Positions 1 through 64,000 of a stretch of DNA of 64,000 bases are shown here, piece by piece. The translations under genes were made by a program, and so were the position numbers. Every line of letters starts with the position of its first letter. The stretch's first letter is position 1. A model generated the notes under the pieces. It searched no databases, had not been told where the DNA came from, and was given only the letters and a program-made list of their open reading frames with translations. The DNA comes from Rugalucina vietnamica (taxonomy: Eukaryota; Mollusca; Bivalvia; Lucinida; Lucinidae). The DNA is taken from NCBI GenBank assembly GCA_964017185.1, contig OZ024884.1:17382548-17446547 (forward strand). The letters are read 5' to 3'.

Positions 1-471
1 TTTTTCCGAACAACCTACGTATAAGAATCTTTTCAATTTATCCACAAAAATAACACTGTATTTGCTTATGTAGTCAGCATTTACTTAACAAGTTGATGTC
101 TTAACGATGACGTTGAGCTAACGAAGTTTTGAACAACTGACCCAAGGTGTTCTAAAAGTGTCGCCATTTTTTGTCAACTTTATCGAAGCCAAGAATAAAA
201 TATTCTTTTTTGCTTCATTTGATACAGCATTGTGTCCGTAAGGCTTGCCATATAACAGCTATATCAAAGTAAGCAAATGCAAAATGCTGATTTGGTTTGA
301 CCCTGAAAATAGCTTTTTGCTGATCAATGTTTAAAAGATATATGCACTAAGTACTGGTAATTGCCTAGAAACAGAGTTGTTTGTATAACTGACCTCAGTC
401 ATTTCAGCTGGTGACCGTAGGTATGAATCATCAACATCAAAAATATAGACAGCAAGACAGTCAGGCAGGCG

Positions 472-503
<32 letters not shown>

Positions 504-1153
504 GTACATGTATCTTGCAAAACCCTCACCAGTCAGCGGCATAATAAAGCATAATTTTGTATTATTATTTATATTTGTTTGCCTAAATTAAACAACAACA
601 ACAATGCAATGCTTGTCCAATGTTCTACACGATTGGTCGCACCTTTGTAACTTGTATAATGAAAATTTGAAAGGTCAAACTCACTTTACAATTCTTCATG
701 TGGAAAGTTCGGGATGTAATGCTTATCAGGTGCAAAATTGTGTTGAATATTTGTCTAAATACAGGGCCATAAACCTTTGAATACCACAAAACATTTTGCT
801 GATAATATTCTGACATTGATAAATGTGCCCTACGATTCCTGAGGTTGCTGATTTCGGATTTACAAGGCTTAGAAATCGAACGCCATCTACAGAGTAGAGT
901 AGCCACAGAGATTAAAAAAAAGGAAAATGCAAATTACGAAAGGCGTATTTCTTTATTTCTAAGCTCCAGAATATATCGATAAAATGTCTAATTTGAAATA
1001 TATTCTGAACAAAAACAGAAACGCAACAATAGGCCACTGAGGATTTTCGAGTTTAAGGGTAAAACGATGATAATGTCAGGTTTGTTGCTGTACGATTGCC
1101 ATTCATGGGATATTAAGGTATATCATGCAAAAAAAAAATCACTTCGATAAAAG
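1..1153. other. Gene-free AT-rich stretch
   Basis: No reading frame here resembles a known protein. The only clear structure is a GACA microsatellite at 472-500. The short minus-strand frames at 625-906 have no domain signature and no splice context, so they are not called. Confidence 0.6.
472..500. repeat. (GACA)n microsatellite
   Basis: About seven tandem copies of the tetranucleotide GACA are visible directly, with imperfect edges on the left. Confidence 0.9.
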
Positions 1154-1157
1154 TTAA

Positions 1158-3645
1158 GGATGTTCGCTGCTAACATTTGACATTTCGGAACTTCCGGTTT
1201 TTCTTTTCTTGAATATCTCGTAAACGGTTGCAGATATTTTCCTAATATTTTATATTTGGATACATATTGATAATATGCATTGAACGGGCGATGGAAATTG
1301 TCAATCTAAGAAACTTCACTTTTTCACCCCATTTTCTGCAACTTGGTAGAAAAATTTTGTTGTCAGTAAAATTTAGGGGGTAGGCATAGTGTGTACATTC
1401 TCTTAACTCCAAAAATCCACTTTGGTCATTAGACACCCATGGTTCAAAAGGCAGTAAAGCCAATTAGTAGGGATAATGTCAGTTCAACTGCCTCTGATAA
1501 GACATTCCAGGTAAGGGACATCTGCTCTGATCAGCCTGTACAAATGACCATACAAAATCCTTAATACAGAACCGATTTAGATCATTGAAAATGTAATGTC
1601 GCTTAACTTTTTATGAGTATTTCAATTATTTTCATTAAATTGTATTTTGATGAAAAATTAATAAAAAATATTTTTTGGTTTGGTTTGTACTGTAAAGTAC
1701 CTGGAATTCTAGGTATCAGATTACAGTAAATCCGACCATTCCTTGCATAATTACCCAGGAGAGGCAGCTCAACACTAATAAGCTGTATATAATCACAGCA
1801 GGTATTACAGCATAAGTGGACACCGCACTTTACCCCCAAAACATAGGAAAGTGGGGTTTAAGTGCGGTTTTTGAGATAAGAGGATGTACACAGTATGGGA
1901 AGATTAAACTTGAATATGACACATCTTCAAATTAATTGCACTAGTTTGATGTTTATTTCAGCAGCAGTATATGTGTACATGGTCTTCTAAGTCATTCTTT
2001 GTGTCGTTGGTATGCTGGTTTTAAAATTTAAGGTGGTTTTATGAAATGGTCTTTTAGAAACAAAACAGCCGAAAAAAGGCTGAAAATGGCGATTTTCGAG
2101 CTGTTGGTTCCCTCTTATATGCTCACTACCCTATATATTTCTTTCTTTTATTCGAACAATATTACCAAGTTCTATGTTGTGTGAAAATACAAGAAAAAGT
2201 TTGAATCAACAAATATGGGTTTGGTACATTTCAAAATAGTGTTTTTTTCCGACTTTTCAAGTATGGTGGGGGGGGGGGAGTAGGGTTGGAAAATGAATTG
2301 TAAAATTTGTCATCCACTCCAAGTTGCAAATTTTTCAATGCTTTTGGTCCAAAATTGTCTGCACTACGTAAATACGTAGGCTGTCCGGAAAGTTTTGAGA
2401 CTGTGTCAATATCTCAATAACTATTCAAGAGAATCAGTTGTTATTTTATACAGGAAAAAATCATTATATCATGAGTAATTGCTGAAAATTTCAGCATATT
2501 TGCTCACCGGGAACATATTGATATGACCATTTTAATACGAGCATGTTGCTACTCTCGGAGCACTTTGACGTCAACGACGTCGCTCCCGTTATAATTTTAC
2601 AAGAATTACCTGGCTGATCGGATGCATTTTAAAGTGGTTCTCAAGGTCATCGGGCACAAACACTTAATAGTTTCAAGTTTATTTGAGTATTCTGAGAGCA
2701 ACAATGTTATTCAAATATCTGGAAAGCACATTCGTTTTCATGTGGCTACCTACAAACTGTTTTGTGCTGATGTTAAATGGGGTTTCACTTTTCGCAAGCA
2801 TCGAACGGCCTGTAGCCCTTCATCTTATCACCGATTTCCTGACAAAAACTTTTCGAAAAACCGAAAAATTAATGATCTTCAATAGCCTGAATTTTGTTCA
2901 ACCAACAGTAAAAAATTTTGATAAGATTTGTGAACTTGTTACGGCATGAACAATGTTTAATAAAAAAGTGCTGCTTCATCCGTTGCGGCGATGTCGAGTT
3001 TCCTTCTAACATTTAGATTGACACATACACTTCTGTTAGCTTTTGCAAAATTGTTAACCGTCGAAAGACCATGGACTTTTGTGAAAATATTAAACAGATG
3101 ATGGCGTGGCACCATGCAAGTTGTTGCTGTATTTAAAAGCCATATGGCCAATTTGTGGCCATTTGTTTTCTTGTCTCCAGGTTTTAGAAAACACAAAATT
3201 CAAAGTGCTCCGAGAAGCGGAATATCGGTTGCCTTGGAGACCAATATCTCCAGGTGTATGTACGTTTTGATTCCAATTTTCCCATATATTATTCAGGAAT
3301 GCCTTATCTATAAACTGATATATCTTTAATTGTATAACATAAAATAATTTTTAAGATATCGGCACAGTCCTAAAACTTTCCGGACAACCCTCGTATTATG
3401 ACTTTTGAAAGCATTTTAGGTGTATTTTTGTTCAAGACAGGTATGTTTCAAAGAATTAAAAATTAAACTAATTTTACCAAATTTAAGACATGGTGCTCAC
3501 AGGTCTCATTCAGAGGCCTGTAGCTTGAAAAAATGCACACTACCCTATATTTATTTTGTTTTAAATGTCTTGTGTTGTATTTTGGAATCAAAAAAGAGTG
3601 GTTAGAAAAAAAGTTCGAATACTTTTTCATTGGCAGCGAACATCC
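1158..3645. mobile_element. TTAA-flanked inverted-repeat element
   Basis: Both ends read GGATGTTCGCTGC inward, and both are flanked by TTAA (1154-1157 and 3646-3649). This is the pattern of a TTAA-specific (piggyBac-like) non-autonomous DNA transposon. It is about 2.5 kb long, has no recognisable transposase, and contains a separate mariner-like element at 2375-3393. Superfamily assignment rests only on the TTAA duplication and is tentative. Confidence 0.6.
2375..3393. mobile_element. Mariner-like element, decayed
   Basis: Terminal inverted repeats of about 30 bp face each other. The right end in reverse complement begins CGAGGGTTGTCCGGAAAG and the left end begins CGTAGGCTGTCCGGAAAG. Both are bounded by TA, the target duplication of Tc1/mariner elements. 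The 1019-bp length is close to that of a second mariner-like element at 36294-37309. Interior frames are too degraded for me to recognise transposase. It is nested inside the element at 1158-3645 and so is younger than it. Confidence 0.75.
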
Positions 3646-4066
3646 TTAAATGAGAAATTTTGGTCGTCTTAAATAATGAAAATCGGGAAATATTTGCTCC
3701 AAGACACACAAGCTCGTAATTAAAACTATCAAAATCCCTACATGTTTAATTGAAAGGTGGATAATTTCAATTTTATTCATTTCATTTCTTCAACGTGTGA
3801 GTTATCTGCTGAGTTGTACATGGTGATTTTAAATAGGGGTTTATAGCGGATTTAAATCGTACGGTCCCATTATTTTAATGCTTGCGCATTCGCACTGCGT
3901 GTTTTACTACTTTCATCATGCCTGTGGTCGGCATCGAATAACTCTTGAAATGCTCATTAAAATGAAAATCGGTTTCTTGCATTCGGCAGTGAGATATCTA
4001 ATGCAAAAATAGAAAATGCAATGATTTCTGATTGTATGATAGTTTGCTCAAAATTTAGTGAAATAA

Positions 4067-4072
4067 TTTATT
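4067..4072 (-). terminator. Polyadenylation signal for the GT10 gene
   Basis: A canonical AATAAA hexamer on the minus strand lies about 40 bases past the stop codon of the fucosyltransferase exon, a suitable position for mRNA 3'-end formation. It is called from motif and position only. Confidence 0.5.
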
Positions 4073-4111
4073 GCGTTTCTTTTTTGCTCGGTATATGAAT
4101 ACAGCTATCCC

Positions 4112-5211
4112 CTAAATGTCTTTTGGTTTATGACAAGTCTCCGTGTATTTTGGAATTGTTTTATAAACTTTCCTATTTGCTTCTAAGTTATTGAGTTTTC
4201 TGCATAACGAGCAGAATGAGAGACACCTAGTTTCATGTAGTGACACTGTTTCATAACTATCTTTTCGTCTAAGATAGGCAGTGTATTTATGCTCATGCGA
4301 AGCAACATATTTGAGATATTTTACAAATTCTGCGAAACTTTTAAAGTCGGATGTGTTTATGTATAAATCATCCGGTAATAATTTGTTATAATTAGCTCCT
4401 CCTCTCACAATCACAACGGCATCTAGTGGAAAATATCGAAAAAACTTGTCAGTAACATAATCAGAACATAAAGAATTTTCAAAACCTAAGTAGAATTTAT
4501 AGTCTGAATTTATCATTTTAAATGGTTCTACTTTCAGCTTTGTTCCACATCTACCATAAATATCGATATGGAATCCTTGTTGTTTCATTTTAGCAACAAA
4601 TTCGTCCCGTTTACTATACGCTTGACAATTACTTACTATCCACGCAGCAAATTTTGTTTTCCTTCTAAATATTTCGCTATAATTTCGTTGTGGGATATAT
4701 TTTCTAGGCTTTAGATAACCATACGGTGATGCGATATCGGAATTAAGACGATAGGACATTGACCAGTTAAAACTGTTTTGCCAGGTAGGAACAAATTTCT
4801 GTAACCGGTTATTTATCAGTAACGGTGGCTCAACACCAAAGAATACCCAAGCCTGGTCAGAGTTTCTTTCTAATGGAAGCATTGGTGGTGTTTTTCCGAT
4901 TCCGCCGTCAGTGATGGTAAATATGATAGCTGAACTGTCTCTTATTTTTGATTTGTCCGTACTAAAAGCACAGTTTTTGTAGACACATGTTTGAAGACAA
5001 CTATTGAATTTATCCAATGGTATCCATTCAGGTTTATTATACCACAGTATTGTGTGACATAAATGTTTAGCCACATTTAGAACTTCGTTCCTTTTCCCTC
5101 CGGCAAGAAACTGTTCAGTTATGTCAACCAGGAGCGGTGGTTCGTCTGACGAATTGTACCTGGTGACGCCATATTGATACGAACGAAGACTTGGAATATG
5201 CTTGTCAAACG
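4112..5211 (-). CDS. Alpha-(1,3)-fucosyltransferase, catalytic exon (GT10)
   Basis: This 1.1-kb exon encodes about 366 residues of a GT10 fucosyltransferase, a Golgi enzyme that transfers fucose from GDP-fucose to GlcNAc on glycans. Family signatures appear in order: FFGVEPP, FNWSMSYR with SDIASPYG, AAWIVSNC, the DIYGRCG block, and the GDP-fucose-binding FENSLCSDYVTDKFF at 4439-4483, followed by VVIVRGGANY and YINTSDFKSF. I start the exon at 5211 because the sense strand there has a strong acceptor, TTTGTTACAG followed by CGTTTGAC. The open frame upstream of that reads only a TAA microsatellite (as poly-leucine) and transposon sequence. No lesion is visible inside the exon. The membrane anchor must come from an upstream exon; a candidate is at 9598-9747. 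Specificity (alpha-1,3 on Lewis-type or core structures) cannot be read from sequence alone. Confidence 0.93.
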
Positions 5212-5219
5212 CTGTAACA

Positions 5220-5220
<1 letters not shown>

Positions 5221-5289
<69 letters not shown>
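5221..5289. repeat. (TAA)n microsatellite abutting a splice acceptor
   Basis: About 23 copies of TAA lie immediately intronic to the GT10 exon. On the sense strand they read TTA and supply the pyrimidine-containing stretch before the TTTGTTACAG acceptor. Read in frame they give an artificial poly-leucine tract. Confidence 0.95.
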
Positions 5290-5344
5290 GAGATGTTCGT
5301 TGAAACGTAACCAAATCCAAATAAACCGAATCGAGTTGATGGTA

Positions 5345-6365
5345 CAGTACAGTCAGCGTGATGTTTATATCCTTCGCGCTCACGCACGAAAGAAAAAAGG
5401 ATTAAGTTCCACGCAAAACCCACGCAAAACCCTCGCTCATTCCTCGCAAAATCCACGCTTGTTCCACGCTATGTCCACGTTCATTCCTCGCAAGAAGCGT
5501 GTGAGTTGCGTGAGATATAAGCAGTTCCACGCTTGCTCACGCTTTCCACGTTCATTTAGGAAAAGAAGCGTGGAAAAGATTAAGAGACATGCGAGAAAAG
5601 GATTATCGTTTCGTCTTATTCAAAAGGGTAAAATTGTTAAAGTTTTGTGACCAAATTAAATATAATATATAATTTAATAATTCTTAGTACGAGGAAGGCA
5701 ACTTAGTATGATGACGGTAAACCTGTACAAATACATACACTTGTACGACAAAGCGCCCGTACGTAAATACATACGCATGTTTTGACGAGTTGCAGTCTGA
5801 GCAATACGTTATTCAGTGTTGATTCAATTATCATCGTAGATTAAGTGATGACAAAATTTGCACGTTTAAATATTATTTGGCAGCGACGTGCATTTTTGAC
5901 TGCCGCGGTTTTAGATGCAGAACATTTATATCTGATACTTTTGCCATAAGAGAAGATGAGCACCCCAGTTTTTTGTTTTTCAGAACATCTCTCAAGTAAA
6001 TGGGTCTTACGTATTCTCTAAGATGCCCAACGTCAATTAAAGCTCGACCTACATGTAATACGGTTCAAGCACCTTGCTACATGTACATGTATCACTTAAT
6101 CATAAATTACGATGTACGTTACAATTAAATTTACATGCAATTAATTCATCTTAATTCATCTTAAGAGTCGGTACAATGCCCCTGCGAGAATTCTGATTCC
6201 CTTTAACATGTTCAGCATTAACCAAAGTCAACAAAATCAGGGTTTCTTTATTCTTGTATCGGCTCAATTATTGTACACAGGATTAATAAGCGACATAGCC
6301 TCTAAGTTAAAATTAACAAGTTGACTCTAATTTGGTGCATAAAGTTATAAATTATCCTAATCAAA

Positions 6366-6400
<35 letters not shown>

Positions 6401-6965
6401 CAGTTTGTGTGATAAGTGACAAAATGCAAGCATATATTTGAGATTTGAAACTTTGGAAAAACAAAAAAGAAAAATAAGTTTAAAAAAAAGAAAACAAATG
6501 AAAGTATAGAAAATACCAACAAAAACTACGTTTGCGCGTGTCTTCTTTGTTTCAGAAATGTGAGACACCATACTGATTAGTACATGTACATGTCTGTACA
6601 CGGCAAAATTTCAGCGGCGGAAATGACATCACTGCTTTTATTTTGGTTGACAAGAGACATAAACATATATATAAAACGTGAAAAGAACCACTTTATTCAT
6701 GTCCCTTTATCCTGAGCGTGAAACGAACGTGGAAAGCGTGAGCGAGCGTGGGACTGTAGATATCTCACGCAACTCTCTTAATCCTTCTCACGTTTCGTTT
6801 CACGCTACACTTAAGCAGTTCCACGCAAAACTCACGCTACTTCCTCGCAAAACTCACGCAAAATCCACGCTAATTCCACGCAAAATCCACGGAAAAAAGT
6901 CACGTGACATGCGAGATTCCACGTTCGTAAGCGTGAGGGATATAAACATCACGCTGACTGTACTG
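5345..6965. mobile_element. TA-flanked element with GCGTGA/TCACGC-saturated arms
   Basis: Ends are inverted copies starting CAGTACAGTCAGCGTGAT and continuing TGTTTATATCC, each bordered by TA (5343-5344 and 6966-6967), as in Tc1/mariner-type insertions. The two arms (about 5345-5640 and 6690-6965) are related inverted sequences about 300 bp long and packed with CACGC/GCGTG words. The middle, about 1 kb, contains a 31-base A run at 6367-6397 and no recognisable gene. It lies in the GT10 intron about 130 bp before the acceptor. Confidence 0.75.
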
Positions 6966-7560
6966 TATCCTGTGATTTTTAAAGGGCCTGTTACTGGGTA
7001 TGGGGAATTAACTTAGGAGTTTGCCCACGCTTGGAAATTTATGAAATTATGTGCATTTATTGTCTTGGTTATGACTGCTATAAAAATGGTTAATTCCATT
7101 TTAAATGCTATTCAGTTGGCAAATGATGGCGTATTATATAACGTCACTACCATAGCTAAGGGTACCTTATTTTAAACATCTCTGTAGATACCAACATTTC
7201 ATGAAACGAATGCTGAAATCTTTCCAGAATTAAAGTAGCCATTGGTTAGGACATTGATTGTATGAATGACTTTGTTAGCATCGAGATAGTGGCTGAGCAG
7301 TCATTTTTATGCAAACGTAACCCTAATTTTCACCTTTATTTTAAAGTGGAAATAAAGATAAAACTGAGAATTCGAAATTTACTGTGTTCCAGTCTTTGTC
7401 ATGAAAACATTTTTAATATAAAACTGTCCACATATGCTGTTGCTTGTTACATTCATTACACTTGGCCCCTAAAAATTAAACTTGCTCACTCATAATTACT
7501 AAGTAATTAACTGAATGATTTATGCTTGTCGGGCTTTTCCTGTATGTTTATTATAATTAA
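6966..7560. other. Intronic stretch without gene
   Basis: Between the GCGTGA element and the 373-bp tandem repeat I see no coding signature, hairpin or terminal repeat. The frame at 7262-7495 has no recognisable domain. Confidence 0.5.
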
Positions 7561-8455
7561 TAAAATATAAAGGTTTGATCCTTTGGAAGCAGCTAAAACA
7601 TTCAAAGGGAGACAGTATGGACTATATTGCGCAATTTCGGGTAATGAACCCTCATCAGTAGCCCTTTTTAAACCAGCAACGAAATCCAGTCTATTGTACT
7701 GCAATTTGGAAAATTTACATGAGAAGTCTAAATCAAAGACACATTCCTAAACGGGTTCAAAAAATTCAAACATTGCTTAGAAGTATGTTTCTAAACGTGA
7801 GTGTTTTGAACACTCTGAATATCTTTACCGATCTCAAAGGACCTAAATAAAATATAATCTGCACTATGGATGATGTACGGGGAGACTTTTTAGGGCCGCC
7901 ACACGGCACAACACCAGCTGCAGTAATAGCAAATAAAATATAAAGGTTTGATCCTTTGGAAGCAGCAAAAACATTCAAAGGGAGACAGTATGGACTATAT
8001 TGCGCAATTTCGGGTAATGAACCCTCATCAGTAGCCCTTTTTAAACCAGCAACGACAGCCAGTCTATTGTACTGCAATTTGGAAAATTTACATGAGAAGT
8101 CTAAATCAAAGACACATTCCTAAACGGGTTCAAAAAATTCAAACATTGCTTAGAAGTATGTTTCTAAACGTGAGTGTTTTGAACACTCTGAATATCTTTA
8201 CCGATCTCAAAGGACCTAAATAAAATATAATCTGCTCTATGGATGATGTACGGGGAGACTTTTTAGGGCCGCCACACGGCACAACACCAGCTGCAGTAAT
8301 AGCAAATAAAATATAAAGGTTTGATCCTTTGGAAGCAGCAAAAACATTCAAAGGGAGACAGTATTGCGCAATTTCGGGTAATGAACCCTCATCAGTAGCC
8401 CTTTTTAAACCAGCAACGAAAGCCAGTCTATTGTACTGCAATTTAATATAATAAG
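7561..8455. repeat. 373-bp tandem repeat, about 2.4 copies
   Basis: The phrase TAAAATATAAAGGTTTGATC recurs at 7561, 7934 and 8307, a constant 373-bp period, with few differences between copies. Each full unit carries the same minus-strand frame of about 100 codons, which follows from unit identity and resembles no protein I know. The third copy is cut short at about 8455 and has a ~12-bp internal deletion. A tandem block of this kind may be the core of a non-autonomous transposon, but ends are not evident. Confidence 0.9.
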
Positions 8456-9597
8456 CATTTTATATTTTAAAGCAAGATTTTAATGAAGCCCAACACACAT
8501 ACCTTATCCCCTATTACATACGTTACCATTTGAACAGAATTTAAAGATTTAAATCAATTGTGTTTTTAGCGTCACATTAGTGTAACTGGGTTTAAAATAC
8601 AATATTATTCATCTTCTTGAATTAGGGCGTTGTCTCTGTGTAACCCCTAAATCTGTTATATATGTAACACACGTTGCACAGACATGAATTATGAACACTT
8701 TTCATATGATAAGATCTTTAAGATTTGAACTTTTTATTCTTATCTTAAAACATGCTATTTATAAAATATAACTAGCTAATGCATTTACTGAATCAAGGCA
8801 CGGTTGTTCATTTTCTTATATATAATATATATTATCACCATTAAGCAAATATCGCAAATTTAGAAATTTCATTTCTTGAACATCAAAATACATGCACCGT
8901 GATATTTATTCCATGAAAACATAACAAGAGCATTATAAGATCAATACTCAATCTGTTTTTGGACATTTATTCATCATTTAATGTTTAATTTTGAATCAAA
9001 CCATATCTTTGTATGTTTGCAGGATTGTGTAACAGCACATAATGTGCGAAATAATGTTAAGTATTTTTATTAAAAAGGGTAATCATTGTCTACAAGATGT
9101 TTGTCATGATACGACAGAATGCAATTTACCGAATTTAATGTTTACAGAGAAAATATTAAATTCAAATATTCAAATTTGAAGGATGTAATGTGTGTAACAT
9201 ACCATATACGTTAGAAAGGCTGAATATGATCCAAAGGAATGTTAATGTAAGAAATGGACTTACCTTTACGATGAAGCACACTTATTAATAAGCCTAACTT
9301 ACATACATTTTTAGGAGCATTTATGTGAGCAACGTATGAAATGCAGTTTTACTATTAGTAAATAGTGCTGCATTTGACTTAAGGCTAAATGTTTAAAATA
9401 CTTATGGCATACAACTCTACCGTATTCACCATCTGTTAATCTCATATAGAGAGCAAAGTCAGATCTTATGTTCAAAAAGTTGATTACAGTAAGGGATAAT
9501 AGAGGTACTCTAGCTCCCCTACTCGAATAACCTTAAACATGGAATTGGTATGTTTAAATAATAATTATACAGTGACCAACTTGTGTAACCGCCAGAC
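8456..9597. other. Intronic stretch without gene
   Basis: AT-rich sequence between the 373-bp repeat and the candidate anchor exon. I see no coding signature, terminal repeats or strong hairpin. Confidence 0.5.
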
Positions 9598-9747
9598 CTT
9601 TTATCGGAGTAGTAATGATTGTAACATCAGGAGATATACTATGGAAATATTCTTCTACAGATTCTTGTCCTACGTAAAACAGCAAGACGATGGCACTACC
9701 AAGAACAACACATCCCAGCTTTGAGCGCAAGCTTCTTCGTCTAGGTC
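9598..9747 (-). CDS. Candidate transmembrane-anchor exon of the GT10 gene
   Basis: On the minus strand an acceptor (TTTGAATGTTTCAG) is followed by an open 150-base exon ending at a plausible donor (AAAAG, then GTCTGG). It encodes a basic segment (PRRRSLRSKLG), a hydrophobic run (CVVLGSAIVLLFYVG) and a short stem with acidic residues. That is the cytosolic tail, signal anchor and stem of a type II Golgi membrane protein. The exon ends one base into a codon, and the GT10 exon at 5211 begins at the second base of a codon, so the two splice in frame. No ATG lies inside; a further upstream exon must provide it. It could belong to another type II enzyme, but this is the nearest upstream anchor on the same strand. 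Confidence 0.5.
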
Positions 9748-9879
9748 CTGAAACATTCAAATTGTTTAAATACAGCTATCTGAAACCAGTATATGGAACA
9801 TCTTAGAAAGAATGAAGATCTAAGTATACAATCTGAGTTGTTTTTATGTTTCGTTGACATCGGGCCGCCGGTTGCGTAA

Positions 9880-10095
9880 AATATTTTGAAGGGTATTAAC
9901 CACATATGGACAATTCAGCCATCTTGGTTATGTGACGTGGATAATTGAAACACATCAGTTCCCCTTTCCATGTATGCTTTATAATAAATTTCCGCTTTAA
10001 TTGGACAAGTGGTGTTATAGAAGATCTTTAAAATGGACGATGGATGCGACGGACGGACACAGGATGCCTGCCTTCGGCTTAGGTGAGGTAAAATG
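9880..10095 (+). mobile_element. Decayed 3' end of a GCTCACC-ended repeat element
   Basis: The series GCCATCTTGGTTATGTGAC, AGAAGATCTTTAAAATGGAC, GACGGACGGAC and GGCTTAGGTGAG repeats, with decay, the last 200 bases of the full elements at 34447-35968 and (inverted) 60086-61598. Confidence 0.6.
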
Positions 10096-10849
10096 TGTCA
10101 AAGATGATAATACTTGACGGACAGTTGATCCAGAATGTGTTCAGCTCTGAAAATAATATACTTACAAATAATTAATTTTCATGAAGCGCAATTAAAATAC
10201 TAAACATATTGTGAGTAGAGAATCATCTGTTGGTTTAATCACACATGCAACATATCTTCAAAACAAAAATGGATAATTTACCAAATAAATGCATGTTTCC
10301 ATTCCTCCAAATCTAACCATTTCATGTCATGGTTAGCTGAGATAAGAGCCACGTCGCACAAACACCCCCTTTTGTCTAACACCAACGTTAAATCAGATTG
10401 CACAGCCACAAAAGTTGGTTAGGGTTATGGGCTTCGGATTTGGAACTCAGAATGATTTACTTCGTTTGTTGCAAAAACGAGGGCTTTGATTTGCTACAAC
10501 GGTACCGATGATTCCCGTCTTTGTTTTTAAGTACACAAGAATCAGTAAAAATCATGACGCGGCTTATGATAACGCTACACATAAAAACAATATAATAAAG
10601 GTCCTTTGTCACACCTAACAAAGCGGTTGAAACATTTTTGACTGTGACATTGTAACTAGCGATGTGTATGAAATACAATAGATCTACAATTGCCTTTATC
10701 TGATATAATTTGTATACATATCGAAACTTGCAAAATAAATACAATAAAATTTTAACTCATTTTATTATTCATAGGATCAACCCGGACCATGAAAAGCAAT
10801 TACCTTATGACTATCCTCTGACCTCAATGTAACTCATGGGATTTTTTTT

Positions 10850-11016
10850 CATACTGTATTGCACATTCATTGTTATGGGCAGTTATCCTGGTGGTGAAAG
10901 TTCTTTCACACCTGTATGGAGGTAAGGAAAGTGATTTTCCTTACCTCCAGACAGGTGTGAAAGAACTTTCACCACCTGGATAACTACCCATAACAACGAA
11001 TGTGCGATACAATATG
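10850..11016. repeat. Foldback hairpin, ~80-bp arms
   Basis: Two arms of about 80 bp pair with few mismatches. The left arm runs from CATACTGTATTGCACATTC to AGGTAAGGAAAGT and the right arm is its reverse complement, with only a few bases between them. A third partial copy (GACTTTCCTTACCACTAGACA) follows at about 11021. This resembles a short foldback transposon or snapback repeat. Confidence 0.85.
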
Positions 11017-12632
11017 AAAGTGACTTTCCTTACCACTAGACAGGTGGTGAAAATTATTTTCATAAATATTTTTAACTTGTTGTTTCTGAACCGAGACAAA
11101 AGTAAAAACATCAAGTAAATAGTTATCCACTGCGTAGGACATTGACCAGACTAAGTAGTTACATAGAGCTGAGAGTATTCTATCGTTGGAAGTTGGTTTC
11201 TGGATCTCACATTGGTAATAGTGGGTTATTGTTGTTAAAGTGCAAGAACGAAGAATCAGAAACCAATGTCACATATTTTTGCACCACTTTAATTAGAAAC
11301 AACCAAACTGTATCCCTTAAATACAGCTGGTCATTTCGTACTCCGGTCCCCTAACTGACCATGTGGATTTGGGAAAGTTATGTCGTTTTTCTTCCTGGGA
11401 ACCAACCAGTACTAGGGTTTGGTTTTAGTTACCTTTCCTGTGTAGAACCAGTACTAGGAGGATGTTTTTTTTTCGGCGAGCACCCGAAGGCTCAAACCGG
11501 GGTTTGCTTTTTGTATACCGTTCCTGGGTAAGAACCAGTATTAGGTTGTTTTTGGTTTTCGTTTGACACCTTTCCTGGGTCCACCTTAACCAGTACTTGG
11601 ATAGGTTCGAGGGCTTCTAAAACATATATATATTTTAGATATATATATATTTAACTGAACATCATTACGAAATGGTAGTATGCTTTTGCATATAAAAGAA
11701 AACATCATTTATATTGACCACCCCGTCTTAACTGTTTCAATGAAGATCATGCTTATTATCTATTTTAAAAAGAAATGAGAAAAAAAGCTTGTGAGTATAC
11801 AAAATAAAATTTTCTCTCAATATGTTTTAAATGTACAAGAGAAAATACTCCAGTATAATCTATTTTTGACAAAAGCGACACGGTACAGTTGACGAGTTTC
11901 CTCGTTTTGCACGTGCAGTGTTCGGGCAATAGTAACGCCGCGAGAAAAAGTCACTTCACCGATGTTCATTATCGTTGTGTAGCTCTTACACAAACTAAAA
12001 TGTCACTCAGTCGGGCTCTCGGTGCATGCTTTTGGCTGGCCAGGTCAGGAAAATATCTTACCCACCTGTCGCTTAGCGGGTAATTACTGCATAAATAACC
12101 GTGTTTGCTTCATTATGTTACTCGAGTTTTTAAGGTTCTTATGCACATTCAAATTATGAAAATATGGTTATTTATGTTCATTCTTGTTTAAATCATTGTA
12201 GTTGTTGGGCTCAATAGATCAAACATTTAATGCATCACTCATGCCCTTGTGCGAAAGTCACAGTGTATATCCGAACGCATTTTATTTTAAAGCAGACGTA
12301 TACGGATAGGACAGTTGCTCACATGAGCACGTTTTTTTTCATATAAAATATAAGCTTAGAAAGTATTGTTATATCGGCCTTTGAACTACAATCTTTGACA
12401 ATACCACAATTCCAGACATGAACGACTCGTAGCGTTTATGGAATTCAGTTTCTAAGCAACAAGTAGGATGGGGAGCATGAGCTGTCAAAGATGACCAAAA
12501 ATTCTACCAGACACAAAGCAAGATTTACTGTCAACATCAGGAAAACATGTCCGTGACATGTATACCTCGTTGAACCCCACTTATTTTTTTGATACACACC
12601 ATAAACATTCATTAAAACGTAAAGCAAGGTGA

Positions 12633-12808
12633 AAGCAGGTAATGATCAGGAAATGGAGCAATCAGATTGAAACTCCTATTCCAAACACCGAGGTTGGAAT
12701 GAAACTAAATCAACAATCAGGTACTTATACGAAGCGTACATATGGTAATCTGAGTGAGCAGTTATTGCCCTATAGGTGGCTACTAAGGTACTCGAACTTA
12801 ACTAGTAA
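12633..12808 (-). repeat. Dispersed ~180-bp repeat, copy 1
   Basis: Reverse-oriented copy of a family also found at 27895, 40696, 54474 and 60684. Shared blocks in family sense are AGTTAC..., CTATTGGGAAA, GTACCTGATTGTT, CACCTCGG.TTTTGGAGT and TTTTCCTGATC. No clear A/B box is seen, so SINE or MITE status is open. Confidence 0.75.
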
Positions 12809-13613
12809 ATATATGAACACGTAGATAATGTGCAAAACCAAAACATAAAACAATTATAACCACAACTGAAATATGACCTTGAATCGACCAGTGATTGGCT
12901 TAAATCGATTTCACATGGTCTTAACCTTACTTGAGATAGGACAATCAAACTGATTACAATGCACTTTTTCTCAGTCAAGTCGAAATAGATAATTGAGAAC
13001 ACAATATTAGTACTAGCCACAGGAGACAATTGTTCTACATAATTTTCTACTACGTACATGCATCACTTTAAAAGTGTTTGTACCCTACATTTTACTATAC
13101 AATAACCGTTTGTGTATGTTTAAAAAACACCTTCTGTTGCGTTTCCGATTTAGAAGGAGTCAATTAGACTGCTTTGCTCTGTACGAATGAACTGACTCGC
13201 CTCGTAGTCATGAAATTAACATTCCATTCTGAAAGAGCAACATAAGTGCCAGCTTCATTTGAAAACCTGCAACATTTAAAAGTGCTTCTATTAAGGACGC
13301 ATTGCATTCCATCTAAAACCAAAAGCACCAAAACGTTGAATATTTCACAGATAATTAACGATGATTTATTCTCAGTGACTCTCTTTCTTCAAAATTTCGG
13401 ACTTCTGCTTTTATCAAGATACATAACACTCTCCTTATAGTAAATTGTAACTGAAAACAAATATTAACGCCATCTTGGAAAGTTATTATGACACAACGTC
13501 AATGGTGATGTGACGTCATTAACATGACATCAAAAGTGGGCGAGCGGAGTCCTAGACGCCTTATAACGTCACGCCACAATTGGCAATAAGGTATATTTGT
13601 TTTCTTATAAGGT

Positions 13614-14180
13614 TTACTTAAGTATATATTCTGGTGGAATATTGACACTTTTTATTGTTAGGTTTTTCATCTCGTTTTTTACAAATGCCTTATAGCCAAG
13701 TGCCTCGTATAAGTGCTTGCAAAAGTTATTTATCTTTTTGACAACATCCCATTTTATCTTATGTCTCCACCAAAACGCTGTATTTGTGTCTCTCTCTCTT
13801 CGCAGTTTCTTGTGAGAATGCATTAATACACTTCTCACATTTGAATATTTGGATTCATTTAGAGACATGCCTAAATATCTATAAACTGACTTTATTTTTT
13901 CCAAAGGGTCTTTAAGTAAGTCTTCGTAGTATACAAATCTAAATCTAGCCGGATACTTCTTTAATAGTTTCTGACCCTCTTGGTAATCATATATCATCTT
14001 TTTACACAGTGATTCAGCATTTGAGGAAACGTTTTTGAACGGATACCATTCTGTTTCGATCCTACTGTTAATTATTGCCCTTGGGTCTCTAAACAGTTGG
14101 ATAACCTTGAGATTATCCCGTGACTGAAGCAAAGTTTCGGTGTTATCTGGAGAAAGTCTCAAAACTTTTGTGACGCGGTG
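13614..14180 (-). pseudogene. Carbohydrate sulfotransferase exon, 3' part (split by transposon)
   Basis: This encodes the C-terminal 189 residues of a Golgi carbohydrate 6-O-sulfotransferase-like enzyme (CHST1-like/GlcNAc6ST group), which moves sulfate from PAPS to sugar hydroxyls. The 3'-phosphate-binding motif is visible as LFRDPRAIINSR, followed by FVYYEDLLKDP and AFWWRHKIKW, close to the paralogue at 43027-43700. The frame is intact to its stop but opens abruptly at the end of a 3.1-kb element. The missing 5' part of the same exon is at 17278-17375. Frames at the two sides join as N-A-K-H-R-V, matching N-A-S-H-R-V in the paralogue. In this sequence the gene should be disrupted, unless the insertion is polymorphic or removed by unusual splicing. 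The 5'-PAPS-binding loop lies in an upstream exon I could not find. Confidence 0.9.
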
Positions 14181-14470
14181 TTTACACTACTGCAAAAGGG
14201 TACCATTAAAATCCTGTTAAAATACCATTAATGACCCATGAATATACCAAAAACCATTAAAAGGAGCCATTAGTCTTTGCAGAAAAAAAATAATGGGTTA
14301 AACCTTCAGCCATTAAAATGCTCACTTATGGCCATTAATTCAAGATTTTACCATTAAAAAGACATGGAATGCAGATTAATATAATGTTGCGGCATAAAAG
14401 TATAGGCATTAAAAAAGTAATGGGCCATTACTTCTTGTTTTAGCTTTATTCATGCCCATCAACTACCATG

Positions 14471-15545
14471 AACATTTATTCATGCCCATCAATCCACCAA
14501 TGAATGATGGCCATTAAATACAAAAACGTAACAAATAATGGCCATAATAAAGATTGCTAAAAGTCATTGGCATTAAAAACATATGGCGATTAATCATGGC
14601 CATTAATATATCATTGAATTCTGAATCAGGCCATTCATGGGGCAATAACTTTGTTTGTAATGGGGATGAAAGAAATACTGAGAAAAGTTTCAACTTCTTT
14701 CATTTTGATTTGTGCCCATTAACTACCATGAACATTTATTCATGCCCATCAATCACCAACTGATGATGGCCATTAAATACCAAACAGAAACAAATAATGG
14801 CCATTATAAAAGTTGCTAAAAATCATTGGCATTAAAAAAACTCTTGATGATTAATTATGGCCATTAATATATCATTGAATTCTAAATCAGACCATTCATG
14901 GGCATTCACTTTGTTTGTAATGGGGATGAAAGAAATACTGAGAAAAGTTTCAACTTCTTTCATTTTGATTTGTGCCCATTAACTACCATGAACATTTATT
15001 CATTCCCATCAATCACCAACTGATGATGGCCATTAAATACCAAACAGAAACAAATAATGGCCATTATAAAAGTTGCTAAAATCATTGGCATTAAAAAACT
15101 CTTGATGATTAATTATGGCCATTAATATATCATTGAATTCTGAATCAGACCATTCATGGGCATTCACTTTGTTTGTAATGGGGATGAAAGAAATACTGAG
15201 GAAAGTTTCAACTTCTTTGATTTTGATTCATGCTCATTAACTACCATGACAATTTATTCATGCCCATCAATCACCCACTAATGATGGCCACTAAATACCA
15301 AACAGTAACAAATAATGGCCATTATAAAAGTTGCTAAAATCATAGACATTAAAAAACTCTTGACGATTAATTATGGCCATTAATAGTATCACTGGAATTC
15401 TGAATTAGATCATTCATGGGCATTAACTTTGTTTGTAATGGGGATGAATAAAATCCATAAAGGTTTTAATTTCTTTCATTTTGATTCATGCTCATTAACT
15501 ACCATGAACATTTATTTATTAACTACCATGAACATTTATTCAAGC
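14471..15545. repeat. ~260-bp tandem repeat inside the CATTAA element
   Basis: The phrase AACATTTATTCATGCCCATC or its variant recurs at 14471, 14731, 14991, about 15249 and about 15507, a period of 258-260 bp. Middle copies are the most alike, and the last is partial with a 33-bp local duplication of AACTACCATGAACATTTATT. Confidence 0.9.
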
Positions 15546-16482
15546 CAAGCAATCACCCATGAAAGATGCTTACTGATGACCCATAATCCCATGCCCTCTG
15601 ACCTCACTTCCTTTTCCTGTTTCATATAATTTTAGAAAGTGAACAGATATCTAGTCTGAACAAATCTTCAAATATCTAAGGCATCAGAATGCCTACAAAC
15701 AAGAAACTTGAAGAATAAACTGCAGACAGGCTAAGAGATGCTAACAGGAAGAGAAAACTGCAAAAACATTGATGGAAAATGGTCAAGGCAAAGCTTATGT
15801 AGAAAATTGTGCGGAATGAAATTCAATGAACATTTCTGGAAAGATAAATTGATATAAGCTAGGACTTGTAAAACGAGATTGTTACACTTGCTGCCTTGCA
15901 GGTAAGCATTTTAGAAGAACTTTGATGCTAATTTGCTAAAATATGAACATTTGTACATGTTGCTCTTATTTATCATACTGCAGATGTGTCTGATTGGGGT
16001 TGGGGTTTTGAGATTCCATATTCTGGCCTGAATTTCATTTCAGAGACACTTTCTGGGTACATCCTTCCAATGCAAACAGGCCATTGAAACAACTAAATAG
16101 ATGGCAGCAAACCCATCCCATCCATTTATCGATTGCAACTGTGTTGGTTGTTCTCAGTAGCAATTTGCTTATATGACTCCTTGCTCTTTATTAATAGTCC
16201 TAAGCTCTTGATAGCTCTTTCACCATGTTAAGATTTGGCAATTAAGTCTAGCAATAATGTGCATGAAAGCCATAATATGATTCAACAGTAATTCTTGATT
16301 CAGGGCTCTTGTCAGGGTCTACACTGCACAGCCTATGGACATGGTCTAGATTAATGGCCTATAACAGTCCCTTCCCCCATTTCATAATGGCCATTATTTT
16401 TTGTTGCCATTATTTTAGACCCATTACTGGACCTGTCCCCCCACCCATTAACCACATTGTAGGGTTACGGTAATGGGCATGA

Positions 16483-16697
16483 TTTGGATTAATGGGCATT
16501 CGAATAATGGGCATTAAAATTTTCAATGCCCGGGATTTTTCCCCATTGTTTGGCCATTAGAAAATTTATGCCCATTAACAATATTTAAGGGGTTTAATGG
16601 GCATTAGAATAATGGGCATTAAAATGTTCAATGCCCAGGATTTTCCCCATTGTTTGGCCATTAGAAAATTAATGCCCATTAACAATATTTAAGGGGT
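16483..16697. repeat. ~107-bp duplication inside the CATTAA element
   Basis: A block containing AATGGGCATTAAAAT, TTTCCCCATTGTTTGGCC and CAATATTTAAGGGGTTTA occurs twice in direct order with a few substitutions. Confidence 0.85.
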
Positions 16698-17277
16698 TTA
16701 CTGTAAAGGGCATGGTTTTGCTATGAAAAAAATACAATTACATTTTCATGGCCATTTCCAGGCAGATATTTTGACCATTAACTTGCCATTTTATTTTTAA
16801 TCCCCATTAAATTTATTTGGATAATGGGCATGGTAAAACAGTGGAAAAAATTCTCTTTCCCATTAATCCAAACTCATGCCCATCACAATGTCGCTTTTAA
16901 TGGCCACTGCCCATTAAATTATGCCATGAAAAATAGTAATGGGTCATGACTTTAGAAATTATAAAAAAATCATGGCAACCATTAAAAAATAATGGCTACC
17001 ATTAAAAAATTAATGCCCATGAGTATACATATTTGTAATTGTCATTATTTCCTTAGTAATTAACCCTGAAAAATTAATGCTCGCATTTGTCTATTTATGG
17101 CCATGAATGACTTCTTTAATGGCCATAACTCTCCCATTAATGGTAATTTAATGTCATTTTAATGGCATTTTAACGGTTTATTAATGCCCATCACAATGTC
17201 GCTTTTAATGGGTGATGTTAATGGCTCAAGCCATGAGTTTTCATGGCTGATTCATGGTTGATCTGGCAGTAGTGAAA

Positions 17278-17375
17278 TTTGGCATTGTTACACAGTGTTG
17301 GAAATTTCTGGCTGATGCACGCATTGTTTTGTCCTTTTTTGGCTATACACTCGTCCACTGACTTCCAAAGTGGAC
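17278..17375 (-). pseudogene. Carbohydrate sulfotransferase exon, 5' part (split by transposon)
   Basis: On the minus strand the acceptor TTTGTTTTGCAG is followed by about 98 coding bases that align with the start of the paralogous exon at 43700. Both begin G-T-C-C after AG, in the same phase, reading P-x-W here and P-S-W in the paralogue, and both run to C-x-N-A. The frame ends at the edge of the 3.1-kb insertion. With the TTT duplication counted once, this part plus 13614-14180 makes a 665-base exon, against 674 bases in the paralogue. This was found by comparing the two loci, not from its own length. Confidence 0.85.
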
Positions 17376-18395
17376 CTGCAAAACAAAGGATTTTTGTCTA
17401 ATTCTGAATACGAACGTATAATTCGAAAGCCCCTTAGAGCTTAAATTTCTTGTCGATTGATAATAGAAAAATGTTTGATATTATTAGTCATCTTGAAGGA
17501 CAGCTGACAGTGGTAAATTCAGACCAGTATAAAACGATATGTTGAAAACGACCAGTATAAAACGATATGTTCCATGGGTTTCATCAATATCGAGATGATA
17601 TTATATAATTACATTTCTTATAATAGTCGCTACATAGAAACATCTGTTTTTCTGATAGATTTTGTAACAATGAAGTGGTAACTACTAATATATATGTTTA
17701 AATATATACAGTCGTATAGTCATGTCGTAGGGAGCTGTAACATTTTCAATTTTTCAATTCAGTCTATGTCAATTCACTATAGCTTAGTTCATATTATGTG
17801 TAACTTTTGAAACACACTGATATACTACTTTGGAGATGCCACCTACGTCATGTCATAATCTTGTTATATTACCATCCATATGCTTATCATCCTACATGTA
17901 TCCATTTTTCATGCGTATTGGATGTTCGATCTGATCGCAATTTTATGGTTGCTGGCAGACACAGCCTAGATCAGGGGTGCCATATTAGTATAACTGCTCT
18001 GGGCACTGCATTCCTCAACATTTGCTTTGCGGTCATCCAGTACTCACGATAAAATATGTCAAGTTAGTGTATTTGTGTATTTGTATTGAATGTTTTGAAG
18101 ATGCGCTAAAATGTATTTGGCAATCTGAATAAAGAATTGAATTGAATGGGTAGAAGAAGTTATGCACGTTTTCTGGGGCGAAAGTATTTAATTGTGTGAA
18201 ATTCAGGTATTTGAAAAGTATGTTACGTTAAACGTATATGTTATGAACGTTTACCTCTTAACAATGCCCTATTGTTTTCAGTATTCTGTCAATCATTTCG
18301 TGACGTCATTCAGAACGGCAGCCATTTTTCATGTCGACTGGAACTTAAATTTGTGTTTGCTTAGTTTCATAAACCTGTTTTTGGAACAGTGGGAA
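17376..18395. other. Intronic or intergenic stretch without gene
   Basis: No upstream sulfotransferase exon with a P-loop-like 5'-PAPS motif is visible here. A short direct duplication (GACCAGTATAAAACGATATGTT) sits at about 17521-17572. Confidence 0.5.
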
Positions 18396-18831
18396 CCCAG
18401 CTAACAAACAAACGTTTCTAAAACGTTTTAGTTTGGTTTTGAAAACGTTTGGTAGTTTGGGTTTTTTTAGGGATTTTGTGGAATTTCCAAAAAGTATTTC
18501 TAAACGTTTTGGTAAAACGTTTTTTGTAAACTTTCCCGCGACCTAAAGGTAACGTATAGTAGCCGGTTAGAATAGTTTTTTAACCTCTGCGCCACCCCTT
18601 CAACTCTAGTTCGTCATGAGGATCGGTTTCCCTAATTCTAGGGAAAACACCACCTCTCCCAAACTGAGCTGCATGAGGATCGGAAATCCAAAACTGTTCT
18701 ATCCGGCTACAATACAAATTTTATATTGCAAAGAAAGCTGTGCATCTCTATCGTTAACGATTTAACCTGTTTGAAGGTTAAAGGTAATACCAATACATCA
18801 TTTAACAATACAAACAATGACACTTTGTTTG

Positions 18832-18867
<36 letters not shown>

Positions 18868-19709
18868 TAGGGTCCAAATGACCAAATGGTATTCTCTAGA
18901 GCCTTGTGTCGTAGTTTCTGCTCATAACCTTTTTCTATCACACCTGTAGGGATCCTGAAACATAATTTCAGAACGTTTCTAAAACATTTCAATAACGTAT
19001 CTTGTACAAATGAATTCGAAACTCTTCGAGACGCTTAATGTTAATGAAAATTGCAATGCCTTAATTATAAACTATATTGAGATTAGTATAATATTTTCTG
19101 GACCAGGCGATGGCTTTTTATGGCTAATACCCGCCTCATAAAGCACAAAATATTGATAGCTGCGAAAACACATGACGTTTCAAAAATATCACTACAGCCA
19201 GTTTCGTTCTGTTGATTTATTTTCCTTTACATCTAGGTAATTTAGATACAACATAAATGGCAAACAAAAAACTTAAACCCACATTAGTTCGGAGCAACAT
19301 CGAATAAAAAGTTGTATTTACCTTATCGCAGTTTCCTTTGTTCTCGCGTTTTGAAAATACCAGAAGCTTCCTCCACGTGGCACGCCATGTGCTTCAAAAG
19401 TTTCGAAAACGTTTTTTAACGTTGTAATGGAACCAATTGAAAATCATACAAAACATGAAATTTGCGCATGCCGTTATGTCGCGGTCTTGTATCTTTATAT
19501 TTTAGTAACTCATTTTATTAGTAACTCTATTTGATTTTCAGATTTCGGCATGTATATTTGTAAAACGTCCTTCAAACGTTTGGCTCAGCCAAACGTTCAT
19601 ATTACCAAAGTCGAACGTTGGTATAACATTCTAAGAACGTTAAGCTCACCCAAACCTTCATACAACCAAAGGCGAACGAACGTTCCAAAAACGTTTCTTG
19701 TTAGCTGGG
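18396..19709. mobile_element. AACGTTT-rich inverted-repeat element
   Basis: Ends are inverted CCCAGCTAACAA followed by AAACGTTT words. The first ~140 and last ~160 bases are dense in AACGTTT/AAACGTT in both orientations. Length is 1.3 kb with no transposase. The interior includes a TTA microsatellite and other unrelated sequence. No convincing target duplication is visible, so the exact ends may be off by a few bases. Confidence 0.7.
18833..18868. repeat. (TTA)n microsatellite
   Basis: Twelve tandem TTA units, inside the AACGTTT-rich element. Confidence 0.9.
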
Positions 19710-20557
19710 AAGCTATGGTTGGCAACTTTCATTCTTCTATGAAAGGAATTTGTGTTTTCGATGCGAGTAATTCTTATTTTTGCTAATATGGCTCAAAATG
19801 GTACGTTGACCTACTTACTTAATATGTATAGGCAAAATAATTTGACCGTGCCGCTTGACACGGTTTATAAGCTGTAGGGGTCTTCAACGGGCGTTTAACA
19901 TTATATTTGACAAGACAACAGAGAATGTTTGGCTTTAATCCCCTTAAAGTGCCTCATATAATTTACGTACTTTCGGTTCTAAAAATAGAACTGGAAATGC
20001 CCTCAACAGCTTTTCATTCCGCCATATTGGTTCAACCGTTCAGTGATTTGAAGAAGCTAAAGACATTATAAATTTTCCTTGTTAAAAGGAACGCTTGGCT
20101 AGTCTGTATATACCATTATTTGTCCGTGTGTTGTGTTTTTCGGTAACTCGATGAATCGCATCGGTCTTGAACACTTCCTCGCTACGGTGGATTTCAAGCT
20201 TTCGTGCTTTGTCGGACCTAGACAAAATTCCGTGTCTTAGCATTATCCGTCCAGAACACCATCTAAATGTTTAACGTTAGATCCAAGAACGTCATTCTTC
20301 CCACAAGTCCTAATAAAAACGGCGGAGAGCAAGTCTGGTTTCCGTCTTCAATTTCTTTATTATGCAAGAATTGTAGCAAAACATTGCGACTGGAACCAGG
20401 CCCCTGGATGTCAAAGGGAAACCCCATAGATTGAAAGAAACCCCCCACAGATTGAGGAGAAATCCCCATTCCGTTTCAATTGCTTGACGCTGTCGCGCCA
20501 AGCAAAAAATAAGCTTTAATCGGTATAATTTAAAGGAATCGGTACATGATGAAAACA

Positions 20558-20757
20558 ATGAGAAAAGAGTGCGTGATATTCGGTTGCACCAATAGAGAGA
20601 CTGATATGCTACCACGGGTGAAATTTCAACTTATTCCTAGCGTCCAACCGCGAAGAATGACCTGAACGCGATCAACAGACGAAAGATGTTTCCACCGGAA
20701 AAGACTGGTCGCCGGGTGATAAGTCTGCTAGACGTTGCAGCGAACACTTCATTCAAG
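20558..20757 (+). pseudogene. Broken THAP zinc-finger domain
   Basis: A THAP DNA-binding domain (C2CH zinc module, found in host factors and in P-element/Kolobok transposases) can be read, but only by moving through three frames. First comes MRKECVIFGCTNRE with VKFQLIPS; then LNAINRRK about 20655-20680; then DWSPGDKSARRCSEHFIQG to 20757. The zinc ligands CxxxxC and the later C..H pair are present. At least two small indels and a stop at the acceptor side of the middle block break the frame. It ends at CAAG followed by GTTTGT, a donor-like site, as THAP exons often do. I interpret it as a dead copy of a gene or a P-type transposon. Confidence 0.75.
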
Positions 20758-20989
20758 GTTTGTTTATGCTGCCGTTTTTTTTTCCATCATCTCAACAAAA
20801 GATGTCAACTCATTGAATTTGTTCTACTAATATAAATTGGCATATTTCAATGGAAAATTCCATTAGAGTGTCCTGTGATTTGCATTTTGTAGACTGCCTT
20901 CATGAATGAGACATTACAATAATCAGTAGGCCTAAGGCCCATTTTAATCACAATATTTTTTAACTGTTTACTGAGTCAATCAATTTCTG

Positions 20990-21115
20990 ACCATTACCTC
21001 AGGAGCTGCGGTAATGTGACTTGCTCAAGGCCACAACGAAAGGCGCCCTGGCTTTGTATTGAACCCCATAACTTTGGGCAGCTGACTCTGTGACCGGAGT
21101 CAACCACTCTACCCA
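20990..21115 (-). repeat. tRNA-derived SINE fragment
   Basis: In reverse complement the block reads a GTAGAGTGGTTGACTC segment resembling an RNA polymerase III A box, then GGGGTTCAATAC resembling a B box, then GTGGCCTTGAGCAAGTCAC, like the conserved tail found in several metazoan SINE families. It is diverged, and no clear poly-A or target duplication is seen. Confidence 0.5.
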
Positions 21116-21593
21116 TGCTTCAGTATGCTTCCTATCATGGTGGTGGGGTAGGTTTGAGAACCTAGCCTAGATTTGACCTTATCAGAGTCTCTGTAAGCGG
21201 TGTAACGTGATCATTGCAGCCTGTGTATTTTTAAACGAAAAACTCCCTGTGTTTAATTTGAATCCTGGTCGTTTCGGCCGAATTTGGGGTCGGGTGGTTT
21301 TGGTCTTGGTAGGTGGGTTGTTTCGGCCAATTTTCTGGGTGATTCTTTTGGCCAAAGTATATGGAAACTCGTAAGGTAAGTGACAACTCAAAGATAAATT
21401 GATCTTGAGTACATGCATTTTCGTGGACACATAGTTTTACATATTATGCATGTGGGGGATGTTTTGAAAGTGTTATGTACTCACATTTCCAGCCTCATAT
21501 GTTCTAAGTGTCTCAGAAAAAAAAGATCCCATTAAAATTAAATGATTTAATAGCAAAGCACTGGTGATGGAAAGGAAGGATAGTGTTGAGTGA

Positions 21594-21645
21594 ATAGATA
21601 GATAGATCGTACAATTACACTATAGATAGATAGATAGATAGATAC
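21594..21645. repeat. (GATA)n microsatellite, interrupted
   Basis: Two runs of GATA units separated by about 15 bases. Confidence 0.85.
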
Positions 21646-21807
21646 ACTGGACATGGAGTTATGAAGTCATTGGCAATCGCATGAGAAAACTTTTCGTGAT
21701 GCACCAGCTGTCGGTGATCTTATAATAAGATGGATTATCAAGGTGTGAAAACTTGTGTGTCTGTAATCTGTAATCAGCAATGCTTATCCATGGTGATTGG
21801 TTATTAA

Positions 21808-22104
21808 AGACAGGGTTTCTGTGCCGGGGGGGTCAAAATACAGGTAAAACACAGGTAATCAATTATTGATTTTTGGTGACAGGAATAAGCCAATCACATT
21901 ACTGTATTTAGGACCGTCACTATATATCATCTATTGGCTGAAATTTGATGTGAATTGGTCTGAAGTCTACTGAGAAAATGACAACTGTAGTAGTAGTAGT
22001 AGAAAGTGGCAGTTTTTCGTCATGCCGGGCTGAACGGACTTAATCCAAGATTCCACCACAAGGACGATAAAAAAATGACAACTTTATATAGTCCAGCCCT
22101 GTCT
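21808..22104. mobile_element. TTAA-flanked 297-bp MITE
   Basis: AGACAGGG at the left end and CCCTGTCT at the right form a short inverted repeat, bounded by TTAA at 21804-21807 and 22105-22108. The interior has an (AGT)n run and no coding signature. This is the pattern of a piggyBac-type MITE. Confidence 0.65.
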
Positions 22105-23340
22105 TTAAGTGTGAAAATGCATGTTTGTCAATTTGTTTTGAGTCTTTGCATGAGAAAACCAGCAGTTTGAGAATCTGACCATATCCATCACAAACCAGCC
22201 TGTACAGTCACAAAAGCCGGCCAGTCTTGAAATTTCAGATTTAAGAAGAAGGAGGATTGTACTACCTTTGTAGCAAAAACATTTAGGCACTGATCTTCTG
22301 TGTAGTTACCGCACAGCTGACATGCGCCTTATTTTTGGACGATGCATATTGTTGCCTTTCTTATGCGACGGTTGTTTGTCGGCTTAAAGTCAAAAGAAAT
22401 TTCAAATTCCATTAAATTATTAAAATTCTGAAAAAGCTCAATTTTGTTACAGCTGAATTTGTAAGTCTTTAAGATACATACATATATATGTACTCTGATA
22501 GTCTTCTTAGAATCCTCTGAGATGGGATTGTTTAGTTGCAGTTTGAATTGGGCGTCTGTTTAGACGGGTTCGTATATTGGAATGGTCCAAGTTAGACCTG
22601 AATAAATCTATCTTCTTGTTTACATTGAATTATTTAGATCGGAACAAATGACTCACATGTATGACATGCATATATCGCATACTCAGTAGATCAAATTATG
22701 TCGCGGGAAAACGCCCAGCGTTTCGCTGCTACTTCGGCATTAAGCTTTGCATTCAAAACTACATAGACAAATAAATATAGGTGCATAAAATAAACATGAC
22801 TGTCTGTAAACAGGTAAATATAATTTGATTTAATTTCATTGCAAGTATTTTGCAAGATCTTTTCCTTATTATATTTTTCATGGTACCGGCGTATGTCAGT
22901 CGGACAATTGTGTGAAATTGGACTTTCGCGGGAAAATCTGAGTAAATACACAGCCCATAATTGGCGCATTTTCATTACTCAGAAACAATGGCTCAACGAA
23001 TGCATTCAGCTTATTATCATTATTTTGTGCAAATTTGCAGACTGTCTAAAATAAATATTGATTCTACGTTGGACCGAACCAAAGTGTTTAGACGGAATAT
23101 TTGTACCGAACCAGGATCGGAACAAGATTTGGACTGGACCAGGTCCTAAGGTTATGTAGTGGGCCAAGTTGGACCGTTCCAAAATTTTGGAGCAAACCAA
23201 ATGTGTTCATCTAAACACTTGGACCGAACCAGGTCCGGTCCTGGTTCGGAACAAATTCCATCAGGAAAACATGTACGTGCAATGAACACCCCCTTAAACC
23301 CCACTTTTATATAGTAAAACTGGGGTATGCAGGGGTATAC

Positions 23341-23460
23341 CTATTTTTCTTATTTTTGCTCCAAAACATAGATTGTGGGTACTCGTTAGAACCGCCTCTG
23401 CGAGGCGGTTCTAACGTGTACCCACAATCTATGTTTTGAGCAAAAATAAGAAAAATATCA
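23341..23460. repeat. Near-perfect hairpin, ~58-bp arms, 3-base loop
   Basis: The sequence up to GAACCGCCTC, a TGC loop, and GAGGCGGTTC onward forms an almost uninterrupted stem. The arms continue through GGGTAC, ATAGATTGTG and AAAAATAAGAAAAAT with only a few mismatches and one length difference. Confidence 0.9.
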
Positions 23461-23729
23461 AAAATTTTCCTCTGAAAATTATCGATTTTTGACCTGAAAA
23501 AATTACTGTATATCATATTGGCATGTTTTCGTAATGGTCGTGTAAACAGCACATTAGATTGCATCAACTGGTTTCATTTCTATTTGATACAGGCACTACT
23601 CCAGAAACCTCTTTCAAAATTCTGTTTAGTAAGAGATGAGAAAAAAATGTAATGAAAATTATGAAATTACATTGTTTATGCTTTTTTTTTATATAAACCA
23701 TGATGCCATAGAAATCATGACCATTGTTT

Positions 23730-23842
<113 letters not shown>

Positions 23843-24816
23843 CAAAAGTCAAAAAAGACACACTGGAACTTTCTTTTCATTTATTGCTACCGGTTTCATC
23901 CATCTTGGAATTTTCAAGCAATGTTATTTACGTTACGACGTCAATGATACTATTTCCGGCGTCAACGCGCGAAAATTAATATCAAAGAAGCGTAACGTTT
24001 TTTTTCTTTGAGTATTTTATAATTGTTTATAGAAATATTTTATGACAGGAAAACATTCATATAGGTACGCATCAAGCTGAATAGCTATATAGTGTCCCTT
24101 GTTTCCACTGTATAGTAGTGTTACTTCATTAGTTAATCATTGAGTCAAGATATTGGTTTGTGTCGTAACCTGACCCAAAAGAAAATAAATAATCTCATGT
24201 TCATCTGGCACAAACAACAAAGAGATGTTAACGTAATGTGCATAGCGGAACCGGGTTGTACCGGGATTTAGCATTTATAAAAATTTATTATCTCTCTTGT
24301 ATAAAAAGTTACACCGTAAACGTACATGTATCATTTAAATCTGTTTAAACTAATTTAAACTATGCTCAATCATTTAATAGTATGAAAACCTTGCTGGTAA
24401 ATAAATTAAGGGTGAAATATATTTCTGAAATTAAATTTTGGTAAATATGCAATTTGAATACATTTATTTTATTTGAAAAGGTCCATTTACATAGCGTAAA
24501 TTTGTATCACCAAGTCAGCGTATTTGAACATTACGTTGAACATACATGTATATCAAACCAGACCATTCTGGGTGTACAAGAATAGACTTAATTAGGAACA
24601 GACTTGATAAACCGTATCTATTACGATCTAGTGGTCAAATGCAGACATAGGCATGAAATCACGCAAAACAATGCCGTTATGTTGTCCAGCGCATTTTCCG
24701 CGCATTTATAAACAAGACATCACTTCTCAAGGTCTGGTTTGTATTATAATCTCCATATGATCGAAAACTAAACGGGCATACTTCTGTACTTCTGTAACCC
24801 CAAAAAGTCAGCTTCC

Positions 24817-25310
24817 ATGAAAAAATTACGTTCCGAATGTTTCACGCTCAGGATTCTATTATTCGTTCTCTTCGGCTTCCTCTTTGTTTTTGTCGATATT
24901 TTCATGATTTCATCATCACGATCATTTGGAATTATCGATGTATCGATGCGTGTTAAAACGGATACTTCAAACGCCCTCAGGGGATTGATGAATTATGGAA
25001 GAGCTCAAATACTGAAAGAAACTATAAACAGATCGTTTTTGATTCAGCCGTTGGAGATAATAGGTGTCTTCAAAGGTGATGGTTTTACTCTACGGCGCTT
25101 CAACAACAAAGTTAAGGTTTAACGACTTAATGACAAATTGATAACATTAAAAAACTGACAGCGGATGGAAATATAGACACAGCGCAATATAATGGTCTAG
25201 GAAATCCAATAATAGATGGTGGTACAGATAACAAAAGGAATGAAAATTGTAATAATTGTTTTAATCATAGCTTCACATATGTGATAGTCAATCCAGATAT
25301 TTGTAAACTG
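24817..25310 (+). pseudogene. GT31-like gene, first exon (membrane anchor), frameshifted
   Basis: An ATG at 24817 opens a frame with a basic N-terminus and a hydrophobic signal anchor (ILLFVLFGFLFVFVDIFMI), typical of a type II Golgi enzyme. The frame stops at TAA 25120-25122. A second frame, offset by two, then reads IDNIKKLTADGN and CNNCFNHSFTYVIVNPDIC, and the NHSF-Y-NPDIC block is like the segment just before the GT31 domain in invertebrate beta-1,3-galactosyltransferases. A one-base shift near 25133-25138 plus one stop codon would separate the two. The catalytic exon of the same family is 6.3 kb downstream. The donor site is unclear (candidates near 25301-25310), so exon joining is inferred. 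It could be a copy separate from 31605. Confidence 0.6.
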
Positions 25311-26528
25311 TACAGTTGGTCGGTAACTATGGGCGGTAGCGGTATTCTATTATTATTTTTGTGCTTCCGCCATTTGGGACTATATTTTGTCTTTGAAAAA
25401 TCTACAAAATCGTCATTCTACTTCCGGTGTTTTAAACTCGCTATATTTGAGTATAAAACTATTAAAACTGTAGAAATGCGTATGCAGTGGATAATTTGGT
25501 TTGTCATCTTCAACTTGTACCTAATTTGCATTCTGACGAATCAGATATGTCCTAGAAATTAGCGCTCGAATTTGACCACCAAAATCGAATCGGTGGTCCA
25601 TTTCAGGACAGTGCCTCCACAAAATTGTGGCAGAAATTTAGGGCCTATAAAAAGTTTTCAAAGATATTTTTATAACGTGTTCTAGAGATGTCAATCTAAC
25701 CTTGGGCCGAATGTGTGATTTCCAGTTTACTCGGTTTTAGAGAAAATTGACCATAAATGAAGACAAGATTTTGACACTCGAAACCCCTTTGCGCAGCCGC
25801 AGTAAACATCATCAACACGTGTTTACAAAACAAGGGACGACTAAAGACGCTTAAATAACCAGGCTTCATAGCAAGGTTTCTTTTAAGGACGTTGAAACAA
25901 ATTCAGGCAATTGCTGAATAATTTCATGGGGGGGACTGTTGGCCTATCTAGAATGATCAGTTGTCATTATTCCTTTTTTGAATGCAATCGATCAAATAAT
26001 GGTACTCACCGATTTTTACAGTGTGTATCTCGGCATGTCTTCTCAGATTTGTAACCACATGAAGCATGATAAATTTCCCAAAAGCAAGAAAAAAGCTTGA
26101 AAATACAAGGCTTGAAGCACATACAACTCTCATGCCTTCTTCTTTTTTGCTTCATAATGATGTCGTCATATAACAGAGTGACATCATGCGTCATGTGACT
26201 ACTACAGAATGTGGCCAAAAGTATTCGATTTTCATTGATTTTTCGAATTTGGTTTCACGCCACAACTAAATGCATACGCATATCCTCGTTTTTATATATC
26301 TATTTTTTTTTTTCAGTTTGTGATTGCTTTCCTGCTATCAAACCACGTAATAATGATTTCATTTCTATTGAGTTTACGCCATGGAAAGGGTGAAATGATT
26401 TCGAAAGTGTTAGAGTGGCCTGAGATGGGGCACGGTGCCCCCACCCCCTCCACCGGCACTGTAGGCCTTCTTTGCAAATAACAATTACAATGATATATCC
26501 AGAAAACAAATCTTGGTTTTAAAGCCTA
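25311..26528. other. Probable intron of the GT31-like gene, no gene seen
   Basis: It holds a 35-bp phrase (TTGTGGCAGAAATTTAGGGC and onward, about 25625) shared with 31212, so a dispersed repeat is present at both places. The open frame at 25281-25562 is a run-on of the first exon without further domain similarity. Confidence 0.4.
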
Positions 26529-27192
26529 GGTTACATTTGGCCTACGATTAGCGATGATCGTACGATACACATTTTTGCATTTCGCGCGATCTCCGCAGGG
26601 TGACCCTACGATACCCCTACGATTTTACGGCTTACTACGATCTCCATAGCTTCTACGATTTTGTAGTAGGCCTAGTCTGCACTTTTACAAGTTTCTAAAA
26701 ATCGCAAGACCGTAGCCCGTAGACATATCGCAGTAAGCATCGTACGGGCGCCGTACGGAACCCCTACGCTGATCGTGTGGTCACCGCACGGTTTTTATGA
26801 TAATTTTGGGACTAAAATCGTAAGATATTCGTAAACCTTTAGGGTGATCGTAAAGGTTATTAAAATCGTTCGCATATCGTTCGGTCGTTATACGGACATA
26901 CCACGGCGTCCGCGAGTTTATCGTGTGGCCGCCATATGATTGTTGTGCATTTTTGACGGGATATGGTTCCTTACGATTTCCACTTAAAGTGTGCGGAGAC
27001 CCTACGACTTCCCTACGATCTCCGTACGGTTTTGACTCGGAACATAAAAGAAAGTCAGAACAAAAAATCATAAGATGCCCGCATGAATTGTAAACACATA
27101 CCGTCGTAGCCCATTATCGCCTACGATGTCTAAAATATCGTAGGGAAAATCGCAGACCGAAAAGTCGTACAATGATCGGGGAAAATGTAACC
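26529..27192. mobile_element. TA-flanked element saturated with CTACGAT/ATCGTA words
   Basis: Inverted ends GGTTACATTT (left) and AAATGTAACC (right) are bordered by TA at 26527-26528 and 27193-27194. The 664-bp interior is packed with CCTACGAT, ATCGTACG, CCGTACGG and related words on both strands. Frames across it, for example 26781-27071, are products of this vocabulary. Confidence 0.75.
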
Positions 27193-27194
27193 TA

Positions 27195-27520
27195 CTAGGC
27201 ATGACCCCTTGCGGACTCCCTACGATCACTGCACGATTTTTGTCCCCAAACTATCATACAAAAATCACGAGGTGACCGCTTGATCAGCGCAGGGTCTCCG
27301 TGCGGCGCCCGTATGATGAAAATGTAAAAATTGTACGATCATCGTAAGCTAATTGTAGCCAAGGCATCAGTCAGAAGTCCAAGAGACTCCGTACTTTGTC
27401 CACTAAAAGTCTTCGAAGACCCTACGACTATCGCACGACCGCTTTGCGTTTTGTATCAGAACGTATAGTGACTCCGTACGGACATCGCACGGGTTCCGTA
27501 CGATATCCACTTATATATAG
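27195..27520. repeat. Second CTACGAT-rich block
   Basis: The same word set continues past the right end of the element at 27192, with a sub-block at 27310-27357 that is an inverted match to 26538-26590. It is either a partial second copy or the remains of an element into which the first inserted. Confidence 0.6.
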
Positions 27521-27894
27521 GCTTAATGGAGATAGAACGTATTATCATTGCAAAGATTGTACAGAATTAGCAAACGTACATAAAGTTGGTTTATGAAAAA
27601 AAAAAATGTTTCCAGGGGTTGTATTTTAAAACATTTTCTCTGAAACTGCTTATTAATCGCGGGCCTTTTGTTTTGGTTCTAGTTATATTTAAAGGATCTT
27701 GTTATTTATAATCTATCTTTGTAATCACAACCTGGATTCTCGATTAACGAGTTTTTATGAGATACGGTAAATGGCGAGAGTCGCCCTGTCAATTTAGATC
27801 AGTATATTTGAGAACGCTTGATGATAAGAAAAAGTAAAGATCAGAATAAGTAAAAAAAAAATCATATATGCGCAGCACATTGCATTACTAAATT

Positions 27895-28070
27895 TAGTTA
27901 AATCATAGTAACTGAGTGGCAATCTATTGGGAAATAGAAGCTCACTCGGCTTACGATGTATTCTTAGTATAATAAGATTGTACCTAAATGTCAATTTAGT
28001 TTTTTCCCACCTCGGGTTTTGGAGTTGGAATTTCTTTGATTGTGCCTTTTCTCGATCATTACTTACTCTT
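27895..28070 (+). repeat. Dispersed ~180-bp repeat, copy 2
   Basis: Forward copy, the most diverged of the five, with GTAACTGAGTGGCAATCTAT, CTCACTCGGCTTACGATGT and TTCCCACCTCGGGTTTTGGA. Confidence 0.75.
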
Positions 28071-28608
28071 ACTTTTTAGGGCATGTGCATATTAAAGGGC
28101 ACTGTGTTGTCATCGGACCTTTATATATATAGCCCTCGTTATTTATTCTATGAAAACGTACAATAAGTTATACATCACCGACATTGAAGATCCATGGCGC
28201 CGACTAACTAACTGAAATCCGGAGAAAAAGAAAAACACAAGTTGAACCGCGGTGGTATGCCCGGCGAGTGCATAGGCGTGACTAACAATGCTTAAAGAAA
28301 ATCTATAGAATATCCACTCTCTGTATCGGTACCCAACGCTACCCATAGAGAAAGGAAAATATTTTTAAAAACATAATTTGCAAATAAATGTTTGGATGAC
28401 CAAACGCTGAGCTAGGACAAGACTGAGTTGATAAAATCGTTCGGAAACTGCCGGAGTTCGGGAATTCATGAATAGACATGCCCACTCTGGTATTTAGCCG
28501 TCGGTTCAGGGATTACATGTTCAATTATCTTATATCCGTCTCGACGTGACTTTTACCTTGTTGACTGTGGCGCGCTAACATGGCTAAACCACATTTAAAC
28601 ATACTAAA

Positions 28609-28796
28609 CATGCGCGGATCCAGAAATTTTCATGAGAGGGGGTCCAACGAAAATGGTAATTTTTGGTCACAGACGAAGGGGGTCCAACCCCCCAAAAAAT
28701 CCCGAAATAACCTTTTTTTAGGTATTTTTTTCAAATTCCAGAGGGGGGGGGGGACCGGGGGTCCGGACCCCCCCCCCCCCTCTGGATCCGCGCATG
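28609..28796. mobile_element. 188-bp MITE with GC-rich arms and 5-bp target duplication
   Basis: Inverted ends CATGCGCGGATCCAGA and TCTGGATCCGCGCATG are flanked by CTAAA at 28604-28608 and 28797-28801. The interior holds runs of G and C (11 and 14 bases) around a GGTCCGGACC palindrome, so the right part can fold on itself. Confidence 0.85.
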
Positions 28797-29104
28797 CTAA
28801 AAAGCAATTGCTTAAATCTCTCATAAGGTCGTACGAGTTACCTTTCTTGACTATTTCGAGGTCATGGCTATATCATTTGAAGTTGCTTCCCTTTTACCAT
28901 CAGCGGCTTGTATTGAGCAATTGGCCAATTAAAGCCAAATAACAAGAGGTGAGAACCAATGTTTCGACATTATGTGTTTAAACATAATCCTAGACAAATG
29001 ACCAAGATGCCTGCCATGCCCACACACTTCTTCCAAAATTTTACTTTCGGGAACTGCTGAATCTATTGCAATGAAACTTGACATGTTGCAGATAACCACT
29101 ATGT

Positions 29105-29215
29105 GTTATTCTGGCCCTGCCCTAGGGCTATCTATATGACCATTATAGTCAAACGAATTATATGTACATGTATCTCACACCTCAGGTGAGCGTTAACAGT
29201 ACCATAGATCCTCTG
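29105..29215 (-). mobile_element. 5' end fragment of a GCTCACC-ended element
   Basis: GGCCCTGCCCTAGGGCTAT through CTCAGGTGAGCGTTAACAGTACCAT matches, in reverse orientation, the starts of the elements at 34447 and 62026. The rest of that element is absent. Confidence 0.6.
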
Positions 29216-29786
29216 TTTTAACACCATGCTGTTCAATACCCGGTTTGGGTCGGTGAATTATGACCCCATGTCGCAGAACTGTACATGTAGAAATAAACTG
29301 GGCCGCGGTAAAACTATGGCGCTATCATAGAAAATTTGGTAAAAGTGGTACTTTTGCTGTCGGGTGGCAAGAATTTTATTACCTGGGATTACCTGTTGAA
29401 ATTTAATTGGGCGTGGATTGACAACCAGCCCAGGTAACATTAAACCATATTATTGCATAAATACCGGTGTCACACGATATTAACAGCCGTTTATTAAATG
29501 AAAGAAAAAAACAACATGCATTAATATTGCAATTCACACGCGCACGTGCTGTTTATACATGGCTTTTACTTATGTTCGTTACCGGGCGCCAGCAAAGCAC
29601 GTGCTAGTAATGAGAAACTGAAGTCCGCCCGGAACGAGCATAAAAACGAAAGACTTTACGCGTATGAAAAATGTGATTGAGGTTGTAAAATATAGTGCAC
29701 CATATTTCTTTCGTTTCTGCACCTTATTTCTTTCGTTTCTGCAGAATTTATGCGATCAAAAATGTTTTTGTCATCCATTTACATTC

Positions 29787-29862
29787 GCTAGGTCCCTTGG
29801 GGAGTGTTGAAAACCGAGTGCTACTGCGTCTTCGGTTTTCAACACTCCCCGAGGGACCTAGC
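29787..29862. repeat. Hairpin, 31-bp arms
   Basis: GCTAGGTCCCTTGGGGAG and onward to AAAACCGA pairs with its reverse complement across a 14-base loop, with one mismatch. Confidence 0.9.
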
Positions 29863-30645
29863 ATGAACCGTGATAATTTGGCGTAACTGTAAACCGTTTG
29901 TATCAGGCTAGGTGGGGGGGGGGGGGGAGACACCGGGATATACCGGCAGAAACATGGGCTTAAACCTGCTTAAACCTGGATGCTTCGGCGAAGTTTGACC
30001 GATGCCACAGTACAACTTTTACTTACAGCGTAAATGAAAACATGCCCATGCAATATCAGTATACAGCTTTTATATAGTGTGTTTCTCCTCTTCTTTTTCT
30101 TTTTTTCTTCAAGTATTGCATGGATATTTATAGTTTGTGTCACAGTGATTCAAATACGATGATTTCGTCGCGAGCTGGCTTTTCGTTCAGGTTCGTCCTC
30201 GTGCTCGGCGCGTTAGACCAAAAGCTTTAGCCGGCTACCTTACACACAGATGAACCATTTGCTCTATTTTTAAAGCGATTAACATCTACCATCTCCGATT
30301 ATATATATGACTTTTTAACGTCTCGGAATCACCTCCCTGTCTCGCTTCTGGTAGAAAACGCGCACAACATGTAACATAACTGTTTTCAGAATCTAAGTTC
30401 TGCTTGCACACTGATGTGGCCGTTGGCTTTTAATCATGGGATTCGTCTGGACTCAATCATTATTCTTGGATTGACGGTGAAATTGATTATTGAAATAACA
30501 GCAAAACTGTGCTTTTATGTTACCAAAACTGTGCTTTTATTTCAGCAAAACTGTGTTTTTATGATTGCAATGACAAGGACAAAGTTTTCGGGTGTGCCGA
30601 GTGTTAAAATGCTATGTAACGTTCTTTCTATTTTATCCTGCATCC

Positions 30646-30699
30646 ACGCGCGCACGCGCGCGCGTGCGTGTGTGTGTGTGTGTGTGTGTAAGTGTGTGT
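30646..30699. repeat. (CG)n-(TG)n microsatellite
   Basis: An alternating purine-pyrimidine run, CG-rich on the left and TG on the right, of a type able to form Z-DNA. Confidence 0.85.
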
Positions 30700-31604
30700 C
30701 CAATTAATGGGTCCAATTAGGAATAGCACTTACAACATTAAAATAGAAACTCAGCACGTGCAAATATTTATTGGCACACACATGTCGTATAGATTACAGA
30801 TACCCTGTTCATGTGTTGTGCATTCAATCAAAACGAACCGAAACACGCCTATCATCAAATTATAGTGGTGTGCTACCTTCCAGTGTCAGTGCAGTGGGGT
30901 GACGACAGCTGATTATTGTTACGTCACAGATTACTTCACAGACCTGCGAAATTTGCAGATTCCTCCTGCATTTTGCTGTCGTTGTTTTTAGACGATTCTC
31001 TTGAAAATAAATGAAATTGTACATTGTATGGAATATGAATTTGATCATAGTGCTACTAGAATTACTAAAATGACGGGATCAAAGGCCAATGGTAAGATAA
31101 AACATTTGCTTTTGTTCACATTTTATGTCAACAACAAGCCAAACACTGTTCCAGAAATGTCGCCATTTTCTCCGGTTTTACCATTTTGAAACCGAAAGTA
31201 GATTTTAGATTGTGGCAGAAATTTAGGGCCTATAAAAAGTTTTTGATGAAAATTGGCACACAGACAGAAAATTTTATGCTCTGTTTGGTTGTCAAGATGA
31301 AAAATTTCCAGTTTATTCGCAAATTACTGCTTTTTTCGTTTTTCTGAGGGCACTGTCAAACGGCAAAAAACTCGCAACTTTAACGCGGTTCTTCAGCGAC
31401 ACCGGGATAAATTCACGCATACGGCAATTCTTTTTGAACCGAATGATGTTCGCTTTTTCTATTTTCATCGCTGACAGATCGCAAATGTGAAGTATAAACG
31501 AGAACTTTGATGATAAACGCATCAACTGAAATGGGGCTTCAAAAATTGGAAGTAGTTCCCGGGAACGAACGCACGTGAATTTTGTTTTTAAAATCCTACG
31601 CTAG

Positions 31605-32217
31605 GCCCATCTCCGTTCCCGACTGGTATTCTGATCAACCAGACATAGATTTACTTATCATTATTCTTACCGTCCATGAAAATGTTCAACAACGAACAGC
31701 ATTAAGAGACTCGTGGTTGACTCCTACTACTAATAATACTTCCAATGTACGATACGCTTTTCTTCTTGGTGAGATAAAAGATAGAAAGCTACAAGCAGAT
31801 ATTATGAGAGAAAATGATGCGTTTAAAGATATTATTAAGGAAGATTTTGTGGATGTGTATAGCAATTTAACTTATAAAACAATAATGGGATTCAAATGGG
31901 CGGCTATAAAATGTGGTGTTGCGAAGGCTGTGCTAAAAACTGACGATGATATGTTTATTAATGTACCAAACGTTTTAGATATTGTGAAGAGCCATTTTAA
32001 TTTCTTACAGACAGGTATAGTTGGTTCTTGCTGGAAGAGCACCAGACCGAATCGTAATCAAAAATCCAAATGGTATGCTTCCGAGAATAGTTTCCCAGGA
32101 AAGGTTTATCCAAGTTTTTGCTCAGGAACAGGGTACTTGACAAGTTTGAATGTGGTTCGAAGAGTGCTTGAAATTTCCCCTCATGTGCCATTCTTTCATT
32201 TAGAGGATGTACATGTA
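31605..32217 (+). pseudogene. Beta-1,3-galactosyltransferase-like (GT31) exon, 5' part
   Basis: This encodes about 204 residues of a GT31 glycosyltransferase, a Golgi enzyme adding galactose or GlcNAc in beta-1,3 linkage from a UDP-sugar. Signatures appear in order: RTALRDSW, VRYAFLLGE, DFVDVYSNLTYKT, the metal-binding motif KTDDDMF (DDD at 31942-31950), YPSFCSGTGYL and FHLEDV. The acceptor before it (TCCTACGCTAG) sets the start at 31605. At LEDV the frame runs into a 1.2-kb inverted-repeat element and stops 17 residues later at 32268. The natural continuation is at 33416-33612. No other lesion is visible in this part. Acceptor sugar and linkage are not determinable here. Confidence 0.9.
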
Positions 32218-33415
32218 CAGCTCGGTTTCAAAAATAACATACCCCTGCAATGTCGCAAAATAAATTGACCTCTTCACCTACATTGCTTCGACCATTGCTT
32301 GATGACTGTTGACCTGGTTCAAATGAAACTTCTACAGCTTGTGCATATATTTATGTGTGTTAAAATGGTATTAAATTTATAGTGTTCATGAGCAGTCCGA
32401 TCGGATAGGAAGCTGTCTTTGGCGTATACCAAAATTCTGACAGATTTAAAGTCAAGTTTGCAAGTTTAGGCGATTGGTATGATGTACGTACTGTGAATAT
32501 TGCCACTTTCTGACCTGACTGCAATTCATGGACATCTATTTTAAATACCTTAAAACTTGCACAAGATTCGCTTTACATTTAAAGTAATGTAATAATGATT
32601 AAATGGACGCGTATCCTTTTATTACAGGCGTGTGTTAAGGAAAAAAACTGTTCTAACTGTCCATTTACATCTTACCGTGTTCTCTTGCGCCTGATATTTG
32701 TTTCGTTGGAGTTTCTCTGGAATTATTTCTTATATAGACCGTCTTCATAATATCACTAGTCACAGTATTTCGATCAAATCTATTCACATACCAACAAATG
32801 TCTTTGATTAATGTATTATGTTTAAGAAGGTCATGGCATAACTTTAACAATGTCATAAGCATGTGCGCGTTGCTTGAGAAAAAAAAAATATATAAAATAT
32901 CTAAAAATAATAATTTCGATTATCACTGCTATTCTCAGATGCAAATTTATAAAATTGAATAAATTTGAAGAGCATTTTGTGCTAAAAACATGCATTTGCA
33001 AGGTACTTATATACAAGGCAGTGGGTGCATTAAACTTCTACTTTCTGATTCTATACTTGTTCGAGTGTGGTGCAAGTTTTAAGATGTCCCAAATGGGTGT
33101 CAATGCATAGCATGCAGGTAATAAAGTGGCAATATTCACACTACGTACACCATGCCAACCGCCTAAATTTGAAAACTTGACTTTAAATATATCAGAATTT
33201 TGGTATACGCCAAAGGCACCTTCCTGTCCGATCGGACTGCTCATGATCGATATAACATTAATACCACTTAAACACACTTAACCATATGCACGAAATGTAG
33301 AAGTTTCATTCGTACCAGGTTAATAGCCATCAAGCAATGGTCTATGCAATGTAGGTGATGAGGTCAATTTATTTTGCGACATTGCAGGGGTATGTTATTT
33401 TTGAAACCGAGTCTG
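32218..33415. mobile_element. Inverted-repeat element with ~290-bp arms, inside the GT31 exon
   Basis: Left arm 32221-32512 and right arm 33125-33411 are reverse complements with scattered differences. Both start CTCGGTTTCAAAAATAACAT at the outer edge, preceded by CAG on the left and CAGA on the right. About 610 bp of unrelated, non-coding sequence separates them. The flanks TACATGTA (32210-32217) and TATATGTG (33416-33423) match at 6 of 8 positions, consistent with an old 8-bp duplication of hAT type. It interrupts coding sequence exactly at the conserved EDVYV block. Confidence 0.85.
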
Positions 33416-33612
33416 TATATGTGGCGATGTGCATTCGGAAACTAGGGTACCACACGAAATCATTTCCAGGATTTAACCATATACGTCCTAAATCAGACGC
33501 GTGTTTATTCAACGGTAACTTGATGGTGACAGCTCACTATATGAGCCCGACAATGGTCAGAAAAATGTGGAATGATAAGTGTGTCGCTAACAGTTTCAAG
33601 CCCCAAACATGA
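33416..33612 (+). pseudogene. Beta-1,3-galactosyltransferase-like (GT31) exon, 3' part
   Basis: In the frame that includes GAGTCTGTATATGTGGCG, this reads VYVAMCIRKLG, then FPGFNHIRPKSDACLF and HYMSPTMVRKMW, ending at TGA 33610-33612. It is the usual C-terminal part of GT31 enzymes after the EDVYVG block. It has no start of its own and begins at the right edge of the 1.2-kb element, so it is the other half of the exon at 31605-32217. The V-Y-V and V-H-V codons at the two junctions are duplicated versions of the same site. Confidence 0.88.
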
Positions 33613-34446
33613 ACTATCCAGTACTTCTCTCGCAACGTAATTGTATTTTGCTTTTGTGACCATTGCGCCAGCTTTTTGTTTTAATTCTAGACGGAATATT
33701 TCCATCGGTATTCCGTTAAACCTCTCCATACCGACGGAAATGGGATATATTCAGCCCTTTGTCGAAAATGAAAATTCAGCAAAACTGCAAAATTGTGTTA
33801 TTCTAACTTTTGTTAGATATTTGTCTTGCATATATGACATAAATTACAAATATTCTAGTTGTTAAAGTACACAGAATCATAAAATACTTCATTTTTTCTA
33901 TGGAAAATGTCAAAGATGTCTATAAATAGATCAGGGGAGACTACTGTAGAATTAGCGACTCAAAGTCGAAAATCGTTTATTTTTCTACATAAATTTAAAA
34001 GTTTTAGGCAATTTTATGTGTTTACTGGAAGATTTTCGACACTGGTACAAATACATAACAAAAATAATACAATTAATAGCAAAATAACATAGCTGCAAGT
34101 CGCTTACGAAATCCGCAACCAGTTCGACATTAGTTTAAATGCAACCTATGCTAAGCTGTCAGGGAAGTGGAGCGAGGAACCGAAGTGGAGCGGAGTGACA
34201 GTTAGCCAGCTGATTTATTTTAATACTACAATATGAAAATGTCTCCGTAAACACTAGGCAATCTCCGTAATTTGACGCTTAATGGCCATTATTTGTGTTA
34301 AAGTTAACAGTTTTAAAACATTTTGTATATTTCATAAGATTAAATGTTTATCCGATCGACAATCGATGAAAATAAACATAATTAATATTTTAAATCCAAT
34401 TATTGTACTATTGAGTTTTTACCTTTACCCTCTAAAACACCCTTTT
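33613..34446. other. Stretch without gene
   Basis: AT-rich sequence downstream of the GT31 stop. I see no coding signature. A small GC patch with GGAAGTGGAGCG repeats lies at about 34160-34200. Confidence 0.5.
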
Positions 34447-35968
34447 TGCCAATGGTCCTGTAAACGCTCACCTGAGACCTGAGATATATACCAATAAAGA
34501 ATAACCCCTGGAGACAATTTATTTTTCAAATCATAAAAATTCAGTCCATTTGCCGATTTACTGAAAGTTTTGCCCTTTAAATGACATTTTAACAATTTTC
34601 CCCATTCATATGCATGGGCGACTTAAGTTGACCTTGCCGTAAAATAGGTCAAGGTCATCCCAGGGTCATGATTTATACAAACTTTGTAGAACTCCATTGC
34701 CTGATGCTTCATGCCAAGTTTCACAATCATTGGCCTTCTGGCTATGAAGAAGAAAAAATTTAAAGGTTTTTGCTGTTTATACATGTAGCCATAGTGGCCA
34801 TCTTGGTCATGTGACCTTTACCATTTACACAAACTTCCATTTCCTCTTCCTAAGGATGCTCCGCATAAAGTTTGGCTTTGATCGGCCAAGTGGTTTCAGA
34901 GAAGATGTTTGAATATTATGGTCATATACATGTATATAGCCCCGGGGCAGGGGCAGACAACCCCCTGGGCCGAAAATATTTTCATAAACATAAATCTTCT
35001 ATCCATTTACTCACTCCTAGCAAGTTTTCTGCCATTAAAGGTCATTTTCCTTTTTTTTCCCATTCAAATGCATGGGCGAACTAATATAATAGCATTTTAC
35101 ACCTTTTTCCCCATTCAAATGCATTGGCGAACTAAGTTGACCTTGCTGTAAAATAGGTCAAGATCATCCCAGGGTCATGATTTATATAAACTTTGTAGAG
35201 CTCCATTCCCAGATGTTGCACAGATTGGACCCAAGTTTCAAAATTATAAGCCCTCTGGTTCTGAAGAAGAAGATTTTTAAACGTTTTTGCTATTTATAGC
35301 CATGGCGGCCATCTTGGTCATGTGACCTTGACCATTTATATATACTTTCATTCCCCCTTCCCAAGGATGCTCCACATGAAGTTTGGCTTTGATTGGCCTA
35401 GCGGTTTCAGAGAAGAAGCTGTTTGAATATTATGGTCATATACATGTATATAGCCTCGGGGCAAAGGCAGACAACCCCCATGGGTCAAAATTTTTCCATA
35501 AACATTAATTTTCTGTCCATTTGCCTATTCCCAGTACGTTTTACCCATTTAATAGCATTTTACCATTTTTCCCCATTCAAATGCATTGGCGACCTAAGTT
35601 GACCTTGCCGTAAAATAGGTCAAGGTCATTGCAGGGTCATGATTTATATAAACTTTGTAGAGCTTTTTTCTGTGATGCTTCATGCCAAGTTTCAAAATCA
35701 TAGGCCTTCTGGTTCTGGAGATGAAGATTTTTAAAGGTTTTTGCTATGTATAGCCATGGCGGCCATCTTGGTCATGTGACCTAGACCATTTATATTATCT
35801 TTTGTTCCCCCTTCCTAAGGATGCTCCACATGAAGTTTGGCTTTGATTGGCCAAGCGGTTTCAGAGGAGAAGATCTTTGAAATTGTGGACGGACGACGGA
35901 AGACGGACGGACGACGGAGCATGGCCATCCTATAAGCTCACCTTGTGAGCCTTTGGCTCAGGTGAGCT
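34447..35968 (+). mobile_element. GCTCACC-ended repeat element, complete copy
   Basis: It begins GACC/CCAATGGTCCTGTAAACGCTCACC and ends with a stem-loop (GCTCACCTTGTGAGCC, TTT, GGCTCAGGTGAGC). Inside are about three direct units of 460-510 bp, marked by AAAATAGGTCAAGGTCATC, TTCTGGTTCTGGAG and GGCGGCCATCTTGGTCATGT. A short GACGGACGACGG patch precedes the terminal hairpin. A tandem core plus terminal hairpin suggests a non-autonomous Helitron-like element, but no TC or CTRR ends are proven. Confidence 0.75.
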
Positions 35969-36093
35969 AAAAAGTTTACGGCCCATTTGGTAGGCCCTCT
36001 TTGTGGGACCGAACCTGTTTGTGACTGAGTGTTTATCCTTTTTTCATGGTCCTGAAAGGGTACTGCTTTGGAAAATAATATAAACCATTTGTT

Positions 36094-36291
36094 CTAGGTT
36101 GCAATGCCTTTTACACAAATACATCTCATCCTGGCTGCTTTACCGGCACTAATCCAACCGCCACTCGACTGTCACGACTATCGCCAATATGTTTGTTCAA
36201 CTTTGGCTACTGTTGTGCAACCACCCCCAGATCCAGTTACAGACGTACGATACATACTTTTCTTAGGTGAATGCTTTTGGTGGAAGGGATA
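36094..36291 (+). pseudogene. Possible decayed GT31 fragment
   Basis: The segment ending GACGTACGATACATACTTTT (reading DVRYILFLGE) resembles the VRYAFLLGE block of the exon at 31605, and the preceding bases align loosely with LLIIILTV and the arginine-rich block. It is cut by the mariner-like element at 36294. The similarity is short and could be chance. Confidence 0.25.
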
Positions 36292-36293
36292 TA

Positions 36294-37309
36294 CGAGGTA
36301 CAGTCGGAAAGTTCCCGGACTGTTCTTGGTGTGTCATTTGTTTTCAAAGAAGAACGTCAAAACTTCGCACACTAGTGGAGAAAACATTTTTCTACACAAC
36401 AATATATACATTTAGGGGCTTTTTCATCAAACTACCTAAAATGTAGGGCTCAAAGTATGGACACTAACAACGTACGGAGCAGTTTGACGTTAACAACGTT
36501 ATTTTGATGTTAACAACCTTCATACCTGAGCGTGTCGTCAAACTCAGATTTCAAACGAGGAAAGATCCACAGGGGCTAAATCGCGGCTATATTGCGCATG
36601 CCGTGGTCTCTTGTATCCTATGAAATCAATAGTCGTCAATGCATGTTACTATCGATGAGCGGATGGTGTTGTCTTCTTGAAAAATCCGACTTTTTATGTC
36701 AAACACCGACCATTTCCTCCCTATGCCTCCCGCTTTTGCGATCGTCATTAATATCCGCGCGTCCTTAGCATATCCCAATGAGCCACAAGACTCCTCAGCA
36801 TTTTCTATGCACTTTCCTTGAGTTTTATGAATTTCAAAGTGTTTGTAGGGTCTTTTCTGCTGTTTTACCATACTAAATTACCGCGCGCTGCTCCGTACGT
36901 TCCGACGACGTCGGCTTTTTTAACGCTCGAAAATTCACCCATGTCTGTTCAAAACACTGTCAAAATTGCAATTGTTATGTTATCACTCTGATTCTTTGTA
37001 GTTGAATCAAAATACAGTTGATATGACATCATGCAAAACTTCACGCCGTTGTGGCGCCGTTTTATAAAGGAATGGGCAGAGATTCAGAACATCAAAAAAT
37101 CTAATTTAGCGGATTTTCAAAGTGCTCCGTACCCTCGTATATGCCGTTCGTTAATCGGCATTTTAAAACAATTCTTGCATATTCTTTTATTAATTTATCC
37201 GAAAAATAAAGGAAATAGATGGGATTTGTTATTTGTAAAATTTCAAAGTGATTTGACGTCAAATATCATTTGAAATGGACCAGTCCGGGAACTTTCCGAC
37301 TGTACCTCG
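36294..37309 (-). mobile_element. Mariner-like element with transposase remnant
   Basis: Inverted ends CGAGGTACAGTCGGAAAG and onward to TTCCCGGACTG are bordered by TA at 36292-36293 and 37310-37311. The 1016-bp length and terminal style match the mariner-like element at 2375-3393. The minus strand keeps broken transposase sequence, listed separately. Confidence 0.82.
36540..36871 (-). pseudogene. Mariner-type transposase remnant
   Basis: On the minus strand a frame from 36871 reads to about 36626 with QEDNTIRSS, in the position of the QDNARPH catalytic block. After a frame change comes RPRHAQYSRDLAPVDLSSFEI-like sequence, matching the HPPYSPDLAPCDF block before the third catalytic aspartate. 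Stops and shifts break it. Residues outside this core are not recognisable. Confidence 0.55.
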
Positions 37310-37370
37310 TATTCACCATGTTTTCGAAGAATAGGTACCATTTCTATGAAATGACTTGTGAAACTCAGAG

Positions 37371-38013
37371 ACGTTTTTGCAGCTGTTGCAGATTCTAGCG
37401 GTTGATATCACTGTTCTGCGGATAAGACTAATGTCCCTCAGGAACAGATGCTTGATGTTTATGATATGGCTACGACATTATCCTTCGTACTTCTTTCTTT
37501 CAACACTGTTTGACATAAGCATGACCAAGATCCATTATATCATCAGAAACCTCGTTCCTATATTCCGGAGACATTTACATTTGTTAAATGGCCAACGATA
37601 AATGAGTGGGGGTCTATGAGAGGAGCATAGCCTGAGTTACCCAATGCGAATGGCTCAATTGATGGTACATCGCATGAGATTTATAAACGAATCGTTGAAC
37701 CACAGGAACATTATTATTCCGGCCATAGACAATACCACGCCATTCGCACTCAAATTATAGTTGACAAGGAATATTCAGAGTGGGTGTCTTGGTCATTTAA
37801 ATGACATTCAACAATTTGCATTAATGGATCAGCTGGGAACAGATCTGGAGTTTCCAGATAATTGTTATTTACTGGGTGATTTACCCAAATCGAGGAAACG
37901 TTGTTACACAGGTTTCGGCACAGCAAATTGCTCGAAAGCCAGGGTATCAAAGGAGGAAATGCTTAAAATTCAATTGGTTCGTTCAGCGATACAGGATAGG
38001 GGTAGGTCTTAAC
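37371..38013 (+). pseudogene. Harbinger-type (DDE_Tnp_4) transposase remnant
   Basis: Three overlapping frames give consecutive parts of a PIF/Harbinger-like transposase. First comes VKWPTINEWGSMRGA, a stop, then ANGSIDGTSHEIYKR with the first catalytic Asp in IDGT, and YYSGHRQYHAIRTQIIVD. Then, after a shift near 37770, SGCLGHLNDIQQFALMD with the second Asp. After another shift near 37880 comes IYPNRGNVVT and KCLKFNWFVQRYRIG, where the third acidic residue region should be. At least one stop and two frameshifts mean it is inactive. The N-terminal part lies before 37371 and may have been interrupted by the mariner-like element. Confidence 0.75.
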
Positions 38014-39059
38014 ACAACCCCCCTCGAAAAGACAAAACAACACACTCTGTGTTGCAAATGGCGAGCTTTATACTAGAACAGCGACCCGGAAGAGAACAAC
38101 CAAAGCAAAATCCGGGCTTTTTGGTCTCTGTCGCCTGTGCCGACGTCACAGTACTGCTAGGCTCTACGTATCTCCTTCGCTTGTACGGCCATCCTCGATC
38201 ACCTCGACCCCTCTTGGATTTTCCCGACTTCTCTCATTTCCGCCTTGAAAATTTGTTTCATGTCATCGCTGTCCTCCGCTATCGATGTAGTTGCGAAATC
38301 TCACTCCGCTATATTACACATAATGTTCCATATCTCTTCGTTGCGATCCCAGTTGGTCTTTCAATGGTGAAACGAAGTGTCGATAATTGCAACTTTTTCA
38401 AGGTAAATCAAGAAGAATACACTTTACCAATGCATAACTAACATGTTTATTGCGCTTTTAGAAAAAATCCAACCCATTTTGTCCGTTTTTAGCGGTTTTA
38501 TTCTCGTTTAACAAATTTCTGGTTGTCATTCTTTCAGTGCACTAAATCGTCCGGATATGTTCGTATGTTTACGCCGAGAATTGACTTCCGACCATTTCCA
38601 TATATGGAAAGTTAATTGTCAATTGATATTTAATTGACCAAGTAGTATAATGCAGCGCGTGTTGCAACGTGACGCTGACGTCAAACGCCGCGCGCCGAAT
38701 TCAGCCCATTCAATCAATATATGATACAACAGCCTATCTTGTCTATAAACAGAGTTATTACATCTATGACAAAATCTCTTAAACAGGCACATTTTATCCT
38801 ATTTTATTCAATTAAACGCTTTAGAAAATACTTCCTTCAATACTTAATTATATGTACCTTGTACACTAAAGTATAATTATTAAAACTACGTATAAAAACC
38901 CTTGAAGCTAACGGCAAGAGGTCATAAAATGCTTAGGGAAACTGTCAGTGGTTGAAGCTTACATCAACAAGGAAACTTGTGAACTAGAAGTCGACTGGAC
39001 TCTTAGTGACAAACGTTAGTCCTAGGACCTTTGTTGTTACAGCCACCGTCACACTCTGG
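38014..39059. other. Stretch without recognised gene
   Basis: It follows the Harbinger remnant and may include its right flank. The 130-codon frame at 38049-38441 has no recognisable domain and no splice context, so I do not call it. Confidence 0.4.
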
Positions 39060-39985
39060 CATAGAAGCATCGATTCCTGGATATGAGCTAGAAGCCTGCA
39101 CAACCGTCGATGTCTAGACATGAGCTAGAAGCCCAAACACCTGTCAATCCCGGGACATGAGCTATAAACCCATACACCTGTCAATGCCTGGACATGAGCT
39201 ATAAGCCCATACACCTGTCGATGCCTGGATATGAGCTATAAGCCCATACACCTGTCAATGCCTGGACATGAGCTATAAGCCCATACACCTGTCGATGCCT
39301 GGACATGAGCTATAAGCCCATACACCTGTCGATGCCTGGACATGAACTAGAAGCCCATACACCTGTCGATGCCTGGACATGAGCTATAAGCCCATACACC
39401 TGTCGATGCCTGGACATGAGCTATTATAAGCCCATACACCTGTCGATGCCTGGACATGAGCTATAAGCCCATACACCTGTCAATGCCTGGACATGAGCTA
39501 GAAGTCCATACACCTTTCAATGCCTGGACATGAGCTAGAAGCCCATACACCAGTCGATTCCTGGACATGAGCTAGAAGTCCATACACCTGTCGATGCCTG
39601 GACATGAGCTATAAGCTCATACACCTGTCGATGCCTGGACATGAGCTAGAAGCCCATACACCGGTCAATGCCTGGACATGAGCTAGAAGCTCATACACCG
39701 GTCAATGCCTGGACATGAGCTATAAGCCCATACACCTGTCGATGCCTGGACATGAGCTATAAGCCTACACACCTGTCGATGCCTGGACATGAGCTAGAAG
39801 CCCATACACCTGTCAATGCCTGGATATGAGCTAGAAGCCCACAAACCCGTCGATGACTGGAGCCTTGGGCATGAGCTAGAAGCCCCAAAAACCATCGATG
39901 CATGTAGCCATGGACATGAATTAGAAGCCCACACACCTGTCGATGGCTTGACAGGAGCTGGAAGCCCACAGACCCAAATTGATAT
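39060..39985. repeat. 37-bp minisatellite, about 24 copies
   Basis: The unit ATGCCTGGACATGAGCTATA plus AGCCCATACACCTGTCG repeats head to tail; successive ATGCCTGG starts at 39184 and 39221 give the 37-bp period. Central copies are nearly identical, and edges are diverged with some 39-44 bp units. Since 37 is not a multiple of three, reading frames shift between copies and the array is unlikely to be coding. Confidence 0.95.
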
Positions 39986-40695
39986 AGACGCCATGAGCTT
40001 GAATTCCAAATAAGTATCTATAAAAATATCCAAACCTAGGCTACAAGTCCAATGAAATTAGAATACAGGTTTGTCAATAACAGGCACAGTGTCTGGTCTC
40101 TCTGGTAAGCAAAAGGCTTACTTTTCATAAAATTTATCATTAATATATTTAGGTTGGCCCCAGCCCCTCCCATTGCAAGGGGAAAGACTCATAGGTAAAT
40201 GACCAAAAGATTCAATAAGTAATAAGAATTAAAGCAAATAAGAAAATGGTAGAAAAGTAGTAGAAAAGTTCCTATAGAAACGGTTTAAGTAGTTCAAACA
40301 AAATGTTGTTAAAATTTCAATTATTTTCATGAATTTAACAATGGGAAATGATGTAAGGAATTTCATGAGAATTACATTGTCTGGTCACTTGAAGAACTAT
40401 TGATATGCAGATGCTAGATTTAAGCCCGCGAGAAATTTTTCAAGTGTTAAAGCGGCAACATGTGACATCTCAAAAGTAAGCTAGAAGCCTACAAGAAATT
40501 TCTAGGGATATCATAGGTTCTGAAGCTGAGGGTGAGTTTAGGTACCTGTAAAACCGGTTTAAGCCCGCCAGTAACTTTGTGTTACTGATCGTTCCAAGTC
40601 GATACTTCTGTAGTGATTCTTTTTGTTTTATGTCTTGGTGTTTAAAAAAAAATTTTTGTGCTGTTGGCGCCTTATGTATGTTTTCATATTTTTAG

Positions 40696-40873
40696 TTAAG
40701 TTAAGGTAACTGAGTGGCCACCTATTGGGAAAATAGCTGCTCATTCGGCTTACGATATGTTTCATGGTATAAGTACCTGATTGTTAGTTTGGTTTTTTCC
40801 CACCTCGGTTTTTGGAGTGGGAATCTTTTTCTGATTGCGCCTTTTCCTGATCTTTGCCTACTTGTATCTTCTG
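40696..40873 (+). repeat. Dispersed ~180-bp repeat, copy 3
   Basis: Forward copy, nearly identical to the copy at 60684 (AGTTAAGTTAAGGTAACTGA to TTGCCTACTTGTA), so these two moved or diverged recently. Confidence 0.85.
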
Positions 40874-41997
40874 TAACATTGGAAAAGACCAAAGGACCAT
40901 TCCAACGTTAATTTTGATAGCTGAATCTAGCCACCATGCTGGAGCCAAAATCTCTCCACAAGTAGAAAAACTTTCATTCCTGTCGGAAGTTGCTTAATAC
41001 CAACCTTCTGCTTTGGAAACATATATACCGGGCCCACATGCTGGAGCTTATAGTCCTACACATGTCTAAACCTGACTAGAAGTCTGGGTATGTGCTGTTT
41101 TTTTTTTCTCATGCTGGAGCTACAAGCCCTCCACATGTCTAAGCCTGATGTCTCGGTATGTGTTGCCTTTTTCTTGTATCTCCAGATACCTGACTTGGCA
41201 ACATAAAATCGGAGAAACTTTCATACCTGTAAGAAGTTTCCAGACATTTGTTACAGCCACACAAATAATGGTTTAAACTGAATTGAACTTTCATATTCAT
41301 CTGAATAGGAAAATTGATATTCAACATGCAGAGAATATGACACGCAAACAAAATACGGATTCAACAAAAGACTATTCCCACAGCATAACGACATTCAGTC
41401 AGCTTCATGTCGCCAGTCCTAAATACCCTCCCAGACACATCTCCATGTGAACACAAACAACCATTTTGTATTATTAAGCAAGCATTGATTTCTATGTCCA
41501 TCTATATATAACTTATGAACTACAAATGTTTATTTGATTTCAAAGCCATGATCAAACCGCAACATTAAAAGGCCATTAAAAGGTCATTAAATAATTGATT
41601 GGCAACAAAATGCTGATTCTTAAAGTTTTATTTGTCCTAAACGATTGTCAGAATTAAAATAACGCCACCAAGCGGGGCGGCAAGGGAAATAATAAAATGT
41701 CGTGATCTAGCAGATTCCCTCAAATTTATTATAAACATCAACTAATACAGTAAAATAATAGTCTCAACATAATGATCATTAAGCATTTTGATATTTCAAA
41801 AAATTGTATATATACATTTATTATATTTCCATAAATATTTATATAAAATTGCAATAAAATTGATATAAAATAATTCTTCTTAATATGAAAACGCGAAATT
41901 GTTCAGAATTTTTCTTTCGTCTTTATTTTTTTTTCTCTTCAAATATTGATAATTTTATACCATGTTATATGGCGATTTCCCGGTCTTCCCGGTAATA
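40874..41997. other. Stretch without gene
   Basis: It contains a decayed local repeat of ATGCTGGAGC/CACATGTCTAA phrases at 40930-41160, similar in style to the 37-bp minisatellite. I see nothing coding. Confidence 0.5.
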
Positions 41998-42989
41998 CTG
42001 CATTTACACTATGTTCCCGGCGGTCCCGGCAGCCCCCTTTGCTCCAAACGTAGCATGCCGTGGAATTTTGGTCATATATTTCTCTGTTTGCAAGATCTTT
42101 TACGTCTTGTTAAGTTTTCTTACGTTGTATTACGATGTCCGTAACAAGCCGTGGTAGTGATAAGCCGGTGTGTCAAGGAGCCTCTAAGGTACGTTACGGT
42201 TATCCACGATCGTTCAAGATTATTGGCACGTTCTATTACGGCCTGTAACGTTCTAATGCGGTCAGTAGCGTTTTGACCAAGGCGTAACACGTTTTTTCGT
42301 TCTGTCAAGGTCTGCTACGTACGAACCGTAGACACCATGTCACATTCAAAACATTTTTGTGTCTTTTGTTTACGAATAAGTCCTTTGAAATGATAACAGC
42401 CGCGCTCCTCAACAACCGACTGCAGAGTTTATCAAGAAAGTTAGGGATTGTGTTTCATTGGCATAGTGCAGCGTATGGTCTCTATTGTTAAGTATAGTGA
42501 CTGCTCCAATATAAGGGATATGCCATTTTATATCAATAAACTTCAAGAGCCGTGATAACCGTAACATAACGTGACATACGTAGAAGAACGGAGTGAACAC
42601 CGTCACAGACCGTAACGCACCGTAACTTAACGCAACAAAACGTGTTGAGTATTCTGTAGGAAACGGGACGAAACGTGAGACGACCGTGATCAAACGCAGC
42701 AGAACGTGTAAGATCCGTAGCTTGCCGGGCTATTCACTAGCTTCCCGTTGCACTACGGACAGCCTCAAAGCCTCCTACGTACTGTAACGTTCTGTCCGTT
42801 TTATCACGGCCCATTACGTTTCTCATTTCCGCCGTGACTGCCGTGGCGGATTTTTAAACTGTCAAAAAAATGCCACGGTGTCCACGGTTATCACGGCCTG
42901 CTACGTTTGCCTTTCACGTTTATCCCGTTTTGGTCACGGCTGTCTAAAACGTGGCCGCCGTGACTGCCGGGAACATAGTGTAAACGCAG
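41998..42989. mobile_element. TA-flanked element saturated with CGTTACG/CCGTAAC words
   Basis: Ends are inverted repeats of more than 35 bp beginning CTGCATTTACACTATGTTCC (right end CTGCGTTTACACTATGTTCC), bordered by TA at 41996-41997 and 42990-42991. The 992-bp interior is packed with ACGTTACG, CCGTAACG, CACGGC and variants on both strands. There is no transposase. It ends 37 bases downstream of the sulfotransferase stop, in what should be that gene's 3' UTR. Confidence 0.85.
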
Positions 42990-43026
42990 TATAATGCAGT
43001 TTATATCAGTATCATTTGCATTCGTT

Positions 43027-43700
43027 TCAGACTAAAATGTACTCCTTTGGGATTTGTATACTTTTGTATGTTAAATTTTTCATTTGGTTGTTATTGTTAA
43101 ATGATAAATACCCAAAGGCCTCGTACACATCCTTGCATAAAGTGTCAAGCTTTTTAACAGTATCCCACTTCAATTTTCTTCTCCACCAAAATGCATTGTT
43201 TTTCTCTCTTTCTGTCAAAACTCTATGTTTGCTACTATTAGCCGCTATTAAATTCTTAATTGCAGAGTACTTATTTTCATCAAGCGACATCCCTAAAAAC
43301 TTATACATTGCTCTAACCTTTATAACCGGATTGGCTTTCAAGTCCTCGTAGTATACGAATCTAAATCGTTTAGGGTATTTCACTGAAAGTTGTTTGCCCT
43401 GTCGATAATCATGTATCATTTTCTGGCAAAGCGCTTCAGCATTAAGTAGCATGTCTTTTAAAGGGTACCATTTAGTTTCTATCCTACTATTGATTATGGC
43501 CCGCGGATCTCTAACTAAATGTATGACTTTGAGATTTTTCCTTGACTGAAGTAGGCTTTCAAAATGCTCTGGGGCAAGTCTCAAAATTTTCGAGACACGA
43601 TGTGAGGCATTAGTACATACTTCTGGAATGTACTGATGCACACATTTTGAGGTAATCTCTTTCTTGTTGAGACACAGCATCGTTGACATCCACGACGGAC
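43027..43700 (-). CDS. Carbohydrate sulfotransferase, C-terminal exon (intact paralogue)
   Basis: This terminal exon begins at 43700 after the acceptor TTTTCTTTTCAG and encodes about 224 residues of a CHST1-like/GlcNAc6ST-type Golgi sulfotransferase. The 3'-phosphate-binding motif LVRDPRAIINSR lies at residues 58-69 counted from the first ATG (43689). FVYYEDL and AFWWRRKLKW follow, as in family C-termini. The family's PAPS 5'-phosphosulfate loop is not here and must be in an upstream exon outside the recognised region. The exon starts at codon position 2, like its paralogue at 17375, so both genes share the intron position. It has no stops or shifts. Two cysteines (KCVH and VCTN) are conserved with the paralogue and may form disulfides. 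The exact acceptor sugar is unknown. Confidence 0.92.
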
Positions 43701-43812
43701 CTGAAAAGAAAATCCGAATTCCATTTTACAATGTTATGTAGTAGTTATATTCGTCAAAAGAAGATCTGTACCTTTTAAGTTTTGTCATTTTGTCACATGC
43801 GTCTTTTTGGCC

Positions 43813-44165
43813 CAACGTTTCGATTCCGAGTAGTTTCGATTCCGAGTCTTTTTTTCCTCGATTTTTTCCGTGCCGGGTCACTTCTAATTCCGGGTCATTT
43901 CAATCCCGAATTTCGGTCCCGGGTCGCTTTGGCGCATAGTCTTTAAGACTGCATGTTTTTCGGGATCGGGTCATTTCGGTCACCGGTCATTTCGAAACGA
44001 CCCCGTGTTGTTTGGTCGCGGGTCATTTCGACACCGGGTCTTGTAGGCCCCGGTTCGTTTTGGCCTCGCGTGGTTTCGGCCGCGGGTCGTTTTGGCATCG
44101 GGTCGTTTCCGGTCTCGGGCATCAGATCGGGTCTTGTTTCGCCACGGGTCTTTTAGGATCCATGT
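43813..44165. repeat. GGGTC-TTTCG word-rich block
   Basis: Imperfect ~15-18 bp phrases such as CGGGTCATTTCGGTC and GGGTCGTTTTGGC repeat about 20 times, mostly in one orientation. This resembles a decayed minisatellite or the core of another word-saturated element; no terminal repeats were found. Confidence 0.75.
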
Positions 44166-44776
44166 CGGTTCGGGAATTTAAAAAATTTCACTCATTTGTA
44201 GGTGATACGTTTTCATTGGGTATGAGATTATAATTCATAATAAAGCATGTAGCAGGATTTCTAAGGATACGTATTTCCTACTTTCTGTGATACATTTTTG
44301 TAATGTTATATTGTATCACTTCATTGTGTGAAATGAATTTGTTCATAAAAAATTATATTTTTGTCTTCAAAACTTTAATAAAATGGAATGAAATATGCCC
44401 TCGTGGAGGGTAACAGTGCTTTCACGTATATATAATGTCCCGTGCTAAAATCCTAAAATTTGAAATTAGTGCTGAAAACACCGATTATGATAAGATTGGA
44501 CGGGCGGGGCTTGTAGAATATGATGTATGATATGACGTTAAGAACTGCTGCGGATCCTTACAAATGTCTTAAGAATCTTGCAATTGGTTGCCTTCAACAG
44601 TCATATTCTTGAATGTGTCTTACGCATGTAACGAACACTTACAAATGTCGTTACAAATCATTACGAATGAAGAGACTATGTAGCGAATGCTTACCTATTG
44701 TTTTCGTTTGTCCCTTATTGTAGCAAACGATATCAATGTAAATATACCACTGATTCCAAGTCTTGCAATCAATCAA

Positions 44777-45105
44777 AATTGAAGGGGTTAGTGCTAGAAC
44801 GTGCCTAAGTCCATTTTTGTTCATTTCGAGAAAAACGCGAAAAACATAAAATTATGACAAATGACTGACACACATTTAGAAACAATACCAAATTATTCGC
44901 CTTCCGTGTATAATAAGCTAAAATGTCATAAACTTTCGTTGAAAAATACGGGAGAAAGTTAAAAAAAAAATATCAATGCAATATGTTAAAGCAAAAACAT
45001 GTCTAAGTCCACAACCGCATTTTTTGCTTACCATACATGTATATTAAAAACTCAATTTCTGACAAAAGTTCACTTAGACACGTTCTTGCACTAACCCCTT
45101 CAATT
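44777..45105. mobile_element. 329-bp MITE
   Basis: Inverted ends AATTGAAGGGGTTAGTGC followed by AGAACGTG (one mismatch between arms) enclose AT-rich non-coding sequence. The surrounding 44550-44780 and 45110-45290 share CGAATGCTTA/TAAGAATC words, as if this MITE inserted into an older word-rich element. Confidence 0.8.
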
Positions 45106-45290
45106 GTTAATGAATGTTTTACGAATGTGCTAAGAATTTGATTTCCTTCCGAATTTTCACAACAACTTGAAAATTTGGCGAATGCATACCAATACATCCG
45201 AATGCTTAGAAATATCAAGGAATCAATGAGATTTTACGCCGAATTGCATTCTGAAGCCCATTCGCAAGGGATAGTCGGTATATATAAGAA

Positions 45291-46980
45291 CACTGCTATA
45301 TTGTTGTTCCTTAATTTGATTCAAAAGTGTTTCGTCCTGGGCAATGATACCTGCCCGTCATGTCAGCCTCTCTCTAGGGCAACAATTGTATAATGTGACA
45401 TTGGAATATGTTAATGGATATACTGGTTAAAGTAGAGTAATGGGGCGCGTTTTCTTGTTTCCTTAAACACCCCAACAAATCCATGAAAGATGTCCTTATA
45501 CGTATACATTGTGTTTCTATTGGCACAATAAAACAAACATCGAGTTTTGCAGCAAATTTGCATGCTACACATATTCAACGTTCAGAAAAAATAGCCAGCA
45601 CCCTTATTTTCTTAATATTGCTTAAATGAAATGCCTAAATGAAGTCAGCAGGTAGCGAGGAGCATGATGTTGAGAATTCCCAAGGTGGGGCATTTATAAA
45701 TGTCGGTATGTGCCACAACAAATCGACTTGTAAGAATATTGACAACGCTTTTGACCACCGTCGACCAGTCAGAGGCCACGCATTACCTCACAAGTGCATG
45801 ATCACAACATTCGATAATGACAACAATTGTTGCAGTAAAGCCCTTTTATCGTCGTCGAAATAGTACAAGAATAGAATTACGTCGACTTACTGCAATTGCT
45901 TTTAATGATACGGTGACAAAGCCGTGCCCTTTGTCTGTCGCAACGTTATTTACGCCAACCCTTACAATACGGGCTTTCTTAGGCGGAAAATCAGTGGTGT
46001 TACTCCCGAAGTTACCCTAAGCAACCCTATCGCACAGGTGTATATGTGTAGCATTCCTTTGCTTTTGGCATTCATAAAATATTTTCGCAACGAAATGTTT
46101 CATAGTCTTTAGTAGGTTTTTTTAGCCTTTCTCGTCATTGGCTTGAATTATTCTCATATTGAATTTCGCATTTGCTAATATTGTGCTTTTTTATATATAA
46201 TTTTACAATGCCAGTTTAGAATAGATAGCGACAATCCAAGGACTGTGACACTGTTCAACGTAACTGATATTGTCTTACTTTTTGTTTCATGTCGCAGCTA
46301 TTCCGTTAATACATGTACCCATTTATGCTAAGAGCAAATTTAATCAATTAATTGGTACATACTTACCACTGACATTTGCAGTGAAATCGGTGAGCACTAG
46401 TCTCTCAAAGTCGTTGAACTTGCAAGAATATATGTTGTGCAAGATTTTCAGGACTAGATTCAGAGAGCCTCGAATACTGAAAACATATGGAATTCTTTAT
46501 CCCCGAGAATGAACTTTTCAAACGTTACAAGCATGTCAGTAAGTAGAGTGTTATTTTTGTTGTTGAGTACAATACTCATACTATACGCATGCATACAGGG
46601 TTTAAATTCTCGGTAGTTGATGCTTTGTCGTCATATTTTGAACAGGCTTGAATAATATGCCTACCTGTCTGAAACCAAAATTTTGATAGTCATACCAGGT
46701 TTAAGGCAGCCACCAATCCCATGGAATTTTGTGTAGTTTTTGCTGACAATTTACATATCAGAAAACAATGACCAAGCAGCAATTACAATAATCGATTCGT
46801 TGTAATAGACATTTCTTGCCTATTCTGAGATGTATTCTGAGTTGTAAATACACCATACATTGACAAAAAGTCAGGGATTATCTCAAGATATTTCATTGCA
46901 TCGACACACTTTAAGAATAATTTAGTTTATCCCCAGCTATTCAGTTGTAAATAAAATACGTTCGTTCGTACGTACACTCT
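45291..46980. other. Stretch without recognised gene
   Basis: Overlapping open frames at 45639-46112 and 46270-46512 have mixed composition but no domain, no splice logic and no mutual continuity that I can recognise. Confidence 0.4.
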
Positions 46981-47028
46981 GTTTGTTTGTTTGTTTGTTT
47001 GTTTGTTTGCTTGATTGCTTGCTTGCTT
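46981..47028. repeat. (GTTT)n/(GCTT)n microsatellite
   Basis: Seven GTTT units followed by GCTT-like units. Confidence 0.9.
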
Positions 47029-47281
47029 TACGATGACGACCTACAGCCAAAGTCATGTTATCCTTACTCTAATAAATACACTTTAAGAACCTGGCAGCGG
47101 AGGAGGAAGGTTATCTATACAATATGTATATACTGATGGAAATATGCAACGCTAGAACAAAAATTTTTGTTTGAACAAAAAATCGAATATTTTACATACA
47201 AGACTCAATCCAATGCCTGTTTGCTTTGATACAGTTGATGGCAGTTGAAAAGAAATCATTTCTTAGCAATAATAATTTTAA

Positions 47282-48024
47282 AATAGCAGTCACACATTAG
47301 CGTATAAGCCAAACGCGCCGGGCGTGTTGAAATATATGTAAATTTCAACATACGCCAGGAGCACATCGGAGACACGTAAGTAACGCGTTACATGCGCGTT
47401 TTGTACGTTTTGTGTACGCTTGGTGTACGTTGGTCTACGTCGCTGTAGGTCGGTGCGCGCTTAACACGCGTTGGGGCTCAAAAGATTTTTAAGCATGCTT
47501 AAAAGTTCCAAATGCGTTATAGTCGCGTTGAAAACGCTTTGAACGCGCTTGGTGCACGCCAGTTTACGCTGCATGCGCGTTCCGATTGAAAGAGATATTA
47601 CTTCAGTAACGTTTACCAAGCGTGTAATAGACGCGCATTAAACGTTTGCTGTGCGCATATAGCGCGTGCGTAGCGAAAGTGGGACGTTTTTTCTTTTCTT
47701 TATTCTTTGTAACTTAATATTCAAAATTTCATGGCTGGTTTCGTGTCGTGCAGTTGTTGTGTCCGTCATCCGGAGATCAGGATTCCAATCGATCTGAAAT
47801 GATGAGCGTGTCTGGGACGTAACACAAACGAAAGTTCCAAATTTTCCAGCGTTTTGAGATTTTTTCATACGCCCGGCACACGCTGCAGTCAAGCGCTAAT
47901 GTGTGACACTTCTAAAACGAGTTTAAGAAACAAATTAATTTTATACGCCCAACGTCTTCAGCGTGTTGAGATTTTTCATACGCCCGGTGCGCGTTTGGGT
48001 TATACGCTAATGTGTGACTGCCCT
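47282..48024. mobile_element. TTAA-flanked element saturated with ACGCG words
   Basis: Inverted ends share GCAGTCACACATTAGCGTAT and continue AACCAAACGCGC-like, with TTAA at 47278-47281 and 48025-48028. The 743-bp interior is packed with ACGCGTT, GCGCGTT, TACGC and TACGTTGG-type words. Between the TTAA and GCAGTC the two ends differ by one base in length, so the exact termini are uncertain. Confidence 0.75.
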
Positions 48025-48139
48025 TTAAGACGTTCGCCACATTTCTTTAAAGGTATGTTTTCATGGTACGGCTATTCTCCGTCTTCCAAGTCAGGTCAGT
48101 TTAACTGCTACTGTAACATGTAATCAGTACTACCTGTTG

Positions 48140-51100
48140 TCATGCGGTGCAGATGGGGCTCGTTAGCCTTGGAAGGCAACTCATCTAGGAGTTAAGCTAG
48201 TTCTCTACACAAAAATCTAGCTGGGCAGGGGGAACTCATTAGTCTTGGTTGACAGCCCTCCTAGGAGTTTACAGGTCTCTAAACAAAACCTAAGAAAGGG
48301 TAGATGGAGCTCTTCAGCTGTGGCCAGCAATTCATCTAGGAGAAGGAAACTCCAAAATCAAACCTGTGTGTCTGGATATGCCTAGTCCAGATATGCAAAG
48401 GCTGTTTCGGTAGATGGAGCGGAAGAAATCATCTGATTCAACGGTTCAGAAAGCGATACAGCAACATGTTGTGGAACATGCAGAGCGTGACAAGGCACTA
48501 AAGATGTTACGGTCATCCACTGCATCCAAACCCAACTCCAGACGTCTTGACCTGTGTCTTGCCTCTGGGCGCAGCTGGGCGAGGACTAGAGAGTGAGGTT
48601 GACGTTGCGCACCTCTTCCTCACTATAATCCAATTTCATAGCGCATGTCATCTTATTTCTCAACACACAAGCACTTGCATACACAACAATTTCATCACAC
48701 TTGCACCCACATACCTACAAAGTCCTGTGGCGATGGGCGAGTGGCGAAGCAGCAGGTGTAGGACACACTGGGAGCTGTAGTTGCAGACCTGCACACAGGC
48801 GGCTCAGTTCTAATGGTCGCTTTCTGTGAGGAGAAGCAGTAAGCAGAATTCGGCAGTCGGCTGAGTGACTGAGCAGACCTATTTAGGACCGCACTGCTCA
48901 CCCCCGTAGCATGGGGAAGGGGCTAGAAAAGGTGCCCTAAACAATTGCCTGCTTCAAACCCCCTGGCTGGTTAACCGCGATCAGCGGGGATCCCCTTAAG
49001 CGGTCGAAATACAAAGAAAAAAGCTAGAGTAATCCCCTTACGGATTGGCGCATGGAATATGCGCACTTTAATGGATAGTGCTGGGTCAGATAGACCACAG
49101 CGTAGAACGGCCCTTGTGGGCAGAGAACTTGGGAGGTATGATATACAGATAGCTGCATTGAGTGAGACTCGGTTCGCAGATGTTGGGGAGATCAAAGAAG
49201 TTGGTGCTGGATACACCTTCTTCTGGAGTGGACGCAAAAGTGAAGAGAGGCGTGAAGCAGGAGTTGGCTTTGCCATCAAAACAGAACTTGTTGGTAAGCT
49301 GTCAGGATTGCCAAAAGGCATTAATGACCGTCTAATGACATTGAGACTTCCTCTGTCAGGCAATAAACATGCAACTATTGTCAGTGCTTATGCACCCACA
49401 ATGACCAATCCAGATGAGGTCAAGGACAAGTTCTATGATGACCTAGACAATGTTATTTCTGCAACACCCCGCACAGACAAGCTTATCCTTCTTGGCGACT
49501 TTAATGCCAGAGTGGGTACAGACCACCAGACCTGGGAAGGAGTTATAGGTCCAGAAGGGGTTGGAAAGTGCAACAGCAATGGTCTCTTGCTTCTCAGGAA
49601 GTGTGCTGAACATGATCTTCTAATCACCAACACAGTCTTCCGTCTACCTAATAGGAACAAAACATCCTGGATGCATCCCCGTTCCAAACACTGGCATCTC
49701 ATAGACTATGTCATAGTGCGGAGAACAGACAGGCAGGATGTTAAAGTGACAAAGACTATGTGTGGTGCAGACTGCTGGACAGATCATAGACTGGTTGTCA
49801 GCAAACTCAACCTAAGAATACAGCCTGCGAGGCGACCTCAAGGCAAGAAAGCTCATATGAGACTGGATGTCTCAAAGCTGAATAAAGACAGCATGAGACA
49901 AGATTTCTTAACAGACATTTGCAACCAACTGGATGCAATGAATCTCAGTTCAGAGGACCCCGAAGAAAACTGGACAGTTTTCCATAAAACAGTTCTTTCT
50001 TCAGCTGCAAGCACCTTAGGCCATCCATCTCGCAAACATCAAGACTGGCAAGACTGGTTTGATGAGAATGATGATAAAATTCAGAGGCTTCTTGAAGAAA
50101 AGCACCATTTGCTCAAGGCACATCAAGATGATACTAGCTCAGTATCAAAGAAAGCAGCCTACAGCAACATTTGTAAGACAGTCCAGACCAAGCTTAGGGA
50201 CATGCAAGATTCCTGGCTGAGGAAGAAAACAGAAGAAATTCAGTCTTTTGCGGATAGAAAGGACATGAAGAAATTTCATGATGCACTGAAAACCATTTAT
50301 GGTCCAAAGAGTTCTGGAGCCACCACATTGCTCAGTGCAGATGGAAACACTCTTCTCACAGACAAAGAAGCTATCTTGGAAAGGTGGGCAGAACACTTCA
50401 ATAGTGTGCTTAATCGACCATCAAGCATCAATCAGAATGCAATCGACAGACTTCCACAGATAAAGTGCAATGTTCTGTTAGATGAATTTCCTACCGTTAC
50501 GGAAACAAGAAAAGAAGTTCAACAACTATCATCTGGCAAAGCCCCAGGTGCAGATGCAATTCCTGCCGAAGTTTACAAGGCTGGGGGGCTACCCATGGCA
50601 GAGAAACTGACAGAGTTGTTTCACTGTATGTGGAGGAAGGAGGCTATCCCACAAGAATTTAAGGATGCATCCATAATCCACCTATACAAGCGGAAAGGAA
50701 ATCCTCAAGTCTGTGACAATCACAGAGGCATCTCCCTCCTATCAATTGCTGGGAAGATACTTGCAAAACTTCTGTTAAATCGTCTGAATGCTCATCTTGA
50801 TCAGATGGGACTTATCCCAGAAAGTCAATGTGGATTCAGAAAAGACAGAGGGACAATAGACATGATCTTCACAGCAAGACAGCTTCAGGAGAAATGCCAA
50901 GAACAGAATGTAGATCTATACATGACGTTTGTTGACCTCACCAAAGCTTTTGACACTGTTAGTCGTGATGGACTCTGGAAAATCATGGCCAAGTTTGGCT
51001 GTCCACCTAGATTCATAGCTATGGTGCGGCAGTTTCATGATGACATGCAGGCACGTGTGCAAAATGATGGAGAGTTCTCTGAACCATTTGAAGTAACAAA

Positions 51101-52330
51101 TGGGGTCAAACAAGGCTGTGTTCTGGCACCAACACTGTTCAGCATGATGTTTTCTGCCATGCTTATGGATGCTTTTCAGGACAGTGACACTGGTTTTCCA
51201 ACCAGGTACCGTTTTGATGGCAACATATTCAACCTCAGAAGGTTGCAAGCCAAAACTAAGGTCCAGACTGATGTGCTAGATGAGCTCCTCTATGCATATG
51301 ATATGGATAAGAATGCCAACACAGAGGCAAAAATGCAAAGAGCCATGGATCAAGTCTCACAGTCATGTGATAACTATGATCTCACAATCAGCACAAAAAA
51401 GACAGAGGTTGTACACCAACCAGCCCCCGGAAAACCATATAATGAACCAACCATCACTGTGAATGGGCAAAAACTGAAAGTTGTTGACAAGTTCACCTAC
51501 CTGGGAAGCACTCTCTCCAGAGCAGTGCATATTGATGATGAGATCACTGCCAGAATTGCAAAAGCTAGTGTGGCATTCGGAAGACTCCGTGCAAATGTCT
51601 GGGAGCGAAATGGAATCAAGCTTGACACCAAGCTGAAAGTCTACAAGGCTGTGGTACTGCCAACCCTTTTGTATGCATGTGAGACCTGGACAGTATACCA
51701 ACGCCATGCAAAGAGACTTAACCATTTCCACTTAAGCTGTTTGAGAAAGTTGTTAAAAATCAAGTGGCAGGACAAGATTCCAGACACAGAGGTCCTGAGG
51801 AAAGCAGGGATGCAAAGCATGCATACAGTCTTAAAGCTAGCACAGCTAAGATGGACTGGCCATGTTATAAGAATGCCTGATGCGCGACTTCCAAAGAAAG
51901 TTTTCTATGGAGAACTACAGGAGGGAAAGCGCTCTCAAGGTGGCCAGAAGAAACGCTACAAAGACACCCTCAAAGCCTCTCTGAAGGATTTCGAAATACC
52001 AATGGGGTCCTGGGAACAGACTGCACAGGAGCGATCAAAGTGGCGAGGTCTCATCAACAAAGGAGCAGCTCTCTATGAAAAGAAGAGAATCTGTGAAGCT
52101 GAAAGAAAGCGAAGAGAGCGCAAAGCCAAAACAAATGTGCCACCAGCAGACTCTATGACATTGACTTGCTCTACTTGCAACCGACAGTTTAGAGCCAGAA
52201 TTGGCCTAGTCAGCCATCAAAGAACTCACCAACACACATCAGCACTATTCAAGAAATAATGATGGTCTTTCTCATTAGTGAGAGACGAACTATCATTCTC
52301 CGTCTCCCGCTGATTCATTTTTAGTCAGCG
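48140..52330 (+). mobile_element. Non-LTR retrotransposon (RTE/CFDP2-like), near full length
   Basis: A 5' region with about three imperfect ~75-bp units (GGGCTCGTTAGCC at 48157, GGAACTCATTAGTC at 48231, GGAGCTCTTCAGC at 48306) is followed by a short 60-codon frame at 48414-48596 and the long ORF at 49059. The 3' UTR is short. I see no poly-A tail or target duplication, so both boundaries are approximate. Base composition is richer in GC than the flanks, which fits recent arrival. Confidence 0.8.
49059..52259 (+). CDS. Endonuclease-reverse transcriptase polyprotein of a non-LTR element
   Basis: This is a 1066-codon intact frame. Residues 1-250 are an APE-like endonuclease, with LSETR, AYAP, LLGDFNARVG (D147, N149) and WTDHRLV (D242, H243). 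Residues about 480-800 are the reverse transcriptase, with SGKAPGADAIPAEVYK, GISLLSIAGK, ESQCGFRK, motif A FVDLTKAFDTV (D626) and NGVKQGCVLAP. The catalytic box reads YAYDMD at 745-750 where the family has YADDM; Tyr747 replaces an essential Asp. The C-terminus has a C2H2 knuckle (C1037, C1040, H1053, H1057). The endonuclease WN-M-RTL motif straddles the first ATG, and the frame is open upstream from a TAG near 48926. The natural protein therefore probably starts before 49059, with no ATG in between, implying a lost start or shift. Predicted inactive for reverse transcription. Confidence 0.93.
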   Translation: MRTLMDSAGSDRPQRRTALVGRELGRYDIQIAALSETRFADVGEIKEVGAGYTFFWSGRKSEERREAGVGFAIKTELVGKLSGLPKGINDRLMTLRLPLSGNKHATIVSAYAPTMTNPDEVKDKFYDDLDNVISATPRTDKLILLGDFNARVGTDHQTWEGVIGPEGVGKCNSNGLLLLRKCAEHDLLITNTVFRLPNRNKTSWMHPRSKHWHLIDYVIVRRTDRQDVKVTKTMCGADCWTDHRLVVSKLNLRIQPARRPQGKKAHMRLDVSKLNKDSMRQDFLTDICNQLDAMNLSSEDPEENWTVFHKTVLSSAASTLGHPSRKHQDWQDWFDENDDKIQRLLEEKHHLLKAHQDDTSSVSKKAAYSNICKTVQTKLRDMQDSWLRKKTEEIQSFADRKDMKKFHDALKTIYGPKSSGATTLLSADGNTLLTDKEAILERWAEHFNSVLNRPSSINQNAIDRLPQIKCNVLLDEFPTVTETRKEVQQLSSGKAPGADAIPAEVYKAGGLPMAEKLTELFHCMWRKEAIPQEFKDASIIHLYKRKGNPQVCDNHRGISLLSIAGKILAKLLLNRLNAHLDQMGLIPESQCGFRKDRGTIDMIFTARQLQEKCQEQNVDLYMTFVDLTKAFDTVSRDGLWKIMAKFGCPPRFIAMVRQFHDDMQARVQNDGEFSEPFEVTNGVKQGCVLAPTLFSMMFSAMLMDAFQDSDTGFPTRYRFDGNIFNLRRLQAKTKVQTDVLDELLYAYDMDKNANTEAKMQRAMDQVSQSCDNYDLTISTKKTEVVHQPAPGKPYNEPTITVNGQKLKVVDKFTYLGSTLSRAVHIDDEITARIAKASVAFGRLRANVWERNGIKLDTKLKVYKAVVLPTLLYACETWTVYQRHAKRLNHFHLSCLRKLLKIKWQDKIPDTEVLRKAGMQSMHTVLKLAQLRWTGHVIRMPDARLPKKVFYGELQEGKRSQGGQKKRYKDTLKASLKDFEIPMGSWEQTAQERSKWRGLINKGAALYEKKRICEAERKRRERKAKTNVPPADSMTLTCSTCNRQFRARIGLVSHQRTHQHTSALFKK

Positions 52331-53860
52331 GTTTGTACTGTGGTTTAACATCCCTGTCAAAAATTTTAGTCGTGTCGGGTCAGAACCACCGCTTCCTGGG
52401 TACATGTATTAACCGGTGGTATAGTGAAAGACATGTGCATACAGATCCGATAGTCAGGTTCCGGAAGGCTTGCCCGTGAACCTTGCGGTTATCGTACATG
52501 ACCCGGCTGAAGCTGTTGACCTTGTGCGTTTTATCTCGAGGGGGTGGGGGTGTAACTACCTATGTATGACATAGTAGGGATGTGCCGCCCCAATAGCCCC
52601 CCTTTTCAGCCTCGCCAGTATATGAATAGGCTTCAATTTTCAAGTAAAAGTATACGAATGGTCCCATTTTTTCACACAATAGCGCTAGATTCCCTGTGTG
52701 GTATATCAATGGCCCATCTTTTCTGGCACCCCTGTATATGGTATTTGCAAAGATTTCCTGTAACGAGACTCAGTCACGAGATATACGCCCTCCGGCAGTA
52801 TACACCCTCAGAATCGAGCTCATAATTTCTGCGCAGATGATACGAAGCAGCAATTAGTATATATGAATGGGTATAAAAATCAAAAGACAGTGTATGAATG
52901 GGTATAAAAATCAAAGGACAGTATATGAATGGGTCAATATTTTGATCAATCAAGTATATGAATGGGTCTATTTTTTCAATGACCAGGTATATGATTGGGG
53001 TAGGTGTCAGAAATTTGGGTCACACACCCGTACCACAATTACCCCTTCGTTACCCCCACCCTCCCCCCCTCCACCGAGCGTTTTATAAGTATTAGTGCAA
53101 CCCGACAAAAGAAAGGTTTCTTGCACCGCGGCAACTGTCAGAATACGATGGACAAAACTATATATACGACTACACATGAAATATAGTGAGAAAACACGCT
53201 CTTTCCATCAATTCACAGATTGATCAGCATTGGTTCGACCGCTTAGTCGATAAGCGCACATACATGTATAAAATGGACATCCTAGATACAACATACATGT
53301 AGTTTACAATGTATCAGCTTGTGACTATGCAATGCCTGGATAGCACCAGCCTGATCGGCAACCCAAAACGGATGGAAACTGGTAAACAATTTTGAGAAAT
53401 CCCCAGTTAAAAGACGTTTGTTTGTCAGTGTATGATGTACAAATCTATCTCGGGTTAGGCAAGAAATGTCTATTTATAGACAGCCTTCTATAAATAAATG
53501 AATCAACTATGTGACACGTACATGGTGATTTATTATGTCGTTCAGATTGCATGTTGACTTCCACAGTGTTAATATGTAATGTGTCTAAACTGTCGTGTGC
53601 TCTAAACAAAAAGAAAGGTGTTGCCGTTTAGGCTTCAATTTGTCTCTAAAACATTTTTTGTTGTCCGTTTTGACAGGATTCAATCGATAACCATCAACCT
53701 TTTTTCCGTTTATACCCTAGAACCTAGCTAGGGTAATGTTTGAAGGAGGTATATTCTCCTGTTATTGTTGCTTTGAATGCATTTTTGAATAGTTTTAACC
53801 ATCCCATAAATTGTTCAGGTGGGCTGCTCTGGATATTTTTGGTCTGATAGATGGAATTAC
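52331..53860. other. Stretch without gene
   Basis: It contains a local direct repeat of TATATGAATGGGT phrases at about 52620-53000 (five or more copies spaced 30-60 bp) and a C-rich patch at 53040-53075. I see nothing coding. Confidence 0.5.
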
Positions 53861-54410
53861 AGACACTTCGGCACCACTACGACTTCGGCACCTAGACAAA
53901 TCGGACTCTAGTCAAATCGGCCCCAGTCATTTCGGCCTCAGTCACTTCGGCCCTTAGATGCATCGGCACCACTGTCATATCGGCCCCACTTTTATTTCGA
54001 CACCTAGTCTACTCGGCACCACGTTTTTTCGCTACTGTAGATCCGACATATTTTATCAGTCTTCTATCTATCGTTTGTGGTTGCTCAGTCCGGTATGGGT
54101 CTAACACTTATTCATTAGATGGAACAGAAACTCAGCAATAACGCCTAAAAACAATTTGTGTTTAATCTTCATGCTTTCTTTCCTTTTATTTAAACTTGTA
54201 ACAAATAAGAAACAATAATGAAATGATTCGAGGGTCCGAAGTGACTAGGGTCCGAAGTGACTAGGGTCCGAAGTGACTAGGGTCCTAAGTGACTAGGGTC
54301 AGAAGTGACTTTGGTATTTTTCTAAAGTGGTGCCGATTTTGTACTGGGGCCGATTTGACTAGGGTCCGATTTGTCTAGGTGCCGAATTCGTAGTGGTGCC
54401 GAAGTGTCCG
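53861..54410. mobile_element. TCGGCAC-saturated element with ~62-bp inverted ends
   Basis: The ends are nearly perfect inverted repeats: ACACTTCGGCACCACTACGA and onward through CACCTAGACAAATCGGAC to AAATCGGCCCC. They are flanked by ATTAC at 53856-53860 and 54411-54415. Inside, CTTCGGCAC/GTGCCGA words dominate, and GGGTCCGAAGTGACTA is repeated in tandem about five times at 54231-54310. The element is 550 bp and non-coding. Confidence 0.85.
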
Positions 54411-54473
54411 ATTACCGATACACACCATGTTCTGAGCTACCATTGGAAATACGCATTCAATACAAAAAATAAA

Positions 54474-54620
54474 AAGTAGGGAATGATCAGGAAAAGGCGC
54501 AATCAGAAAGAAATTCCCACTCCAATAACCGAGATGGGAAAAACTAAATTGACAATTATGTACTTATACTTAGAAAACATATCGTAAGCCAAGTGAGCAA
54601 CTATTTCCCAATAGGCGGCA
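54474..54620 (-). repeat. Dispersed ~180-bp repeat, copy 4
   Basis: Reverse copy with AATGATCAGGAAAAGGCGCA, CACTCCAATAACCGAGATGG and CATATCGTAAGCC. The family 5' end is missing past 54620. Confidence 0.8.
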
Positions 54621-54929
54621 ACGCAGTTGCGATATGAAAACGTACATACGGTTCAAACAGCACAACATTCGACTTAAATACATAAAACAAATGGAACCAC
54701 AACAGAAGTATCGCCTTGGAACGATCAGTTATATAAAATTACTTGGGGGGAGGGGCTAAAACCGTTTTACAGGCGCCTAACCTCACCCTCATCTTTTGCC
54801 CTGGTTCACAACAATTAGTTAGTTGTTCGGTCCTGCTTTAAGATGGCCACTGATCATATATGTTATCATGTGACGTAAAATGTCAAGAAAAAATAATGAT
54901 AAAATAAACACTCGGAGCAAAAAAGTGGG

Positions 54930-56060
54930 AAAATTAAAGAGGTATACCTACAAAAGTTCTTCTATATCGGCCTCTGGCGATCCTAAATAGCAGCAAATGG
55001 TGCTTTATGATTGCTTAGTCGTTATTCTATTTGCTGGTATTCAGATAATCAAATATTATGGCTTAAAGTATTAATATTTTGATGAATGCATAGAAAGTAG
55101 TGGAAAATGCGAAAATTTAAATGGTGTAAACATACAAAAAATATTGTTTCTTGGCCTGCTCATAAAGACCTGCAAATTGCGTTAAATGATTGCTGAGACA
55201 ATTATCTTTCGGTGTGAAATCGGAAAAAAATCATATAATTTCAAGTTTTAAAATAAGATTGAAAACATAAATAATTGAAGAAAAATTGATGCTAAAAAAG
55301 AGGTATACCTACAAAATAATCTTGTATCTTGGCCTCTGATGACCTAAAATAGCTGAAAATGGTGTCAAATGATTGGTTGACTTTGTTCTATTAGCTCTAA
55401 GCCATGTATGTAAATAATATGACTCAAAGTGATTATAAGGTTTATCCAGGCATAGAAGATGGAGGAAAAATTCGGAAAAAATAAAGGGGTATACGTACAA
55501 AAGTTCTTGTTTCTAGTCAACCATTGATTATAAAGAGCATAAACATGGCATCAAATAATTGTGCAGACACTTGTCTATTGGTATGTAGTCAGACAAGTTA
55601 ATCAAATTACTTCAAATTTCAACACTATTTTTGAAAAAATAAATACTTATAGAAAAATTGAGGAAACAATGAAGTGGTATACTTTCAAAAGTTCTTATAT
55701 CTCGGACTCTGTCTAACTTAAATAGCTGAAATGGTGTCAAAATTGCTTTGACCTGAAATGGTGTCAAAAATTGCTTTGACTAAGATCAATGTATGCATAA
55801 AATATAGGAAAAATACGTGGTACCAATAAAGGAGCATACATACAAAAGTCCATGTATCATCGTCTCAGATGGCCATAAAGAGCTAAAAGCGGTGTAAAAT
55901 GTTGTCTAAGACAATTGTCTATTGTTATATGTTCAAATAAATTAATCATGTGATTTCAATTTTCAAAAATATTTATAAAAACGTAAATGATAAGAAAAAA
56001 AAGGAAAAAATATAGGAGTATACTTATAAAAGTTAGATATATAAATCGTGTGACTTTAAC
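54930..56060. repeat. Old tandem array, ~180-bp unit, 6-7 copies
   Basis: The phrase GAGGTATACCTACAAAAGTT or a decayed form recurs at about 54939, 55120, 55299, 55483, 55671, 55839 and 56010, each followed by TTGGCCTCTG and CTAAATAGC-type text. Copies are strongly diverged and AT-rich, so the array is ancient. No open frame is conserved between units. Confidence 0.8.
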
Positions 56061-56766
56061 TGTCAACAATTCCAAGAAATAAGAACAAATTGCGGAAAAA
56101 AGGAATTGACTCCAATATTACCTATATACCGGCTGCTAAGTGACTTATACGGCTTCAAATGGCTTCCAATTATATGCATTGCTAAGGCACTGCACTGTTG
56201 CCTGTGATATATAGAATAATAATTATAATAACTTATAGTTTCATTTAAATCGGATTAATACTTCGGAAATTTTTAGACAGGACTTATCTCCTACTTAAGC
56301 AAGGTCTATTAACATTAATGTTATATCGAGGTATGCTGGCTGGTGCTAAACTTAATTATGGCGTCCTATTTCATAATTGTTTCAGCAGCTATTTTAAGTT
56401 GAAATAAAATGTAAATGGTTTTGGGTACAGATGAACCGGAACCGTATTTGCAGTTACATGTACAATTAAAGTTTTAAATGGATGAGTTGTCTATATACGT
56501 GTGTTAATACCAATTTCTCTGTTTTTGTGATCCAGAAAATCATCTTAGTTGTTCACCCGTTGTTTGAGTTGGAACAATTAAAATTCAACTCATTTTCACT
56601 CTGATCTTGCACCCAATGCGTGCGTGCCACAGCTACTATCAACGCCTTAAAGGTTGAACAGGTTTATCCTGACTTACACTGCAGTAACATATATATGAAT
56701 ATTTTCCCTATTTCTTTTAGTGGACACTGTATATACATTGTAGTCGCGTTTGTTTAACCAAGCCTC

Positions 56767-56808
56767 CACGCATCATCATCTTCTTCATCATCATCATCAT
56801 CATCGTCG

Positions 56809-56871
<63 letters not shown>
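56767..56871. repeat. (CAT)n microsatellite
   Basis: About 33 CAT/ATC units with a few interruptions. The poly-His and poly-Met frames it yields are artefacts. Confidence 0.95.
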
Positions 56872-58729
56872 CTTTCATGAACATTCTGCAGGGGTTCAAG
56901 GAAAATCAGACTACAAGTTTAATCGACATTCTGCGTTGGGTGCAAGGTAAAGCCGACTGTGATTTATAGATATTTAAACAAATTTTGAGCGTTATGACTA
57001 GTCATCTTTGAAACATAAGATAATCTACCCAATATTAAAAACATCTAGCAGACATAGAAAAGAAAAGAGTATAGAACGATTATAATCTATATGTTATTGA
57101 CTCAATGAAAAGTTACTAAGTTCACGTAACCATTAACAGACTTCTGTCGGTATTTCAGGCATAGATACTTCTGTTGTGCTCGCTGCCTATGGTTTTGGTT
57201 GGGACTAGCCAGATGGCTACCTTGTTGGCAAAGAGCTTGTCATTCTGCTCTTCGAGTGTGGTGTGGGAAAAATATTTTTTTATGTATTTTCCTTCCCAAC
57301 CGGTGTCTATGTTGGGACTTCAGATTTGATTTCATCAATTCCTGGTCATAGAATCTCAACCATATTGAAAACAGGGCTAATCACAGCCATATTCATTATA
57401 CGCACTCTTTGACATTTGTCAGATGCTTCCATTAGAAATGTATAGAGAAATTGCAATTGAAATTAACACCTACGAGTTTGATCCTAGATTCCTCCACCTG
57501 ATGAAATAATTCAAACCGATTCGGCGGCGGAAGTGTTATGTGGAAAATGACGATGTTAGAAAATACGGTTTTCCAATTATAAAAAATTGCGAAAATCATA
57601 CATTACATGTTCATCACATGCCCTAAAGATCCATGGCTATTGAATTAAATGTGTTCTGGCACTTAATCAATTTTCCGTTTACCAGAATCATAAATAACAC
57701 TTAGAGTAAAGATTAAGATTAAGTTTATCTTTTACAAATATTGAAATTTTAGTGGTGGTTTCTTTTCATTGACGCTTAGAACTTCAACCGGTGCAGGGCC
57801 ATACGCAGTAATATATAAAATAAAATAAAATTAAAAAAAACTAAAACCAGATCTTTTAAGAGCAATGGGCATGTAAATAAGAAAGAGGATGGGCCATACC
57901 ATGGATTAGGCTACTTAAGCCACTTGAGATACTTAAACCCTTTAGATTTGGCAACATGGAGCCGAAGAGAATTACTGCACCTTTCAATAGAATAGTATAT
58001 TATCCAAATGGTGTTAAATATATTAAATGTTGGTTAGAAAATGTATCTAAATCGATATACCCCGGGGGCTAATTTGATCTACCTTGCACCCCCAGGGTAA
58101 TTTTTCACGGGTGCCAAATCGTTCATTGAGACCCCAGACCCCATGCATGGTTAGTTGTAGTATGTAATTGCAATTAATACATATCTAAATAATTTTGTGA
58201 AGCATACCCTTGCTAAGTTTATTGAGTTACCTGTAAAAATAAAATCAAAAGTAAACATATATTGTAGCGAGTACGTTTTGGGACATCCTGTATATCATAG
58301 AAAGAAAAGCAAAAGAAAAATATTTTATACAAAAAAACAAGCCAGAATCGAGTTCAATATTAAATACGCTAGTGGAGATGCCAATTTACCTATAGAACTG
58401 ACGGCTTTTCTGTAACTAGCATCTAGTAAAAATACAACATGAAGTATAGGGAAAATCCCGCCCACATTTGCAAACTCTTGGCGTGAGTCTCTATGGTAAA
58501 TTATGACTTCGTTACGTTTATTTATCCAATCAATAATTAAACGCAACGTAACGTTTTCCCGACGTTACCGTTTAACCTTGACAACATCTTTATTATGAAC
58601 ATTGGCACGGATATCAAATGGATTAGAATATACATGTAATAGAGTCTAACATGAAACCGGTTAGCCAACATTGAATTTCTTTGGTAAATTTGATAATTTG
58701 TTCTAAATAATAATATATTTATATATTAC
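56872..58729. other. Stretch without recognised gene
   Basis: No domain-bearing frame is seen. If the small exon at 58730 is real, downstream exons of that gene should lie here or to the left on the minus strand, but I cannot identify them. Confidence 0.4.
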
Positions 58730-58786
58730 CTTGGTGATTGATTAGACGCTAAACTCGCATCGGGAATTTCATCTGCAGCCATAAGT
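58730..58786 (-). CDS. Candidate 57-base first coding exon, unknown gene
   Basis: On the minus strand the acceptor TTTGTCCTTTTCAG is followed by ACTT-ATG and 17 codons reading MAADEIPDASLASNQSP. The exon closes with AG at the strong donor AAG, then GTAATATA. The acceptor, start codon, open frame and donor all fit within 57 bases with GC content above the AT-rich flanks. This would be a non-first exon carrying the initiator ATG, leaving codon phase 2. No partner exon was identified, so the gene is unknown and the call could be chance. Confidence 0.4.
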
Positions 58787-60002
58787 CTGAAAAGGACAAA
58801 ACATAAAAATTATCCGTGTACAACAAGCATGCTTTACATAAAAAAATTCATTTAAAATTGTTAAATTAGGGGCAACAAAACCTACCGTCTGGCCAGAATA
58901 ATTTTGCGTATGTTTTGGTCAACGTTTAGCTTTTTACAGTTAAGGGTTTGGTCACACTATCACTTACGGATACTTATGATATCAAAGACAGCAATGTGTC
59001 TCAAAACAGTAATCAAAATATTGCAGTTTCAATTAAAAAGTTGATAATACAAAAGTCAAGTGGCAGCCGTTCTCTTTATTTAAAATATTGATTCTGGATA
59101 ATTGTCAAAATTAAAATGTAAATGAAATGTATTTTATTACAATTTAGGAGACATTTGGCCTAGGGGATTTTTAAGGCCTAGTATCGGCCTCATGTGTTGG
59201 TAAAAATGAATTTTGGAATTTTGAGGATAAAGGTATTGCAAATAGCAGGTATACTTCCCTGCTTATAAATTCTAGCATAACCACCACATTCAAATTACAT
59301 ATGTTGCCATGGCAACGCCCCGAAAAGCATAGAAATACCACTTTTTTGCAATTTTGGGTCTATTTTTCACCATTCAACATCATTTTTAACTACCGGCCCA
59401 CTCGACAAACAATTTCTTATTATGAAATAATTATGAAATATCGTCCAGTGATATTGTATGCTAAGTATCATTTTGTTCGTCGTGTGGGCTGGCACTTAAA
59501 GATAAAAAAAATGTGTTCCGAAATGGTAAAAAATGGACCAAAAAGTACAAAATGTGCTCTATCTATGGTTCCTCTGGGCATTGCCATGGTAATGAAGTAT
59601 TTGTTCTTGTTTTTAATAAATGAGACATATGGCTGTTTTAAGGAATAGTTTTCTCACCTACATTCCAAAATGTCTATTTTTTAGCAAAATCTGAGGCCAA
59701 AATCAGGCGTTAAATGCCCTAAAAGTGAATTGTAAAATATCTGAATTTCGTCATTCAAATGAATTCTTACGAACACCACGTGTAACAAATCCAATCAAAA
59801 TGATATCGCAATAATGATTGCAATTGTAAATATGCTTTCTGCGATGTTCCGAACATATTTCAATTGTTTTATGCTTTAGTGTGATTTCACGAAATGAGCT
59901 GTAAATGTACTTTTAAGGTTTTAAATTAGTCCATTTTCTATTTAAGGTAAATTATCTTACTGGTAACTTGATAATGTAATATAATAACACAATTCCATTA
60001 CA
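58787..60002. other. Stretch without recognised gene
   Basis: The 115-codon frame at 59301-59648 lies between two inverted GTTGCCATGG/CCATGGTAAT phrases and shows no protein similarity I recognise. Confidence 0.45.
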
Positions 60003-60078
60003 AGTCTCTATGGCCGTGATAGTTAGGCTCCTGCCAAGAAATCCGAATGTTGCAGGTTCGAATCCAAGCGTTGTCATT
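60003..60078 (+). repeat. tRNA-derived SINE head
   Basis: GGCCGTGATAGTTAGGCTCC resembles an A box, and GGTTCGAATCC is a perfect B box about 40 bases later, in a 75-base tRNA-like unit. The acceptor stem does not pair and the element abuts a T run, so it is a SINE head or tRNA pseudogene, not a working tRNA. Confidence 0.6.
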
Positions 60079-60683
60079 TTTTATAGCTCACCTGAGCCGA
60101 AGGCTCACAGGTGAGCTTATGGTATAACCATGCTCCGGCGTCCGGCGTCCGGCGTCCGTCCGTCGTCCGTCCGTCAACAATTTCAAAGATCTTCTCCTCT
60201 TAATCCTCTTGGCCAATCAAAGCCAAATTTCATAAGCATCCAAAGGAAGGGGGAACGAAAGTTTGTATAAATGGCCCAGGTCACATAACCAAGATGGCCG
60301 CCATGGCTATAAATACCAAAAACCTTTAAAAATATTTTACTCCAGAACCAGAAGGCCTTTGACTTTGAAACTTGGCATGAAGCATCAAGCAATGGAGCTT
60401 TACAAAGTTTATATAATTCATGACCCTGGAATGACCTTTACCTTATTTTACAGCAAGGTCAGCTTAGGCCGCCCATGCATTGAAATTTGAAAAAAAGGAA
60501 AATGTCATTTATTGGCACAAAAATTGCTAGGAATGAGCAAATGGACAGAAGATTTATGTTCATGAAAATGTTTTGGACCCAGAGGGTTGTCTGCTCCTGC
60601 CGTGGGGCTATATACATGTGTATGACCATACTATTCAAACATCTTCTTCTCTGTAACCCCTTGGCCGATCAAAGCCAAACTTT

Positions 60684-60853
60684 AGTTAAGTTAAGGTAAC
60701 TGAGTGGCCACCTATTGGGAAAATAGTTGCTCATTCGGCTATATGTTTCATGGTATAAGTACCTGATTGTTGGTTTGGTTTTTTCCCACCTCGGTTTTTG
60801 GAGTGGGAATCTTTTTCTGATTGCGCCTTTTCCTGATCTTTGCCTACTTGTAC
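60684..60853 (+). repeat. Dispersed ~180-bp repeat, copy 5 (nested)
   Basis: It splits the phrase CAAACTTTATGTGGAGC of the host repeat, showing it inserted after that element. It is nearly identical to the copy at 40696, apart from a short deletion around GGCTTACGAT. Confidence 0.85.
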
Positions 60854-61076
60854 CTTTTTATGTGGAGCATTCTTAGGAAGAGTGGAGCATTCTTAGGAAG
60901 AGTGAATGAAAATTTATATAAATGGTCAAGGTCACATGACCAAGATGGCCGCCAACACTATAAATAGCAAAAACATTTAAAAAATCTTCTTCTCCAGAAC
61001 CAGAAGGCCTATGATTTTGAAACTTGGCATGAAGCATCAGACAATAGAGCTCTACACAGTTTGTATAAATCATGAC

Positions 61077-61320
61077 ATGACATTTCAGATACCTTCAGCA
61101 AGTACAAATGCCTATTTACACAGTTTCTTCCCCCAGACCATTAGAGATTGGAATGAACTTCCTGATTCTCTGATCTCCTCTGCTGAACTGTCAGATGGTT
61201 GTGTGTCTAAATTTACTTCTCTTGTGAGAGCTTGGGACTAATCCCCTCCGGTCAAGCCCCATCCCCCTGGTGTGGTATTGTCAGTTTGACGTTTCACCAG
61301 TAAACTATTCTGATTCTGAT
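61077..61320 (+). mobile_element. 5'-truncated non-LTR retrotransposon tail
   Basis: A frame ending at 61241 reads YLHSFFPQTIRDWNELPD, the common C-terminus of non-LTR reverse transcriptase ORFs. A short UTR ending in (TTCTGA)n follows. TCATGAC flanks it at 61070-61076 and 61321-61327 as a 7-bp target duplication, and joining the flanks restores the host repeat phrase AAATCATGACCCTTGGATGA. It differs from the element at 48140. Confidence 0.88.
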
Positions 61321-61641
61321 TCATGACCCTTGGATGACCCTGACCTATATACGGCAAGGTCAACTAGGGTTACCCATGCATTTGAATCGGGGGAAATTGT
61401 AAAATGTCATTTAAAGGGCAAAACTTGTAGTAAATGGCAAATGGACTGAATTTTTATGATTTGAAAACGAAATTGACTCCAGGGTTTGCCCTGTCCTGGG
61501 GTTATATACATGTTTATTACCATTCTAGTCAAACAAGTTTATTTGTTTATGTCTCAGGTCTCAGGTGAGCGTTTACAGGACCATTGTTCTCTGGTTAATT
61601 ATTTCTATTAATGCAAATTATATTTATATTTCATAAATTAT

Positions 61642-61909
61642 AGAACTCATAACAAGGCCCGATAATTTCATTGTCAGGCGAAACCTTCACTTTACAATTG
61701 GAAACATCTGAAACCTGACCAACGAAGACATACAGTCTATAACAGCAGCCGAGAGAGAAAACTGCGAGCGTCTTGTCCTTAGAATTGAACGGCAATACTG
61801 GCAAATCGACATTGCTGTCGACGAAGTACAGGAGCCACTTGTCCTTTGCCTAGGAAAGACCGGCTCCGTGGCCGAATTCAGCGATCCAGACACTGCAAAT
61901 GGCGACTAA
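61642..61909 (+). pseudogene. Coding fragment with one in-frame stop, unknown protein
   Basis: After the acceptor-like TTTCATAAATTATAG, a frame reads RPDNFIVRRNLHFTIGNI, then TGA at 61709-61711, then NLTNEDIQSITAAERENC and onward to VAEFSDPDTANGD and TAA at 61907. Codon use and the acidic, charged composition look protein-coding, unlike the surrounding repeats. The TGA could be a decayed CGA. It lies in a 427-bp spacer between two head-to-head GCTCACC-ended elements. I do not recognise the protein. Confidence 0.45.
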
Positions 61910-62025
61910 GTTTCGCTGATTTGTATCTGCCGAAATGAAATGAATAAGATGTTGTAAAATCAATAAATTATGAAAAGTAAAACAATAATTATATAATCCA
62001 AAATAAAATAATACTGTAGAACCAG

Positions 62026-64000
62026 AGGACCAATGGTCCTGTAAACGCTCACCTGAAACCTGAGATATATACCACTAAACTTGTTTGACAAGAATGGTAA
62101 TATACATGTATATAACCCCAGGGCCATGTCAGAGCAACCCCTGGAGTCATTATTTCTTTTTGAAAACATAAAACTTCAGTCCATTTGCCAATTTACTGCA
62201 AGTTTTGCCCTTCAAATGACATTTAAACAATTTTCTCCATTCAAATGCATGGGCGACCTAAGTTGATCTTGTCGTAAAATAGGTCAAGGTCATCCAAGGG
62301 TCACGATTTATATAAACTTTGTAGAGCTCCATTGCCTGATGCTTCATGCCAAGTTTCAAAATCATAGGCCTTCTGGTTCTGGAGAAAAAGATTTTAAAAG
62401 GTTTTTGCTATTTAAAGCCATGGCAGCCATCTTGGCAGGTACTTCATACTCCCGGTCCCGAAATGTATCCAGGCATGTGCACATACTGTTTTACTCTAAA
62501 GAAAGCACATCTGATTATTTGTCCTGTGTTTATAAGAGCGTCTAATTTCGGGACACGGAGTATGAAGTACGAAGCCAAATAGCAAACATGTATTTTGTAT
62601 GGGCCAAAAATTTCGGGACAATCATAGCTTTATAGGGCAGGTATTTAGGGATTGTGTCACACATTTGTACATTTGATGCTGGTGTCTACGTAGCTATCTG
62701 GCAGTTAAGTTGCGTGAGTTGTGTAAGTTGTAATAGTTACCTTTGTTAGGACGACATAAACGAAATGTAGATGGAAAAAGCTATAAATAACAGAAATTTT
62801 TGCGTATTGTCATCATGTTTTAAGGCCTTACGATAGTCCTGAAGCTCTAACTATTCCTTTCCAAGGAAACGGCCGCCAAACATACGTATGATAGACCACT
62901 ATTGTAAGTTAAGCTCTGTAAGTTGTCATAGCTGACAGTGATAAAAGATAAGTTCATTAAGTTGGTCAAATGCATGGGCGACCTAAGTTGATCTTGTCGT
63001 AAAATAGGTCAAGGTCATCCCAGGGTCATGATTTATACAAACTTTGTAGAGCTCCAGTCACTGATGCTTCACACCAAGTTTCAAAATCATTGGCCTTCTG
63101 GTTCTCGAGAAGAAGATTTTTAAAGGTTTTTTTTTTCTATTGATAGCCATGGCGGCCTCTTGGTCATGTGACCTTGACCATTTATATAAAATTTCTTTCC
63201 CCCTTCCCAAGGATGCTCCATATGAAGTTTGGCTTCGATTGGCCAAGCGGTTTCAGGGCCCTGGAGAAAAGATGTTTCATTATTATGGAAATATACATGT
63301 ATCTAGCCCCAGTGCAGGGGCAGACAACCCCCAAGGGGCTAAAATTTTCCATTAACATTAAACTTCTGTCCATTTGCCTATTCCCAAAAAGTTTTACCCA
63401 TTAAATAGCATTTTACCATTTTTTCCCATTCAAATGCATTGACAACCTTAGTTGACCTTGCCGTAAAATAGGTCAAGGTCATCCCAGGGTCATGATTTAC
63501 ATGTATATAAACTATGTAGAGCTCTAGTCACTGATGCTTCACATCAAGTTTCAAAATCATTGGCCTTCTGGTTCTTGAGAAGAAGATTTTTAAATGTTTT
63601 TTTTTTCTATTTATAGCAATGGCGGCCATCTTGGTCATGTGACCTTGACCATTTATATAAACTTTCTTTCCCCCTTCCCAAGGATGCTCCATATGAAGTT
63701 TGGCTTTGATTGGCCAAGCAGTTTCAGGGGAGAAGATGTTTCATTATTATGGAAATATACATGTATATAACCCCAGGGCAGGGGCAGACAACCCCAAGGG
63801 ACTAAAATTTTCCATTAACATTAATCTTCTGTCCATTTGCCTATTCCCAGTAAGTTTTACCTATTAAATAGCATTTTACCATTTTTTCCCATTCAAATGC
63901 ATTGGCGAACTTAGTTGACCTTGTCGTAAAATAGGTCAAGGTCATCCCAGGGTCATGATTTATATATACTTTGTAGAGCTCCAGTCACTGATGCTTCACA
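62026..64000 (+). mobile_element. GCTCACC-ended repeat element, runs off the window
   Basis: It starts GGACCAATGGTCCTGTAAAC as in the copy at 34447 and carries at least four internal units, marked by GGTCAAGGTCATC at 62282, 63006, 63472 and 63938. The first two units are spaced about 724 bp because of an insertion at 62438-62960; the others are spaced about 466 bp. The end lies beyond 64000. Confidence 0.75.
62438..62569. mobile_element. ~130-bp MITE nested in the GCTCACC-ended element
   Basis: GTACTTCATACTCCCGGTCC and onward to CGAAAT at the left faces its reverse complement ending GGAGTATGAAGTAC at the right. A further unmatched 390 bp follows before the host repeat resumes at about 62966, so a larger insertion may be involved; ATTTCGGGACA recurs at 62610. 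Confidence 0.65.

Follow-up and report, generated by a model that had tools for sequence, protein, structure and literature searches.

A putative CACTA-type transposon in a sulfotransferase terminal exon of the bivalve Rugalucina vietnamica

The CACTA (En/Spm) transposons of plants are described in PMC8978399 as having CACTA ends, 3-bp duplications, and close direct and inverted subterminal repeats. The animal TRC elements, among them SmTRC1 of Schistosoma, are placed in the CACTA superfamily and, in the descriptions given in PMC1636069 and PMC4298943, have ends beginning with CCC and duplications of 2 bp. CACTA-classed elements are reported to account for 8.2% of one clam genome and for 3.0% and 4.6% of two others (PMC11373642, PMC11890763), and going by these bulk annotations an animal host for CACTA elements is nothing new. 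The element analyzed here lies in a stretch of 64,000 nucleotides (the window) on contig C16 of Rugalucina vietnamica; the assembly searched comprises 1.09 Gb in 47 contigs. With plant non-autonomous CACTA elements, as PMC8978399 presents them, it shares the CACTA ends, the 3-bp duplications and the subterminal repeats, but it differs from plant CACTA elements in that no transposase is linked to it by shared termini and that its duplication does not abut its ends. The TRC elements carry Transposase_21, a domain present in this genome too, but their CCC ends and 2-bp duplications (PMC1636069, PMC4298943, as far as these describe them) contrast with the CACTA ends and 3-bp duplications seen here. 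The literature search found no publication evidently about this kind of insertion or about non-autonomous CACTA elements in molluscs.

The host of the insertion is a sulfotransferase terminal exon on the minus strand (exon A), which is present as two halves, 17278-17375 and 13614-14180, with repetitive DNA between them (Table 1). The 3' half aligns with the uninterrupted exon of paralogue B over 190 columns at 59.5% identity (E 9.5e-83), and the 5' half corresponds to the beginning of the paralogue exons, with E 4.7e-5 against B and E 9.9e-10 against a paralogue on C14. The acceptor before the 5' half (TTTGTTTTGCAG, followed directly by GT) has the same phase as that of B. On the strength of the matches to the paralogue exon and the shared acceptor phase, the two halves were accepted as one exon, as the preliminary description had proposed. 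Excision of 14184-17277 (3094 bp) joins 98 and 567 bases into 665, which make up 220 stop-free codons and a stop codon and read NNAKHRV across the junction, so that the open frame of 665 bases and the N-A-K-H-R-V junction described earlier are borne out. The Pfam model for Sulfotransfer_1 (PF00685) matches the 3' part of exon A with 44.8 bits and B with 58.7 bits (gathering cut-off 22); the 5' part alone (32 aa) is too short and has no Pfam match. Both A and B are probably carbohydrate-sulfotransferase-like (Sulfotransfer_1).

Table 1. Features of the interrupted exon, the inserted element and paralogue B, in window coordinates.
Feature	Position	Strand	Basis or remark
3' part of interrupted terminal exon A	13614..14180	-	Sulfotransfer_1; includes stop codon
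TTT, left copy of inferred target duplication	14181..14183	+	sequence read; open frame after removal
Single extra A between TTT and element end	14184..14184	+	comparison with other copies
Putative non-autonomous CACTA-type element, 3090 bp, CACTACTGC...GCAGTAGTG	14185..17274	.	genome copies, ends, duplications
Span of TAATGGCCATTA-type repeats	14326..17193	.	31 of 36 window matches (at most 2 mismatches)
258-bp tandem repeats in element, 4.1 copies	14448..15516	.	repeat search
Three extra A between element end and TTT	17275..17277	+	absent from element in other copies
TTT, right copy of inferred 3-bp target duplication	17278..17280	+	AAA, Lys codon, on coding strand
5' part of interrupted terminal exon A	17281..17375	-	acceptor AG 17376-17377 precedes; codes GPLWKSVDECIAKKGQNNACISQKFPTLCNNA, first Gly split over intron
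Uninterrupted terminal exon, paralogue B	43027..43700	-	Sulfotransfer_1
Middle exon, paralogue B (110 bases)	46367..46476	-	phase fits both terminal exons (A and B)

The inserted DNA is repetitive, with at least 75 genome matches on many contigs when 40 of 237 candidates were scored, and its exact 25-base left end occurs at 20 places genome-wide compared with 0 for a reversed-pattern control; these counts indicate a repeat family rather than a chance similarity. Thirty loci around copies were fetched (L001-L010 and L019-L038; the copies of L036 and L038 also appear, in shorter views, as L005 and L006). The nearest full-length copies are dispersed and 97-98% identical to the window copy, and a second subfamily is about 7% distant. 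Among the 27 left ends read, CACTACTGC is unchanged in 22 and carries one change in five (L008, L021, L024, L026 and L033). In the 21 copies with both ends visible, a perfect abutting 3-bp duplication is found in 17, a duplication with one mismatch in two (L019 and L021), and none in two, namely the window copy and L022 (C8:58617700-58622600). The latter has CTA on the left and AG followed by CTA on the right, possibly representing two extra bases at one end. The window copy has CACTA at both ends, inverted over 9 bp, and subterminal short repeats are present in both orientations, inverted pairs included. A palindromic 12-mer has 31 of its 36 window matches inside the element, where 5.2 would be expected across the whole window. 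DNA folding of the element ends gave z-scores of -0.44 and -2.33. The longest stop-to-stop frame wholly within the element is 80 aa, leaving it no coding capacity. Classed by its ends and duplications only, the element is a non-autonomous CACTA/EnSpm-type transposon: inverted CACTA ends and subterminal repeats are present, and the 3-bp duplication is shown by the family, and by the window copy only if the four A's described below are allowed.

On the plus strand the junctions read GGTG-TTT-A-element-AAA-TTT-GGC. TTT is thus present on both sides (14181-14183 and 17278-17280), as reported in the preliminary description; the 3094 bp given there stand as the removable length, whereas the element itself has 3090 bp (14185-17274), one and three stray A's having been wrongly counted in. 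The notion that TTT abuts the element was rejected: the adjoining bases are TTA and AAA, which form no matching duplication, whereas in 17 of 21 copies the duplication does abut. At the private divergence of the window copy, the probability that point mutations alone would have erased an abutting duplication is about 8.5e-4, and extra junction bases are therefore the better account. In all six close relatives read (B, C14, C4, C1a, C1b and C1c) the break point is occupied by exactly one codon, coding for Lys in three, Thr in two and Ser in one, the Lys codons whose bases were examined being AAA or AAG. One codon in all six and Lys in three make N-A-K-H-R-V a credible empty site, and the single codon together with the 3-bp duplications of the family makes the TTT duplication credible. 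Apart from the element, the ten bases enclosed by GGTG and GGC are all A or T, so that finding TTT on both sides is only modest evidence in itself. That TTT is the target duplication is accordingly plausible from the sequence, provided that four extra A's, which call for an additional step, lie between duplication and element. These may be donor bases carried along by the element or bases added in repair, and they raise the question of how exactly this element family cuts and rejoins.

The dispersed copies also allow the insertion to be dated. In a set of nine close copies, the window copy has private differences at 24 of 2830 sites (0.85%) and three private 1-base gaps; private divergence across the nine ranges from 0.68 to 1.27%, with 28 shared non-consensus cells in total. 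As most differences are private to single copies, the pattern is star-like, as from one burst, and 0.85% sets an approximate ceiling to the change accumulated since insertion. The suggestion in the preliminary description that the insertion may be young gains from this figure but little from the open halves on which it had been based: under simulated neutral change both halves stay open with a probability of 0.72 without indels, falling to 0.45 at 2 indels per 2830 bp and to 0.22 at 5, and survival at these rates makes the open halves no argument for polymorphism and a weak one for recency. No empty allele was found in the single assembly searched, which says little either way. For the left flank, the best other genome match covering the exon has 70% identity, and a near-identical second copy was not found; for the right flank, the first 334 bases match nothing but themselves in the genome DNA search. 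The flank DNA searches were insensitive (that with the left flank missed paralogue B), yet an allele should have shown. Datable from its dispersed copies and with an empty site defined by relatives, the insertion is a clean example of a coding exon disrupted by a transposon.

The comparisons made within this genome support a transposon insertion in the sulfotransferase exon, and very probably a non-autonomous CACTA/EnSpm-type transposon of 3090 bp entered the terminal exon, duplicating TTT, leaving four A's and knocking the exon out. A transposase acting in trans would have moved the element, which would have inserted beside the Lys codon of N-A-K-H-R-V, with TTT duplicated at insertion and the four extra A's left at the element ends. 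Reading through from the 5' half, a stop lies inside the element 19 codons after the Lys codon. The reading frame of a transcript entering exon A would end there, and the product would be without the RDPR segment, which we take to be 3' PAPS-binding, and everything downstream of it. Misassembly of the element at exon A is scarcely credible: it draws on there being a single assembly and on the duplication not abutting the element, but the flanks match a single exon collinearly down to the codon, no near-identical exon halves were found elsewhere, and the window copy has the private changes given above. The frame being open on both sides would also fit an element that acts as a new intron and is spliced out, and 12 frame-preserving splice pairs were found within the region searched; the best 8 of the 12 have donors ranked 62 or lower of 167 and delete coding sequence (with approximate splice weights), making this reading very improbable. 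Given the stop in the element and these weak, coding-deleting splice pairs, the haplotype studied here most likely has no functional exon A. Mutations of this kind are ordinary; the present one is slightly unusual in its four stray bases and in striking an orphan exon.

Before the insertion, exon A was an old coding exon lying downstream of B, either as an alternative last exon or as a partial duplicate; the relatives compared with it are the members of the close clade, which were those read among 58 genome matches. In the C14 paralogue a PAPS-loop exon (SYMRGGST) is followed by a middle exon and then the terminal exon, and paralogue B has the same set, the PAPS-loop exon being located beyond the window, at C16:17449913-17450083. 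Over the 104 kb scanned there is one PAPS-loop-exon match and one middle-exon match, both of them B's, for two terminal exons. The C14 upstream-exon queries recover B's exons at 2.5e-30 and 4.7e-9, against best E values of 0.22 to 1.7 when 12000-43000 was searched by homology with the C14 and B exons, and motif scans near A revealed nothing convincing; hidden upstream exons belonging to A were thus rejected. With no upstream exons recovered for it, exon A is an orphan, and the earlier portrayal of A as a second, complete gene falls. The PAPS-binding loop at the 5' end, which in this group is on a separate upstream exon, was not found for A in 12000-43000 either, so A alone would be a partial sulfotransferase rather than a full one. 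Like Sulfotransfer_1 sulfotransferases, it has the PF00685 match and an RDPRA segment, and its paralogues have the upstream YMRGGST exon; unlike the full enzymes, it is a lone terminal exon.

We put at about even the chance that A functioned as an alternative last exon in the transcription unit of B and was maintained by selection until the insertion. The single set of upstream exons for two terminal exons argues for this, as does the location of A, which lies some 26 kb beyond the last exon of B in the direction of transcription, shares its strand, and has an acceptor phase that equals B's and fits B's middle exon. So does the record of selection: A and C14 differ at 63, 37 and 114 sites in codon positions 1, 2 and 3, and NG86 returns no finite dS for A-B and A-C14 (dN 0.33 and 0.26) and a dN of 0.32 with a dS of 1.25 for A-C4. 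Since third positions have changed most and dS is not finite for A-B and A-C14, A had been under purifying selection for most of its history. Against a shared transcription unit, A is nearer to C14 (137/220 identical) than to B (124/220), and its own upstream exons could have vanished recently; the gap between A and B is about 26 kb. A seven-member tree groups A firmly with none of the others, the inner nodes near it having support of 56 and 61; in this tree C1a and C1b keep untrimmed intron residues ahead, so that counts between those two include extra columns, and C4 is represented by its first 148 residues (this copy contains two stops). If A served as an alternative last exon, then what the insertion abolished was one form of an enzyme, probably a glycan-modifying one, and not a whole gene. 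The other reading that accepts the insertion, to which we assign somewhat less than an even chance, makes A a partial duplicate that was already dead when the element landed. It would account for the missing upstream exons and has a parallel on C1, where the distal of two terminal exons, with no PAPS-loop exon before it after the preceding one, is also split and has IDPC for RDPR. A long-dead exon should have decayed, however, and in A both halves are open and the acceptor and RDPR motif are intact at 54-62% identity to the relatives.

On C1, a PAPS-loop exon (13714429) precedes two terminal exons (13720300 and 13738835). An insertion other than the present element, with long inverted ends, interrupts the distal one, and farther downstream there is one more PAPS-loop exon (13776927). 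The IDPC motif and this extra downstream PAPS-loop exon leave the parallel suggestive only. We hold it unlikely, if worth stating, that the group uses tandem alternative last exons, with the C-terminal half swapped behind one shared PAPS-loop exon, and that the distal one was killed independently by transposons at C16 and C1. The split relative occupies roughly 455-1790 of the fetched locus (L061, C1:13737000-13739500), and the inverted ends of its insertion are about 24 bp long (CTAAAGCCTAGGTTACATTTGCCC..., read by eye).

As a source of mobilization in trans, the Transposase_21 domain (PF02992) was searched for and has 15 genome matches, six with 901-aa open frames; none lies inside the element, as expected for any non-autonomous copy, and none of the 15 is near any of its 20 exact left ends. 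Eight of the 15 loci were compared with the element, seven of them in views with about 1.5 kb per side, and no common termini were found. As autonomous partners, L060 (9.9 kb, containing L054), in which the element finds just a 20-base chance match, and L052-L059, which are without a shared end within about 1.5 kb, were rejected for now. The long element copies L020 and L036 have no long frame in their insertions (up to 129 and 112 aa). Loci L054-L060 are found on C4, C5, C9 and C11, most with 901-aa open frames. Over about 3.4 kb, L060 shares 99.3-100% identity with five further loci, L055-L059 (L059 as two pieces), indicating recent activity of a CACTA-type family.

Other repeats are present in the window. 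Just upstream of exon A, a repeat of at least 487 bp (17614-18100, where the query ended) is 93-95% identical at no fewer than 39 other places, and a LINE-type open frame of 1094 aa with endonuclease and reverse transcriptase domains is located at 48975-52259 (plus strand). Tandem arrays occupy 39070-39861 (37 bp x 21), 7559-8444 (373 bp x 2.4) and 62966-64000 (463 bp x 2.2, to the window end). A fucosyltransferase (GT10) at 4112-5401 (minus strand) and a galactosyltransferase frame at 31579-32268 (plus strand) lie near the sulfotransferases, giving the window the appearance of a glycan-gene neighborhood.
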